A DNA stretch of 44,419 nt from an archaeon (lineage in GTDB: Archaea > Nanobdellota > Nanobdellia > Woesearchaeales > ARS49): contig JAGVQG010000019.1 in the NCBI GenBank assembly GCA_020051845.1, positions 1-44,419 of the forward strand, in the 5' to 3' direction. A program made the translations under genes and the position numbers. Below, piece by piece: positions 1 to 44,419 of the stretch (positions are counted from its first letter, which is position 1; the number at the start of each line of letters is the position of its first letter). The notes below the pieces were generated by a model. It ran no database searches. It saw only the letters and a list, made by a program, of their open reading frames with translations, and was not told the DNA's origin.

Positions 1-106
1 GGAAATCCCAGACAGGGTTCAGGAAGGAGAAATATCCCAACTGGGCGCACTTACCTATGATTATGCTGAAACCAAGGGTCAGAAAAATCCGCATCGTCGG
101 CTTCAT
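1..106 (-). CDS. Partial membrane protein, possibly DUF106/EMC3-like insertase
   Basis: Only the first 35 codons lie in the window; the frame stays open at the left edge. The start ATG is 2 bases beyond the secY stop, with CTGATC just upstream resembling the archaeal ribosome-binding site GGTGATC. The peptide has a short basic N-terminus, one hydrophobic segment (about residues 7-18) and then FLNPVWDF. DUF106 proteins, archaeal relatives of Oxa1/YidC/EMC3 membrane insertases, often carry an LNP-x-x-D sequence just before their first core membrane helix, and DUF106 commonly follows secY in archaea. The identity is inferred from that context and this short motif. An unrelated membrane protein is possible. 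Confidence 0.45.
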   Translation of the reverse strand, partial: MKPTMRIFLTLGFSIIIGKCAQLGYFSFLNPVWDF

Positions 107-108
107 GA

Positions 109-1503
109 TCAGCCGCCCATGAACTTACGCATCATGGGGTTCATGTCCATCATGTGCTGACGAGCGATGTCCTCGTACAGCCTGTAGACGATGTTGACAG
201 TCAGAAGAAGACCTGTGCCGCTCGTCACCGCGCCGGAGATGTCGGCGATACCTGCAAGGATACCGACAGCAATAGCACCCATTACAGTCAAAGGACCGAT
301 ATACCTGTCCAGAAGGCGCTCAAGCACGCGTTCGTCCCTTCGGAAACCAGGGATCTGCAAGCCAGAAGCCATGATCTGTTTCGCTTGGCTGCGCGCGTCC
401 ATTCCAGCGGTCTGTACCCAGAACCAGCTGAAGACGACACATCCGATAACAAGCGTCAGAAGATAGACCAACACGATCGGAATCTCGGCGACCCAACCGC
501 TGCCTTGGATGATATGCGGTACGAACTGCGGCGGATTCAACCAGGAAACAATGCCTGAGGTGGGCTGTCCATTGGCGAACTTTCCAAGCAATGGCAAGCC
601 CCAGTTCTGCATAAGCTGGCCCCAGAGCTGCAAATTAGCGATCAACGCAGAGACCAGGATGACGGGGATGTTGCTTGTATACATGAAGTGCAAAGGCCAA
701 CGGATGCCATGGCCACGCACGCGGCCGAATGAGAGCGGAATCTCGACCTTCATGGCCTGCAAGTAAACCGCTCCAAGGAAAATCAAGACAGTCGCTGCAA
801 CAGCCGATAACTGAAGCATGGCTGCCTGAGGATTGCCCTGTGCCATGCTCTGTATGAGCTGTGGAATAGCTCCTGTTGCGACATTCGGGTTGGTCGGACT
901 CGCGAGAGGCGAGAACGTCCTGATGAAAAGACTCTGTGAAACGCCAGCAGCGATGAACAACGAGATGCCCGAGCCGAAGCCCCATTTCGAGACGACCTCA
1001 TCCATGAACATCACGAGAATTCCTCCAAGGATGAGCTGCAGTACAAGCATGAGCTGCATCTGCAGGTAGATCACGGGCATGGCCTTCAGCGCAGGATCAG
1101 GAGCGAGACCTGACATGAACACATAGATCGCCGCTTCGAAGATGATGAAGAAAATAGAGAGCATCTTCTGCGTGCCCTGGAAACGCTTGCGGCCCTCATG
1201 GCTAGTGAGGTCGAACTTGACGATCGCCGCACCGTTAAGCAACTGCAGCACGATACTGGCAGTGACCAGCGGACCGATACCAAGGCTCAGGATGCTGCCG
1301 AAGCTAGCACCCAAGATGATAGACAGGAACTCGAAGCGCTGCAATGCGTTCTGGCCAAGACCGAAAAGCGGGATAAGACCAAGGAGAAAGAACAGGACGA
1401 GAATAATCATGGTCCACTTAAGCTTCTCCTTGAAAGAGAGGTTCTTTTGGGTGGGTCCTGCCACTTCAGGCAGGTTCGAAAGTATCGTGTCGTACAATCC
1501 CAT
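109..1503 (-). CDS. secY: Protein translocase subunit SecY
   Basis: Central channel of the Sec translocon, which moves unfolded proteins across or into the cytoplasmic membrane. The 464-residue product is the expected length for archaeal SecY/Sec61-alpha, with about ten hydrophobic segments, a cytosolic amphipathic N-terminus, and conserved features such as the GSILSLGIGP segment after the first membrane helix and FGSGISLFI in the middle. It lies 5 bases after rpl15 at the end of the ribosomal operon, its usual place. No signs of damage. Confidence 0.97.
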   Translation of the reverse strand: MGLYDTILSNLPEVAGPTQKNLSFKEKLKWTMIILVLFFLLGLIPLFGLGQNALQRFEFLSIILGASFGSILSLGIGPLVTASIVLQLLNGAAIVKFDLTSHEGRKRFQGTQKMLSIFFIIFEAAIYVFMSGLAPDPALKAMPVIYLQMQLMLVLQLILGGILVMFMDEVVSKWGFGSGISLFIAAGVSQSLFIRTFSPLASPTNPNVATGAIPQLIQSMAQGNPQAAMLQLSAVAATVLIFLGAVYLQAMKVEIPLSFGRVRGHGIRWPLHFMYTSNIPVILVSALIANLQLWGQLMQNWGLPLLGKFANGQPTSGIVSWLNPPQFVPHIIQGSGWVAEIPIVLVYLLTLVIGCVVFSWFWVQTAGMDARSQAKQIMASGLQIPGFRRDERVLERLLDRYIGPLTVMGAIAVGILAGIADISGAVTSGTGLLLTVNIVYRLYEDIARQHMMDMNPMMRKFMGG

Positions 1504-1508
1504 GGTTT

Positions 1509-1943
1509 CTACTTCGTCACGAGCTCGCCGCCCGCGGCCTTGAGCTTATCAGCGACCTTGGCGGCACTGCGGGCGACGGTGACCTTGATCTTATGCGTCA
1601 GTTTTCCGCCGCCGACGAGCTTGTCGTAGCCGAGAGCATCGAGGTCGACATGGTATATATCTCCTTCCTTTTTCGCCAACTTGTCCTGGACCCATTGTTC
1701 AACGTGGGCATCCAGGTCGCGGCAATTGATTATCAGATCGTCATGGCTGCTGTGCAGCACGAAACCTTCCTTTCCGAAGTAGTCCGCAGGATAGCTGCGC
1801 TTCTGCGAGTCCGACTTCTTGCCCGAACTCGCGTTTCCGAAGCCACCCTTGTTGCCCGAGCCACGATGGGCGCGGCCATAGCCATGTGTACGCGAACCTC
1901 GCATGCGGCACAGCTTCTTGGTCTTCTTGACTACCATTTTCAC
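1509..1943 (-). CDS. rpl15: 50S ribosomal protein L15 (uL15)
   Basis: Large-subunit ribosomal protein of 144 aa. The N-terminal third is the Gly/Arg/Lys-rich extended tail typical of uL15 (RMRGSRTHGYGRAHRGSGNKGG), which threads into 23S rRNA, followed by the globular domain. The start ATG overlaps the rpl30 stop by 4 bases (ATGA), suggesting translational coupling. It sits between L30 and SecY as in most archaea. Confidence 0.95.
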   Translation of the reverse strand: MKMVVKKTKKLCRMRGSRTHGYGRAHRGSGNKGGFGNASSGKKSDSQKRSYPADYFGKEGFVLHSSHDDLIINCRDLDAHVEQWVQDKLAKKEGDIYHVDLDALGYDKLVGGGKLTHKIKVTVARSAAKVADKLKAAGGELVTK

Positions 1944-2299
1944 TCCACCATTCTCTTGATAAGATCGTTGATCTTGACACCGCGGTCACCCAGAGCGCCG
2001 CCCTTCGCGAAAGGCAATTTGGCGCCCTTGTGGCTGTAGCCCTTACGGGGCGGATTGAGCCTGAAATGGGTGGCCTTCGCATCCTTCTTGACCTTGCGAA
2101 CCAGAGCCAATGTCTCATCAGAGATAGGACCCCAGGTGAGCAGGCCGGCGACCTTCGCGATCATGCCGCGCTTTTCGGCATTGTCATCGACGATGGCGCA
2201 GGAGTTCGGCACGTCCAGATGAAGGACCTTCAAAGCGAACGCTTCATTGGCGCTCATCCTGATGCCGGAGCGCACGCGAACGACAACTATACTGGTCAT
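1940..2299 (-). CDS. rpl30: 50S ribosomal protein L30 (uL30)
   Basis: 119 aa beginning MTSIVVVRVRSG. A longer reading upstream is only open sequence inside rps5 in another frame. The chosen ATG overlaps the rps5 stop by 4 bases (ATGA), as at neighbouring junctions. The N-terminal 60 residues are the L30 fold (VVVRVRSGI, then LHLDVPNSCAIVDDN). The C-terminal part has the archaeal Gly/Lys-rich segment NPPRKGYSHKGAKLPF. Archaeal uL30 is usually about 150 aa, so this one is short; the reduction lies in the middle region. Confidence 0.93.
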   Translation of the reverse strand: MTSIVVVRVRSGIRMSANEAFALKVLHLDVPNSCAIVDDNAEKRGMIAKVAGLLTWGPISDETLALVRKVKKDAKATHFRLNPPRKGYSHKGAKLPFAKGGALGDRGVKINDLIKRMVE

Positions 2300-3126
2300 C
2301 GGCGTGCCTCCGCGACAGGCCCTTCGATCATGCCGGTAGCCTCGACACCCTTGGGAGTCGTCTTGTAGACGGCCAACTTTTTGAGGGCGTCGATAAGCGC
2401 GAAAACGAGGTTGCGCGTCCTGCGAGTCTGGCCGGACGCCTTTGACCATATATCCTTGACTCCGGCGAGCGCGAGCACCGTTGCGCAGTTGGGTTCGATG
2501 ACAAGACCATTCCCTTTCGGAGCTGGCATGAGCTTGATGCGGATAGAACCGCATTTGCCTTCGACGGTGAATGGGATGCTGTGTGGTTCAGTGGTGTTGC
2601 TTTCCCAGGAACCGGAACCACGGCGTATCATGAAAACATTGAGTTTGGCGTTGCGCAGCGCTTTCACGCGGGCAGGCACGGTATCTTTGCTCTTACCATA
2701 GCCGATGCCGACGACACCATCCCTGTTGCCGATCACGGCAAGGGTACCGAACGAAGGTTTGTTGCCCTCGGGCGTCTTCTTCTGCGTCTGCTTGAAAAGC
2801 CTGCGTTGACCGCCGCCGAACTTACCACGGCTCTGGCCGATCCAAAGCATATCGCTCTCGACATTCGGCATCAGTATGTCGACTATCTGGGCCTCCATTA
2901 TGCGCTCGCCTGAACGGAGCGCCTGGACTATGGTGGTTATCTCCCCTGACTTGACGCGCTGGCCAAGCCGGGTCTTCGGAGTCCATGCGGCGACATCGAA
3001 ATTAGGTTTGAGTTCTGCCGGAGTCGGCGCGACCTCGATATCAGGGATCTGCGTGATGACATCCTTTTCGACATCGAGCACTGGTTTCTCGACGTCCTCT
3101 GCCGGTGCGATTGTTTCATCTGCCAT
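2296..3126 (-). CDS. rps5: 30S ribosomal protein S5 (uS5)
   Basis: Small-subunit protein at the decoding/mRNA-entry region. From ATG 3126 it is 276 aa: an acidic N-terminal extension of roughly 40 residues, the double-stranded-RNA-binding-like domain, then the C-terminal S5 domain. I prefer ATG 3126 over the in-frame GTG at 3135 because GTGATC, complementary to the archaeal 16S 3' end, lies 3 bases before it and it follows the rpl18 stop by 5 bases. The GTG would overlap rpl18. The acidic N-terminal tail is unusual but starts within the normal operon position. Confidence 0.94.
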   Translation of the reverse strand: MADETIAPAEDVEKPVLDVEKDVITQIPDIEVAPTPAELKPNFDVAAWTPKTRLGQRVKSGEITTIVQALRSGERIMEAQIVDILMPNVESDMLWIGQSRGKFGGGQRRLFKQTQKKTPEGNKPSFGTLAVIGNRDGVVGIGYGKSKDTVPARVKALRNAKLNVFMIRRGSGSWESNTTEPHSIPFTVEGKCGSIRIKLMPAPKGNGLVIEPNCATVLALAGVKDIWSKASGQTRRTRNLVFALIDALKKLAVYKTTPKGVEATGMIEGPVAEARR

Positions 3127-3131
3127 TGTGA

Positions 3132-3707
3132 TCACTTCAACTTCTTCTTGATGTCATCTATGTGAGCGGGCAACTGCTCGGGAGCGAGCCCGTTCTTGAT
3201 GTATGCCGAAAAGGTCTTATTGTATATCTTTTCGTCTTTCTTGAGCATCTTAGCGTAATCCGCGATGTGTTTGCCTGTGAGGCGGTCCTCGCTGGGCAAC
3301 GCCGCTTTATCGACAGGAATAGACAGGCCTGCCGCAAGCGCTCCTGCGACGGCGGCGAAAAGCACTGATCCACCGACCGGTGTCGAAAGACCGATGTCGA
3401 CGATGGCCTTGGCGATCTTCTTGTCCTTGGCCTTGTTGGCCAGCAGCATGCCGCACAGGTAGGCTGCAGGCACGTTGCTCATGCCGCCTTTGTAGCCCTT
3501 CTTGTGCAGTTCCTCGGTCGTGGCGCTCACGAGCACCTTGTCGCCAGTGGGTTCATATTGTACCAGCTGTAGTCTCATGTGGTGCAGCGACTTGCGGATC
3601 ACGAGACGCACTGTCTCGCCCGCGAGCAGCTTCAGCCGCTTGTGATAATCAGTCCGGCCGGTCCTCTTGCGACGGTATCCGACCACATATTTTTGGTTTG
3701 TTGCCAT
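3132..3707 (-). CDS. rpl18: 50S ribosomal protein L18 (uL18)
   Basis: 5S rRNA-binding protein of the large subunit. The 191 aa match archaeal/eukaryotic uL18 (L5e type), longer than bacterial L18. It starts MATNQKYVVGYRRKRTGRTDY, the basic RNA-binding N-terminus of the family, and carries the family segment KSLHHMRLQLV. It follows rpl19e with one base between the two coding regions. Confidence 0.95.
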   Translation of the reverse strand: MATNQKYVVGYRRKRTGRTDYHKRLKLLAGETVRLVIRKSLHHMRLQLVQYEPTGDKVLVSATTEELHKKGYKGGMSNVPAAYLCGMLLANKAKDKKIAKAIVDIGLSTPVGGSVLFAAVAGALAAGLSIPVDKAALPSEDRLTGKHIADYAKMLKKDEKIYNKTFSAYIKNGLAPEQLPAHIDDIKKKLK

Positions 3708-3708
3708 A

Positions 3709-4149
3709 TTATTTCAGGAACAAATTCTGTTCCTCACAGTAAATCTTGACGTGACGCTCACTCCTGAAAAATCCGCCCTTGGCCTTGTTGTACAAGGCGC
3801 GGAAATTCTCGTCGGTGATCTTATTCCGTTCGCGCAGCCTGAACAGCAATGCGCGCTGGATCCTGATGCGGGAAATCCAGGCGTCCTTGGTGTTTGCACG
3901 GGCGTTGGCGCGACCCTTCCTTTTGCCGTGGCCACGGAGTCGTCCCTTTGCCACTTGCTTGGCGCGCTGTTTCCTTCGGGCATTCGAATGTCCCTGGATC
4001 TTCAAGCGCGTGATCGCGCCTTGCTTGATGAGTGACTGGACGTCGGTGTTCGTGATGGCTTCCTTTATATCGGAGAGACGCTCGGTGTCGAACCTGATCC
4101 TATGCGGTGAGCATTTGAGAATCTGTGCTGCGAGTCTTCGTTGTATCAT
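3709..4149 (-). CDS. rpl19e: 50S ribosomal protein L19e (eL19)
   Basis: Archaeal/eukaryotic-specific large-subunit protein of 146 aa, the usual size. Conserved elements include the N-terminal QRRLAAQILKC, IKQGAITRLKIQGHS, and the very basic segment GHGKRKGRANAR that contacts 23S rRNA. GGAG lies 7 bases before the ATG. Neighbours L32e and L18 are the standard order. Confidence 0.96.
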   Translation of the reverse strand: MIQRRLAAQILKCSPHRIRFDTERLSDIKEAITNTDVQSLIKQGAITRLKIQGHSNARRKQRAKQVAKGRLRGHGKRKGRANARANTKDAWISRIRIQRALLFRLRERNKITDENFRALYNKAKGGFFRSERHVKIYCEEQNLFLK

Positions 4150-4150
4150 C

Positions 4151-4726
4151 TTAACGCTCCTTCTGTATCATGACCTTTTCGGCTTCCTTGCGTTCAGCTT
4201 CCTTCCTGTCTTCAGGAGACATCTCCTTCTGAGGTTGCGGCTTCTTCGGCTCGGACTTCTTGAGCGCGGGCTTGTCTCCCTTCTTGGCGGCATTCGCGCG
4301 CTCTTCCTTATGTGCCTTGATCTCGGCCTGGACCTTTGAGGCGTAACCCTTCGCGTCCTTGACGTTGAGTATTGTGATGTTCTTCTTGAGCAGCGCGTCG
4401 ATGAGCTGTATCTTCGAACGCTTGCCGACGCCGGCGGCTATCATGGCGCCATGGGTCTTAGCATCGATGAGTGATATATCGTTGATTGAATTGACCTGCA
4501 CAGGCCAGAGGCCGCTAGGATGGCAACCCTCGACGGCAGCGGGCGAACCCCAACCGACAGTGGGCACGGCCCTGTGTCCTGCCATCTTGTGCCGCATCTT
4601 CGAATGCAGTCCCTTCGGCTTGCGCCAACCAGTGGTGCCCAGGTTAGGCCTGTGTGTTGTGTCCTGGCGCTTGAACTCGGGCTTGCGGTCCTTGATGGCC
4701 TTCCTCAACTTGAGCATATCAGCCAT
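4151..4726 (-). CDS. rpl32e: 50S ribosomal protein L32e (eL32) with charged C-terminal tail
   Basis: Residues 1 to about 130 match archaeal eL32: FKRQDTTHRPNLGTTGWRKPKGLHS is spread over the N-terminal rRNA-binding part, followed by VGWGSPAAVEGCHPSG. About 60 further residues form a Lys/Glu/Pro-rich tail with no globular look. Archaeal eL32 normally ends near 130-150 aa, so the tail is an addition; other ribosomal proteins here carry similar tails (L24, L22, S3). The start overlaps the rpl6 stop by one base. Confidence 0.94.
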   Translation of the reverse strand: MADMLKLRKAIKDRKPEFKRQDTTHRPNLGTTGWRKPKGLHSKMRHKMAGHRAVPTVGWGSPAAVEGCHPSGLWPVQVNSINDISLIDAKTHGAMIAAGVGKRSKIQLIDALLKKNITILNVKDAKGYASKVQAEIKAHKEERANAAKKGDKPALKKSEPKKPQPQKEMSPEDRKEAERKEAEKVMIQKER

Positions 4727-5268
4727 CAGAAATCAACCCCTGCTTTGTGAATGATATATAGTCCGTCCTGGAAAATGCGGCGGTCGCGCTTGCTCACGAA
4801 AGTGAGACCCTCGAACTTCGAGGCCGTGCGGCCGGCGAGCTCGAGATCGGGAGATTCTATCTCGACGATGTCGCCGTTTATCTTGACCTTGACGCCCATG
4901 TCGAACTTGATCGTGCGCGGCACCTTTTCTCCAAGGAAGTTCTTGATGACCAACTCGTTGCCGGTCACGGTGACATTCATCGGGAAGTGGCTCGCGCACA
5001 CCTTGAGCTTGTAGGTGAATGGCGTCTGGACGCCGGTGACCATGTTCTTGATGTGGGCCTCGATGCTGCCCATGTGCATCTTCTCGCGCTTGGTCGCGGG
5101 ATTGCTGTTTATGACGATCCTATTACCGTCCAACTTCAGGGTGATGTTCGGTTGCAGGAGTGTGCGTGTGACAGTCCCCGCAGCACCCTTGACAGTCACG
5201 TCACGGCCCGCGAACTTCACTTCGACGCCGTCAGGCACATCAACCGAATAGGTGATCTCTTTCTTCAT
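4726..5268 (-). CDS. rpl6: 50S ribosomal protein L6 (uL6)
   Basis: 180 aa, standard archaeal length, with the two tandem alpha/beta L6 domains. The N-terminal domain shows VEVKFAGRDVTVKGAAGTVTR and the second domain the FLGEKVPRTI motif of archaeal uL6. It overlaps the rps8 stop by one base and the rpl32e start by one base, consistent with coupled translation. Confidence 0.96.
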   Translation of the reverse strand: MKKEITYSVDVPDGVEVKFAGRDVTVKGAAGTVTRTLLQPNITLKLDGNRIVINSNPATKREKMHMGSIEAHIKNMVTGVQTPFTYKLKVCASHFPMNVTVTGNELVIKNFLGEKVPRTIKFDMGVKVKINGDIVEIESPDLELAGRTASKFEGLTFVSKRDRRIFQDGLYIIHKAGVDF

Positions 5269-5657
5269 CAGTAGCAGTAGGCGATCAGCCTGCCTCCGAC
5301 ATTCTCCTTCTTAGCCTCATCAAGGGTCATAAGGCCCTTCGAGGTCGATATGATTATGACGCCAACACCCTGGGCGGGCAGGAAACGCTTCTCGTACTTC
5401 TCGAACGCATCGGTCTGGACGGCGAAGCGAGGCTTGATGACGCCGGCGTTGTTTATGGTGCCGAGCAGAGGGACCTTGAGGACTGATCCGCGGGTGGTGT
5501 CCCGCTCTTCGAAAACACCGACATAGCCGTGCTTGTTGAGTATCTCGAGCACGCGCTTGGCGAGCAGGCCGACAGGGTAGAGCTGCACGCTATCGCGGCC
5601 GATCCTTTCATAGTTGACGATCTTTGACATTGCGTTAGCGAGCGGGTCGTTGTTCAT
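5268..5657 (-). CDS. rps8: 30S ribosomal protein S8 (uS8)
   Basis: 129 aa primary 16S rRNA-binding protein. It begins MNNDPLANAMSKIVNYERIG, typical of archaeal uS8, and contains the conserved STSKGLMTLDEAKKENVGGRLI C-terminal RNA-binding loop (TS-x-G-x-M). It follows rps14 by 8 bases. GGAG is close to the ATG. Confidence 0.96.
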   Translation of the reverse strand: MNNDPLANAMSKIVNYERIGRDSVQLYPVGLLAKRVLEILNKHGYVGVFEERDTTRGSVLKVPLLGTINNAGVIKPRFAVQTDAFEKYEKRFLPAQGVGVIIISTSKGLMTLDEAKKENVGGRLIAYCY

Positions 5658-5665
5658 TTTTTCTC

Positions 5666-5896
5666 CTAGTTATATTTCTTGAAACCTATGCTGAGCGCGG
5701 TATCCTTGAAGCAGAGCCTGCACAGGTGCAGACCGTACTTGCTGATGTGTCCACCGATGCGGCCGCAGCGCTTGCACTTGAACAGCGCGGCTCCGGTCGT
5801 CCGTATCTTGGGTGAATTGTGCTTGATGTATTTGTCCCTGATAACCGGTTTGGCTTTGAGCTGTTTGAGCGTCTTCCTCCAATCCTTGGATGTCAT
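5666..5896 (-). CDS. rps14: 30S ribosomal protein S14, zinc type (uS14)
   Basis: 76 aa with a zinc ribbon made by Cys41, Cys44, Cys59 and Cys62 (CKRC...CRLC) and the C-terminal GFKKY seen in archaeal uS14. Archaeal S14 is usually 50-56 aa; this form carries about 20 extra N-terminal residues ([17 protein letters not shown]). No later in-frame Met is available, so the longer start is kept. It overlaps the rpl5 stop by one base. Confidence 0.95.
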
Positions 5897-6417
5897 TATC
5901 GCTCCTCCTGTTCGCCGATTGTGATCCCGAATCTCTGCTTCATGAAATCCATCGACTGTTCCTTGGTGATCTTGTGCTTCTTGCCGACGCTGACGGCGCG
6001 GACGCGCCTGCGCTTGACGTGGAATCCCGGCTTCTCGAGCGTCACGCAGACCTGCAGTCCCATGACGCCGATCTTAGGGTCGTACTTCGCGCCCTCTATC
6101 TCTATGTGTTCAGGGATGCCGAACGCGATGCTGCCTGCGTTGTCGAAATGCCTTGGGCTGAGCTTGAACTCCTTTGCCTTGAGTGTGCGTTTGAGCATAT
6201 CCTCGGCCTTCTTGCCTCGCAACGTGAGCCGCACGCCGACAGGCAGACCAGGACGCAAACCCCATGTCGGGATTCGCTTCTTGGTTATCCTCTTCTGAGG
6301 TTCGATACCGGTGAGGCTCTTGATGACAGTCATGCCCTTCTCGAGCACGGTCTGTTCCTTGCCGGCGCCTATGTTAAGCGTCAGCTTCTCTATCCTCACC
6401 TGTTGCATCGGATTCAT
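5896..6417 (-). CDS. rpl5: 50S ribosomal protein L5 (uL5)
   Basis: 5S rRNA-binding protein at the central protuberance; 173 aa as expected in archaea. Conserved elements are [11 protein letters not shown] near the start, [19 protein letters not shown], and [15 protein letters not shown]. The ATG overlaps the rps4e stop by 4 bases and is preceded by TATCACA. Confidence 0.96.
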
Positions 6418-7085
6418 TGTGATATTATGCCCTCTGGAATGACGAACGCGTATTCGGTGAGCGTCTGCTCGGTCTGGTCGTTGACGCTGAACCTGATACG
6501 TTCCTCTGCGATGTCCTCGACAACGCCGACAACGCCCGCGTGCTTGCCTGCGGTGAGCAGGATCTTAGCGCCCTTTTCGAGCTTGAGCGTGTCACCGATC
6601 TTCTGGCTCGGCAGGTCCAGCACTATGGTGTCGCCTGTCATGATGTCCTTCTTGTCGGTCAGCAGGTTGCGGCCGCCGGAAAGGTTGAGCTGCATCTTGC
6701 CGCCGGTGATTATCCGCTTGCCGAGAACCCGGCATGGCTTGGTCTTGGTGGCTTTAACATCCACCTTCTTGAGTATGATGCGGGCCTTGTTGTCGATGAG
6801 CACGCGATAGTGCTCGTTGGCATTGAGGAGCGAGACCACGTCCATGAGGCCGACCGGGAACTTGTAGTCCTTGATGCGGCGTCCATCGACCATGACCTCG
6901 GTATTGAGCATTATGAGCCTCGCTTCCTTCGTGGTCGATGCGTGTCCAAGACGCTTGAGCAGAAGGCCAAGCGGCATGCTCTGCTCCATAAGATGCGCGC
7001 CGGGCGATGGTCGCATGACGTAGGCATGCTCTTTCCTTGGCAGCTGCCAGCTGTTCGGTGCCGCGTATCTCTTGAGGTAACTCAT
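6414..7085 (-). CDS. rps4e: 30S ribosomal protein S4e (eS4)
   Basis: Archaeal/eukaryotic small-subunit protein of 223 aa. The N-terminal HLKR-like motif is YLKRYAAPNSWQLPRK. An S4 RNA-binding domain lies near residues 40-90 (LGHASTTKEARLIM) and a KOW-like segment (KILLTAGKHAGVVG) near the C-terminus. GGAG precedes the ATG by 7 bases, and the start overlaps the rpl24 stop by 4 bases. Confidence 0.96.
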   Translation of the reverse strand: MSYLKRYAAPNSWQLPRKEHAYVMRPSPGAHLMEQSMPLGLLLKRLGHASTTKEARLIMLNTEVMVDGRRIKDYKFPVGLMDVVSLLNANEHYRVLIDNKARIILKKVDVKATKTKPCRVLGKRIITGGKMQLNLSGGRNLLTDKKDIMTGDTIVLDLPSQKIGDTLKLEKGAKILLTAGKHAGVVGVVEDIAEERIRFSVNDQTEQTLTEYAFVIPEGIISQ

Positions 7086-7525
7086 TGTGATTCTCCTTTA
7101 TTGGACGCCTTAGGTGCGACCTTGGCAGCGGGCTTCGCAGGAACCGTCGCGACCTTCTTCTGCTGCGCCGGCTGCGTGCGCTTCTTGTCCTCTACGATCT
7201 CGGTGATCAGCAGATTGCTAGGATGGAACGGGTACTGGGCCTTGCTGCCGTCCTTGCGGCTGCGGTCTATGCCCGTGATGAAGACGCGCTGCGCCTTGAC
7301 ATCGACCCTCTCCACCTTCCCTGACTTCTTCCGGTATTGCCCTGTCGTGACGATGACCTTGTCGCCGACACGGACGCGCAACGAGCGGGTCTTCAGCTTC
7401 TCGCGCAACTCCTTGCAGAGGTGAGCGGCCAACATCTTACCCTGAAGATGCAACGGCGCATTGTAATTATAGAGCCGTTGTTTCGACGGTTTGTTGCTTG
7501 ATTTCCAGCTTGTTGCGAATTTCAT
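7082..7525 (-). CDS. rpl24: 50S ribosomal protein L24 (uL24)
   Basis: 147 aa. The first 110 or so residues match archaeal uL24/L26e: KFATSWKSSNKPSKQR, YNAPLHLQGKMLAAHL, and a KOW domain with VRVGDKVIV and GKVERV. The last 35 residues form an Ala/Lys/Pro-rich tail not usual for the family. It helps start folding of 23S rRNA. It follows rpl14 by 4 bases. Confidence 0.95.
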   Translation of the reverse strand: MKFATSWKSSNKPSKQRLYNYNAPLHLQGKMLAAHLCKELREKLKTRSLRVRVGDKVIVTTGQYRKKSGKVERVDVKAQRVFITGIDRSRKDGSKAQYPFHPSNLLITEIVEDKKRTQPAQQKKVATVPAKPAAKVAPKASNKGESQ

Positions 7526-7529
7526 TTTA

Positions 7530-7931
7530 TCACACGATTATAGATGCGTTCTTTGATAGCAGAGGCCATCGGTCAGCCACTTCCTTGGCTATGGGCCCCT
7601 TGATGATCGTCCCCTTCGGGTTTCCGTCCTTGTCCTTGACCACGACGGCGGCGTTGTCCTCGAATGAAATGCGCGTGCCGTCCTTGCGGCGCCATTCCTT
7701 CTTCGCGCGGACAATGACCGCGTAGACGACCTGTTTCCTCATGTCAGGACGACCGCTCTTCACGGACGCCATCACCAGATCGGCGACGGCAGCCTGGGGC
7801 ACTCGGCCCTTGACCGTCTTGTGGCGGTTGACCGTCATGATCTTGATGATCTTCGCGCCGGAGTTGTCGCAAGTCTCGACCCACGCGCCGTGGTTGAGGG
7901 CGCGCGTCATCCTGCTGGTGACCGCTTTCAT
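7530..7931 (-). CDS. rpl14: 50S ribosomal protein L14 (uL14)
   Basis: 133 aa, standard for archaeal uL14. Highly conserved motifs are visible: CDNSGAKIIKIMTV, RMPQA-like RVPQAAVADLV, and the C-terminal IKGPIAKEVADRWP. It binds 23S rRNA at the intersubunit face. The start overlaps the rps17 stop by 4 bases. Confidence 0.97.
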   Translation of the reverse strand: MKAVTSRMTRALNHGAWVETCDNSGAKIIKIMTVNRHKTVKGRVPQAAVADLVMASVKSGRPDMRKQVVYAVIVRAKKEWRRKDGTRISFEDNAAVVVKDKDGNPKGTIIKGPIAKEVADRWPLLSKNASIIV

Positions 7932-8284
7932 TCTTCAGCCTCCGTCTTAGGATGTTCCTTCGGCTTCTCGCTGCGCGCGACGACGCCGGCCTTGAGGTCT
8001 CCCTCACGGGCGACGTAGCCGAAGTTCACACCGAGCTTCTCGATGATGATGAATGATTTTGTCTTGCTGAGCTTTCGGCATTCCATGATGCGCACCTGGT
8101 CGCCGACCTTGGCGTTGATGCTCTCCGGATTGTGCGCCTTGACCCGCGTACGCTTTGTGAGGTATCTCTCATACTTCGGGATATAGATAGTCCTAGGCCA
8201 CTCGACCGTGACCGTCTTCTGCATCTTTGCGTTGATGACGGTTCCGACGAATTCACGTCCCCTTGTTCCGATTGTGTTTTCCAT
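7928..8284 (-). CDS. rps17: 30S ribosomal protein S17 (uS17)
   Basis: 118 aa OB-fold 16S rRNA-binding protein. Family motifs include REFVGTVINAKMQKTVTVEW, YERYLTKRTRVKAHNP and the RIMECRKLSKTKSF core. It follows the aIF1 gene with a single intervening base. Many archaea have the RNase P subunit Rnp1/Rpp29 gene between these two, and it is absent here. The last 25 residues are charged. Confidence 0.95.
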   Translation of the reverse strand: MENTIGTRGREFVGTVINAKMQKTVTVEWPRTIYIPKYERYLTKRTRVKAHNPESINAKVGDQVRIMECRKLSKTKSFIIIEKLGVNFGYVAREGDLKAGVVARSEKPKEHPKTEAEE

Positions 8285-8285
8285 G

Positions 8286-8597
8286 TTAACCTTTGACTAT
8301 GATCATCTCGGGCGCGAAACCCGCAGCGACAAGGATGCCCTTAGCTTCCCTAAGGTGGTTCCCTTGGAGTTCGATGTTGTTGTCCTTGACCGTTCCGCCG
8401 CAAGCCAGCTTGCTTTTGAGCGTCTTGGCCAATTCCTTGATGTCGACTTCCTTTGGGTCGACGCCTGTGATCACGGTATAGCTCTTCTTGAACTTCTTCT
8501 CGATGATACCGATCTCGATCTTTTGGCTCTCCTTCGCTATGCTTTCACACACGCATAGTTCCTCTGGCAAGCCGCAGGTCTCACAAACGTCGCTCAT
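8286..8597 (-). CDS. Translation initiation factor aIF1 (SUI1 family)
   Basis: 103 aa, the usual length. Archaeal aIF1 binds the small subunit near the P site and monitors start-codon selection. The N-terminus has the Cys cluster Cys5, Cys8, Cys15, Cys17 (CETCGLPEELCVC) common in archaeal members. The SUI1 domain follows, with VITGVDPKEVDIKELAKTLK, the Gly-rich LACGGTVK loop, and LQGNHLREAKGILVAAGF. Its place between L29 and S17 is the archaeal standard. It overlaps the rpl29 stop by 4 bases. Confidence 0.95.
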   Translation of the reverse strand: MSDVCETCGLPEELCVCESIAKESQKIEIGIIEKKFKKSYTVITGVDPKEVDIKELAKTLKSKLACGGTVKDNNIELQGNHLREAKGILVAAGFAPEMIIVKG

Positions 8598-8794
8598 TCC
8601 TTGTCGGTCCCTCCCTGTCTTTGCAGCGTCAATATCCTCGCGATCGTGCGTTTCGCTGCGCGGATCTTCCCAGAACCTTTCTGGGCCGTGCCGGTCGACG
8701 CCTGTGATCTTAATTTCATGAGCTCTGTGCGCAGCTCGGTGAGCTTCGCCTCTCGTTCGCCTGCCGGAAGGGCCAGCACATCCTTACGCTTCAT
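8594..8794 (-). CDS. rpl29: 50S ribosomal protein L29 (uL29)
   Basis: 66 aa, two-helix protein near the exit tunnel. The pattern LRTELMKLRSQASTG followed by KIRAAKRTIARILT is the uL29 signature. Its first 11 bases overlap the end of rps3, and its end overlaps the aIF1 gene. Confidence 0.95.
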   Translation of the reverse strand: MKRKDVLALPAGEREAKLTELRTELMKLRSQASTGTAQKGSGKIRAAKRTIARILTLQRQGGTDKE

Positions 8795-9641
8795 CGCCCT
8801 TCTCCTCCTTCACTTCAGCAGCAGGCGCAACGGATGTTTCGTCCCGTTGCGCTTCCACGTTCTCGGCAACGTCCTTCTTCTTCGTTGTCCGTTTCCTTGG
8901 TGCGCGCTTCTTCTTGGTCTCGTCCTTCTCAACGGAAGCAGAGCTTCCGTGAGCACGAGAGCCCGGCTCTCGTTGCTTCTCCTCGCCGGATCCGGACGCT
9001 GCGGTTTTCTGCTCGACCTTCATCGGCTTGACCTCGTCGCGCGAGTGATCCGTGAGATGGATGTCGTCAGGTCTGTGGACGTCGGATGGCATTATCCACA
9101 CCTGGATGCCGATGCAGCCAGACTTGAGATTCGCGACGGTGGCCGCGTGCCGCACGCCTTCCATCGCTATCTGTCCGCTCTTCTTGAGGTAGCCTGAGAG
9201 GAACCGCCAGGTCTTGGCGCGTGCGCTTGGCACCTTGCCTGATATCGTGATTTGGACACCGAGCGCGCCAGCCTGAAGCACGTCGGTCATCGTCTTGTGG
9301 CCTATGGCCTTGAACTTCTGCGCGCCGAAACGTTCGAGCGTGGAAGCGATCCTCTCGGCCACAATGCGGGCGTCGAGGTTCTGGTCGCCGACCTCGGCGA
9401 TCTCGATCTGAGGATTCTCAAGGTCGAACTTCTTCTTGATCGTCTGCGTGAGCTTCTTGATGTTCTCGCCCTTGCGACCGACCACCAGGCCAGGACGCGA
9501 AGCGAAGATCGTTATCTTCTCGCCCAGCGGAGTGCGCGTCATCTTGACATGGCTCAGGCCGACGTTCTTGAGTGTCTCGCCGATGAACTCCTCCAGGAGC
9601 AGACCGCGTACCTCTTCCTTGACGAATTTGCGTTCGATCAT
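8784..9641 (-). CDS. rps3: 30S ribosomal protein S3 (uS3) with long charged tail
   Basis: 285 aa. The type-2 KH domain is at residues 18-90 with its GRKG loop at 55-58. The C-terminal S3 domain follows (GVQITISGKVPSARAKTWRF, then GCIGIQVWIM). From about residue 205 the protein runs into a low-complexity Lys/Glu/Ala-rich tail of roughly 80 residues. The protein lines the mRNA entry tunnel. The start overlaps the rpl22 stop by 4 bases. Confidence 0.96.
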   Translation of the reverse strand: MIERKFVKEEVRGLLLEEFIGETLKNVGLSHVKMTRTPLGEKITIFASRPGLVVGRKGENIKKLTQTIKKKFDLENPQIEIAEVGDQNLDARIVAERIASTLERFGAQKFKAIGHKTMTDVLQAGALGVQITISGKVPSARAKTWRFLSGYLKKSGQIAMEGVRHAATVANLKSGCIGIQVWIMPSDVHRPDDIHLTDHSRDEVKPMKVEQKTAASGSGEEKQREPGSRAHGSSASVEKDETKKKRAPRKRTTKKKDVAENVEAQRDETSVAPAAEVKEEKGDEA

Positions 9642-10123
9642 TTCTTGGGTGCGGCCTTGCCGCCCTCCTTGGATTTGCCCTTCTTCTCTTTCTTGACGCC
9701 CTCGGCGAGCACGATCTCGATGTGTGCCTGTTTGCCCTTGCGGCCGTTGCGACCGGAGTGGAATACCTTGCCGCCCAATTGTGCGGCTATGTGCTTGATG
9801 GTGAGGTTCGCGGTGCTCAATCCCTTGAGCTGGGCGTTGGCTTCCGCGGATTCCAGCAAGCCCTTGATGAACTTGCAGGTCTTAGCAGGGAAGCGGCCAG
9901 GACCGACGCCCTTGTTGTGCGCCATCTCCTCGAAGTATCGCTTGTACGGGATGGCCTTGCGCAGACCGATCGCATCATCAAGAATCCTCTTGGCCGTCGT
10001 GATGTCCTTGCCACGGATAGCCCTGCATACCTCGACGCCGTGCTTGAAGGAGATGGGCATGCCAACTCCGACCGCCTTGGCCTCATTGGCCGTCGCCTTG
10101 TATGAGTATCCGTATCCAGCCAT
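9638..10123 (-). CDS. rpl22: 50S ribosomal protein L22 (uL22)
   Basis: 161 aa archaeal/eukaryotic-type L22/L17e. Conserved segments are the N-terminal YGYSYKATANEAKAVG, the IRGKDITTAKRILDDAI helix region, and the beta-hairpin region AAQLGGKVFHSGRNGRKG that reaches the exit tunnel. It ends in a short Lys/Gly-rich tail. It follows rps19 by 2 bases. Confidence 0.95.
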   Translation of the reverse strand: MAGYGYSYKATANEAKAVGVGMPISFKHGVEVCRAIRGKDITTAKRILDDAIGLRKAIPYKRYFEEMAHNKGVGPGRFPAKTCKFIKGLLESAEANAQLKGLSTANLTIKHIAAQLGGKVFHSGRNGRKGKQAHIEIVLAEGVKKEKKGKSKEGGKAAPKK

Positions 10124-10125
10124 AC

Positions 10126-10506
10126 TTACTTCACCGACATCGACGAGGATGATCTCGTCGCTCCTATACCTGGCGCGCTGTGCGCGACCTTAGTGCGTGT
10201 CATGACGAATTCGCCGAGCCTGTGGCCGATCATGTCCTTCTCGATCATGACATTGACGAATTCCTTTCCGCTGTGGACCTTGACCTGTTTTCCCGCGAAC
10301 ACCGGCAGGATGACCATGTCCCTGCAGTGAGTCTTGATGTTGGGCTTGTTCGCCGTGACTTCCTTGAGGAGCTTCTTTTCGACATCACTCAAGCCGTGCT
10401 TGAGCGTGCGGCGCTGGCGTGCCGGAATGTAGCGCATGAAATCCTCCATGCTCAGTTTCTCGACCTTGTCCCAGGTCATTCCGTACCAGACGAATTCCTT
10501 GGCCAT
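10126..10506 (-). CDS. rps19: 30S ribosomal protein S19 (uS19)
   Basis: 126 aa. The N-terminal part is the archaeal S15e-like extension (FVWYGMTWDKVEKLSMEDF). The S19 core contains RDMVILPVFAGKQVKVHSGKEF and IGHRLGEFVMTR, and the tail is Ser-rich. It contacts the A-site finger in the head of the small subunit. The ATG overlaps the rpl2 stop by one base. Confidence 0.96.
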   Translation of the reverse strand: MAKEFVWYGMTWDKVEKLSMEDFMRYIPARQRRTLKHGLSDVEKKLLKEVTANKPNIKTHCRDMVILPVFAGKQVKVHSGKEFVNVMIEKDMIGHRLGEFVMTRTKVAHSAPGIGATRSSSSMSVK

Positions 10507-11222
10507 TACTTGCTCCTCCCTGTCCTACGCGGCCAGAGCGAACCGACCTTCCTTCCTGGTGGAGCGTTGTGTCCGACAGGCTTGTTCTTGGCCTTTCTGG
10601 ACGTACGCTTGTTTCCGTATGGGTGGTCGACCGCGTTCTGGGCAGCTGCCCTGATGCTGGGGTAGCGCTTGTTGCGTATCTTCTTGTGATAGTGCATGTT
10701 TCCCGCCTTGAGGAAGGGCTTCTCGGTCCTGCCGCTTCCGGCGACGACTCCGATGCATGCCCTGCAGTCGGAGCTGAAAACCCTCTGCGCCTTGCTGGGC
10801 AGCAAAACGGTGATCTTGTTATCGATCTTTCCGACGATGCGAGCGAAAGTGCCGGTGGTGCGGCAGAACTTTCCGCCGTCACCCGGTTGTGATTCGATGT
10901 TGAAAATCTCAGTCCCATCAGGAATGTCGCGCAAGCGCAGTACGTTTCCCGGTTTTTTGACGTCAGCGCCCGGGCCGTGCGAGATCTTGTCGCCGACCTT
11001 CATTCCCTCGGCAGCCTGCACGAGCGACTCGGTACCGTCGGCGTACTTCAACTTGGCCAAAGGCGCCTGATGGCCCTGGCACTTGACGAAGTCGATTATG
11101 TCCGCGTCCATGAGGCCTTCAATCACTGTCCTGTGCCTCGCTTCTCCCTCGTAGCGGAAGCTTGGGGCGCGATATCTAGGTCCGCCCTTGCCGCGCGCCT
11201 GTTGGATCAGTTGTTTACCCAT
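10506..11222 (-). CDS. rpl2: 50S ribosomal protein L2 (uL2)
   Basis: 238 aa, the usual archaeal length. The OB and SH3-like domains carry VQAAEGMKVGDKISHG, GDGGKFCRTTGTFARIVG, and the basic C-terminus VDHPYGNKRTSRKAKN with the AVDHP-type motif near the peptidyl-transferase centre. It lies one base after the rpl23 coding region. Confidence 0.97.
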   Translation of the reverse strand: MGKQLIQQARGKGGPRYRAPSFRYEGEARHRTVIEGLMDADIIDFVKCQGHQAPLAKLKYADGTESLVQAAEGMKVGDKISHGPGADVKKPGNVLRLRDIPDGTEIFNIESQPGDGGKFCRTTGTFARIVGKIDNKITVLLPSKAQRVFSSDCRACIGVVAGSGRTEKPFLKAGNMHYHKKIRNKRYPSIRAAAQNAVDHPYGNKRTSRKAKNKPVGHNAPPGRKVGSLWPRRTGRSK

Positions 11223-11223
11223 C

Positions 11224-11475
11224 TCACATCAACCCGAGGTTCGTCGCTATATCTATTGCAGGAGTCTCCTGGCCGAACTTGACATAGGCCCTCTTCTGGC
11301 CCTTGAATGTTATGACCGTGCGCACCGAGACGACCTTTGCCTTGAGTTCCTTCTCGATGGCTGCCTTGATATCATTCTTCGTCGCTTTCATATCGACGTC
11401 GAAGACCAGCTTGTTCTCGCTCTCCATCATGCGGAGCGCTTTCTCAGTCGAGACCGGGAAGTTGATGATGCTCAT
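11224..11475 (-). CDS. rpl23: 50S ribosomal protein L23 (uL23)
   Basis: 83 aa, typical of archaeal uL23 at the tunnel exit, where SRP and the translocon dock. It shows FPVSTEKALRMMESENKLVFDVD, TKNDIKAAIEKE and VRTVITFKGQKRAYVKF. The ATG overlaps the rpl4 stop by 4 bases. Confidence 0.96.
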   Translation of the reverse strand: MSIINFPVSTEKALRMMESENKLVFDVDMKATKNDIKAAIEKELKAKVVSVRTVITFKGQKRAYVKFGQETPAIDIATNLGLM

Positions 11476-12275
11476 CGGAACAATCCCTCCTTGGCGATGC
11501 GTTCAATGGCCGCGTCGGTGTAAAGCGTGAGGCGTCCAGGGTGCGTCCCAGGCGCGAGCATGTATGCGTTGAGCTTCTCGACGGACACGACGGTGACGCC
11601 GGGGATGTTGGAAGCGGCCTTGCGCAGGGGGCAATCCTTGGAGACGACGATCAGAGGACCGATGCGGGTCTGGTAAGGACGACCGCGTGTCTTGCCGATG
11701 CCTGAGCGGATCTTCTTGACGGATGCGCGTTCGAGTTCCTCGCCGAGCTTGAACTTCAGCAAAGCGTCGATGACATCGCTGGTCTTGCCGATGTCCTCCA
11801 TGGATGTGTCGATGATGAAAGGATAGTTGGCGGGGATCTTGTGGCCGCGCTTCTGCACGACATCCTTATCAATGGTCGCAGCGAGCGCGCTGCGGATGGC
11901 TTTCCTGCGTTCCTTGATGTTGAGCTTCTTCGCGAAAATGCGCTCTGCCTTGGGCGGATGCGCGCGACGACCGCCGACCATGCCTGGAGCGAAAGCTCCG
12001 CGCCAGTTCATCTGGGTGCCGTTGCGGCTGAGGATCTTCCTCGGGACACGCGAGATACCGGCGCCATAGGCGCCCTTGTAGTCGCGTCTGCGACGGGATA
12101 GCTTGACCGCATGACGCTTGCCTGCGTAGGGATCGGCGCCGTACTGTTGGCGTTCATTCGCCATGACCGCTTCGACAGCGCGACGGATGAGGTCGGGTCG
12201 GACAGGCTCGTCGAACTGAGCCGGCATTTTCTTTGAGCCCTTCTCGGACGTCGGTGTCAGGATTTTGAGGTTCAT
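11472..12275 (-). CDS. rpl4: 50S ribosomal protein L4 (uL4)
   Basis: 267 aa from ATG 12275. Open sequence further upstream lies inside rpl3 in another frame and looks like shadow sequence. The chosen start overlaps the rpl3 stop by 4 bases (ATGA). Family features are FDEPVRPDLIRRAVEAVMANERQ near the N-terminus, the long basic tunnel loop (SRNGTQMNWRGAFAPGMVGGRRAHPP) and RIGPLIVV further on. In bacteria L4 also regulates its operon; nothing here shows whether that holds in this organism. Confidence 0.95.
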   Translation of the reverse strand: MNLKILTPTSEKGSKKMPAQFDEPVRPDLIRRAVEAVMANERQQYGADPYAGKRHAVKLSRRRRDYKGAYGAGISRVPRKILSRNGTQMNWRGAFAPGMVGGRRAHPPKAERIFAKKLNIKERRKAIRSALAATIDKDVVQKRGHKIPANYPFIIDTSMEDIGKTSDVIDALLKFKLGEELERASVKKIRSGIGKTRGRPYQTRIGPLIVVSKDCPLRKAASNIPGVTVVSVEKLNAYMLAPGTHPGRLTLYTDAAIERIAKEGLFR

Positions 12276-13240
12276 TGTTTGCTGTGCAGGCTCGTGTAGA
12301 CGATCTCCGGTGCCTGCTTCGGAATGTTGACTCTTGGACGCATCGCCGGCGTCATGGTAATGAGACGTTTGACCGCTCCGCCCACGCTGCCCCTTAGCAG
12401 CATGCACGAGCCGGTCGCGAGGCCGTAGTGCACGAAACCGCCCTTGGGAGTGACTTCCTCGGGCTTTGCTTCGACTCTCACGACCCATTTGTTGAGTTCT
12501 GTGCGCCTGTGGAAACCGGTCTGACCCTGGTGGGCGACACGGTATGAGCGATTGCCATCCCATGGGCCGAGAGTAGCGGGACCACGCTTGGTCTTCTCTG
12601 CCTTGTGGGAACGGATCATGATTCCGTGACGGGCGACAGGACCCTGCAAACCGTGGCCCTTGGTGACGCTGTGGGCGTCGACCTGCGCTCCGTCGCTGAA
12701 GACTTCGCTCGCCTTGACTTCCTTGCCGAGGATATCATTCGCGAACTTTAACTGGTCCTCGACCTTTCCGCCGATGCCCAATTCGATGATTTCAGGAGTC
12801 TTCTTGAGATTGATGAGGTGAGGTTGCGTCTGCGCGAGCACACGGACCTCGATCACGCCTTCGGTCTTGAGCTCGACGGCTTTGTGGATCTTCGGAACGT
12901 TCATCGCGCGTGCAAGATGCTTCTCGAGCTTGTCGGCCCACTTGAACTGGCTGACCTGCTTGCCGCCGTAGCGGTTGACGAGGGTCTTGATCCCGATGAC
13001 CCTGATCGGAGGACATTCGATGACTGTGACGGGTGCGGAGATCTCATCTCCCTTAGAAAGCGATGTCGACCTGTTGTCGACGTGTATGATGTGGGTCATG
13101 CCGACCTTGTAGCCTGCGAAACCGAGAAGCTTGGCGTCCTTGGACGGGACCCAGGTCCTGATCCTAGCGGTCATGCGCGGGGCACGACGTCTGTGCCAGA
13201 ACTGCATCGACGATTTCCTTGGGTTTCTTCTTGTTGGCAT
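12272..13240 (-). CDS. rpl3: 50S ribosomal protein L3 (uL3)
   Basis: First gene of the ribosomal operon, 322 aa, close to archaeal L3 length. It starts MPTRRNPRKSSMQFWHRRRA, the archaeal/eukaryotic N-terminus. It contains GYKVGMTHI, the SVTKGHGLQGPVARHG extension toward the peptidyl-transferase centre, and HQGQTGFHRRTELNKW. No good Shine-Dalgarno sequence is seen before the ATG; the leader is discussed separately. Confidence 0.96.
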   Translation of the reverse strand: MPTRRNPRKSSMQFWHRRRAPRMTARIRTWVPSKDAKLLGFAGYKVGMTHIIHVDNRSTSLSKGDEISAPVTVIECPPIRVIGIKTLVNRYGGKQVSQFKWADKLEKHLARAMNVPKIHKAVELKTEGVIEVRVLAQTQPHLINLKKTPEIIELGIGGKVEDQLKFANDILGKEVKASEVFSDGAQVDAHSVTKGHGLQGPVARHGIMIRSHKAEKTKRGPATLGPWDGNRSYRVAHQGQTGFHRRTELNKWVVRVEAKPEEVTPKGGFVHYGLATGSCMLLRGSVGGAVKRLITMTPAMRPRVNIPKQAPEIVYTSLHSKQ

Positions 13241-13307
13241 ATTAGTATCGCGCTATTTGATCGGTGGCGCGCCCTTGCAATTGCCTTTTGCGGGACATTT
13301 CGTAGAA

Positions 13308-13353
13308 ACAGTATGCTACTAACAGACTGTACTGAGAATGTGTCCCTTCTCAG
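13308..13353 (-). promoter_or_regulatory. Two adjacent hairpins in the rpl3 leader
   Basis: In the predicted 5' leader, CTGAGAA and TTCTCAG (13332-13338 and 13347-13353) form a perfect 7-bp stem with an 8-nt loop. Directly beyond it (13308-13330), ACAGT/ACTGT plus TG/CA form a second stem with one mismatch and a 7-nt loop. Ribosomal operons are often controlled by a product protein binding the leader, so this is a candidate autoregulatory element. No known motif is recognised. The rest of 13241-13552 holds no convincing gene. Confidence 0.4.
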
Positions 13354-13419
13354 GCTCGTGCGTGTGATATTGCGATTACCGTCGGGTAAGCGCCCTGTTT
13401 CGTTGGAGTTTGGCGTCTG

Positions 13420-13429
13420 CTTATAAAGT
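13420..13429 (-). promoter_or_regulatory. TATA box, proximal ribosomal-operon promoter
   Basis: On the minus strand this reads ACTTTATAAG, a good archaeal TATA box. Archaeal transcription starts about 25 nt downstream, near 13398, giving a leader of roughly 155 nt before rpl3. A second TATA-like sequence (CTATATAAAG) lies upstream at 13465-13474 and could be an additional start. Position is read directly; promoter activity is inferred. Confidence 0.65.
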
Positions 13430-13552
13430 TTGTTGTGGAGAACCACTTGTCAGGGATTGCTTTCTTTATATAGTGGGTCTGATTTTGTGTTAAACGATTT
13501 AACAGAAAAAGTTATTATATGGCTCAAACAATTATTTTTTATAAAGAAATTA

Positions 13553-14980
13553 TTATTTTTTCTCAGAAATTATGGTGGTGCCAGGATCCATCACTTCGGG
13601 TTTCTTCTGATCATTGTCGGATTCTGTTTTTTTCGACTTTCTTTTCGTCTTCTCAGCTTCCCTGTTAAGCAGGTAGGCTCGTTTCTTCGCGTATTGTATA
13701 GGATTCTTGATGCGCTGGCATAGACTGTCGGGCTGGCACACGCCGATCTCCTCGTAGAATTTCCTGCAACTATTCGGCGGCATCTTTTTCTTGACTTCCT
13801 TGTGATGCCTCAGATGACCCTGGATCAGAACCTCTCTTAGCGGCTCTGGATTGTTCTTGTTCCATTCTGCGAGCCACTCGCCGACCTTATCATAATCCCA
13901 ACCCGCAAGCACGAGGAAATTCACGACTGCGAACATGGCGCGCTTCTTGCCGTCCTTGAGGCCTTTCTTGATGTTGTGCATGCACGGAGGGAAGACGTTC
14001 TCGGTGAGCGCCTGCTCGGGGATCAGATCCTCCGGGCGCTTCATGGATTTATTCATCTCATCTTCAGTCAAACGCAACGGAATCGACGGGAGCTTGTGCG
14101 CGAACGCGTTGTCGAACAACAGCCGCGCTTCATTGGGTTTGGCCAATGATCGGTCCAGGAAGACGCGGTCGAATCTTATCTTGTCAGGAGCTGCTGTTGT
14201 CTTGTCGAAATCAATGATTTTATCGGGGTTCATCGGTATGCTCACAAGCCCTGATTTCTCGTGCATACTGTAGGGGGCGCGCACAAGATGACGCGACGCT
14301 ATCAGCACTGTGTCGACGGAAAGAACCGTGAACGGATCGAAGAAAGGGCCTTTTGGTCCGGTCTTCACAAGATCGACATGGGTCTTGCCCGTGGTCTTCT
14401 TGATTCCATCCAGTGTGAATCTGTCGACGAGCATCTTGCCGAGCGGCGCCTTGATTTCGTCGATGAGATATGCCGCGATCTTCCTCGGCCCTTCAGGGAA
14501 AAGGTCCTTGACCTCGCGCTCTTTTCCCTCGACAACCGCTGTCTTTGGGAAAGCCTCGAAAGGGATGGCGATGTGAAAACCGTGATTTCCCGAGAATTTG
14601 ACCGTGTGGCAGCGGATGCCGAGCGATTTGATCTTCTCGACGATGATATGGGCGGCTACCATGCTGTAATCGAGCCAGGCGCAGTCGATGTCTATGATAA
14701 GATCCCAGCCGATGCGCAGATCATCCTGCTCATTCCTGCGCATGCCTGTGACGATGTTCAACGGATTCGACCAGCGCTCCTCGCTGATATGGAAACTTGT
14801 CACACCCCTTGAGACAAAATCAAGGACATCCCTCGGATAGGTCAGGACGTCGGGGCGCTTGCCGTACGAATCTGTCGCGGCGTATTTGACTCCGACTTCC
14901 CTGTCTTGCGCAGAGTCGACAAGAGCGCGTTGCACCTCCGGACGCTTGTAGTGCTTGAGCAGAGTGCTGATGTGTAACAT
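13553..14980 (-). CDS. Single-chain DNA primase: PriS catalytic domain fused to PriL iron-sulphur domain
   Basis: Makes RNA primers for DNA replication. The 475 residues contain an archaeo-eukaryotic primase core: catalytic Asp97 and Asp99 (IIDID), SGNHGFH at 130-136, and the segment around Asp223 continuing RHLVRAPYSMHEKSGL. From about residue 325 comes the PriL C-terminal iron-sulphur domain with Cys333, Cys405, Cys415 and Cys421 (FPPCM, NSC, GVC, SLC). In most archaea these are two proteins; a fused short form is known in Nanoarchaeum and other DPANN archaea. The PriL N-terminal domain is absent. A TATA box (TATTTAAG) at about 15017-15024 and the ATG 14980 imply a leader of about 15 nt. 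Confidence 0.92.
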   Translation of the reverse strand: MLHISTLLKHYKRPEVQRALVDSAQDREVGVKYAATDSYGKRPDVLTYPRDVLDFVSRGVTSFHISEERWSNPLNIVTGMRRNEQDDLRIGWDLIIDIDCAWLDYSMVAAHIIVEKIKSLGIRCHTVKFSGNHGFHIAIPFEAFPKTAVVEGKEREVKDLFPEGPRKIAAYLIDEIKAPLGKMLVDRFTLDGIKKTTGKTHVDLVKTGPKGPFFDPFTVLSVDTVLIASRHLVRAPYSMHEKSGLVSIPMNPDKIIDFDKTTAAPDKIRFDRVFLDRSLAKPNEARLLFDNAFAHKLPSIPLRLTEDEMNKSMKRPEDLIPEQALTENVFPPCMHNIKKGLKDGKKRAMFAVVNFLVLAGWDYDKVGEWLAEWNKNNPEPLREVLIQGHLRHHKEVKKKMPPNSCRKFYEEIGVCQPDSLCQRIKNPIQYAKKRAYLLNREAEKTKRKSKKTESDNDQKKPEVMDPGTTIISEKK

Positions 14981-15014
14981 CTATCTTGTTCCCCCGACGT
15001 GAAGGAGCCCGCCG

Positions 15015-15083
15015 TGACTTAAATATCTATCCCGCACATGTCCAGTGTGTCCAGTGAACCAATCTGCATAAGTCTTAAAAATC
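15015..15083. promoter_or_regulatory. Divergent promoters of primase and htpX
   Basis: The minus-strand TATA-like element GATATTTAAG (about 15015-15026) points to the primase. The plus-strand element CTTAAAAATC (15074-15083) is centred about 26 nt before the htpX ATG, predicting a leaderless htpX mRNA. The space between holds no gene. Confidence 0.55.
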
Positions 15084-15104
15084 TTGGAATTGAGCGTTTT
15101 CTCC

Positions 15105-15950
15105 ATGACAGCGTTCGGCAGCCAGCTAAAGACGGTATTGTTGCTTGGCGTACTTGCCGGATTGGCCCTTGGTGTCGGCTACATATTCGGCGGCACGACC
15201 GGCTTGACCATTGCGTTCATAATCGCGCTCATAATGAACGGCATCACCTACTTCTGGTCTGACAAGATCGTGCTGTTCATGTACCGCGCGAAAGAAGCAT
15301 CGAAAGAAGAGCAGCCCGAACTTCACTCTATAGTCGAGCAGGTGGCTGTCCTTGCAGGCATCCCAAAGCCCAAGGTATACATAATGGAATCAGCGACACC
15401 TAACGCTTTCGCCACAGGCCGCAACCCGAAGAACGCGGTGGTCTGTTGCACCACAAGCATAATGCGTCTGCTGAGCAAGCAAGAACTCAAAGGGGTGATC
15501 GCGCACGAGATGGCGCATATCAAGAACCGTGATATCCTGATAATGACAATCGCGGCCACAGTGGCGGCTGTGATATCCTACGTCGGCATGATGGCGCGCT
15601 GGGTGCCGATGGGCGACCGCGACGACAACGGCAACAGCATAGTGTCGATACTTCTCGTCGGGATATTGACCCCTCTAATCGCGATGATATTGCAATTCGC
15701 GATATCAAGGAGCCGTGAATATCTCGCCGACGCAAGCGGTGCGCGCTATTTGAATGACGGGGCAAGCCTTGCCAACGCTCTAGCTAAACTGGAGCACGGT
15801 GTCTCGGTCAATCCTATGACCGGAGCGCCGCAGGCGACAGCTTCATTGTTCATCGTCAATCCTTTCTCTCTACGAGGTATCGCATCTCTATTGAGCACGC
15901 ACCCACCGATGGATGAGAGGATAAGGCGATTGAAGAACATGGATTTCTGA
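15105..15950 (+). CDS. htpX: HtpX-type membrane zinc metalloprotease (M48)
   Basis: Membrane protease that degrades misfolded membrane proteins. The 281 aa from ATG 15105 begin with two membrane helices (about 10-50). The zinc motif HEMAH is at residues 134-138 and the third-ligand region is SREYLADASGARYL. Two further hydrophobic segments lie between them. An in-frame TTG at 15084 would add 7 residues, but the ATG lies 26 nt from the TATA centre, fitting a leaderless start. Length and topology match archaeal HtpX. Confidence 0.93.
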   Translation: MTAFGSQLKTVLLLGVLAGLALGVGYIFGGTTGLTIAFIIALIMNGITYFWSDKIVLFMYRAKEASKEEQPELHSIVEQVAVLAGIPKPKVYIMESATPNAFATGRNPKNAVVCCTTSIMRLLSKQELKGVIAHEMAHIKNRDILIMTIAATVAAVISYVGMMARWVPMGDRDDNGNSIVSILLVGILTPLIAMILQFAISRSREYLADASGARYLNDGASLANALAKLEHGVSVNPMTGAPQATASLFIVNPFSLRGIASLLSTHPPMDERIRRLKNMDF

Positions 15951-15962
15951 AGGATTTGTCGC

Positions 15963-16499
15963 CTAGAACGACAGCCTGTACACACCGAGAGTCAATTTGC
16001 CCGTGTCTATACTTGCCATGTGACACAATCCCGCTCCTTCAGCCAATCTTATCGCGGGATCATTTCGCCAAGGGTGGATGGCTGTCACGCACAACAACAT
16101 TCCATGGCTTTGTTTGCATCGTGAGACTATCTCGTCACGCAAGGCGATAGCGACACTCCCTCTGTTAAGAGCATCCTGGCGCACGGCAAATTGCTCCACA
16201 TATGTGAACGGCAAAGGATGCCTTGCTATGAAATTGTATACCGGGTCCTGTACTGCCTGAGGTTCTTGTTGGAACAAATGGTCAAGGAATCGCCAGTCAT
16301 ACGCGAGGCAGAACCCTTCAAGACCGTCTCCTGATTCAGCGACGAGCGCATCAGGGCTGTGAACCCTACGAGCGTATTGGGTCCTGTCAAGCGTGAACTC
16401 GTAGAAGCCGGTGCGCTTCGCTTCCCCTGCGTGAACTGCCAGGCTGTCGGCAAGAGTTTTGATATCGTCGACATCGCCCGACCTCGCTTCACGGATCAT
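15963..16499 (-). CDS. GNAT-family N-acetyltransferase
   Basis: 178 aa. The start MIREARSGDVDDIKTLADSL is a typical GNAT N-terminus, and the central VEQFAVRQDALNRGSVAIALRDEIVSRC resembles the acetyl-CoA-binding beta4-alpha3 region, though the usual Q/RxxGxG/A loop is weak. LLCVTAIHPWRNDPAIRLAEGAGL fits the beta5-alpha4 part. The substrate is unknown. TATA-like TTCTTTTAAAC at about 16521-16532 is 27 nt from the ATG, predicting a leaderless mRNA. It converges with htpX. Confidence 0.75.
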   Translation of the reverse strand: MIREARSGDVDDIKTLADSLAVHAGEAKRTGFYEFTLDRTQYARRVHSPDALVAESGDGLEGFCLAYDWRFLDHLFQQEPQAVQDPVYNFIARHPLPFTYVEQFAVRQDALNRGSVAIALRDEIVSRCKQSHGMLLCVTAIHPWRNDPAIRLAEGAGLCHMASIDTGKLTLGVYRLSF

Positions 16500-16580
16500 A
16501 ATCCATCATGGGTCGCGGGTGTTTAAAAGAAATGTGGACTCCAGTTCGATTAGTAATCCATCGACGTGCGACTCCCCTGT

Positions 16581-17033
16581 TCAATCATTTCCAAACCAGA
16601 TGCGTAGTTCATCATAAGCCGCCTGCACAGAATCAGAAGAATGAATGATGTTGTGTATCGCGCGTTTTTGGGCTGTGGCGAGCGCGTATGAGTCATGGGA
16701 ATAATCACCACGGATAGTGCCTTTCGGGCATTGGATCGGTTCGGTCTTTTCCCCTGCCAGTGCACGCATCCGGCGCACGGCATCCTCTCCATCGACTTTC
16801 GCCGCGACAAGCGGGCCGGAAGTCATGAATTCCCTTATGCGCGCGGCAATCATCGGGCCGTTATTCAGGAACACGGAAGCGTAATGCCTGTCGATGGTGC
16901 GGGCATCGGCCAGCGTGGAGTATGAAGAAGGCACGACCAGACCGGCACACTTGATACGGGCGATGATATCGAACTGAATCCCGGCATCAACAGCATCGGG
17001 CTTTATCAAAACGAGCGTGCTCTCGATTCCCAT
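16581..17033 (-). CDS. ndk: Nucleoside diphosphate kinase
   Basis: Transfers the gamma phosphate of ATP to nucleoside diphosphates through a phosphohistidine. The 150 aa show LVLIKPDAV with Lys11, GTIRGDYS, and the active-site NIIHSSDS with His131 (family consensus NxxHGSDS; Gly is Ser here). Length is normal. The minus-strand TATA-like AAGATATAG (about 17055-17065) is 27 nt from the start codon. Confidence 0.94.
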   Translation of the reverse strand: MGIESTLVLIKPDAVDAGIQFDIIARIKCAGLVVPSSYSTLADARTIDRHYASVFLNNGPMIAARIREFMTSGPLVAAKVDGEDAVRRMRALAGEKTEPIQCPKGTIRGDYSHDSYALATAQKRAIHNIIHSSDSVQAAYDELRIWFGND

Positions 17034-17114
17034 ACGCGCAGGTAAGATGAGGGACTATATCTTGTTTTTCGTGATGCTGAAGGACGCAACTGCACTCTTC
17101 GTCAATCCTACATT

Positions 17115-19358
17115 TCATTGATACTTCTTCTCGACAAAATCAAAAATAGTCTTCGCCTTCTTCTCGCCGACGCCTTCGACCTTTTCGAGCTCTTCCTTGC
17201 CGGCGTTGACGATGCCCTTGACAGATCCGAAGGTCTTGAGTAGCTGCCTTCCAAGCACAGGACCGACGGAGGGGATGGCTGAGACGACGTATTCCTGCTG
17301 CTGCTCTGTCGAAGCCGGCTTCTTGTTGCCATGACTCGAGAATTCCTTGCCATCCTCGTTCTGCTCGCGCGAAGCGATAGTCATTATCATCTGACAACTC
17401 TCCTGCGGAGTCTTCGTGAAAAGTATGGGGATGCCGTAGGAGACGGAAATGGCGGCTATCATCCCACGGATCGCGTTAGGATGGATGTTGCGGATGACAT
17501 AGATATCCTTGTCACCCTCGATGATTATCAACGGCCGCTCATATTGACGCTTGAGACCCCGGAGCTGCTCCAAAAGCCGGGTGTCAAGCATGCTCTCAAG
17601 GAAATCCTCCTGCGTCTTGTACTCGATCGCGCATCTTTGCGAAACCACATAATCGCTTACAGGCAACATCTCGAGCTTGACATCGGCTCCGCGCTCCAAC
17701 AAGTCCTTGACGACAGGGCCGCCTTTTTCACGATAATCAACAAAGACAAGAGGACCTTTGATCGCCTGTTTCTTCTGTGGTTGTCCGAACCGGGCCAATG
17801 TAGACTGTGGCTGTTGCAGCAGGCGCGTGTTGAGCCTGGTGCGAAGATCATTCAGGATGGAACCCATGTTCCTTTCCTTGTGGCGCGCGACAGCGGCATA
17901 GGCTTCGTCACGGGTGTTCCTTGCGATGAGCATCATCACACGTCCCGTGTCATGTCTGCCGGTCCTTCCCCTGCGCTGTATCGATCGTATGGCAGAGGGC
18001 ACGGGTTCGTAGAACATGACGAGATCCACCGACGGTATGTCGAGACCCTCCTCTGCGACACAGGTGGCGATCAATACGTTGAAAAAACCATCTCCAAATT
18101 CCTGCAGCATCTCGACCTGTCTCTTCTGGCTCAGGCCGATGCCATTCTTCTTGGCCTGGCCCACGAAAATCTCCGGAAGGACTCCGGGAATGCCTGTCAA
18201 CGTCTTCTTGAGTTGCTGCGCGCTGTCCCTGAACTGCGTGAAAAGGATTATCTTCGACTTCTTGTTGGCCGCGAACTCCGCCTCGCAGATATTCCGCACC
18301 TTCTCAAGCTTCGGATGCTCGACACCCTGGGAGATGAGAGCGTCGAGTTTTATCTGCGCCGCCTTGAATTGCGCGTCAACGACAAGATTACGGACGGCCT
18401 TGCTCTGTCCTGCAGAAGCCTCCTCGCGGAGTTTTTGCATGTAGGTCTGAAGCGGTGCGAGCCCCTGCGATTCCAGCAGCTCAAGCGCATGCTGGAGCTT
18501 CATCACCTCTGCCACGATCGAGATGGCCTTGAGCGTCTGACTGTCCCGATCACCTTCACCGAATTTATGCCGCAATTCCAATTGCATCGCGATGAGCTCC
18601 TTCCTCGTCGGATTGTACAATCCTTTCGCGAGACCGAAGCCACGCAATACATCCGTGCGAGCCTTGACGCAGTTCGAGAACAAACGACGCAGGTCGATCA
18701 TCGGTTGCGGCAAGTCGACGCGGATGTGCTGTATGTTTGTCTCCTGGACGTAGGGAAGCACGTCTTCATCATCAACCGTGCGAACTTCGACATGTTCGAT
18801 CCTGAGATTCTCGCATACCTGCAGTATGTGCTCTTCCTCACTGCCAGGACTCGCGGTCAAGGCGAGGATGTGCGGGAACTTCGCGGCTTCGACGTATTTC
18901 TTCGCGAGATAGACATAGCTGTAGTCTCCGACAGCGCGATGCGCTTCATCAAAGACGATCAGCGAGACATCATCGATTCCAAGACGGCTGCTTATGACGT
19001 CGTTCTCCATCCCCTGCGGCGTCGAGAAAATGAACTGCGCGCTCTCCCAGAGCCGGGCCCGCTTTTCTGCCGGGACATTGCCCGTGAAAAGCGCGAATGA
19101 ATCTTCCGGAGCTTCAAGATGCTTCTTGAAAGTCGTCATGTGTTGTTCGCACAGAGGCTTTGTCGGAGCCAGGAAGATGACCTTCGAGCCAGGATGCTGC
19201 TGCAATCGTTGGAGGGAGAGAAGAAGCGCAATGGCCGTCTTTCCCATCCCTGTGGGCAAGACGACGAGACAGTTCTTCTGCACACAACTTCCCAGGATGG
19301 TCTCCTGATAGAGCCGTGGCGTGATGTCTTTCAAGCGAGCGAGCGTCACTGTGTTCAT
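17115..19358 (-). CDS. hef: Hef-type helicase-nuclease (XPF/FANCM family)
   Basis: Archaeal enzyme that processes stalled forks and branched DNA. The 747 aa comprise a superfamily-2 helicase (Walker A PTGMGKT at 35-41, DEAH at 137-140, QRRGRTGR motif VI in the second half), an ERCC4 nuclease domain from about 536 (VDYREK, SDY with Asp569), and tandem helix-hairpin-helix motifs at about 692-740 (IPSVGPVLGRQLL, VEGVGEKKA). The nuclease signature ERKxxxD reads Glu579-Tyr580-Lys581-TQE-Asp585, so the Arg is Tyr while the metal-binding acids and Lys remain. The promoter diverges from the neighbouring helicase gene. Confidence 0.95.
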   Translation of the reverse strand: MNTVTLARLKDITPRLYQETILGSCVQKNCLVVLPTGMGKTAIALLLSLQRLQQHPGSKVIFLAPTKPLCEQHMTTFKKHLEAPEDSFALFTGNVPAEKRARLWESAQFIFSTPQGMENDVISSRLGIDDVSLIVFDEAHRAVGDYSYVYLAKKYVEAAKFPHILALTASPGSEEEHILQVCENLRIEHVEVRTVDDEDVLPYVQETNIQHIRVDLPQPMIDLRRLFSNCVKARTDVLRGFGLAKGLYNPTRKELIAMQLELRHKFGEGDRDSQTLKAISIVAEVMKLQHALELLESQGLAPLQTYMQKLREEASAGQSKAVRNLVVDAQFKAAQIKLDALISQGVEHPKLEKVRNICEAEFAANKKSKIILFTQFRDSAQQLKKTLTGIPGVLPEIFVGQAKKNGIGLSQKRQVEMLQEFGDGFFNVLIATCVAEEGLDIPSVDLVMFYEPVPSAIRSIQRRGRTGRHDTGRVMMLIARNTRDEAYAAVARHKERNMGSILNDLRTRLNTRLLQQPQSTLARFGQPQKKQAIKGPLVFVDYREKGGPVVKDLLERGADVKLEMLPVSDYVVSQRCAIEYKTQEDFLESMLDTRLLEQLRGLKRQYERPLIIIEGDKDIYVIRNIHPNAIRGMIAAISVSYGIPILFTKTPQESCQMIMTIASREQNEDGKEFSSHGNKKPASTEQQQEYVVSAIPSVGPVLGRQLLKTFGSVKGIVNAGKEELEKVEGVGEKKAKTIFDFVEKKYQ

Positions 19359-19381
19359 ATCCCCCTATTGGCCGTTTTGCG

Positions 19382-19437
19382 CTTAAATAGGACCCGGCCT
19401 GCTGTCGAGTGGGGAGTGGTCGCTCACATTTATATAA
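19382..19437. promoter_or_regulatory. Divergent promoters of hef and Ski2-like helicase
   Basis: Minus-strand TATTTAAGC (19382-19390) is 28 nt from the hef ATG. Plus-strand ATTTATATAA (19428-19437) is 26 nt from the helicase ATG. Both spacings predict transcripts starting at or next to the start codon. The two promoters lie back to back in a 100-base gap. Confidence 0.65.
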
Positions 19438-19458
19438 CTCATCTGTCGTGCTGCAACC

Positions 19459-21381
19459 ATGCAATTCCAAGGCTTCACTCTTGATGATTTCCAGGTCGAG
19501 GCTATCGCGAGCATCGAGAAAGGGAATTCGGTCGTTGTTTCAGCCGCAACGGGCACTGGAAAGACCTTGATAGCCGACTATGTCATCGACAAGAACATCA
19601 AGCTCGGCAAGCGCGTGATCTACACAGCACCGATAAAGGCGCTTTCCAACCAGAAGTACCGTGATTTCACAAAAGCATATGGCAAGGACGCCATCGGCCT
19701 GATTACCGGCGACGTGCAGATCAACACCAACGCGCAGATCCTGATAATGACGACAGAGATCTACCGAAACATGCTCCTCGCGCGTGATGAGTTGATAGGA
19801 AGCGTCAACCACGTCATATTCGACGAGATACACTTCATCTCAGACTTCGAGCGCGGCACGATATGGGAAGAGAGCATAATATTCTCGCCCAAAAACATAC
19901 GATTCCTGTGCCTTAGCGCCACGATACCGAACGCAGTGCAGTTCGCGGCGTGGATATCGAAAATAAAGGACCACACGGTCGAGGTGGTCAGGCACGACAA
20001 AAGAGCGGTCCCGCTCACACATAAAGTGTTCGATTCGGACGAAGGGATAACGACACTGCAAGAATTAGGCAAAGTGATAAGACAGGAGAAAGGACATCAT
20101 CGAAACGAAAAAAACATCTATTCTCGCAGAAGAGAGCGGGCGACGAAGCCGAGATGCGAAGAAGTGGTGCGTGAACTGCAAGAACGCAAATGGTTGCCCT
20201 GTCTTTATTTCATATTCTCAAGGATGGAATGCGAGAGACAGGCAGGATATATCTACAAATCGTTCAACTTCCTGAGCAACGAACAAAAACTCCGCGTCGC
20301 GCAGCGCTTCAAGGACACGATACCTGAAGAACAGCGCGGATTAGAGAGCGTCAACAAAGTGCGTGAGTGGTGCAGCAAAGGAATAGGCGTCCATCACGCG
20401 GGACTGCTGCCATCCATAAAAGAAGTGGTCGAGCTATTATTCGTGGACGGCCTGATACATGTCCTATTCACGACAGAGACATTCGCGGTAGGATTGAACC
20501 TTCCCGTTCGTGCCACGGTCTTCAACTCACTCGAGAAATTCGACGGGATGAACTTCCGCTATCTGAATTCAAAAGAATACTTCCAGCTCGCAGGACGCGC
20601 AGGAAGGCGAGGAATAGACACCGAAGGATTCGCCATAGGTGTGATAGACAGGCAATCAGCCGATCTTGAGCGCATCGCGAAGTTCACGGCGGCCGACACA
20701 GAGCCCATAATCTCCCAGTTCCGCATGTCGTACAACACGGCTTTGCACCTGGTGAGCCGCCATAATCCCGATGAAGTCGAGGTAATACTCAAAAGCAATT
20801 TTGACTATTTTGTCCGGAAAGCCGAGAAAGGCCACATACGAATAGTATCCGAGTACAACAACAGGCTCAAGAAGATGCGACAGCTAGGATATCTTACGAA
20901 CGACAACCAACTGACCGATCGAGGCCACTTCCTCATCAACATCTACTCATATGAATTGATGGTCGGCGAGATATTCTCGACAGAAATATGGAAAGGATTG
21001 AACGAAGACCAGCTATTGCTAGTCGCGGCCTCGATAATATACGAAGAAAGACGCAGTGATAAGTATGATGTGTGCGGAGCGGACTCGATCGTCACACCGA
21101 TACTAGGAATCCTCAAGAAGAACGAATACGTCGCCAAAGAGATCAACAAGATGGCGTTACGTAAACTGGCAATACTTGTGTCCCGATGGTCCAATGGCGC
21201 ATCATTCGAGGAACTTCTCGAGTACACCGACTCACAGGAAGGGGACATCATACACCTGTTCCGAAGGATACTTGATTTGTTGAGACAGATAAGACACGCC
21301 GCCCACGACGAAGAACTGCGCGAGAGGATCAACAGGGCGATGACGAAGATAGACAGGGACATAGTGCAAGTCAACCTGTGA
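19459..21381 (+). CDS. Ski2/Mtr4-like DExH RNA helicase
   Basis: Superfamily-2 helicase, probably acting on RNA. The 640 aa contain the Q-like N-terminus LDDFQVEAIASIEKG, Walker A ATGTGKT (30-36), TAPIKALSNQK (motif Ia), DEIH at 122-125, LSATIPN (motif III), the Ski2/Mtr4-type ECERQAGY and GIGVHHAGLLPSIKEVVE block, FAVGLNLP, and QLAGRAGRRG (motif VI). The C-terminal 200 residues resemble the DSHCT helical domain of Ski2/Mtr4/Dob1, which feed RNA to exosomes. The arch insertion of eukaryotic Mtr4 is missing. A role in RNA surveillance is an inference from family. Confidence 0.9.
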   Translation: MQFQGFTLDDFQVEAIASIEKGNSVVVSAATGTGKTLIADYVIDKNIKLGKRVIYTAPIKALSNQKYRDFTKAYGKDAIGLITGDVQINTNAQILIMTTEIYRNMLLARDELIGSVNHVIFDEIHFISDFERGTIWEESIIFSPKNIRFLCLSATIPNAVQFAAWISKIKDHTVEVVRHDKRAVPLTHKVFDSDEGITTLQELGKVIRQEKGHHRNEKNIYSRRRERATKPRCEEVVRELQERKWLPCLYFIFSRMECERQAGYIYKSFNFLSNEQKLRVAQRFKDTIPEEQRGLESVNKVREWCSKGIGVHHAGLLPSIKEVVELLFVDGLIHVLFTTETFAVGLNLPVRATVFNSLEKFDGMNFRYLNSKEYFQLAGRAGRRGIDTEGFAIGVIDRQSADLERIAKFTAADTEPIISQFRMSYNTALHLVSRHNPDEVEVILKSNFDYFVRKAEKGHIRIVSEYNNRLKKMRQLGYLTNDNQLTDRGHFLINIYSYELMVGEIFSTEIWKGLNEDQLLLVAASIIYEERRSDKYDVCGADSIVTPILGILKKNEYVAKEINKMALRKLAILVSRWSNGASFEELLEYTDSQEGDIIHLFRRILDLLRQIRHAAHDEELRERINRAMTKIDRDIVQVNL

Positions 21382-21404
21382 GTGTTTCTAATCACCGTAA
21401 TTCT

Positions 21405-21830
21405 CTAATCGAAGAACCGGGGATCATCGCTGCGAACCGTCTGCTGTATTATCTGTCGTTGCATCGGCTTCTTTTGCGTGGGTGTGGGCGCAGTAGTGTT
21501 GGCAGGGGCATGATTTTGCATAGACCGAAAAGAGGGCGATGAAACAGGACCTGTCTTGACCTGGATCACTTCCTTGGGCTTCATGAACTTCAGCATCTCC
21601 ATGCCCTTGCTGAAAGAGATGGGTCCGCAGCTTAGGCAGAGGAAGAAAGGTCCCCACTTGCCTTCCCGCAGCTCAGTCCAACTTCCACAGGCGCATTTTA
21701 TCTCTGGCAGTTTCGCATCGACGTGGTTCTTGCAGACAGGCACATTCTGCACGCTTATGGACATCGCGGGCTTCGAGCAGAAAGGACAAGTCGCGGTCTT
21801 GGATTCACCGTATCGCTTGGGAAGCCTCAT
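21405..21830 (-). CDS. Zinc-ribbon protein, topoisomerase-finger-like
   Basis: 141 aa from ATG 21830; longer open sequence upstream lies within the next gene in another frame. Two putative zinc sites are seen: Cys15-Cys18/Cys33-His36, and Cys46-Cys48/Cys65-Cys68. The second, with ELREGKWGPFFLCLSCG between the pairs, resembles the C-terminal zinc fingers of type IA topoisomerases. The remaining 60 residues are Pro/Gln/Thr-rich and end DDPRFFD. A nucleic-acid-binding role is likely but unproven. It is the last gene of a three-gene operon, 5 bases after the membrane protein. Confidence 0.75.
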   Translation of the reverse strand: MRLPKRYGESKTATCPFCSKPAMSISVQNVPVCKNHVDAKLPEIKCACGSWTELREGKWGPFFLCLSCGPISFSKGMEMLKFMKPKEVIQVKTGPVSSPSFRSMQNHAPANTTAPTPTQKKPMQRQIIQQTVRSDDPRFFD

Positions 21831-21835
21831 CAGAA

Positions 21836-22180
21836 TCACCTGCGCTTCGCAGGCACCATGCTTTTCTTGATGATGAATCCCACGACAAGACCCGCTATGA
21901 AAGTAATGACTATGAGCTTGAACGAGGCGTAGAACAAAGAGCCGATGGAGTATCCGATCAGGAAGCCCGTGATGATGATATACCAGCCCATCCTCGGGCC
22001 TTTCCGCACTGAGAACCATCTCATCCCGAAAAGGATCCCCACTATGAGCGCGCCGACATAGGTTATCGACGCTGAATCTGAGCTGAAAGCCAGGAAGACA
22101 CCCATGAAAATGGCGATGAGACCCATTATCTCGCCCCAGTCATTCGACCATACCAGCTTCAGGAAGTCGTCGAACGCCAT
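21836..22180 (-). CDS. Small four-helix membrane protein
   Basis: 114 aa from ATG 22180, which overlaps the upstream stop by one base (TGATG). After an N-terminal FDDFLKLVWSNDWGE segment there are about four hydrophobic helices, two short basic loops (RKGPR and the final KKSMVPAKRR) and no catalytic-looking residues. I do not recognise the family. Coupling to the S2P-like gene suggests that the two membrane proteins act together. Confidence 0.75.
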   Translation of the reverse strand: MAFDDFLKLVWSNDWGEIMGLIAIFMGVFLAFSSDSASITYVGALIVGILFGMRWFSVRKGPRMGWYIIITGFLIGYSIGSLFYASFKLIVITFIAGLVVGFIIKKSMVPAKRR

Positions 22181-23106
22181 CAGCCGAAGGTCCTCCACCA
22201 GGCATACCACGCGAGCGTCATGCAAACCAACACCAGGATGATGATCACCCAATGTGGCAACCCCAGGATCAATCCGAGCCAGAACGCGATGACTCCCACG
22301 ATCACACACGTGAGCAGTGTCCTGTTGATGAAGAAGAAATGGGTCTTGTCAAAGAATTTTATCCTGCCGCCAGCAGTGCCTTCCATCTGTTTGTCCCAGG
22401 CAGACCAGACCGCGATGATGACAACCACGACGAAAAGGAAACCGATCCAGCCAGGCAGACCGGATATCATGGCTATGGCGGCAGCAAGTACGCCGCCGAA
22501 AACCACGGCAAGGAAAGTCCTGCTCACGAAAAATATGTAGCAGCCGTCAAGCGGCGGGATCGGAAGCAGATAAATGAGGGCGAACAACAGGTTGAGGTGG
22601 ATGAAAGAGGTGATTGTGTCGGACGGACTCTTGACAAGCCACCAGAACAGCAAAGCGACGACAGCGTTCGCCATCGGACCCGCGAGATAGACCCACATCT
22701 TCGAGACCGTGCCTGCCTTGTACCTGAAATGGCCGAGGCGATGGTACTTGAGTTCCTCGATCTCGGTGCGCGTGAACGTCACGAAAGGCAATGCGCCCCG
22801 GGTGATGACTGCGAGCAGCAAAGCGACAAGCATACCGCCCCACCAGGCGCGATGTTCGGCCTGCATATCAAGATTCAAAGCCATCAAACGCTGAGCTCCG
22901 TGATGGATCGCGAGCGTGATGATGGACAAAACGGATGAGATCAACAGGTTACGCAACCCTACGGCGAGATCGAAGTTATCGGCGCCCCAGGCATTGAATG
23001 AAAGGATGAAGCCTATCACGAAAGAAACCACGAAGAACTCCAACCATTCCTGATTGCTTGGCGGGAAGAACCTCTTTATCTTCGACCACTGATCAAAGAG
23101 CGTCAT
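22180..23106 (-). CDS. M50/site-2-protease-like membrane protein with degenerate zinc motif
   Basis: 308 aa, about eight membrane segments, with the layout of archaeal M50 intramembrane proteases. The region expected to hold HExxH reads His68-His69-Gly70-Ala71-Gln72 (LAIHHGAQRLMAL). The second motif is kept, LLPIPPLDG with Asp187 (family consensus NxxPxPPLDG). The catalytic Glu and the second His are therefore missing, so proteolysis is doubtful; it may be a pseudoprotease that binds or shields membrane substrates. A TATA-like TATTTAAACG near 23128-23139 is about 28 nt from the ATG. Confidence 0.82.
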   Translation of the reverse strand: MTLFDQWSKIKRFFPPSNQEWLEFFVVSFVIGFILSFNAWGADNFDLAVGLRNLLISSVLSIITLAIHHGAQRLMALNLDMQAEHRAWWGGMLVALLLAVITRGALPFVTFTRTEIEELKYHRLGHFRYKAGTVSKMWVYLAGPMANAVVALLFWWLVKSPSDTITSFIHLNLLFALIYLLPIPPLDGCYIFFVSRTFLAVVFGGVLAAAIAMISGLPGWIGFLFVVVVIIAVWSAWDKQMEGTAGGRIKFFDKTHFFFINRTLLTCVIVGVIAFWLGLILGLPHWVIIILVLVCMTLAWYAWWRTFG

Positions 23107-23129
23107 AGAAGAATCCTTGTGAAGGGCGT

Positions 23130-23810
23130 TTAAATACTTTGTGAGATATACCTACGAACCAAGACGGCAATGTCCTGCCTGTGGCCCGCGCCTATGATCG
23201 CCACGACCTTACCATCCTTGTGCTGTTGGCCGAGCGCGGCTAGCCGTTTTGCCATCACTTCATTGCGTTCATGCACAAGAACGCGATAGACATTAGGATA
23301 ACGCTTGCGCACATCCTTGATGAGCGTGTCGATCACGTCCTGGCTCGGCACCGTCTTCAGGTCGAAAGGGAGCTTTTTCTTGCCACCCATCATGCCGCGG
23401 ATCACGTCCCAGACAAACCTGCCTTTCTCACGCCAAGTCACGCCTTTGGATAGTCGTTTGAGGGTGATGCGAATGTCCTGGTCGATGAGCGCGACAGGTA
23501 TTTTGCGTTCCCGTGCAAGTTTTATCGCGTGCAACATCTCGGCGCCAGGATCCATGCCGACCTGTTTGCCGAGCATGCGTTCGGCCCACGCGCCGAGCAT
23601 CGAGAAAAGAAAACCCGTGAATCCCACGTGGCGTATGTCAGACAGACGCAGTTTCCTTGGTTGAGGGTTCAGAAGACCTTCCAACCGGCCTCGGTCAAGC
23701 TCTATGGCGATGACTTTTGGGCTGTGTGATGCGACAGCATCATCGACCTCTTTCAGGCTCTGCTTGGCAATGTGGCTGGTGCCTACAAGAACGATGTTCG
23801 ATACTATCAT
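23130..23810 (-). CDS. TraB/PrgY-family protein
   Basis: 226 aa. The family signature is present: VLVGTSHIAKQS with the GTSH motif at 10-13, AIELDRGR, VLVHERNEVMAKRL, and IIGAGHRQDI near the C-terminus. TraB-like proteins are thought to be degenerate or novel metalloproteases related to Tiki/GumN; PrgY acts on a peptide pheromone. Many archaeal members carry C-terminal membrane helices; this one ends at the soluble domain. TATA box TATAAATAGC at 23831-23840 is 25 nt from the start. Confidence 0.85.
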   Translation of the reverse strand: MIVSNIVLVGTSHIAKQSLKEVDDAVASHSPKVIAIELDRGRLEGLLNPQPRKLRLSDIRHVGFTGFLFSMLGAWAERMLGKQVGMDPGAEMLHAIKLARERKIPVALIDQDIRITLKRLSKGVTWREKGRFVWDVIRGMMGGKKKLPFDLKTVPSQDVIDTLIKDVRKRYPNVYRVLVHERNEVMAKRLAALGQQHKDGKVVAIIGAGHRQDIAVLVRRYISQSI

Positions 23811-23830
23811 GCAATCTCGTGCTAAAGAAC

Positions 23831-23840
23831 GCTATTTATA
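23831..23840 (-). promoter_or_regulatory. TATA box of the TraB-family gene
   Basis: Reads TATAAATAGC on the minus strand, 25 nt from the ATG at 23810, so a leaderless transcript is expected. It is back to back with the PRC-barrel promoter 30 bases away. Confidence 0.6.
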
Positions 23841-23870
23841 CGTATTGGTGTCCTGTTACATCCCAACAAA

Positions 23871-23880
23871 CTTTAAATAC
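23871..23880 (+). promoter_or_regulatory. TATA box of the PRC-barrel gene
   Basis: Reads CTTTAAATAC. The expected transcription start is near 23901-23903, giving an unusually long leader of about 75 nt for this window. Confidence 0.65.
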
Positions 23881-23884
23881 TATG

Positions 23885-23900
23885 ACCATTACGTAATGGT
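23885..23900. promoter_or_regulatory. 16-bp perfect palindrome between TATA box and start site
   Basis: ACCATTACGTAATGGT is identical to its reverse complement over all 16 positions. It fills the gap between the TATA box and the expected start of transcription, the place where a dimeric repressor would block RNA polymerase. No regulator gene is adjacent. The regulator and signal are unknown. Confidence 0.6.
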
Positions 23901-23909
23901 ATTAGTCAA

Positions 23910-23931
23910 CAGAAATGCAACGGCATTTCTG
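23910..23931 (+). promoter_or_regulatory. Hairpin 1 in the PRC-barrel leader
   Basis: CAGAAATGC and GCATTTCTG form a perfect 9-bp stem around the tetraloop AACG, within the predicted 5' untranslated RNA. Confidence 0.55.
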
Positions 23932-23932
23932 A

Positions 23933-23952
23933 GATTACAACAAGTTGTAATC
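23933..23952 (+). promoter_or_regulatory. Inverted repeat / hairpin 2 in the PRC-barrel leader
   Basis: GATTACAAC and GTTGTAATC are exact reverse complements separated by AA; as RNA this gives an 8-bp stem with a CAAG loop. It shares ATTAC/GTAAT half-sites with the palindrome at 23885-23900, so it could instead be a second DNA operator. The ribosome-binding site (GGAGGG, 23964-23969) is 11 bases downstream and remains free. Confidence 0.55.
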
Positions 23953-23976
23953 ACATTCAACAAGGAGGGATTTGTA

Positions 23977-24255
23977 ATGCTGAAGCTGAAGAAGATTTCT
24001 GAGGCATACGATATGAAGGTGTTCACGGACATAGGCGACTATTTCGGTGACGTAGAGGAAGCGGTCCTCACGGCCACGAAGGTCCATGGTTGGCGCGTGC
24101 GCGCGACCAAGAACTCGTTCCTGAGCAAGGTCCTAGGATCAGCGAAGGGAGTAGTCGTGCCACATACCCTTGTGAAGAGCATGGGCGATGTCATGATCAT
24201 CTCCAAGGCAGCAGTGCCCAACTACTCCGGCGACGAAGCAGCGGCAGAAGAGTAA
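23977..24255 (+). CDS. Small PRC-barrel domain protein
   Basis: 92 aa. The sequence LKKISEAYDMKVFTDIGDYFGDVEEAV matches the start of PRC-barrel domains, small beta-barrels found in RimM, photosynthetic reaction centres and many short archaeal proteins; some archaeal ones (CdpB) take part in SepF/FtsZ-based cell division. The end is acidic (GDEAAAEE). ATG 23977 is chosen because GGAGGG lies 7 bases upstream and the domain begins there; an in-frame ATG at 23896 inside the palindrome would add 27 unrelated residues. The exact role is unknown; the promoter suggests strong regulation. Confidence 0.85.
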   Translation: MLKLKKISEAYDMKVFTDIGDYFGDVEEAVLTATKVHGWRVRATKNSFLSKVLGSAKGVVVPHTLVKSMGDVMIISKAAVPNYSGDEAAAEE

Positions 24256-24264
24256 GTTTTTATC
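24255..24264 (+). promoter_or_regulatory. Probable TATA box of tRNA-Gly
   Basis: AGTTTTTATC lies about 30 nt before the mature tRNA 5' end and directly after the PRC-barrel stop codon. The T-run may also end the upstream transcript. Confidence 0.45.
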
Positions 24265-24289
24265 CTATCACTTTCCGCAGTCGCTTGAC

Positions 24290-24360
24290 GCGACTGTAGT
24301 TCAGTGGTAGAATACGAGCTTCCCAAGCTTGGGATGCGGGTTCGATTCCCGCCAGTCGCA
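24290..24360 (+). tRNA. tRNA-Gly (anticodon CCC)
   Basis: 71-nt cloverleaf: acceptor GCGACTG/CAGTCGC with discriminator A24360, D stem GTTC/GAAT, anticodon stem CGAGC/GCTTG with loop TTCCCAA (anticodon CCC at 24322-24324), and T stem GCGGG/CCCGC with loop TTCGATT. It reads GGG codons. No intron and no encoded CCA. The 3' end is one base from the ATG of the next gene. Confidence 0.97.
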
Positions 24361-24361
24361 T

Positions 24362-24715
24362 ATGGACTCAATACTTTACCTATACGTGCCGGTCGCGTGG
24401 CTGGTCGGTCAATTGATCAAGCTTCTCATAGGAGTGTGCAAGTATAGACGTTTCGTACCGACATCTTTCTTCTCGCTCGGCGGCATGCCCAGTTCGCATT
24501 CGGCGCTCGTGTCCGCGCTCGTGACAGCAGTCGGCATCAATGAAGGCATCACAAGCACGGTCTTCGTCGTGACATTTGTGTTCTCATTCATCGTGATATA
24601 CGACGCCTGGGCGCATCATAGGGTGAGAAGGCACACGCTGCCGCAGGTGCTCGCCGGTATTGTGGTCGGCGTCATAACGTTGTTGACCGCGGCTTTGCTG
24701 CATGGGTACTTCTAG
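24362..24715 (+). CDS. Divergent PAP2-family membrane protein (DUF212)
   Basis: 117 aa. Residues around FFSLGGMPSSHSALVSALVTAVG carry the MPSSHSA motif of DUF212/YuiD proteins, distant relatives of PAP2 acid phosphatases. FSFIVIYDAWAHHRVRR fits the family's conserved D-x-x-x-x-R region. About four membrane helices. The product may act on a lipid phosphate, but this family's activity is not established. The ATG begins one base after the tRNA-Gly 3' end and no Shine-Dalgarno sequence can fit except within the tRNA, so translation probably depends on tRNA processing or a leaderless start. Confidence 0.85.
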   Translation: MDSILYLYVPVAWLVGQLIKLLIGVCKYRRFVPTSFFSLGGMPSSHSALVSALVTAVGINEGITSTVFVVTFVFSFIVIYDAWAHHRVRRHTLPQVLAGIVVGVITLLTAALLHGYF

Positions 24716-24728
24716 AATCATCCAACAA

Positions 24729-25163
24729 TCACGTGTATTCATCTACCGTCGTGAAAAGGCTGTCAAGACCTAGTTTGAGCGCCTTCCGTTCTATGATCCT
24801 GTCGTGGACATGAGGCATTATGATCCATTTCTTCTCAAGATCAGAGTAGGGATTAACGAACACCATGGTGAGCTTGGGATTCTGCGTGATCTCGGGCCAT
24901 AGGGTAATCAGGTGGTCGACATTATGGCGTCTGTTGGGTGTGACAACGAGGACGTTCTTGTCCTTCATCCTCTCGAGATTCGGCTGCAGGCCCGCAAGAT
25001 CCGCGATGACCAGCACATAGCGGGGCCCTGTCTTCGTCTCGATGACAAAATCCCAACCATCCTGTTCCTTCTTGATATCTACTATGGTGCGGGTGATCAG
25101 GTCCTTGTTCTGAAGGTAATGCAACGCCCATTCACGAAGCACAGCAAGCAGGTCCTCTTTCAT
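24729..25163 (-). CDS. Conserved-looking protein of unknown function
   Basis: 144 aa from ATG 25163; an in-frame TTG at 25169 is less likely because the TATA-like GCTTTTAATC (25186-25195) is 27 nt from the ATG. The sequence alternates strands and helices: GWDFVIETKTGPRYVLVIADL, KDKNVLVVTPNRRHNVDHLI, LTMVFVNPYSDLEKKWIIMP. This resembles a restriction-endonuclease-like or Rossmann-like alpha/beta fold, but I see no full catalytic motif. The function is unknown. It converges with the DUF212 gene. Confidence 0.75.
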   Translation of the reverse strand: MKEDLLAVLREWALHYLQNKDLITRTIVDIKKEQDGWDFVIETKTGPRYVLVIADLAGLQPNLERMKDKNVLVVTPNRRHNVDHLITLWPEITQNPKLTMVFVNPYSDLEKKWIIMPHVHDRIIERKALKLGLDSLFTTVDEYT

Positions 25164-25224
25164 TGACAAACCGTCGCAGGAACGTGATTAAAAGCTTTAC
25201 GCAGCATATTCTCTATTCTGATAA

Positions 25225-25235
25225 AATTTAAATAT
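25225..25235 (+). promoter_or_regulatory. TATA box of the 29-residue-repeat operon
   Basis: AAATTTAAATA, centred 53 nt before the GTG start at 25283. The predicted leader of about 27 nt contains AGGTGA (25273-25278), a good ribosome-binding site. Confidence 0.55.
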
Positions 25236-25282
25236 TCTTCCCGTATTGATTCAATAATAGTAAAAACGAAAAAGGTGAAGCC

Positions 25283-26023
25283 GTGGCAACAGAAGATTCA
25301 GTCATAATGAAGAAGATGGTCGATAACATGGCACAGGCCTCCCAGGCAGTGCTTAACAAGAAGCCAGAGATGGACAATTTCAAGAGGATCGTTCCCAGTC
25401 TCGTCGAGAAGGGCCTTGACAACATCAATCTGACTATGTTCAATGAGGAGACACGGCTTGGGATCCTCAACGCCCTTGGCGATGAATACCAGCGCAAGGG
25501 AGCGCTGGACCAGGCTATAAAGGCGTTCATCCTCTCAGGCAACAGGGCCGCTCTATCAGGCATCGGTCATGACTATGAGAAGGTCGCGTTGTTCTCGAAC
25601 GCAATCGACGCCTATCGCCTTGCCGACAACCGCGACGAACTGACCCGAATAGGCGACAAATGCCTCACTGACGGCAGATTGGCAGACGCCATCAAGGCTT
25701 ACAGGCTGCTAAACAACAACGAGAAGCTCATCAAGGTAGGAGACTTCTGCCTCAACAAGGCAAAGTGGGACTTCGCAATCGAAGTGTTCGCGGCCATAAA
25801 GAACAAGGGAAAGCTCGTCGATGTCGGTGACAAGTGCCTGTCTGACAACCAGTTCGCCTATGCATTCAAGGCCTACTCGCTAGCCGAAGACAAGGACAAG
25901 CTCAACCTGCTAGGCGACACCTGCTTGAGGCAGTCGATGCTAAAGATGGCGCTCGATGCCTACGACAAGTCAGGCAACTCGATGATGATACAATTCATCA
26001 AGGAGAACTTCCAGGGTGCGTGA
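25283..26023 (+). CDS. Helical repeat protein with six exact 29-residue units
   Basis: 246 aa. GTG 25283 is chosen because AGGTGA lies 4 bases upstream. After a 61-residue helical N-terminus the protein consists of six contiguous repeats of exactly 29 residues (62-90, 91-119, 120-148, 149-177, 178-206, 207-235), then 11 residues. The consensus is L-x-x-[IV]-G-D-x-C-L-x(8)-A-I-x-A-Y, like a TPR but five residues shorter. Repeats 3-6 all have Cys at position 8. Such repeats form superhelical protein-binding scaffolds. The partners are probably the next two gene products in the operon. Confidence 0.88.
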   Translation: MATEDSVIMKKMVDNMAQASQAVLNKKPEMDNFKRIVPSLVEKGLDNINLTMFNEETRLGILNALGDEYQRKGALDQAIKAFILSGNRAALSGIGHDYEKVALFSNAIDAYRLADNRDELTRIGDKCLTDGRLADAIKAYRLLNNNEKLIKVGDFCLNKAKWDFAIEVFAAIKNKGKLVDVGDKCLSDNQFAYAFKAYSLAEDKDKLNLLGDTCLRQSMLKMALDAYDKSGNSMMIQFIKENFQGA

Positions 26024-26256
26024 TGCCAAACGACAGGTGCATAAAGCACAGAAAGGAAATAATCGGGGTCTGCAACTGGTGCGGCGCCCGTCTTTGCCAG
26101 CTATGCGTGGCTGACAAGAACGGCAACAAGCTCTACTGCGAGAAATGCGTAGGACAGCTATCGATAGTGAAGCGCGTGAAGATACCGCCAGCAGCGTCAG
26201 CACCGGCCAACAGGAAGGATGACGATGCACCGCCTTCTGTCGAACCATACTACTGA
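26023..26256 (+). CDS. B-box-like zinc protein
   Basis: 77 aa from ATG 26023, overlapping the upstream stop by one base; the in-frame GTG at 26020 is an alternative. Eight evenly spaced ligands, Cys6, His9, Cys17, Cys20, Cys25, Cys28, Cys39 and Cys42, give the pattern of a B-box zinc finger (CIKHRKEIIGVCNWCG, CQLC, CEKC), normally a protein-interaction module. The C-terminal 30 residues are Pro/Ala/Asp-rich. No enzymatic domain. Confidence 0.85.
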   Translation: MPNDRCIKHRKEIIGVCNWCGARLCQLCVADKNGNKLYCEKCVGQLSIVKRVKIPPAASAPANRKDDDAPPSVEPYY

Positions 26257-26273
26257 AAAAAGAGGAGGACATC

Positions 26274-26579
26274 ATGGATGGAAGCGCAATGATAGAGGAG
26301 AAATACAAGCTGTTGTTCGAACAACAGATGAAGAAATACGAGAAACAGATCCAGTTGATGAAGGACACCATCCAGGCTATGGCCATGGAATTCCAGACGA
26401 TAAAGTCACAGATGGCCGATGTGCAGACGATGAAGCAGCAGATGCGCGAGCAGCCCGTCATCAAGCAGCAGGAATCGCAGAGGGCGCTGCCCTCAGAGAA
26501 GCCGGTCCACCCTCGTCAGGGCAACTACAAGCCAGAAGACGTCGACATCAAGAAGATGTTCTACTTTGGACACAAATAA
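26274..26579 (+). CDS. Coiled-coil protein of the repeat/B-box operon
   Basis: 101 aa. Residues 5-60 form a long helix rich in Glu, Lys, Gln and Met with heptad spacing; then comes a flexible Gln/Pro stretch and a C-terminal motif KPEDVDIKKMFYFGHK. GGAGG lies 6 bases before the ATG and the gene follows the B-box gene by 17 bases, so it belongs to the same operon. The family is not recognised. Confidence 0.82.
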   Translation: MDGSAMIEEKYKLLFEQQMKKYEKQIQLMKDTIQAMAMEFQTIKSQMADVQTMKQQMREQPVIKQQESQRALPSEKPVHPRQGNYKPEDVDIKKMFYFGHK

Positions 26580-26587
26580 ACAAATTC

Positions 26588-26594
26588 TTTTTTT
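26588..26594 (+). terminator. T-run terminator after the repeat operon
   Basis: Seven consecutive T residues beginning 8 bases after the last stop, followed by ATTTTA; archaeal RNA polymerase terminates at such T-runs without needing a hairpin. Confidence 0.55.
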
Positions 26595-26612
26595 ATTTTA
26601 TCAAAATAGAAA

Positions 26613-27050
26613 TCAAAGTCTCTTTTTCGCCGCATCCTGCGCGTTCTTAACGAGCTCCGAACTGCTCCTGAGCTTGTCTCCACCGACGTTGAAGACCATT
26701 TCGATGCCAAGACTGTCGCAAAGTTCGTATTCAGGGATGTTGTCGGCATGACGGTCGCCGCCATTGGCGAAAATATCGGGTTTTAGCGTCTTGAGCGCTT
26801 CGCAGACACTCATATCAGAAGGATCGACAGGATGTTCGGTGACGATGACATGATCGACAGATTTGAAATTCTGGATAATCTCCTTCCTGTCAGCGTCAGG
26901 CATGAAGACAAAGCCCTTCTTCTTCCTGAGCCAGTTCTCGTTGTTGATGATCACGACGAGCTTGTCTCCAAGCTTTCTTGCGTCATTGAACATCCTGACA
27001 TGGCCTATGTGCGGAGGGTCGAAACCGCCTGATACCGCGACTATTTTCAT
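26613..27050 (-). CDS. Cytidylyltransferase-like nucleotidyltransferase
   Basis: 145 aa. The HxGH nucleotide-binding motif is His14-Ile-Gly-His17 in SGGFDPPHIGHVRMF. Also present are AKKLGD-like ARKLGDKLVVIINN, DRKEIIQNFKSVDHVIV, LKPDIFANGGDR, and the C-terminal RSSSELVK. This layout resembles RfaE2/HldE-C, glycerol-3-phosphate cytidylyltransferases and archaeal FAD synthetase; the substrate cannot be decided by reading. ATG 27050 is 26 nt from the TATA-like CTTAAAAGCC (27072-27081), so translation is probably leaderless. Confidence 0.85.
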   Translation of the reverse strand: MKIVAVSGGFDPPHIGHVRMFNDARKLGDKLVVIINNENWLRKKKGFVFMPDADRKEIIQNFKSVDHVIVTEHPVDPSDMSVCEALKTLKPDIFANGGDRHADNIPEYELCDSLGIEMVFNVGGDKLRSSSELVKNAQDAAKKRL

Positions 27051-27094
27051 AGTATAGACCACTCAGAAGTCGGCTTTTAAGTTTTATGGAACGC

Positions 27095-27592
27095 TCAGTT
27101 ATTAATCCGCCAAGCAGCCCAGGCAGCGACCGAGAAGGCGCCAAGATACAGGACGGTGTGCACTGCCGTGACTATCGGCGGGACCCTGAAAAACACGAAA
27201 TCGCAGACATCCATGAAAACGGGCAATATCCCCAGGATAAGGCCGAAAGTCAGCGCTTCACACGAGGTCGACGCTTCTGATCTCAGCACAAGCCAGGACG
27301 TCGCCCAGGACACTATGAAGATGAGAACGACGAAAGGTATCACTGCCATCGGATCGATGGCGCGCATCACCCCAGCGACCTCCATTGAGTCCCATACAGG
27401 ACGCAAGGCGAAGACATCGACAGCCACCATCAATACGAGAAGCACGAAGAAAGCGACAGCGGTCCCTTTGAAGACAGAAGGTTTCGGTGATGTTGCTGGC
27501 TTTGATACCGCAACTTTGATGGCAGGAGCCACTTTCTTTGCAGACACCTTAGCTGCCTTCACAGCCTTTGACTTCTTTTTTGGCTTCGCCAT
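27095..27592 (-). CDS. Membrane protein with Lys-rich cytosolic N-terminus
   Basis: 165 aa. The first 42 residues are Lys/Ala/Pro-rich and carry no signal peptide; four hydrophobic segments follow (about 45-63, 80-102, 113-127, 138-160). No known motif. The basic tail could bind nucleic acid or ribosomes at the membrane, which is speculation. TATA-like AGATTAAAATAG (27611-27624) is 26 nt from the ATG. Confidence 0.75.
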   Translation of the reverse strand: MAKPKKKSKAVKAAKVSAKKVAPAIKVAVSKPATSPKPSVFKGTAVAFFVLLVLMVAVDVFALRPVWDSMEVAGVMRAIDPMAVIPFVVLIFIVSWATSWLVLRSEASTSCEALTFGLILGILPVFMDVCDFVFFRVPPIVTAVHTVLYLGAFSVAAWAAWRINN

Positions 27593-27660
27593 GCTTTGTC
27601 GACGGACTCCTGACTATTTTAATCTTGCTTGGAATCACTAATCACTGGAAGGTGATGGGT

Positions 27661-28773
27661 TCAGTCGAGGAACGACTTCACGATCAACTCAAGGCCATCG
27701 ATAACGCGTTCATCTCTCGGGCGTAGGTCAGGCTCGAAGCGCTTGCCGAGCAGGTGCTGGATGCCCTCTATGTAACGCACCGCTATCTGCACGCGTTGCT
27801 CGTCCGTGTAACCCTTGTCGCCTTCCGAGAATCCTCTTGCGAACTCCTTGGAATATGACTTCGGGTTGAGCTCATCGATCTCGCCGCTATCGAGCTTAGC
27901 CATCTTTGCATTGTAATCATCCATGAGCCAGAAACGCGAACTGTCCATGGTCCAGATCTCATCCTGGCTGACGATCTCACCATCCCTGTTGATCCCGTGC
28001 TCGGTCTTCGTGTCGACGGCGATGAGCCCCTTCTGACGGAGGAACTCGGAGATGATGCCGAAAGCGAAAATCGAACCGTTGCGAATCTGGGCATACTGTT
28101 CAGGAGTGCATATGCCTCTCTTGAACATCTCGGCCGGCGCGAGAGTCTCGTCATGCTCATCGGATTTAGTGGATGGTGTGTCCATGACGTAAGGAAGCGG
28201 ACCGTTCGTGAACAGGCCTTCGGGAAGTTTATGCCCTGCGAATTCACGCTCGCCACGCACAGCATACGCCTGGAACAACGAAGTAGAGGTGCTGCTCTTC
28301 GCCATGTACGCGCGCAAGACATTCTCGAAACCAAGCTGCTTCAATTCCTCAGCGGCGATGACCACGGCATTGTCCGTCAAACCTGGAACGTCGAATTGCG
28401 ACGTGCCGAAAGCAGGAGCAAGGAGCTTCCTCATGTAGTTGTGGTTCGATGCGAGGATCTGATCCTTGAACGGAATTACGCCGCGGTTGATGTCGTGCGT
28501 AGAGATACGTTCTGTGCGGACCATTAGTCTCAAAGGAGTGCCATTGGATTCCAACGTAGGATTCTCGGTTTCCACCACAATGCCATCCTTCTTTGTGAAC
28601 TTCACATGGCCGCCGTAGATCGAATCAGACACTTTTCCAGGACGGACGACATAGCCCTTGAGTTTTGGAACCGCACCAGAATCAAGAAGTTCCTGCGTCG
28701 AGGTGATCGGACCCTCGCGCGCAATGCTGTCCTCGACAAGACTCTTAGCTTCATCAATAGTCAGATAGTTCAT
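27661..28773 (-). CDS. purC: SAICAR synthetase (long, yeast-like form)
   Basis: Joins aspartate to CAIR using ATP, step 8 of purine synthesis. The 370 aa include RTERISTHDINRGVIPFKDQIL, the TPSTKSDEHDE segment of yeast-type enzymes, IAVDTKTEHG, and DEIWTMDSSRFW with SKEFARGF later. Bacterial and archaeal PurC are usually about 240 aa; this longer form resembles the yeast-type subfamily. Two ATGs compete: GGAGGG touches ATG 28779 but is about 7 bases from ATG 28773, so 28773 is preferred. Last gene of the purine operon. Confidence 0.92.
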   Translation of the reverse strand: MNYLTIDEAKSLVEDSIAREGPITSTQELLDSGAVPKLKGYVVRPGKVSDSIYGGHVKFTKKDGIVVETENPTLESNGTPLRLMVRTERISTHDINRGVIPFKDQILASNHNYMRKLLAPAFGTSQFDVPGLTDNAVVIAAEELKQLGFENVLRAYMAKSSTSTSLFQAYAVRGEREFAGHKLPEGLFTNGPLPYVMDTPSTKSDEHDETLAPAEMFKRGICTPEQYAQIRNGSIFAFGIISEFLRQKGLIAVDTKTEHGINRDGEIVSQDEIWTMDSSRFWLMDDYNAKMAKLDSGEIDELNPKSYSKEFARGFSEGDKGYTDEQRVQIAVRYIEGIQHLLGKRFEPDLRPRDERVIDGLELIVKSFLD

Positions 28774-28786
28774 TTTCATCCCTCCA

Positions 28787-30232
28787 TCAAATCAACATTC
28801 TCGCTTCTGCGATATTATTCTTGGCGCGCTCGTACGAGTGACCCGTGTACAATTCCAATTTACCTTCAAGTATGGATATCTTATTCTCAGGCAGAGTTGT
28901 AAACAACGCCTTGAAATGAGGATCCTCGAGTGAAACCTCGAGCAGTGACCGTCTTTGTCTCTTGGCTACCTTGCCCATCTCCTTGACGAAATCATGGCCC
29001 ACACCATACTCGGGATGCACCCAATCAGACCGGCCCCGTAGGATAGCGACCATAGCTTCGCTGGGGTTCTTCCTCACACCTGCAAGATTGGCAGCCATCC
29101 TGTCCTCATTCACAGACAGCTGCGGAAGGACGCGATTGAACCTGGCGAATGATTCGTACGTTTCCGCGAGCATCTGCCGTGGTTGATAGCGAGCCATGAC
29201 TGAGTTGCGCAGGTCACGTTGGAAATCCGATTGGATCATCGCGTAGAGCACGCGCATACCTGATTCGACGACAGCAACCTTACCGCAGATGTTCTCCCAA
29301 TCAATAGGGTTGTTCTTGGTCGCGTCAGCGCTCGAACCGCCGAGTCTGGCGGCATTGTCGCGGGCAGTGACCTCGCCGATGGCGCTTGAGTAGAGCATAC
29401 GCATGTCATTCGAGAAGTCGCCAAGCACATACATCAACGTCACAAGACCGTGACCGAAATCAGCCAAGGCCTCCTTCTGGACGATCTGCGTCGCTGTCGT
29501 GTCGGGCTTAAGGCCAAGACGTTCAAGCGCGATCCTTTCGAATTCATCCGGCCGTCCGACCACCATATCAACGCTCGCGCCTGTGCCTACTATTCCGCTT
29601 ATCTTGCCGCGCAATTCATTCGCGTACTGGTCTGTGAGATGGAGACGTTGCGCCAGTCTCAGTGCGTATCCTGATAATGTGAGCGCGAAAGGTACTGGGG
29701 AGGTGTCTTGTAGATGAGTCCTTCCAACCTGCAATAGCGAGCCGGATCTTTCTGACAGGTCGCACAATTTAGTGACGCTGTCCTTGATCGTCGGCCGCAC
29801 GACATCAAGCCACGCCTTTTTGATCAGGTATGAACGTGCGGTGTCAAGGATATCGTATGATGTCGTTCCGGGATGAAGAGTCGCTTTGGTATGAGGCGAG
29901 ATGTATCTACCTAGCTCCTCCAAAACGGCAAGCTGATCATGCTTTGTGACCTTCTTTTCAAGAAGAGCGATGTTGAGCGGATCGATCTTTCCGATAGCTG
30001 CATCTACTTCGGCGACTTGAGCGTCTGAAGCAAGTCCGAATTCATTCCTGACATGGATCAAGACCTGTTGGACCATCGCGCACGCACGCCACTCTGCCTC
30101 TTCACTAAGGATGCTCTCCAGTTTGGCGCTTGCGTATTTTCCGTCGTCAGGAGAGACGCACTTGAGCGCGTGGCGCAACTTCGCCTGTTCTTCGCCACTT
30201 AGACCGCCAACCTGATCCAGTTTATCCGCCAT
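28787..30232 (-). CDS. purB: Adenylosuccinate lyase
   Basis: Releases fumarate from SAICAR and from adenylosuccinate. The 481 aa are of the E. coli-like type: N-terminal VSPDDGKY, TSYDILDTAR, QVGRTHLQDTSPVPF (catalytic His region), and the signature loop SSADATKNNPIDWEN. That loop normally reads SSxMPxKxNP; here Met-Pro-His is Asp-Ala-Thr while the SS, Lys and NP remain. ATG 30232 has GGTGAT 6 bases upstream; TTG at 30238 is less likely. Confidence 0.9.
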   Translation of the reverse strand: MADKLDQVGGLSGEEQAKLRHALKCVSPDDGKYASAKLESILSEEAEWRACAMVQQVLIHVRNEFGLASDAQVAEVDAAIGKIDPLNIALLEKKVTKHDQLAVLEELGRYISPHTKATLHPGTTSYDILDTARSYLIKKAWLDVVRPTIKDSVTKLCDLSERSGSLLQVGRTHLQDTSPVPFALTLSGYALRLAQRLHLTDQYANELRGKISGIVGTGASVDMVVGRPDEFERIALERLGLKPDTTATQIVQKEALADFGHGLVTLMYVLGDFSNDMRMLYSSAIGEVTARDNAARLGGSSADATKNNPIDWENICGKVAVVESGMRVLYAMIQSDFQRDLRNSVMARYQPRQMLAETYESFARFNRVLPQLSVNEDRMAANLAGVRKNPSEAMVAILRGRSDWVHPEYGVGHDFVKEMGKVAKRQRRSLLEVSLEDPHFKALFTTLPENKISILEGKLELYTGHSYERAKNNIAEARMLI

Positions 30233-30238
30233 CTTCAA

Positions 30239-31480
30239 TCACCAGTGCCCGAAGCAGCGCTCTCCTGTCGCTGCCATCGCCATTTGATATTTGTTCGCTG
30301 CCTTGATCACGTGACCGTCACGTTCAGAACCGCACGGTTGGATGATCGCGCTTACTTCAAGGTTGCCAAGAGTCTCAATCGAATCCTTGAATGGGAAGAA
30401 CGCATCCGAAGCGCACACAGCTCCTGCGAATGGCTGGTCCCTGAGCCTCTTATATCCTGTTATGCCCTCCAGCGGGTTGTAGGGGATTCCTTCCCTGTCA
30501 AAAGCCTTGTGGATGCCTTTGATGAGCGCTTGTTCAACGGCTCCGACACGTTCCACTTGTCCTGAACCCATCGACACGAGAACGCCGTTCCTGACCAAAA
30601 CTATCCCGTTGCTCCTTGCACCGCTGATATTGAGATACCATGCAGTGAGCATATCCTTTGCTTCCTGCGGCGTTGGGTCCCGTTGGATGAAAGGTGACTC
30701 GATGACATTGCCATCTTTATCCTTGATATCCGCTTTTGGATCGGTGATAAGATCATCTACACTCTTGACGCTGGTCAAGTAGACATCCTGGATGCCGACA
30801 CGGCCGGTCGGCATCTCTTTGATGGACACCAAGCCGTGCGTGTCATCTCCGATGAATCGAGGCAGACTGTCAATCCGGGAAAACTGAGCCAACCTCACAT
30901 TCTTAGAGATCTTCTCTATCTTCGCAAGGACTCCGGGCTCATAGTCTGGAGCCGCAATGACATCGACGATATACTTTTGTGAGACATATAATTCAAACAG
31001 CGCATCGACAGCAGCGGCGTCGATAGGCCTGTTAGTCACATAACTGCCTCCGAAATTGCTGCGCTGGTCGCAGTCCCTTGCGGTCCTGACCAATCCATCC
31101 AATGGCGATCCATCTGGTGCTGTGGCAAAACCCGAAACCACGCAATGCTTGAGAATGACCACGGCCGGGTCCTTGAACCATTTGAGATTGTCCATCGCCC
31201 TGCAAACATCCATCGCGTTGGTCAGAGACAAACCCCCTTTTCCTTTACCATCAGAACGCACAGAGACAAGATCAGTCAGTTCTGCGACAGTACTGGTGTT
31301 GCGTCCAGCCGCTTCAGACACAAAGTACAACGCGCCTTGCTGGTTAGGATTCTCGCCATACTTGAGATCCCATTCCTTTTGCAACCTCAACACGAGTTCT
31401 GTCGGGAAACTACCCTCGTTGCGTTTGCTGTAGGCTCGTTTGAACTTTGATATGTCCGTGCCGCGAGGAGTGCCGATCAT
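30239..31480 (-). CDS. purH: AICAR transformylase (PurH without the IMP cyclohydrolase domain)
   Basis: Formylates AICAR with 10-formyl-tetrahydrofolate. The 413 aa correspond to the C-terminal AICARFT domain of bacterial PurH only: LKYGENPNQQGALYF, VILKHCVVSGFAT with the catalytic Lys-His pair, RSNFGGSYVTNRP, VIAAPDYEP, SDAFFPFKDSIET, and the end CFGHW. Two family motifs differ: KHxNPCG is KHCVVSG, and SAFGG is SNFGG. Many archaea use PurP instead. The missing cyclohydrolase is supplied by purO, whose stop overlaps this start by 4 bases. Confidence 0.92.
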   Translation of the reverse strand: MIGTPRGTDISKFKRAYSKRNEGSFPTELVLRLQKEWDLKYGENPNQQGALYFVSEAAGRNTSTVAELTDLVSVRSDGKGKGGLSLTNAMDVCRAMDNLKWFKDPAVVILKHCVVSGFATAPDGSPLDGLVRTARDCDQRSNFGGSYVTNRPIDAAAVDALFELYVSQKYIVDVIAAPDYEPGVLAKIEKISKNVRLAQFSRIDSLPRFIGDDTHGLVSIKEMPTGRVGIQDVYLTSVKSVDDLITDPKADIKDKDGNVIESPFIQRDPTPQEAKDMLTAWYLNISGARSNGIVLVRNGVLVSMGSGQVERVGAVEQALIKGIHKAFDREGIPYNPLEGITGYKRLRDQPFAGAVCASDAFFPFKDSIETLGNLEVSAIIQPCGSERDGHVIKAANKYQMAMAATGERCFGHW

Positions 31481-32250
31481 TGTTTTTCCTCGTGTCTGTT
31501 GATTATCTTCGTCTTGATATCCCCCGTAGCCCTGTTGTGGAGAAGCACGGCGACTCCCACGCGGAAGTCCTGGTCAGGGCTGAGGATTTCCGGGCCTGTC
31601 TTCGGACCGAGGGCGGAGTAAATGTTGTTCGCGACTTGATCAACGCTCTCGAAAGGCAATTCAACATCCCACGGATCTCCACTGAAGGGAGGAATGCGAG
31701 TTCCACTTGGAACATTCTTTCCAGTGTAAGTCGCGATCATCTGGCCCATGCCAGGTTCCAGCGGGAAATCATAGATTGTCTGCGCGATTCCACCACCATA
31801 TTTCTTGATGATACTGAGACCAGCGCCATCCCTTGTCAACACGCCGCTGATGCGTGGCGTGAAGTTAGGAGCGTCTGGTTCGTAGCTTGTGACATCGATC
31901 TTGTCAGCAGAAGAATCTGCCGCGAATGCCCGCAACAACAATTTTCGAGGCGAGTGCTCGGGTCTGACAAGAAGTCCTGTCTGTCTGCCATTGCTGACTG
32001 CTATGTTGCCCTCCTTTGGCACGATGCAGTCGTAGATGAGCAGCGCGGGATTGCCTTTCTTGAGCGCCGCAGGGTCGGTCGGTTCAGTGCTGATTACATT
32101 GTTGTCGTTCACGAGCAGCCTTCTGGCGCGGCTGGAATCGCTGCGGCCGGTCACGGCGTATGCCACGATCTCCTCGCCGCTATTGAGCTGACCTAGAATG
32201 ATCATCCTTCCTAGGTATTCCTTGTCCGCTATAACTTCCAGTCCTGCCAT
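31477..32250 (-). CDS. purO: Archaeal-type IMP cyclohydrolase
   Basis: Closes FAICAR to IMP, the last step. The 257 aa match PurO: EYLGRMIILGQLNSGEEIVAYAVTGRSDSSR at the N-terminus, NPALLIYDCI and AVSNGRQTG. PurO is an Ntn-hydrolase-like fold found mainly in archaea. It is somewhat longer than typical PurO (about 200 aa). Overlaps purE by one base and purH by 4 bases. Confidence 0.9.
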   Translation of the reverse strand: MAGLEVIADKEYLGRMIILGQLNSGEEIVAYAVTGRSDSSRARRLLVNDNNVISTEPTDPAALKKGNPALLIYDCIVPKEGNIAVSNGRQTGLLVRPEHSPRKLLLRAFAADSSADKIDVTSYEPDAPNFTPRISGVLTRDGAGLSIIKKYGGGIAQTIYDFPLEPGMGQMIATYTGKNVPSGTRIPPFSGDPWDVELPFESVDQVANNIYSALGPKTGPEILSPDQDFRVGVAVLLHNRATGDIKTKIINRHEEKQ

Positions 32251-32753
32251 CAGAATCCCCTCAGTTCAGCGTCCTGCTTGAGCAGTTCGTCTACCTTGTT
32301 CGCATTCTTCAATCGGATCATCTCCTTGTATGATGGATTGACAGCCGAGAACATCTGTGCCAGGAATCTCGCTGCATTGTCGGGCTTAGCGACATATACG
32401 TTCGAGCTGCCGGGAGGATTCGTCAAACAGCTTCCATTCGGAGCATCCGGAGGACAACTGATCACGGGTCTGTACGTGTTCCATGACGCCGTGCCTGAGA
32501 GTGCGTCTGTGCCGCCTGCTACCGCGATGTAAGCCAATGCGCCTTCGATAGCGTCATACTCCTTGAGTAGTTCCATCAATAGAATGGGTTGTTTGTGAGC
32601 AGAACACACGCGTGTCTGATACGGGATACTATAACCATCCAATCCTTTCCAAAGCTTCTCGATATGAGGTCTGTCGCTTCCAGAGCCCGCAAGAATCACA
32701 GCGCAGCCGACATTGCTTTCAATAACTGCCTTGAATGTCTCATCGATAGCCAT
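32250..32753 (-). CDS. purE: PurE, class II-like AIR carboxylase
   Basis: Makes CAIR from AIR. The 167 aa begin the catalytic domain at VILAGSGSDRPHIEKLW (consensus GSxSD), with VCSAHKQP (SAHRTP region). The segment SWNTYRPVISCPPDAPNG resembles the class II (animal-type) GNTxxPVISCPP sequence, implying direct use of CO2 without PurK, and no purK is nearby. ATG 32753 is preferred over TTG 32768 because GGTGG lies about 8 bases upstream and the TATA-like AATAAATAG (about 32799-32808) implies a 24-nt leader. First gene of the operon. Confidence 0.88.
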   Translation of the reverse strand: MAIDETFKAVIESNVGCAVILAGSGSDRPHIEKLWKGLDGYSIPYQTRVCSAHKQPILLMELLKEYDAIEGALAYIAVAGGTDALSGTASWNTYRPVISCPPDAPNGSCLTNPPGSSNVYVAKPDNAARFLAQMFSAVNPSYKEMIRLKNANKVDELLKQDAELRGF

Positions 32754-32798
32754 TCTACCACCCACCAAATCCTTATTGTGCCGGGCTCGCTAAGACTC

Positions 32799-32808
32799 TA
32801 TTTATTGC
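32799..32808 (-). promoter_or_regulatory. TATA box of the purine operon
   Basis: Reads AATAAATAGA on the minus strand. Expected start near 32777. No clear operator is seen beside it. Confidence 0.5.
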
Positions 32809-32882
32809 TTGTGCAACAAAAGAAATCACTGGTACGTGACTGAAACAACAGGTTTTTGAATCAGTTCATATTCATAGGTTCA

Positions 32883-33044
32883 ATGACGATAAACAGTGAA
32901 TGGCATCTCGCGCACAGGATGCCGAAGAATCCTTCACCCCAAGAGCGTCTTGAGTGGCATCTGGAACATTCGAAACATTGCGACTGCAGGCCAACGACCA
33001 AAGAATTCCTGGATAATCTGAAGAAAAAAACGGATTATCTTTAA
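32883..33044 (+). CDS. 53-aa His/Cys protein of unknown function
   Basis: From ATG 32883 the product is MTINSEWHLAHRMPKN followed by QERLEWHLEHSKHCDCRP. The repeated W-H-L-x-H, RMPKN, and C-x-C-R pattern looks like a small widespread family I have seen in bacteria and archaea, but I know no function. The His and Cys residues could bind a metal. A TTG upstream in frame (32856) has no support. The base composition is more A+T-rich than the purine operon. Confidence 0.65.
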   Translation: MTINSEWHLAHRMPKNPSPQERLEWHLEHSKHCDCRPTTKEFLDNLKKKTDYL

Positions 33045-33090
33045 ACAGTCTTTCACAAATGATTTGAATGCGTACCTGTCACCTGAATGA

Positions 33091-33516
33091 ATGGTACGTG
33101 TAAACATCATCCATCCAAAATATCTAGCTGATCAGCATCTAATCGCAGAATATAACGAAATACTCATGCTATTCGGATATGTGCATAAACACCCCGGTTG
33201 TACACGCATTCCTCCTAGATATTTGCTGGGTCCAGGACACATCACATTTTTCAAGAATAAACTACTATACCTAAAAAAACGTCATGATATCCTAAAGAAG
33301 GAAATGCGACGACGTGATTTTGCCCCGAAGAAAACCATCGACCTGTCTCTTTTTCCCACTGAATCAATCAATGATTGGAAACCCAAAGAGATCGACAAGA
33401 GAATTATTCGCGCTCGAATAATCGAGAAATTAAAGGCAAAACCGCATTACTATAGATATGATGGTTTACATCATCCCCTCATATTTTTCATTCGATTAAT
33501 GGAGAAAAGTGCGTAA
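33091..33516 (+). CDS. Pyrimidine-dimer DNA glycosylase, T4 endonuclease V-like
   Basis: Repairs UV-induced pyrimidine dimers with glycosylase and AP-lyase activity. The 141 aa align from residue 1 with T4 DenV: MVRVNI, LADQHLIAEYNE, LGPGHITFFKNKLLYLKKRHD, and a C-terminal PHYYRYDG (T4 PTWYKYYG). Arg3, His16 and catalytic Glu23 are kept. T4 Thr2, whose alpha-amino group is the nucleophile, is Val2; Met removal would still expose an alpha-amine. The A+T-rich codons suggest transfer, perhaps from a virus. It starts 46 bases after the small His/Cys gene. Confidence 0.9.
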   Translation: MVRVNIIHPKYLADQHLIAEYNEILMLFGYVHKHPGCTRIPPRYLLGPGHITFFKNKLLYLKKRHDILKKEMRRRDFAPKKTIDLSLFPTESINDWKPKEIDKRIIRARIIEKLKAKPHYYRYDGLHHPLIFFIRLMEKSA

Positions 33517-33602
33517 TGGCAGATCGTACCAAATCCTTGTATGAATAAAACCAAGAAAGATCAATAGGCACCTATGGTTCACTTTGACATCATGACGAAG
33601 AG

Positions 33603-34349
33603 TCAGTCGTTCTCGACTCTTGGCGCCAGGACGAAGCTCAATGACAGCCTGTCGACGACCTTGTAGTCGAGGCGCAATGGGTAATCCTGGTTGAACTGGA
33701 TGTCGACGATCTCGGCCAACTTGCTGCCGGAGATCATCTTCTTGAGATATTCGATCGAGTACTTCGACTTCACGTCGGCTGTCGTGCTTGTGCGGATCCT
33801 GGTGTGGTCAGATGCCTTGATCTCGATGCTCGCGTTAGAATGGTCGCCCTGAGCGGCGATGGTGAACTTGTCAGCCTCGCAGGAGAACGTCACGCTCTCG
33901 GCCACGATGTCCGCGTCTGTTATCGCGTCCAGCAAAGCAGAAGAATGCATCGAGATGCTCGTGTTGAAGCTCAGGTTCGGAACGCGCTGCTCGCGCTCGT
34001 CCAACTCAATGATAGGCAAGGAGAAAGTCCTGATGCTTGTTCCACGCAGTTGTATCTTGAGCTTGTTCTCTGCGCTGACTTCGATAGTGAGAGTGTCTGA
34101 CGGGCTGGAACGCCGCAGGATCTGCTTGAAAGACTGCAAGTTGACGCCGATCTCGATGTCCTTCTCAAGATCGAATTCAGTGAAGCTGCTCGAGAGCAGC
34201 TTGAAAATGACCATGGCGACGTTCGCCGGGTCCATGGCGATGACTTCCATGCCATCCTTGGTGATCTTGAAACGGGCTTCATTCACCAGGTCAGCGATAA
34301 CGACTATGCTGTCTTTGAGATATGATGCGTCAGCAAGGACTAATTTCAT
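33603..34349 (-). CDS. pcn: DNA polymerase sliding clamp (PCNA)
   Basis: Homotrimeric ring that tethers polymerases and repair enzymes to DNA. The 248 aa match archaeal PCNA: KITKDGMEVIAMDPANVAMV, VNLQSFKQILRRSSPSDTL, SISMHSSALLDAITDADIV, and SIEYLKKMI in the second domain. Full length and no obvious defect. TATA-like CATATAAAG (34388-34396) implies a leader of about 17 nt containing GGGGAG before the ATG. Confidence 0.96.
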   Translation of the reverse strand: MKLVLADASYLKDSIVVIADLVNEARFKITKDGMEVIAMDPANVAMVIFKLLSSSFTEFDLEKDIEIGVNLQSFKQILRRSSPSDTLTIEVSAENKLKIQLRGTSIRTFSLPIIELDEREQRVPNLSFNTSISMHSSALLDAITDADIVAESVTFSCEADKFTIAAQGDHSNASIEIKASDHTRIRTSTTADVKSKYSIEYLKKMISGSKLAEIVDIQFNQDYPLRLDYKVVDRLSLSFVLAPRVEND

Positions 34350-34435
34350 TGTAGTACTCCCCTGTCCAATCGAGGGCTATCGCGTCTTTATATGGTTTTT
34401 GATACTGCGCTTCAATAAAAAAAGAAGTCAAAACA

Positions 34436-35785
34436 CTATCTGTGCTTGCACACAAAGCGCTGGCCAGTGAACAGTTCATGGACGCTTTCGCCCCTCCTGA
34501 AACCGAGGGTCTCAGCGAAGTCCATGAATGCCTCCATCCTGCCGTGCTCGCTGTGCGCGGGGATAACATGTTTTGGTTTGACCAGCCTGAAGAACTCATA
34601 GAGGTCTTCCCTGCACGGGTGCCCTGAGACATGTATGTCCTTGAAGATGCGCACACCATAGGACCGCAATTCAGCGTCCAGGCGCTGGCGATCCGCGATG
34701 TTGGTCGGATGCGGGATTGTCGAGCTCGAGAAGATCACGTGGTCGCCTGGTCTGAACTTGAACGGCAATAGGCCACGCGCCATCTTGCTGAGTGTGCTCT
34801 TCGGCTCGCCCTGGTGTCCTGTGACGACGAGCAGGTATTTGTGCACGCCATCACGGTTGATCTTGTTGAGGATCTTCTGGTTCTGCTTGCCGTACTTTCC
34901 GAACATCGCCAAATCCTTGGTGAAATTCACGAGCTTTATGCTCTCGGCAGCATCGGTGTATTTGGCCAGGCTTCGTCCAAGGAAGACGACCTTCCTGTTG
35001 AGCTGCCTGCCGAACTCGATGATGGTCTTTAGGCGAGCGATGTGGCTCGCGAAAGTAGTGACGATGATCGCATTGCCCTTGCTGTTGGTGCTGAGCAGGA
35101 CATCACGCAACATCTCCTTCACCACGCTTTCCGACGGAGTCTTCTTCTCCTCGTGCGCGTAGAGCGAGTCGACGAACGCCAAAACGACGCCCTTGTCGCC
35201 GATGCGCTTGAGCGCGTTGTAATTCGGCTTGTCGCCGACCACTGGCGTGTTGTCGAACTTGAAGTCCAGCGCGTAAAGTATGATCCCATATTTGGTATGG
35301 ATGGCGATGTGACCCGAGTGCGGCACGCTGTGCGGGACATTGATGAACTCTATCGAGAGATTCTGGTTGATCCTGTAATTGCCATTGACCGGAACGGTCT
35401 TTAGCGGATTCGAGATGTTGGTCTTCATATCCCTTAGGATAGCTTTCGTCACAGCCATGGTGTAAGGCGTGCCGAGGATCGGCGCGCGGAACTTGTTGGC
35501 AAGATAAGGAACGGCACCGATGTGGTCAAGATGCGCGTGACCCAGGACGATCGCCCGCACTTTGGATTTCCAATTCTCTATTAGAGCAATATCAGGGATC
35601 GCCTGGACCTTCATGAGGTCGTCGGCACGGAACTTCTCTTTCTCCTCCTCTCCTTCCGTGTACTTGATGTAATTGGGCATGTGGAGGCCCATGTCTATTA
35701 TGATGACATCATCATCTATCTTTATCGCGGTCATGTTCTTTCCTACTTCACCGTAACCGCCGACGGCCATTACTTCTATTGTCAT
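34436..35785 (-). CDS. rnj: Ribonuclease J (metallo-beta-lactamase/beta-CASP)
   Basis: Archaeal RNase J, a 5'-to-3' exonuclease that may also cut internally, working in mRNA decay and rRNA processing. The 449 aa carry the zinc motif HAHLDH at 83-88, YGEVGKNMTAIKID at the N-terminus, the beta-CASP motifs around VTTFASHIARLKTI and VTGHQGEPKSTLSKMA, and the late HVSGHPCREDLYEF and PAHSEHGRM histidines. ATG 35785 has GAGGT 8 bases upstream and is preferred to GTG 35806. TATA-like TTATTTAAAC is near 35828-35838. Confidence 0.93.
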   Translation of the reverse strand: MTIEVMAVGGYGEVGKNMTAIKIDDDVIIIDMGLHMPNYIKYTEGEEEKEKFRADDLMKVQAIPDIALIENWKSKVRAIVLGHAHLDHIGAVPYLANKFRAPILGTPYTMAVTKAILRDMKTNISNPLKTVPVNGNYRINQNLSIEFINVPHSVPHSGHIAIHTKYGIILYALDFKFDNTPVVGDKPNYNALKRIGDKGVVLAFVDSLYAHEEKKTPSESVVKEMLRDVLLSTNSKGNAIIVTTFASHIARLKTIIEFGRQLNRKVVFLGRSLAKYTDAAESIKLVNFTKDLAMFGKYGKQNQKILNKINRDGVHKYLLVVTGHQGEPKSTLSKMARGLLPFKFRPGDHVIFSSSTIPHPTNIADRQRLDAELRSYGVRIFKDIHVSGHPCREDLYEFFRLVKPKHVIPAHSEHGRMEAFMDFAETLGFRRGESVHELFTGQRFVCKHR

Positions 35786-35968
35786 TTTTTCTATACCTCT
35801 TTCCACTGACGCTCTATCTCTAAGGTTTAAATAACCATTCGTTAGAACGAGACTGGAAATATATGTTTGAATTATTGTTGTTTTACCCAGTAAATGGTGC
35901 CTAACATATTAATCTTTCGGTTCTTTTCCTCCGTACGCGTAGAACGATGAAAATATTTGTCCATCAAG

Positions 35969-35978
35969 TTTTATATAC
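35969..35978 (+). promoter_or_regulatory. TATA box of tRNA-Leu
   Basis: TTTTATATAC, with an expected start near 36000, about 11 nt before the mature tRNA 5' end. The rest of 35786-36010 is A+T-rich with no gene seen. Confidence 0.6.
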
Positions 35979-36010
35979 ATCTCTAATGACCGAAACAATA
36001 ATTCACAAAC

Positions 36011-36122
36011 GCGGCAGTACCAAAGCGGTCAAATGGGACGGCCTCAAGAGAACGCGATATTTTCGTATTCCGAGAGAGCCGTTGGCTTAGTGCCTTCGCA
36101 GGTTCAAATCCTGTCTGCCGCA
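36011..36122 (+). tRNA. tRNA-Leu (anticodon CAA) with intron
   Basis: Acceptor GCGGCAG/CTGCCGC with discriminator A36122; D stem CCA/TGG; anticodon stem ACGGC/GCCGT; long variable arm with GGC/GCC, as in class II tRNAs; T stem GCAGG/CCTGT with loop TTCAAAT. After removing the 28-nt intron the anticodon loop is CTCAAGA, anticodon CAA, reading UUG. The mature tRNA is 84 nt. CCA is not encoded. Confidence 0.95.
36049..36076 (+). other. tRNA-Leu intron with bulge-helix-bulge
   Basis: 28-nt intron at the canonical 37/38 position. Both bulges read AGA with cuts after AG; the central helix is CTC/GAG with an adjacent A-C mismatch. The intron closes with the stem GAACGCGA/TCGTATTC around TATTT. This fits archaeal tRNA endonuclease recognition. 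Confidence 0.88.
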
Positions 36123-36125
36123 GCC

Positions 36126-36149
36126 CTTTTTGCTCTCACGAGCAAAAAG
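36126..36149 (+). terminator. T5 run and 10-bp hairpin after tRNA-Leu
   Basis: TTTTT at 36127-36131, 4 bases past the tRNA end, is a likely terminator. It is also one arm of a perfect stem CTTTTTGCTC/GAGCAAAAAG with loop TCAC. A smaller stem ATTCGC/GCGAAT follows at 36179-36193. The T-rich minus-strand sequence at about 36225-36250 can end the opposing coiled-coil operon. Confidence 0.5.
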
Positions 36150-36258
36150 CCCTGGGGGAAACCGATTCTTTGAATTGCATTCGCTACGCGAATTGAGGGT
36201 GCATGACTTGATTTTGGTCAATCACTCGAAAAATATCAGAAAAACAAATATTTGAAGT

Positions 36259-36648
36259 TCACTGCAACCGTTGCAGCTTGCCTTCGATCTTCGCCAGTTG
36301 TTCCTCGAGCAATTGCACCTTCGACTTGTGCTCGTGGGGCTTTGGCTTCTGGATCGGCGCCTTGGGTTGCTCGGGCTTGGCAACGGGTCTCTGCGCAATA
36401 GTTGCGGGCGTGAACTTCTGGACTGGCTGGGCCTTCAGATCGGTCTTCGGCAGAGCTGACTTGAGCTTGCGTTGGAGCTTCTCCAATTCAGCCCAGGTAT
36501 GGGCTAGTTCGTTGAAAGCCTCCAGCTTGGCCTTGCGAATCTCACGGTAGTGCTCGTAGCGTCTAAGCGCACCAAGAACGGCCTTGTTGTTGGTCAGAAG
36601 CTCGCGCCTGATGTCGTCAGGCTCGTTGACAGGTACGAACAGGCTCAT
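36259..36648 (-). CDS. Coiled-coil protein C of a three-paralogue operon
   Basis: 129 aa. It begins LFVPVNEPDDIRRELL, matching the start of the two upstream products (VFIKIEDFKDI, LFVSVEDYQQV), followed by a helical region with Trp52 (LAHTWAELEKLQRKLK), a Pro/Lys-rich linker and a second predicted coiled coil at the end (VQLLEEQLAKIEGKLQ). It lacks the EFDAW motif of the others but keeps the Trp. The function is unknown. It overlaps the preceding stop by 4 bases. Confidence 0.82.
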   Translation of the reverse strand: MSLFVPVNEPDDIRRELLTNNKAVLGALRRYEHYREIRKAKLEAFNELAHTWAELEKLQRKLKSALPKTDLKAQPVQKFTPATIAQRPVAKPEQPKAPIQKPKPHEHKSKVQLLEEQLAKIEGKLQRLQ

Positions 36649-36881
36649 GCGTTCTCCTCGTGTCTGCCCAAAAGCGTCGAGTCAACAGCCTGCATGCGGC
36701 GTTCGATCTCGGCAAGTTCGCTGGTCCATGCATCGAACTCGGCATCCTCCTGTGCCTTTAGCTCGGCGATCCTGTTGAGGATGTTCTTCGCCTGCTGCAG
36801 CCTTTGGCGTGCCAGTGTCATTATCTCTGTGATGTCCTTGAAATCCTCGATCTTGATGAAAACCTGCATCTTCTTGTCCAT
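36645..36881 (-). CDS. Coiled-coil protein B of a three-paralogue operon
   Basis: 78 aa from ATG 36881; GAGGTGTGAT lies just upstream and overlaps the previous stop region, and the sequence upstream in this frame is shadow. It is a compact form: strand VFIKIEDF, then two helices with the shared motif EFDAWTSELAEIERRM. It looks like the core domain of protein A without its N-terminal linker. No catalytic residues. Probably oligomerises through the helices. Confidence 0.82.
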   Translation of the reverse strand: MDKKMQVFIKIEDFKDITEIMTLARQRLQQAKNILNRIAELKAQEDAEFDAWTSELAEIERRMQAVDSTLLGRHEENA

Positions 36882-36882
36882 A

Positions 36883-37353
36883 TCACACCTCATTGGCAGC
36901 GAAAATAACGTCCTCGACGTATGCGAGCTTCTTCTGGAGGTCCTCGAGCTGGGAGCGCCAGGCATCGAATTCCTTCTCTTCAGAACCCTTGAGCTCGTTG
37001 AGCTTCTTGACAAGCGCCTCGGCATCCTGCAACCTGTTCCTGATGTAGGAAATGCTGCCTAGCACCTGTTGATAATCCTCGACGCTCACGAAGAGCGGCT
37101 GCTCACGCACATGTCTTGGAGACTCGATGTGCTCCTCTGGCATTGGCGGCGCCATCTCAGCGGCGGTCACTGGAGAGATGGTCTCCTGGACCATCTGTTC
37201 TGGTTCATCCATGAACGTTGGGGCGGGTTCGTTGACAATGCGCACTTCAGATGAGGGAATAGGCGCTTCAGGCACGGGTGGAGGCGGCAGGTCAAGTGAT
37301 TCTGCCATCTTTGGTTGTGCCTCTCTCTTCTTGAACAAGTCCATGAAAGCCAT
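36883..37353 (-). CDS. Coiled-coil protein A of a three-paralogue operon
   Basis: 156 aa. Residues 1-85 are a short amphipathic start (MAFMDLFKKRE) plus a Pro/Glu/Met-rich linker. From about 86 comes the shared domain LFVSVEDYQQVL ... EFDAWRSQLEDLQKKL. The amphipathic N-terminus with basic KKR could touch the membrane, as in some cell-division anchors; this is inference. GAGGGG lies 8 bases before the ATG, and a TATA-like AGTTTATAAC (about 37388-37398) is upstream. First gene of the operon. Confidence 0.83.
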   Translation of the reverse strand: MAFMDLFKKREAQPKMAESLDLPPPPVPEAPIPSSEVRIVNEPAPTFMDEPEQMVQETISPVTAAEMAPPMPEEHIESPRHVREQPLFVSVEDYQQVLGSISYIRNRLQDAEALVKKLNELKGSEEKEFDAWRSQLEDLQKKLAYVEDVIFAANEV

Positions 37354-37504
37354 AGTATTACCCCTCGACTATTATCTTTTAACTTTGGTTATAAACTTTT
37401 ATCACTCTTTGGCGATAGTGACTTATGACAAAAACAAGGATTTTACCGATATTTTACAGATACGCAAAGGTTAAGAATCCGAACGTATTCGATTAATTTT
37501 TAGG

Positions 37505-37936
37505 ATGGATGACTCATATAGAAAGAGTTCTGTGGTAGAGCAACCTAAAGAGCCAGAGCCGGCAGCGTCATTGCCAGAATTGTATCGTAGAATGGTGCAT
37601 AGGACATGCGACACGTCCAACGGCCTGCGTGGATTGAAAGTGGTTCCACGTTGTGTCATACTTGACTTCAGCGGTGTTCCCGCAGAAGACAAGGCTTTTG
37701 TGGACGCAGCAGCGGACTATCTGGTCAGTCTGATGACGCACTACGCAACGACGAATGGGCACAAACTATTGCCAGCAGTCAAGGAAAGTGGACTGCCGGC
37801 AGATGGATTGCAGTCTATCGTCGAAGACGGAAGGATACACGTCTTCACGGCCACAGAGCCAACGAAAAACATGAAGGAAGCGAAGCAGAACGCATACTCG
37901 GTCGATGTTGCCCATTTATTAGAATATGTGCAATAG
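37505..37936 (+). CDS. Hypothetical protein with possible STAS-like core
   Basis: 143 aa. The central segment VVPRCVILDFSGVPAEDKAFVDAAADYLVSLM has a strand-then-acidic-loop-then-helix look that resembles STAS or related alpha/beta domains, but the match is weak. The N-terminal 25 residues are charged and probably flexible. No clear promoter or Shine-Dalgarno sequence was found beyond AGG directly before the ATG. Its codon use looks like that of its neighbours. Confidence 0.6.
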   Translation: MDDSYRKSSVVEQPKEPEPAASLPELYRRMVHRTCDTSNGLRGLKVVPRCVILDFSGVPAEDKAFVDAAADYLVSLMTHYATTNGHKLLPAVKESGLPADGLQSIVEDGRIHVFTATEPTKNMKEAKQNAYSVDVAHLLEYVQ

Positions 37937-38002
37937 ACGCTTCGAAAATCTTCCACGATTTCTGTAGATACCTTTGTTAAGTCCTGTTTTGTATATTCAT
38001 GC

Positions 38003-38455
38003 ATGCTCGCACTACTATTGCTCGTGGCACCTGCTTTGACCATAGATTTGGGATTCAATTACGTCGGGGAATGCCCCTCCAATCTGTCTTTGGAATTAGC
38101 TGAGACATTCTTGGTGGGCAATACCTCGACTTTCAACATATCGAGCGACGCCAGACGGATAGATTACGCCGTGGTAGATGAGACTGGGGAAATGATCCAG
38201 TATTGGAAACAGCACAAAGGCAAGGCAGCTTTCAAACCGACCAAAGCATCGGCTGGAAAACAAATCACCATAATCGTCAACGCAAGTTCAGAAGGATGTC
38301 CTGTCATTCAGGCAAACGCGACGGTGTTTGTGGCGTCAATGCAAAAAAAGAGCGCCTCGGCAGGTCCGAGGCTGCCAGCCACAATAACAGTAATACCTTG
38401 GCTGATCGCGGGAATAGGCGCGTTATTGGCCGGCGCACTAGTCTGGCGACGATAG
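38003..38455 (+). CDS. Secreted membrane-anchored small protein
   Basis: 150 aa. It has a hydrophobic N-terminal signal (MLALLLLVAPALT), an outside domain with two cysteines (Cys24 and Cys99, possibly disulphide-linked) and many N-x-S/T sites (NLS, NTS, NIS, NAS, NAT), then a C-terminal membrane helix ending VWRR. This is a type I surface protein layout. The family is unknown. The N-x-S/T sites would suit archaeal N-glycosylation. Confidence 0.72.
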   Translation: MLALLLLVAPALTIDLGFNYVGECPSNLSLELAETFLVGNTSTFNISSDARRIDYAVVDETGEMIQYWKQHKGKAAFKPTKASAGKQITIIVNASSEGCPVIQANATVFVASMQKKSASAGPRLPATITVIPWLIAGIGALLAGALVWRR

Positions 38456-38491
38456 CAATACTTTTATAGTGGGTATCGGTTGTTGTTGACG

Positions 38492-39058
38492 ATGGAAAAC
38501 ACGGGGAAGGTGCGTGCTCGCGTAATAATCGAGATGCTCGGCAGCCCAAAGGATCATCTGGAGAAGACGATCCATGACTATGTCGCGGCCCTCCACAAGG
38601 AGAAGACCCTCACAGTGATCAGCGAGGACTTCGCGGAAGCAGAGGAGCGCAACAAACTCTTCTCGACATTCGTCGAACTAGAGCTCGAGTTCAACAACGT
38701 GGTCAACTTGATCGACTTCTGCTTCGAGTCGATGCCATCGTCGGTCGAGATCACATCTCCGGAGACACTGGTGTTCGACGCCCCAAGACTAACGAGCCTG
38801 CTCAACGATCTGCAGGCGCGTCTCCACCAGGTCGACATGTCGATGAAGACGCTCTCGGCACAGACGTCCGTGGTCGACAGGAACGCCATGAACGTGTTAC
38901 ACAATTTCATCAAATATGTAGTAAAAACCGGTGAAAAGACCGCCGATGAGATAGCAGCGGCAACAGGCCTTCCAGTGGACCACATAGGTACGTTCCTGGA
39001 AAATATGGTGGCCGACGGCAAGCTGAAGTCCAACGGCGGCAAGTATTCAAAAAAATGA
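38492..39058 (+). CDS. Winged-helix-like protein paired with ScpB
   Basis: 188 aa from ATG 38492; TATA box CTTTTATAGT (38461-38470) lies 26 nt away, so translation is leaderless. The N-terminal 85 residues (KVRARVIIEMLGSPKDHLEKTIHDYVAAL ... FSTFVELELEFNNVVNLIDFCFESMPSSVEI) form an alpha/beta domain I do not recognise. A helical linker follows, and residues about 135-188 look like a winged helix (GEKTADEIAAATGLPVDHIGTFLENMVADGKL). It overlaps the scpB start by 4 bases, implying a shared role in chromosome organisation. It does not resemble ScpA. Confidence 0.78.
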   Translation: MENTGKVRARVIIEMLGSPKDHLEKTIHDYVAALHKEKTLTVISEDFAEAEERNKLFSTFVELELEFNNVVNLIDFCFESMPSSVEITSPETLVFDAPRLTSLLNDLQARLHQVDMSMKTLSAQTSVVDRNAMNVLHNFIKYVVKTGEKTADEIAAATGLPVDHIGTFLENMVADGKLKSNGGKYSKK

Positions 39059-40299
39059 GCCTGAAGACAAACGTCGAATCTTTGCTCTTCGCGCTAGGCA
39101 GGCGCGCGACCGTCGAGGAGATAGCACGCTATCTCCGTATCCGCGACCAGCAGAAGATAATCGAGGTCCTGGAGGAGATCAAGCGGGATTACGACGCGAA
39201 GCAGGGCCCCATAGTCATAGTCCTGGAGGACGGCACTTGGAAGATGACGGTACGTGACGACCTTCTGCCGGTCGTGCGCAAGGTTGTCTCCAAGACCGAG
39301 CTGCCGAAGGGAGTGATGGAGACGCTCGCGATCGTCGCCTACAAAGCACCTGTGCTGCAAAGCGAGATCGTCCGCATCCGAACGAACAAGGCATACGATC
39401 ATCTTGCGTTGTTGGAGCAATCACATTACCTAACCCGTGAGAAAAGCGGCCGCACGAAACTCATCAAGCTCGCGGGAAAGTTCTTCGACTACTTCGACGT
39501 GCCAGAGGGCGACCTGAAGGCACGGTTCACAAACGTGGCCGCGCTCGAGCAGGCGATAGTCGAGAAAGAAGGGGAGTTCGCCGATGTCTCCGCGGCCAAC
39601 AAGGAAGCGTCAGGGATCCGCAAGCAGGAAGAGGACATGCACAAGCAGCAGATCGCGAAGCAGCACGAACAGATAGACAAGGAGATCGCGCTGCTGCCCG
39701 AGATAGATCTTGTCGACGAGGAAGGCCACAGGGAGAAACTCGATACCTATGAAAGCACGATCTATGAGCCGGAAGAGAAGAAGCTCGGCGACGGCATAGA
39801 GATAGTGAAGGAAGTCGAGATCTACAAGACCACGCCAATTGCGGAGTTGAAAAAGGAAGAGCCCAAGGTCGAAGAAGGGCCCGGATCAGAGGAAGAGAAG
39901 ACGCCGGAGGAACGCGGAGAGGAGCTACGTGCCGCGCTCGAGCCGGAGTCGTATGTCATCGAGCAAGAAGAGTCCGAGGCACCGCCAGAAGGAACGAGCA
40001 AGTTCAAGCCAGAAGCGGTCGAGTTCGCGGCGCGCAAGGAGGCAAAGGGCATGCAGTCCCGCGAGGGCAAGGGATTGTTCAGCGAGGGCATGAGCGCAGC
40101 GATCGCGCATGAAATAGACGAGAAAGTCTCCAAGATAACCGGCGAGCACGTCCAGGAAAAACAGGAGGAACACGAACACGAGGATGTGCCGACTGACGAA
40201 GTCAAGTCAGACGTCCATGTCACACCTGAAGAGGGCGAGAAAGAGGAGCGCAAGCAAGGAGGGCCTGACACGCACGCCCACCCTGGAAAACAACAATGA
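39055..40299 (+). CDS. scpB: ScpB-like condensin subunit with long acidic tail
   Basis: ScpB partners ScpA and SMC in chromosome condensation and segregation. Residues 1-165 carry the two ScpB winged helices: VESLLFALGRRATVEEIARYL, GTWKMTVRDDLLPVV, and LPKGVMETLAIVAYKAPVLQSEIVRIR followed by LEQSHYLTREKSGRTKLI. Residues 166-414 are a very acidic Glu/Lys-rich tail, predicted disordered or coiled coil; bacterial ScpB ends near 190 aa. No ScpA or SMC gene is in the window. It overlaps both neighbours by 4 bases. Confidence 0.9.
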   Translation: MSLKTNVESLLFALGRRATVEEIARYLRIRDQQKIIEVLEEIKRDYDAKQGPIVIVLEDGTWKMTVRDDLLPVVRKVVSKTELPKGVMETLAIVAYKAPVLQSEIVRIRTNKAYDHLALLEQSHYLTREKSGRTKLIKLAGKFFDYFDVPEGDLKARFTNVAALEQAIVEKEGEFADVSAANKEASGIRKQEEDMHKQQIAKQHEQIDKEIALLPEIDLVDEEGHREKLDTYESTIYEPEEKKLGDGIEIVKEVEIYKTTPIAELKKEEPKVEEGPGSEEEKTPEERGEELRAALEPESYVIEQEESEAPPEGTSKFKPEAVEFAARKEAKGMQSREGKGLFSEGMSAAIAHEIDEKVSKITGEHVQEKQEEHEHEDVPTDEVKSDVHVTPEEGEKEERKQGGPDTHAHPGKQQ

Positions 40300-40430
40300 C
40301 GCTCACCGTACGCTGTCCTGAATGCAAGAACAAGATGAAATGCCAACCGCAGGGATCAGCAGAAGGCAAGAGCAAGCGCTGCGTCTATTGCGGAAGGTCT
40401 TTTTCGGTCAAGGCGAATATGTCGAATTGA
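40296..40430 (+). CDS. 44-aa zinc-ribbon miniprotein of the scpB operon
   Basis: The ATG overlaps the scpB stop by 4 bases (ATGA). The protein is MTLTVRCPECKNKMKC followed by RCVYCGRSFSVK; Cys7, Cys10, Cys29 and Cys32 make a complete zinc ribbon. The frame, Cys pairs and coupling support a real gene despite its length. A longer overlapping frame starting at 40322 is a shadow. Possible role: a DNA- or protein-binding accessory to ScpB. Confidence 0.8.
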   Translation: MTLTVRCPECKNKMKCQPQGSAEGKSKRCVYCGRSFSVKANMSN

Positions 40431-40460
40431 TGGCGCTGACCGTTTTTTCTAAAAGCCTTA

Positions 40461-40480
40461 AAACGTACTATTTAACGTTT
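40461..40480. promoter_or_regulatory. Inverted repeat upstream of gyrA
   Basis: AAACGT and ACGTTT separated by 8 bases, about 35 bases before the main gyrA TATA box. It could be an upstream regulator site or part of an alternative promoter, since several TATA-like A+T stretches lie in 40441-40500. Confidence 0.35.
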
Positions 40481-40514
40481 ATAGGCCGTATAAAGCCATT
40501 CTGGAACCACAAGT

Positions 40515-40524
40515 CTTATATATT
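40515..40524 (+). promoter_or_regulatory. Probable gyrA TATA box
   Basis: CTTATATATT, with an expected start near 40545 and a leader of about 37 nt. GTATAAAGCC at 40489-40498 is a weaker alternative. Confidence 0.55.
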
Positions 40525-40531
40525 GCCTGCC

Positions 40532-40547
40532 TTCTTTTCGAAAAGAA
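40532..40547. promoter_or_regulatory. 16-bp perfect palindrome over the gyrA start site
   Basis: TTCTTTTCGAAAAGAA equals its reverse complement at all 16 positions. It lies 7 bases after the TATA box and covers the predicted initiation site, as does the unrelated palindrome at 23885-23900. A repressor operator is the simplest reading; a loop-less RNA stem at the 5' end is another. Confidence 0.55.
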
Positions 40548-40581
40548 AAGGAGCCGTTCTAGTGCGGCATTTCGCAACAAA

Positions 40582-43044
40582 ATGACAACCGATACACCTC
40601 CCACTTCGAACATCCAGCCACGCATAATCCAGGACGAGATGTCCCAGTCATATCTGGCCTATTCCATGAGCGTCATAGTCGGTAGGGCGCTGCCAGATGC
40701 CCGCGACGGACTAAAACCAGTGCATCGTCGAGTGCTCTACGCCATGTACGACATGGGCATGCTCCACAACAAGCCTTTCAAGAAATCAGCAAGGATAGTC
40801 GGAGAGGTGCTTGGTAAGTACCACCCGCACGGCGACAGTGCGGTCTACGAAACCATGGTGCGCATGGTGCAGGATTTCTCGCTTCGATATCCGATGATAA
40901 ACGGACAGGGAAATTTTGGTTCTGTCGACGGGGACGGCGCGGCAGCGATGCGTTACACCGAGGCGCGTCTCAACCAGATAGCGGAAGAGGCGCTGGAAGA
41001 CATAGACAAGAACACGGTCGATTTCGTGCCAAACTTCGACGGTTCGCTCAAGGAACCTTCGGTACTTCCATCCAAATTCCCGCAGTTGTTGGTCAACGGC
41101 AGCGCAGGCATCGCCGTCGGAATGGCGACAAATATACCGCCGCACAACCTCAAGGAGGTATGCAGCGCAATAATCGCGACAATAGAAAATCCCGCGATAA
41201 CCAGCGATCAGCTGATGCAATACGTGCCTGCCCCGGACTTCCCGACAGGCGGCATCATAGTCGGCACGACAGGAGCGAGAGACGCTTACATGACCGGCAG
41301 AGGAAAGGTCACGATACGCGCCAAGATAATAATCGAGGACAACAAGAACAAGCAGCGTCTGATCATAAATGAAATACCATATCAGGTCAACAAGTCAGTG
41401 CTCATAGAGGAGATAGCCGACCTTGTCCGCGACAAGAAAATCATAGGCATAAGCGACCTGCGCGACGAAAGCGACAGGGACGGAATGCGCATAGTCATCG
41501 AACTGCGACAGGGCTCGAATCCCGACGTCGTGCAGAACCAGCTCTTCGCGCACACGAAATTACAGACGACTTTCGGCATAATAATGCTGGCCCTGGTCGA
41601 CAACAAGCCCGAAGTCCTCACGCTCCGAGAATTGGTGGAGCAATATCTGCTGCACAGAAGGATCATAGTGCGAAGACGAACGGAGTATGACCTTTCGGAG
41701 GCGCAGAAGAAAGCGCACCTCCTCGAAGGACTCATCATCGCGCTCGACCACATAGACGAGGCAATAGCGCTCATAAAGCGATCCAAGACGACGGAAGCGG
41801 CCCGTGAAGGGTTGATGAAGTCATACACGCTAAGCGAACTCCAAGCGCAGGCGATATTGGACATGAAGCTGCAGAAGCTCACATCACTCGAGCAGAACAA
41901 GATACGTGAAGAGCACGCAGAGCTGCTCATCATGATCAAGAAGTTGAAGGAGATACTCGCGGACGAGAAGAGGATACTTGCATTGATCAAGGACGAGCTC
42001 AAGGCACTCTCGGACAAATATGGCGACGAGCGCCGCACCGTGATAATGGCCACCGGTGAATCAGCCATAGACGACGAGGAGCTCATCAAGCCAGAGGACA
42101 ATGTCGTCACGATAACGCATGCAGGCTATGTGAAGAGACTGCCTGTGGACACCTACAAACAGCAGAACCGCGGCGGCAAGGGAATAATCGCGACAGGCAC
42201 CAAAGAAGAGGACTTCGTGGAAGACCTGTTCGTAGCCAACACAAGATCATTCCTGTTCTTCTTCACGAACAAGGGCAAGGTGCACTGGATAAAGGTCTAC
42301 CAGCTTCCTGAAGCGTCGAGACAGGCGCGTGGCTCGGCCATCGTGAACTTGTTGCAGCTGGAGGAAGGCGAGAAAGTCACGGCATTCATCCCTGTCAAGA
42401 CGCTCAATGAGACAGCATTCAACGACTCACACTACCTATTCATGTGCACGCGCAACGGAATCGTGAAGAAGTCATCGCTGACGAACTTCGCAAACCCCCG
42501 CCGCGGCGGAATCATCGCGATCGAATTGGACGAGGGCGACGAACTGATATCGGTGCTGTTGACAGACGGCAAGGACCAGGTGATCATAGCCACAGAAAGC
42601 GGCATGGCCATAAGATTCGACGAAGCAGATGTGCGGCCGATGGGAAGGACGGCGGCAGGAGTCATAGGCATACGGTTGCGAGACGATCATTGCGTCTCAA
42701 TGGTGGAAGCCGACGAGACGCGAGCGCTGCTGACCATTGCAGAGAACGGCTACGGCAAGCGGACCCAGATATCGGACTACCGATTGACAGGCCGCGGCGG
42801 CGTAGGCATAATCAACATGAACCTCACTGACAAGACAGGCAAGGTCGTCGCAGTGAAGGAAGTCGCGGACGCAGATGAACTCATGCTAATATCCCAGAAC
42901 GGCATCATAATAAGGACTGCAGTCAACCAGATCTCACTGATAGGACGCAACACGCAAGGAGTGCGCGTCATGAAAGTGGATGAAGGGGACAAAGTGGTGA
43001 GCGCGGCACGAATAGTCGCAGACAACGGCGACAATGGAAACTGA
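40582..43044 (+). CDS. gyrA: DNA gyrase subunit A
   Basis: Breakage-reunion subunit of the enzyme that adds negative supercoils using ATP with GyrB. The 820 aa show [29 protein letters not shown] (Ser86 and Glu90 at the quinolone-determining positions), and active-site Tyr125 in AMRYTEARL. The C-terminal beta-pinwheel carries a gyrase box Gln528-Asn-Arg-Gly-Gly-Lys-Gly534, one residue off the consensus QRRGGKG, so gyrase is more likely than topoisomerase IV. Gyrases in archaea came from bacteria. No ribosome-binding site lies next to the ATG; GGAG is 28 bases upstream. gyrB is not in the window. Confidence 0.95.
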
Positions 43045-44164
43045 GACCGACATCTGCGTGATCACACACGCCGGACTGGAAGACGTCTGCAAGGACGAGG
43101 TCAAATCCCTTCTCGGAGTCGATGCCACGACAAGCAAAGGCTCGGTTTTCTTCCGTGCGAAACTCATCGATATCTGCAGGTTCTGCTACAAGACACGCAG
43201 CGCACTGCGAGTGCTTGTCGTGCTTGGAAGGAAAACAGTCTCCGATCTCATGCTGGGGGCCGCAAAGCTTGCCGACACGGTACCTGTCGAATCCTGGCTT
43301 GACAAGACGACGACATTCGCCTGCAGGTCATCGATCCCTGAATTCGGTCAGGAGATCGCCGCAGAAGTAGGCGGCATATTGAACGACAGGACAGGCGCGC
43401 CGGTCAACCTATCGAAACCCACAGTCACGGTCATAGTCCACGCGACAGACGGCGATGTCTTGATAGGGATAGACATCGGCGGCGAGGAAGTGGGCAAAAG
43501 GGATTATCGCATATTCCTTGGAAACGACTCATTGCGCGGAACGATCGCATACGGCCTTCTTATCACCGCAGGATTCGAAGGTGACCAGAACATCGTGGAC
43601 ATATTCTGCAGAAGCGGGGTGATGCCGATAGAAGCCGCGCTCATGGCGTCAGGAATCAGCTCGCACAAGCACATGCGCGATTTCGCGTTCAGGAGACTGC
43701 CCAGACTGTCGGGCGTTGACTGGGAAGCGGAGTTCGACGCCATGGACAAGAAGACTCTGAAACAGCCGAAATGCACAATCATATGCATGGATGATTCTTT
43801 CGGCTCAGTCTCGGCGGCAAAGAAGAACGCCAAGATAGCCGGCGTGCACACGCACATCGAGTTCTCACGTACGGACCTCCGTTTCCTCGACGCGAAATTC
43901 GGAAAAGGCGGGCTGGACATGATAGTCACGATGCCTCCGCAGCCATCCGCGCGGATAAATGGGGTCGCGCTAGAGAAAGCGCTGCACGAGATGGTCTACC
44001 AGGCAGAGTTCATACTAAAGAAAAACGGGAAACTTGCGGTGGTGACGAAAGCCAACGTGCAGGAGATAAAGAATCTGTGCGCCGAGTTCAAGCTAATGCC
44101 GCTCAAAGAGAAATCAGTATTCCAGGGCGGACTTGAATTGAAGATGCTCGTGTTCACCAAGTGA
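43034..44164 (+). CDS. THUMP-domain RNA methyltransferase with altered motifs
   Basis: 376 aa, starting inside the end of gyrA (11-base overlap). Residues 1-150 form the ferredoxin-like/THUMP RNA-binding part. [22 protein letters not shown] resembles the linker of Trm14/TrmN/RlmL enzymes, which make N2-methylguanosine in tRNA or rRNA. The Rossmann motif I reads [19 protein letters not shown] (usual DPFCGSGTxxIEAA), and motif IV, normally NPPYG, reads Met300-Pro-Pro-Gln303. Loss of the catalytic Asn/Asp and change of the SAM loop suggest altered or absent activity. Confidence 0.85.
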
Positions 44165-44419
44165 CGCGTTCTTTCCTGAGCACTTTCGCGACAGACCGGT
44201 CCTGCATCTTCGTAAGAAAAACCATGGCAAGGATCGCCGCTGTCAAGGCCATAGTCATGTCATTCTGAGCATCCCAGATGTCTCCCTGCCAGCCAAGCCA
44301 CTCAGGACCCTGGGTCTTGTAGAAGAATATGACAATCCACGCTTCCAAGATCTCCCAGAATGCGGTGATGCCGCCGGCCACGCTCACGCACAGGTAGCTG
44401 AGCAAACCCCCTGATTGAA
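44154..44419 (-). CDS. 3' part of a membrane protein, possibly DUF2238-like
   Basis: The frame is open at the right edge, so the true start lies outside. The visible 88 residues contain a membrane helix with GGITAFWEILEAWIVIFF, then WQGDIWDAQNDMTMALTAAIL and a basic end. The pattern FWE-x(2)-E followed by Q-x-D-x-W-D-A-x-x-D-M resembles DUF2238/YjdF-like integral membrane proteins. The last 11 bases overlap the end of the THUMP gene on the opposite strand. Confidence 0.6.
   Translation of the reverse strand, partial: QSGGLLSYLCVSVAGGITAFWEILEAWIVIFFYKTQGPEWLGWQGDIWDAQNDMTMALTAAILAMVFLTKMQDRSVAKVLRKERVTW

Follow-up and report, generated by a model that had tools for sequence, protein, structure and literature searches.

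We describe a compact operon of a woesearchaeal (DPANN) archaeon that, on balance, is probably an undescribed accessory module of the woesearchaeal FtsZ divisome. The conserved core of the module is a pair of proteins, a repeat protein and a coiled-coil protein with a conserved C-terminal tail (the tail protein), and the triad that these form with a small zinc protein is not fixed. Neighboring genes were compared all-against-all across 62 loci, and in 23 of them the gene immediately 5' of the repeat gene, with the same orientation, is ftsZ. This neighborhood suggests FtsZ-based division as the client of the repeat protein. The literature that we searched holds no report of the pair of repeat and tail proteins.

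Gene content of the operon

The window, that is, the whole stretch of 44,419 nucleotides that was analyzed, carries the operon at positions 25283-26579 as three genes on the forward strand (Table 1). The stop codon of the first gene overlaps the start codon of the second (TGATG), and the second and third genes are separated by 17 nt that include a GAGGAGG motif. None of the three proteins reached the cut-off of a curated family in Pfam or NCBIfam.

Table 1. Coordinates of the operon, its parts and the genes upstream of it in the window
Feature	Position	Strand	Evidence and remarks
Repeat protein, 246 aa	25283..26023	+	Sequence, homologue alignment, AF2 mean pLDDT 89.5
Parts of the repeat protein			N-terminal helix and cap, residues ~30-60; six 29-residue helical-hairpin units, 61-234; conserved C-cap N..MM.QFIKENF
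B-box-like two-zinc protein, 77 aa	26023..26256	+	ATG at 26023; alternative start GTG at 26020
Coiled-coil protein, 101 aa	26274..26579	+	Short form of the tail family; most relatives also have an N-terminal domain of two helices, which is missing here
Conserved C-terminal tail HPRQGNYKPEDVDIKKMFYFGHK	26508..26576	+	139/371 genomes; tandem duplicate in one lineage
PRC-barrel protein, 92 aa, CdpB-like fold	23977..24255	+	Conserved block upstream of the module; synteny only
DUF212/PAP2-like membrane protein	24329..24715	+	Lies downstream of the PRC-barrel gene and ahead of the module, to which it probably does not belong
Divergent gene, 146 aa, no Pfam match	24729..25169	-	Conserved in this block at several loci from the window's lineage

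The repeat protein is predicted to be a solenoid of shortened hairpins

The initial annotation, made from the sequence alone, described the first protein as six uninterrupted units of exactly 29 residues, five shorter than a TPR, with a cysteine at position 8 of four units. All three points were borne out. The units span residues 61-234 without indels and are TPR-like (29 vs 34 residues). The mean BLOSUM62 self-score was +0.91 at an offset of 29 and at most -0.57 at every other offset from 20 to 44, and the score of the repeat core (1.38) was far above the best of 2000 shuffles (-0.10). One cysteine column is occupied in units 3-6 (position 9 in our register). All of the first 18 homologues have Cys127, and at least 90% of them have Cys156 and Cys214. 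Because this column corresponds to Tyr11 of the TPR, a packing position, its cysteines probably pack and do not bind metal. Metal binding is also disfavored because homologues have Ala, among other residues, in this column.

AlphaFold2, run on a 60-row alignment, predicted with confidence a solenoid of helical hairpins (mean pLDDT 89.5), and the predicted model has the antiparallel helix pairs that characterize TPR solenoids. The best reading of this model is that the protein would be a rigid alpha-solenoid of TPR-derived, shortened hairpins, in support of the earlier view of it as non-enzymatic and platform-like. Compared with PDB chains, the repeat profile matched clathrin (E 6e-4), WDR35 (3e-3) and IFT122 (0.02), as well as WDR19, almost without gaps; it also matched TPR designs. 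The best structural TM-scores of the model were obtained with IFT-A chains (0.37-0.42). Elsewhere, a 648-aa open frame (genome G341, contig C5:345404-347759) contains several stretches that match the repeat-protein profile only distantly.

Unrelated zinc proteins occur in different lineages

The second protein had been called B-box-like, and rightly so. It matches zf-B_box with an E-value of 1.6e-4 (22.2 bits; cut-off 24.1 bits), and 11 of 11 homologues keep all eight of its putative zinc ligands (C-x2-H-x7-C-x2-C-x4-C-x2-C-x10-C-x2-C). The gene is restricted to the window's lineage. Other lineages encode an unrelated two-zinc-ribbon protein, whose gene follows that of the tail protein or precedes ftsZ.

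A conserved C-terminal tail marks the coiled-coil family

The third protein is a coiled coil, and its unusual C-terminus, already singled out as distinctive in the initial annotation, is the most conserved region of its family. In the consensus PRxGxYxPxDVxIxKxFYFGxK, V, K and F are invariant, and R, G, D, I, Y, F, G and K are at least 90% conserved. The tail was found in 139 of the 371 genomes of the phylum sample, nearly always in a single copy, and all of these genomes belong to the window's order. In genomes lacking the repeat protein, it terminates proteins of ~150-230 aa that consist of a two-helix N-terminal domain (motif MDVEKIQKINxLAxELxxHGxA..EAxxQAE), a coiled coil, a variable linker and the tail. 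This N-terminal domain is absent from the window's tail protein and was not found elsewhere in the window's genome.

Other variants of the family were observed. One protein (L142:1317-2018) carries two tandem copies of the C-terminal tail, an arrangement that fits a putative modular linear motif. In an ftsZ-linked clade, the tail proteins of four loci (L026, L028, L029 and L043) show a second conserved stretch, KKEVxIVDCRP...RxxxFxSGAxxN, before the tail. The long members of the family (up to 393 aa) show only a low-complexity extension, and inspection by eye revealed in them no fusion to a known domain that would name a partner of the tail.

The repeat and tail genes form the core of the module

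We assessed the distribution of the genes in the 371 genomes of the phylum sample and in 57 near relatives; nearly all named loci are from woesearchaeal MAGs. Order and class labels denote ranks of kinship relative to the window's genome, and the distribution tables for the repeat and tail genes hold the matching genomes plus a few others. The repeat protein occurs in 27 of the 57 near relatives and in 86 of the 371 phylum genomes. The window's family and order contain 50 genomes with the full-length protein, defined by an E-value below 1e-50. In 39 of these 50 the repeat and tail genes are no more than ~1.3 kb apart, a count that, like the other adjacency counts, rests on incomplete MAGs; the tail gene is located elsewhere in six and was not found in five. 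Conversely, 94 of the 139 tail genomes have no full-length repeat protein, and 27 genomes from other orders of the class have the repeat protein without the tail.

An obligate three-gene module was rejected, as the partners occur apart from one another. The coupling of the three genes proposed in the initial annotation thus stands for the repeat and tail genes (39/50) and fails for a fixed triad, the B-box-like gene being confined to one lineage. Homologues of the repeat protein without the other two genes, which were to count against the proposal, break up the triad and leave the two-gene core intact. Given the 94 genomes that have a tail and no full-length repeat protein, the repeat protein cannot be the only partner of the tail protein, and the distribution argues that it is not the main partner of the tail.

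In a supported clade of eight loci from another order of the class (L067, L069-L072 and L074-L076), a gene for a TctA-family membrane protein of 400 aa comes after the repeat gene, and in seven of the eight a short two-piece paralogue separates the two. No division gene was seen beside the repeat gene in these loci. A viral origin was rejected, as the viral contigs hold no relative of the repeat protein.

ftsZ and a PRC-barrel gene neighbor the module

Six loci (L051, L052, L053, L054, L064 and L066) have 8-13 nt between ftsZ and the repeat gene, with 8 nt in L053 and L054. A further seven have gaps of 39-82 nt, and the rest of those measured have 173-674 nt. The linked loci fall into two separately supported clades of the repeat protein, of which they make up 14 of 14 and 7 of 12 members. 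The ftsZ neighbors that were tested match Tubulin, FtsZ_C and TIGR00065 far above cut-off. Several of the linked FtsZ proteins end in LGID; the GID motif binds SepF in archaea (PMC8178401), and SepF is present in the window's genome. At one locus (L028:3908-4970), the linked ftsZ appears split into two overlapping frames, by a sequencing error or because the gene is broken.

The conserved linkage to ftsZ was found outside the window itself. In the window no ftsZ is adjacent to the module, and the four ftsZ genes of its genome are on other contigs (C49, C68 with two, and C27; loci L133-L136). Most archaeal genomes have one or two FtsZ homologues, FtsZ1 and FtsZ2 (PMC8178401). Two of the four proteins are 76% identical to each other, and two are 75-77% identical to the linked FtsZ type. 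The solved FtsZ 'homolog 1' (1w58/1fsz) scored 315 bits against the linked FtsZ and 430 bits against another FtsZ of the window's genome, no more than a hint as to which paralogue is linked. The client was unknown in the initial annotation; it is now less so, as the arrangement of genes in relatives points toward division by FtsZ.

In the window's lineage, the module belongs to a conserved block that also includes, upstream, a PRC-barrel gene. Its profile matches the PRC-barrel chains 8qzo and 8onw (E 7e-14), which we take to be archaeal CdpB structures, and 14 of the 15 members of its family match PF05239, as expected for a PRC-barrel fold. The PRC-barrel proteins CdpB1 and CdpB2 of Haloferax are division proteins that stabilize the divisome (PMC12186497). 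In genome G007 the tail gene is just downstream of the PRC-barrel gene, and no repeat gene was found there. The block has several other genes in synteny as well (TraB-like, S2P-like and helicase), which makes it a weaker argument than the ftsZ operons. In the window, the DUF212 gene and the divergent gene intervene between the PRC-barrel gene and the module.

Proposed role and alternatives

As a division module, the operon could work as follows. The 246-aa protein would serve as a rigid alpha-solenoid scaffold of shortened TPR-type hairpins that gathers or spaces FtsZ filaments or their anchors (SepF, the PRC-barrel protein). The coiled-coil protein would be an oligomeric adaptor, and its tail a short linear motif that docks on a partner present throughout the order, so that the tail protein would tie the assembly of solenoid and FtsZ to that partner. 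We interpret the tail as a docking motif because it is nearly always single-copy, is order-wide, and has been tandem-duplicated once, as linear motifs can be. The small zinc protein would be an exchangeable accessory. We also propose, tentatively, a stronger version in which the tail is the universal docking motif of a new division adaptor and the solenoid is a coat- or IFT-like organizer of the FtsZ ring. If this were true, the solenoid would be a kind of divisome protein that is not known in bacteria or archaea.

The two proteins might instead be an adaptor for another cytosolic complex (a vesicle-like coat, secretion, or RNA or protein quality control), the linkage to ftsZ being only a co-expression arrangement of some lineages. 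We regard this as a credible but doubtful account. It draws on the 39 of 62 loci that have no ftsZ beside the repeat gene, on neighbors that vary by lineage (RNase J-like, serine protease, TctA and ribosomal genes), and on the resemblance of the repeats to coat and IFT solenoids. However, the tight same-strand linkage to ftsZ is kept in two deep, separately supported clades of the repeat protein, and a second, unrelated division-type gene, that of the PRC-barrel protein, is syntenic in the window's lineage.

Two further alternatives concern the tail. They are compatible with a role in division, and the likelihoods that we assign to the alternatives can overlap. First, the tail may bind the groove of the repeat protein from the same operon, in a self-contained two-protein complex comparable to TPR/EEVD. 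Adjacency of the two genes in 39 of 50 genomes is what such a complex would lead one to expect, yet the tail remains conserved where the repeat protein is absent (94 genomes), and 27 genomes of other orders have the repeat protein and no tail. Nor was the tail confidently docked on the solenoid (pLDDT ~40-57 over the tail region) in a model of the fused proteins of L058, a natural same-frame pair of neighbors whose two intergenic stops were read as Gly. We consider groove binding unlikely.

Second, the aromatic and basic C-terminus (FFYFGxK) may be an amphipathic segment for membrane targeting that makes the coiled-coil protein a multivalent membrane anchor. Divisomes typically contain oligomeric proteins with short terminal membrane anchors, such as SepF, MinD and FtsA, and a tail protein of this kind would be in keeping with them. 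But the strict identity of the tail is unusual for such a segment, as membrane-targeting helices conserve amphipathicity and not identity, and we judge an anchor to be distinctly improbable.

A PIP box or similar clamp motif, by which the coiled-coil protein would be tethered to DNA replication through PCNA, is very improbable: the C-terminal location and the spacing of DVxIxK[MFY]F recall QxxIxxFF, but the Gln of Q-x-x-[ILM]-x-x-[FY]-[FY] is replaced by Asp or Glu in all aligned tails, the tail conserves an upstream PRxG and a downstream Y-F-G unlike PIP boxes, and the organism itself follows the usual PIP rules, as the FEN1 of the window's genome has a canonical QQGLGSFF at its end.

Comparison with known systems

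The repeat protein shares with the TPR the hairpin signature G..Y/C....G.....A...F/Y and a match to TPR_1 (E 2.4e-6). This match falls just below the Pfam gathering cut-off (27.5 vs 27.8 bits), however, and those to other TPR models are lower. The units have 29 residues in place of 34, and alignment to the TPR requires a five-residue gap in each of them. Clathrin, COPI and IFT-A are likewise built of helical hairpins of ~29-30 residues. In contrast to these, the repeat protein has only six repeats and no WD40 or beta-propeller part, no membrane-coat partners were seen for it, and its TM-scores (at most 0.42) are too low for a common superhelix. The relation is a likeness of repeat type and does not imply membership.

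The zinc protein has the ligand order of the B-box zinc finger (PF00643), C-x2-H-x7-C-x2-C-x4-C-x2-C. It differs in its terminal ligands, which in 11 of 11 homologues are Cys-x2-Cys and not His, in the ten-residue spacing before them, and in having no RING or TRIM context.

A further comparison is with the archaeal FtsZ divisome (FtsZ1/FtsZ2, SepF and CdpB1/CdpB2). The repeat and tail proteins themselves showed no similarity to any of these components; the likeness lies in the gene neighborhood of the module, with ftsZ and with a PRC-barrel gene. This bears on the division of small DPANN archaea, which often have several FtsZ genes and few known ring proteins, and for which an ftsZ-linked predicted solenoid and an order-wide tail motif provide new division candidates with a testable list of partners.
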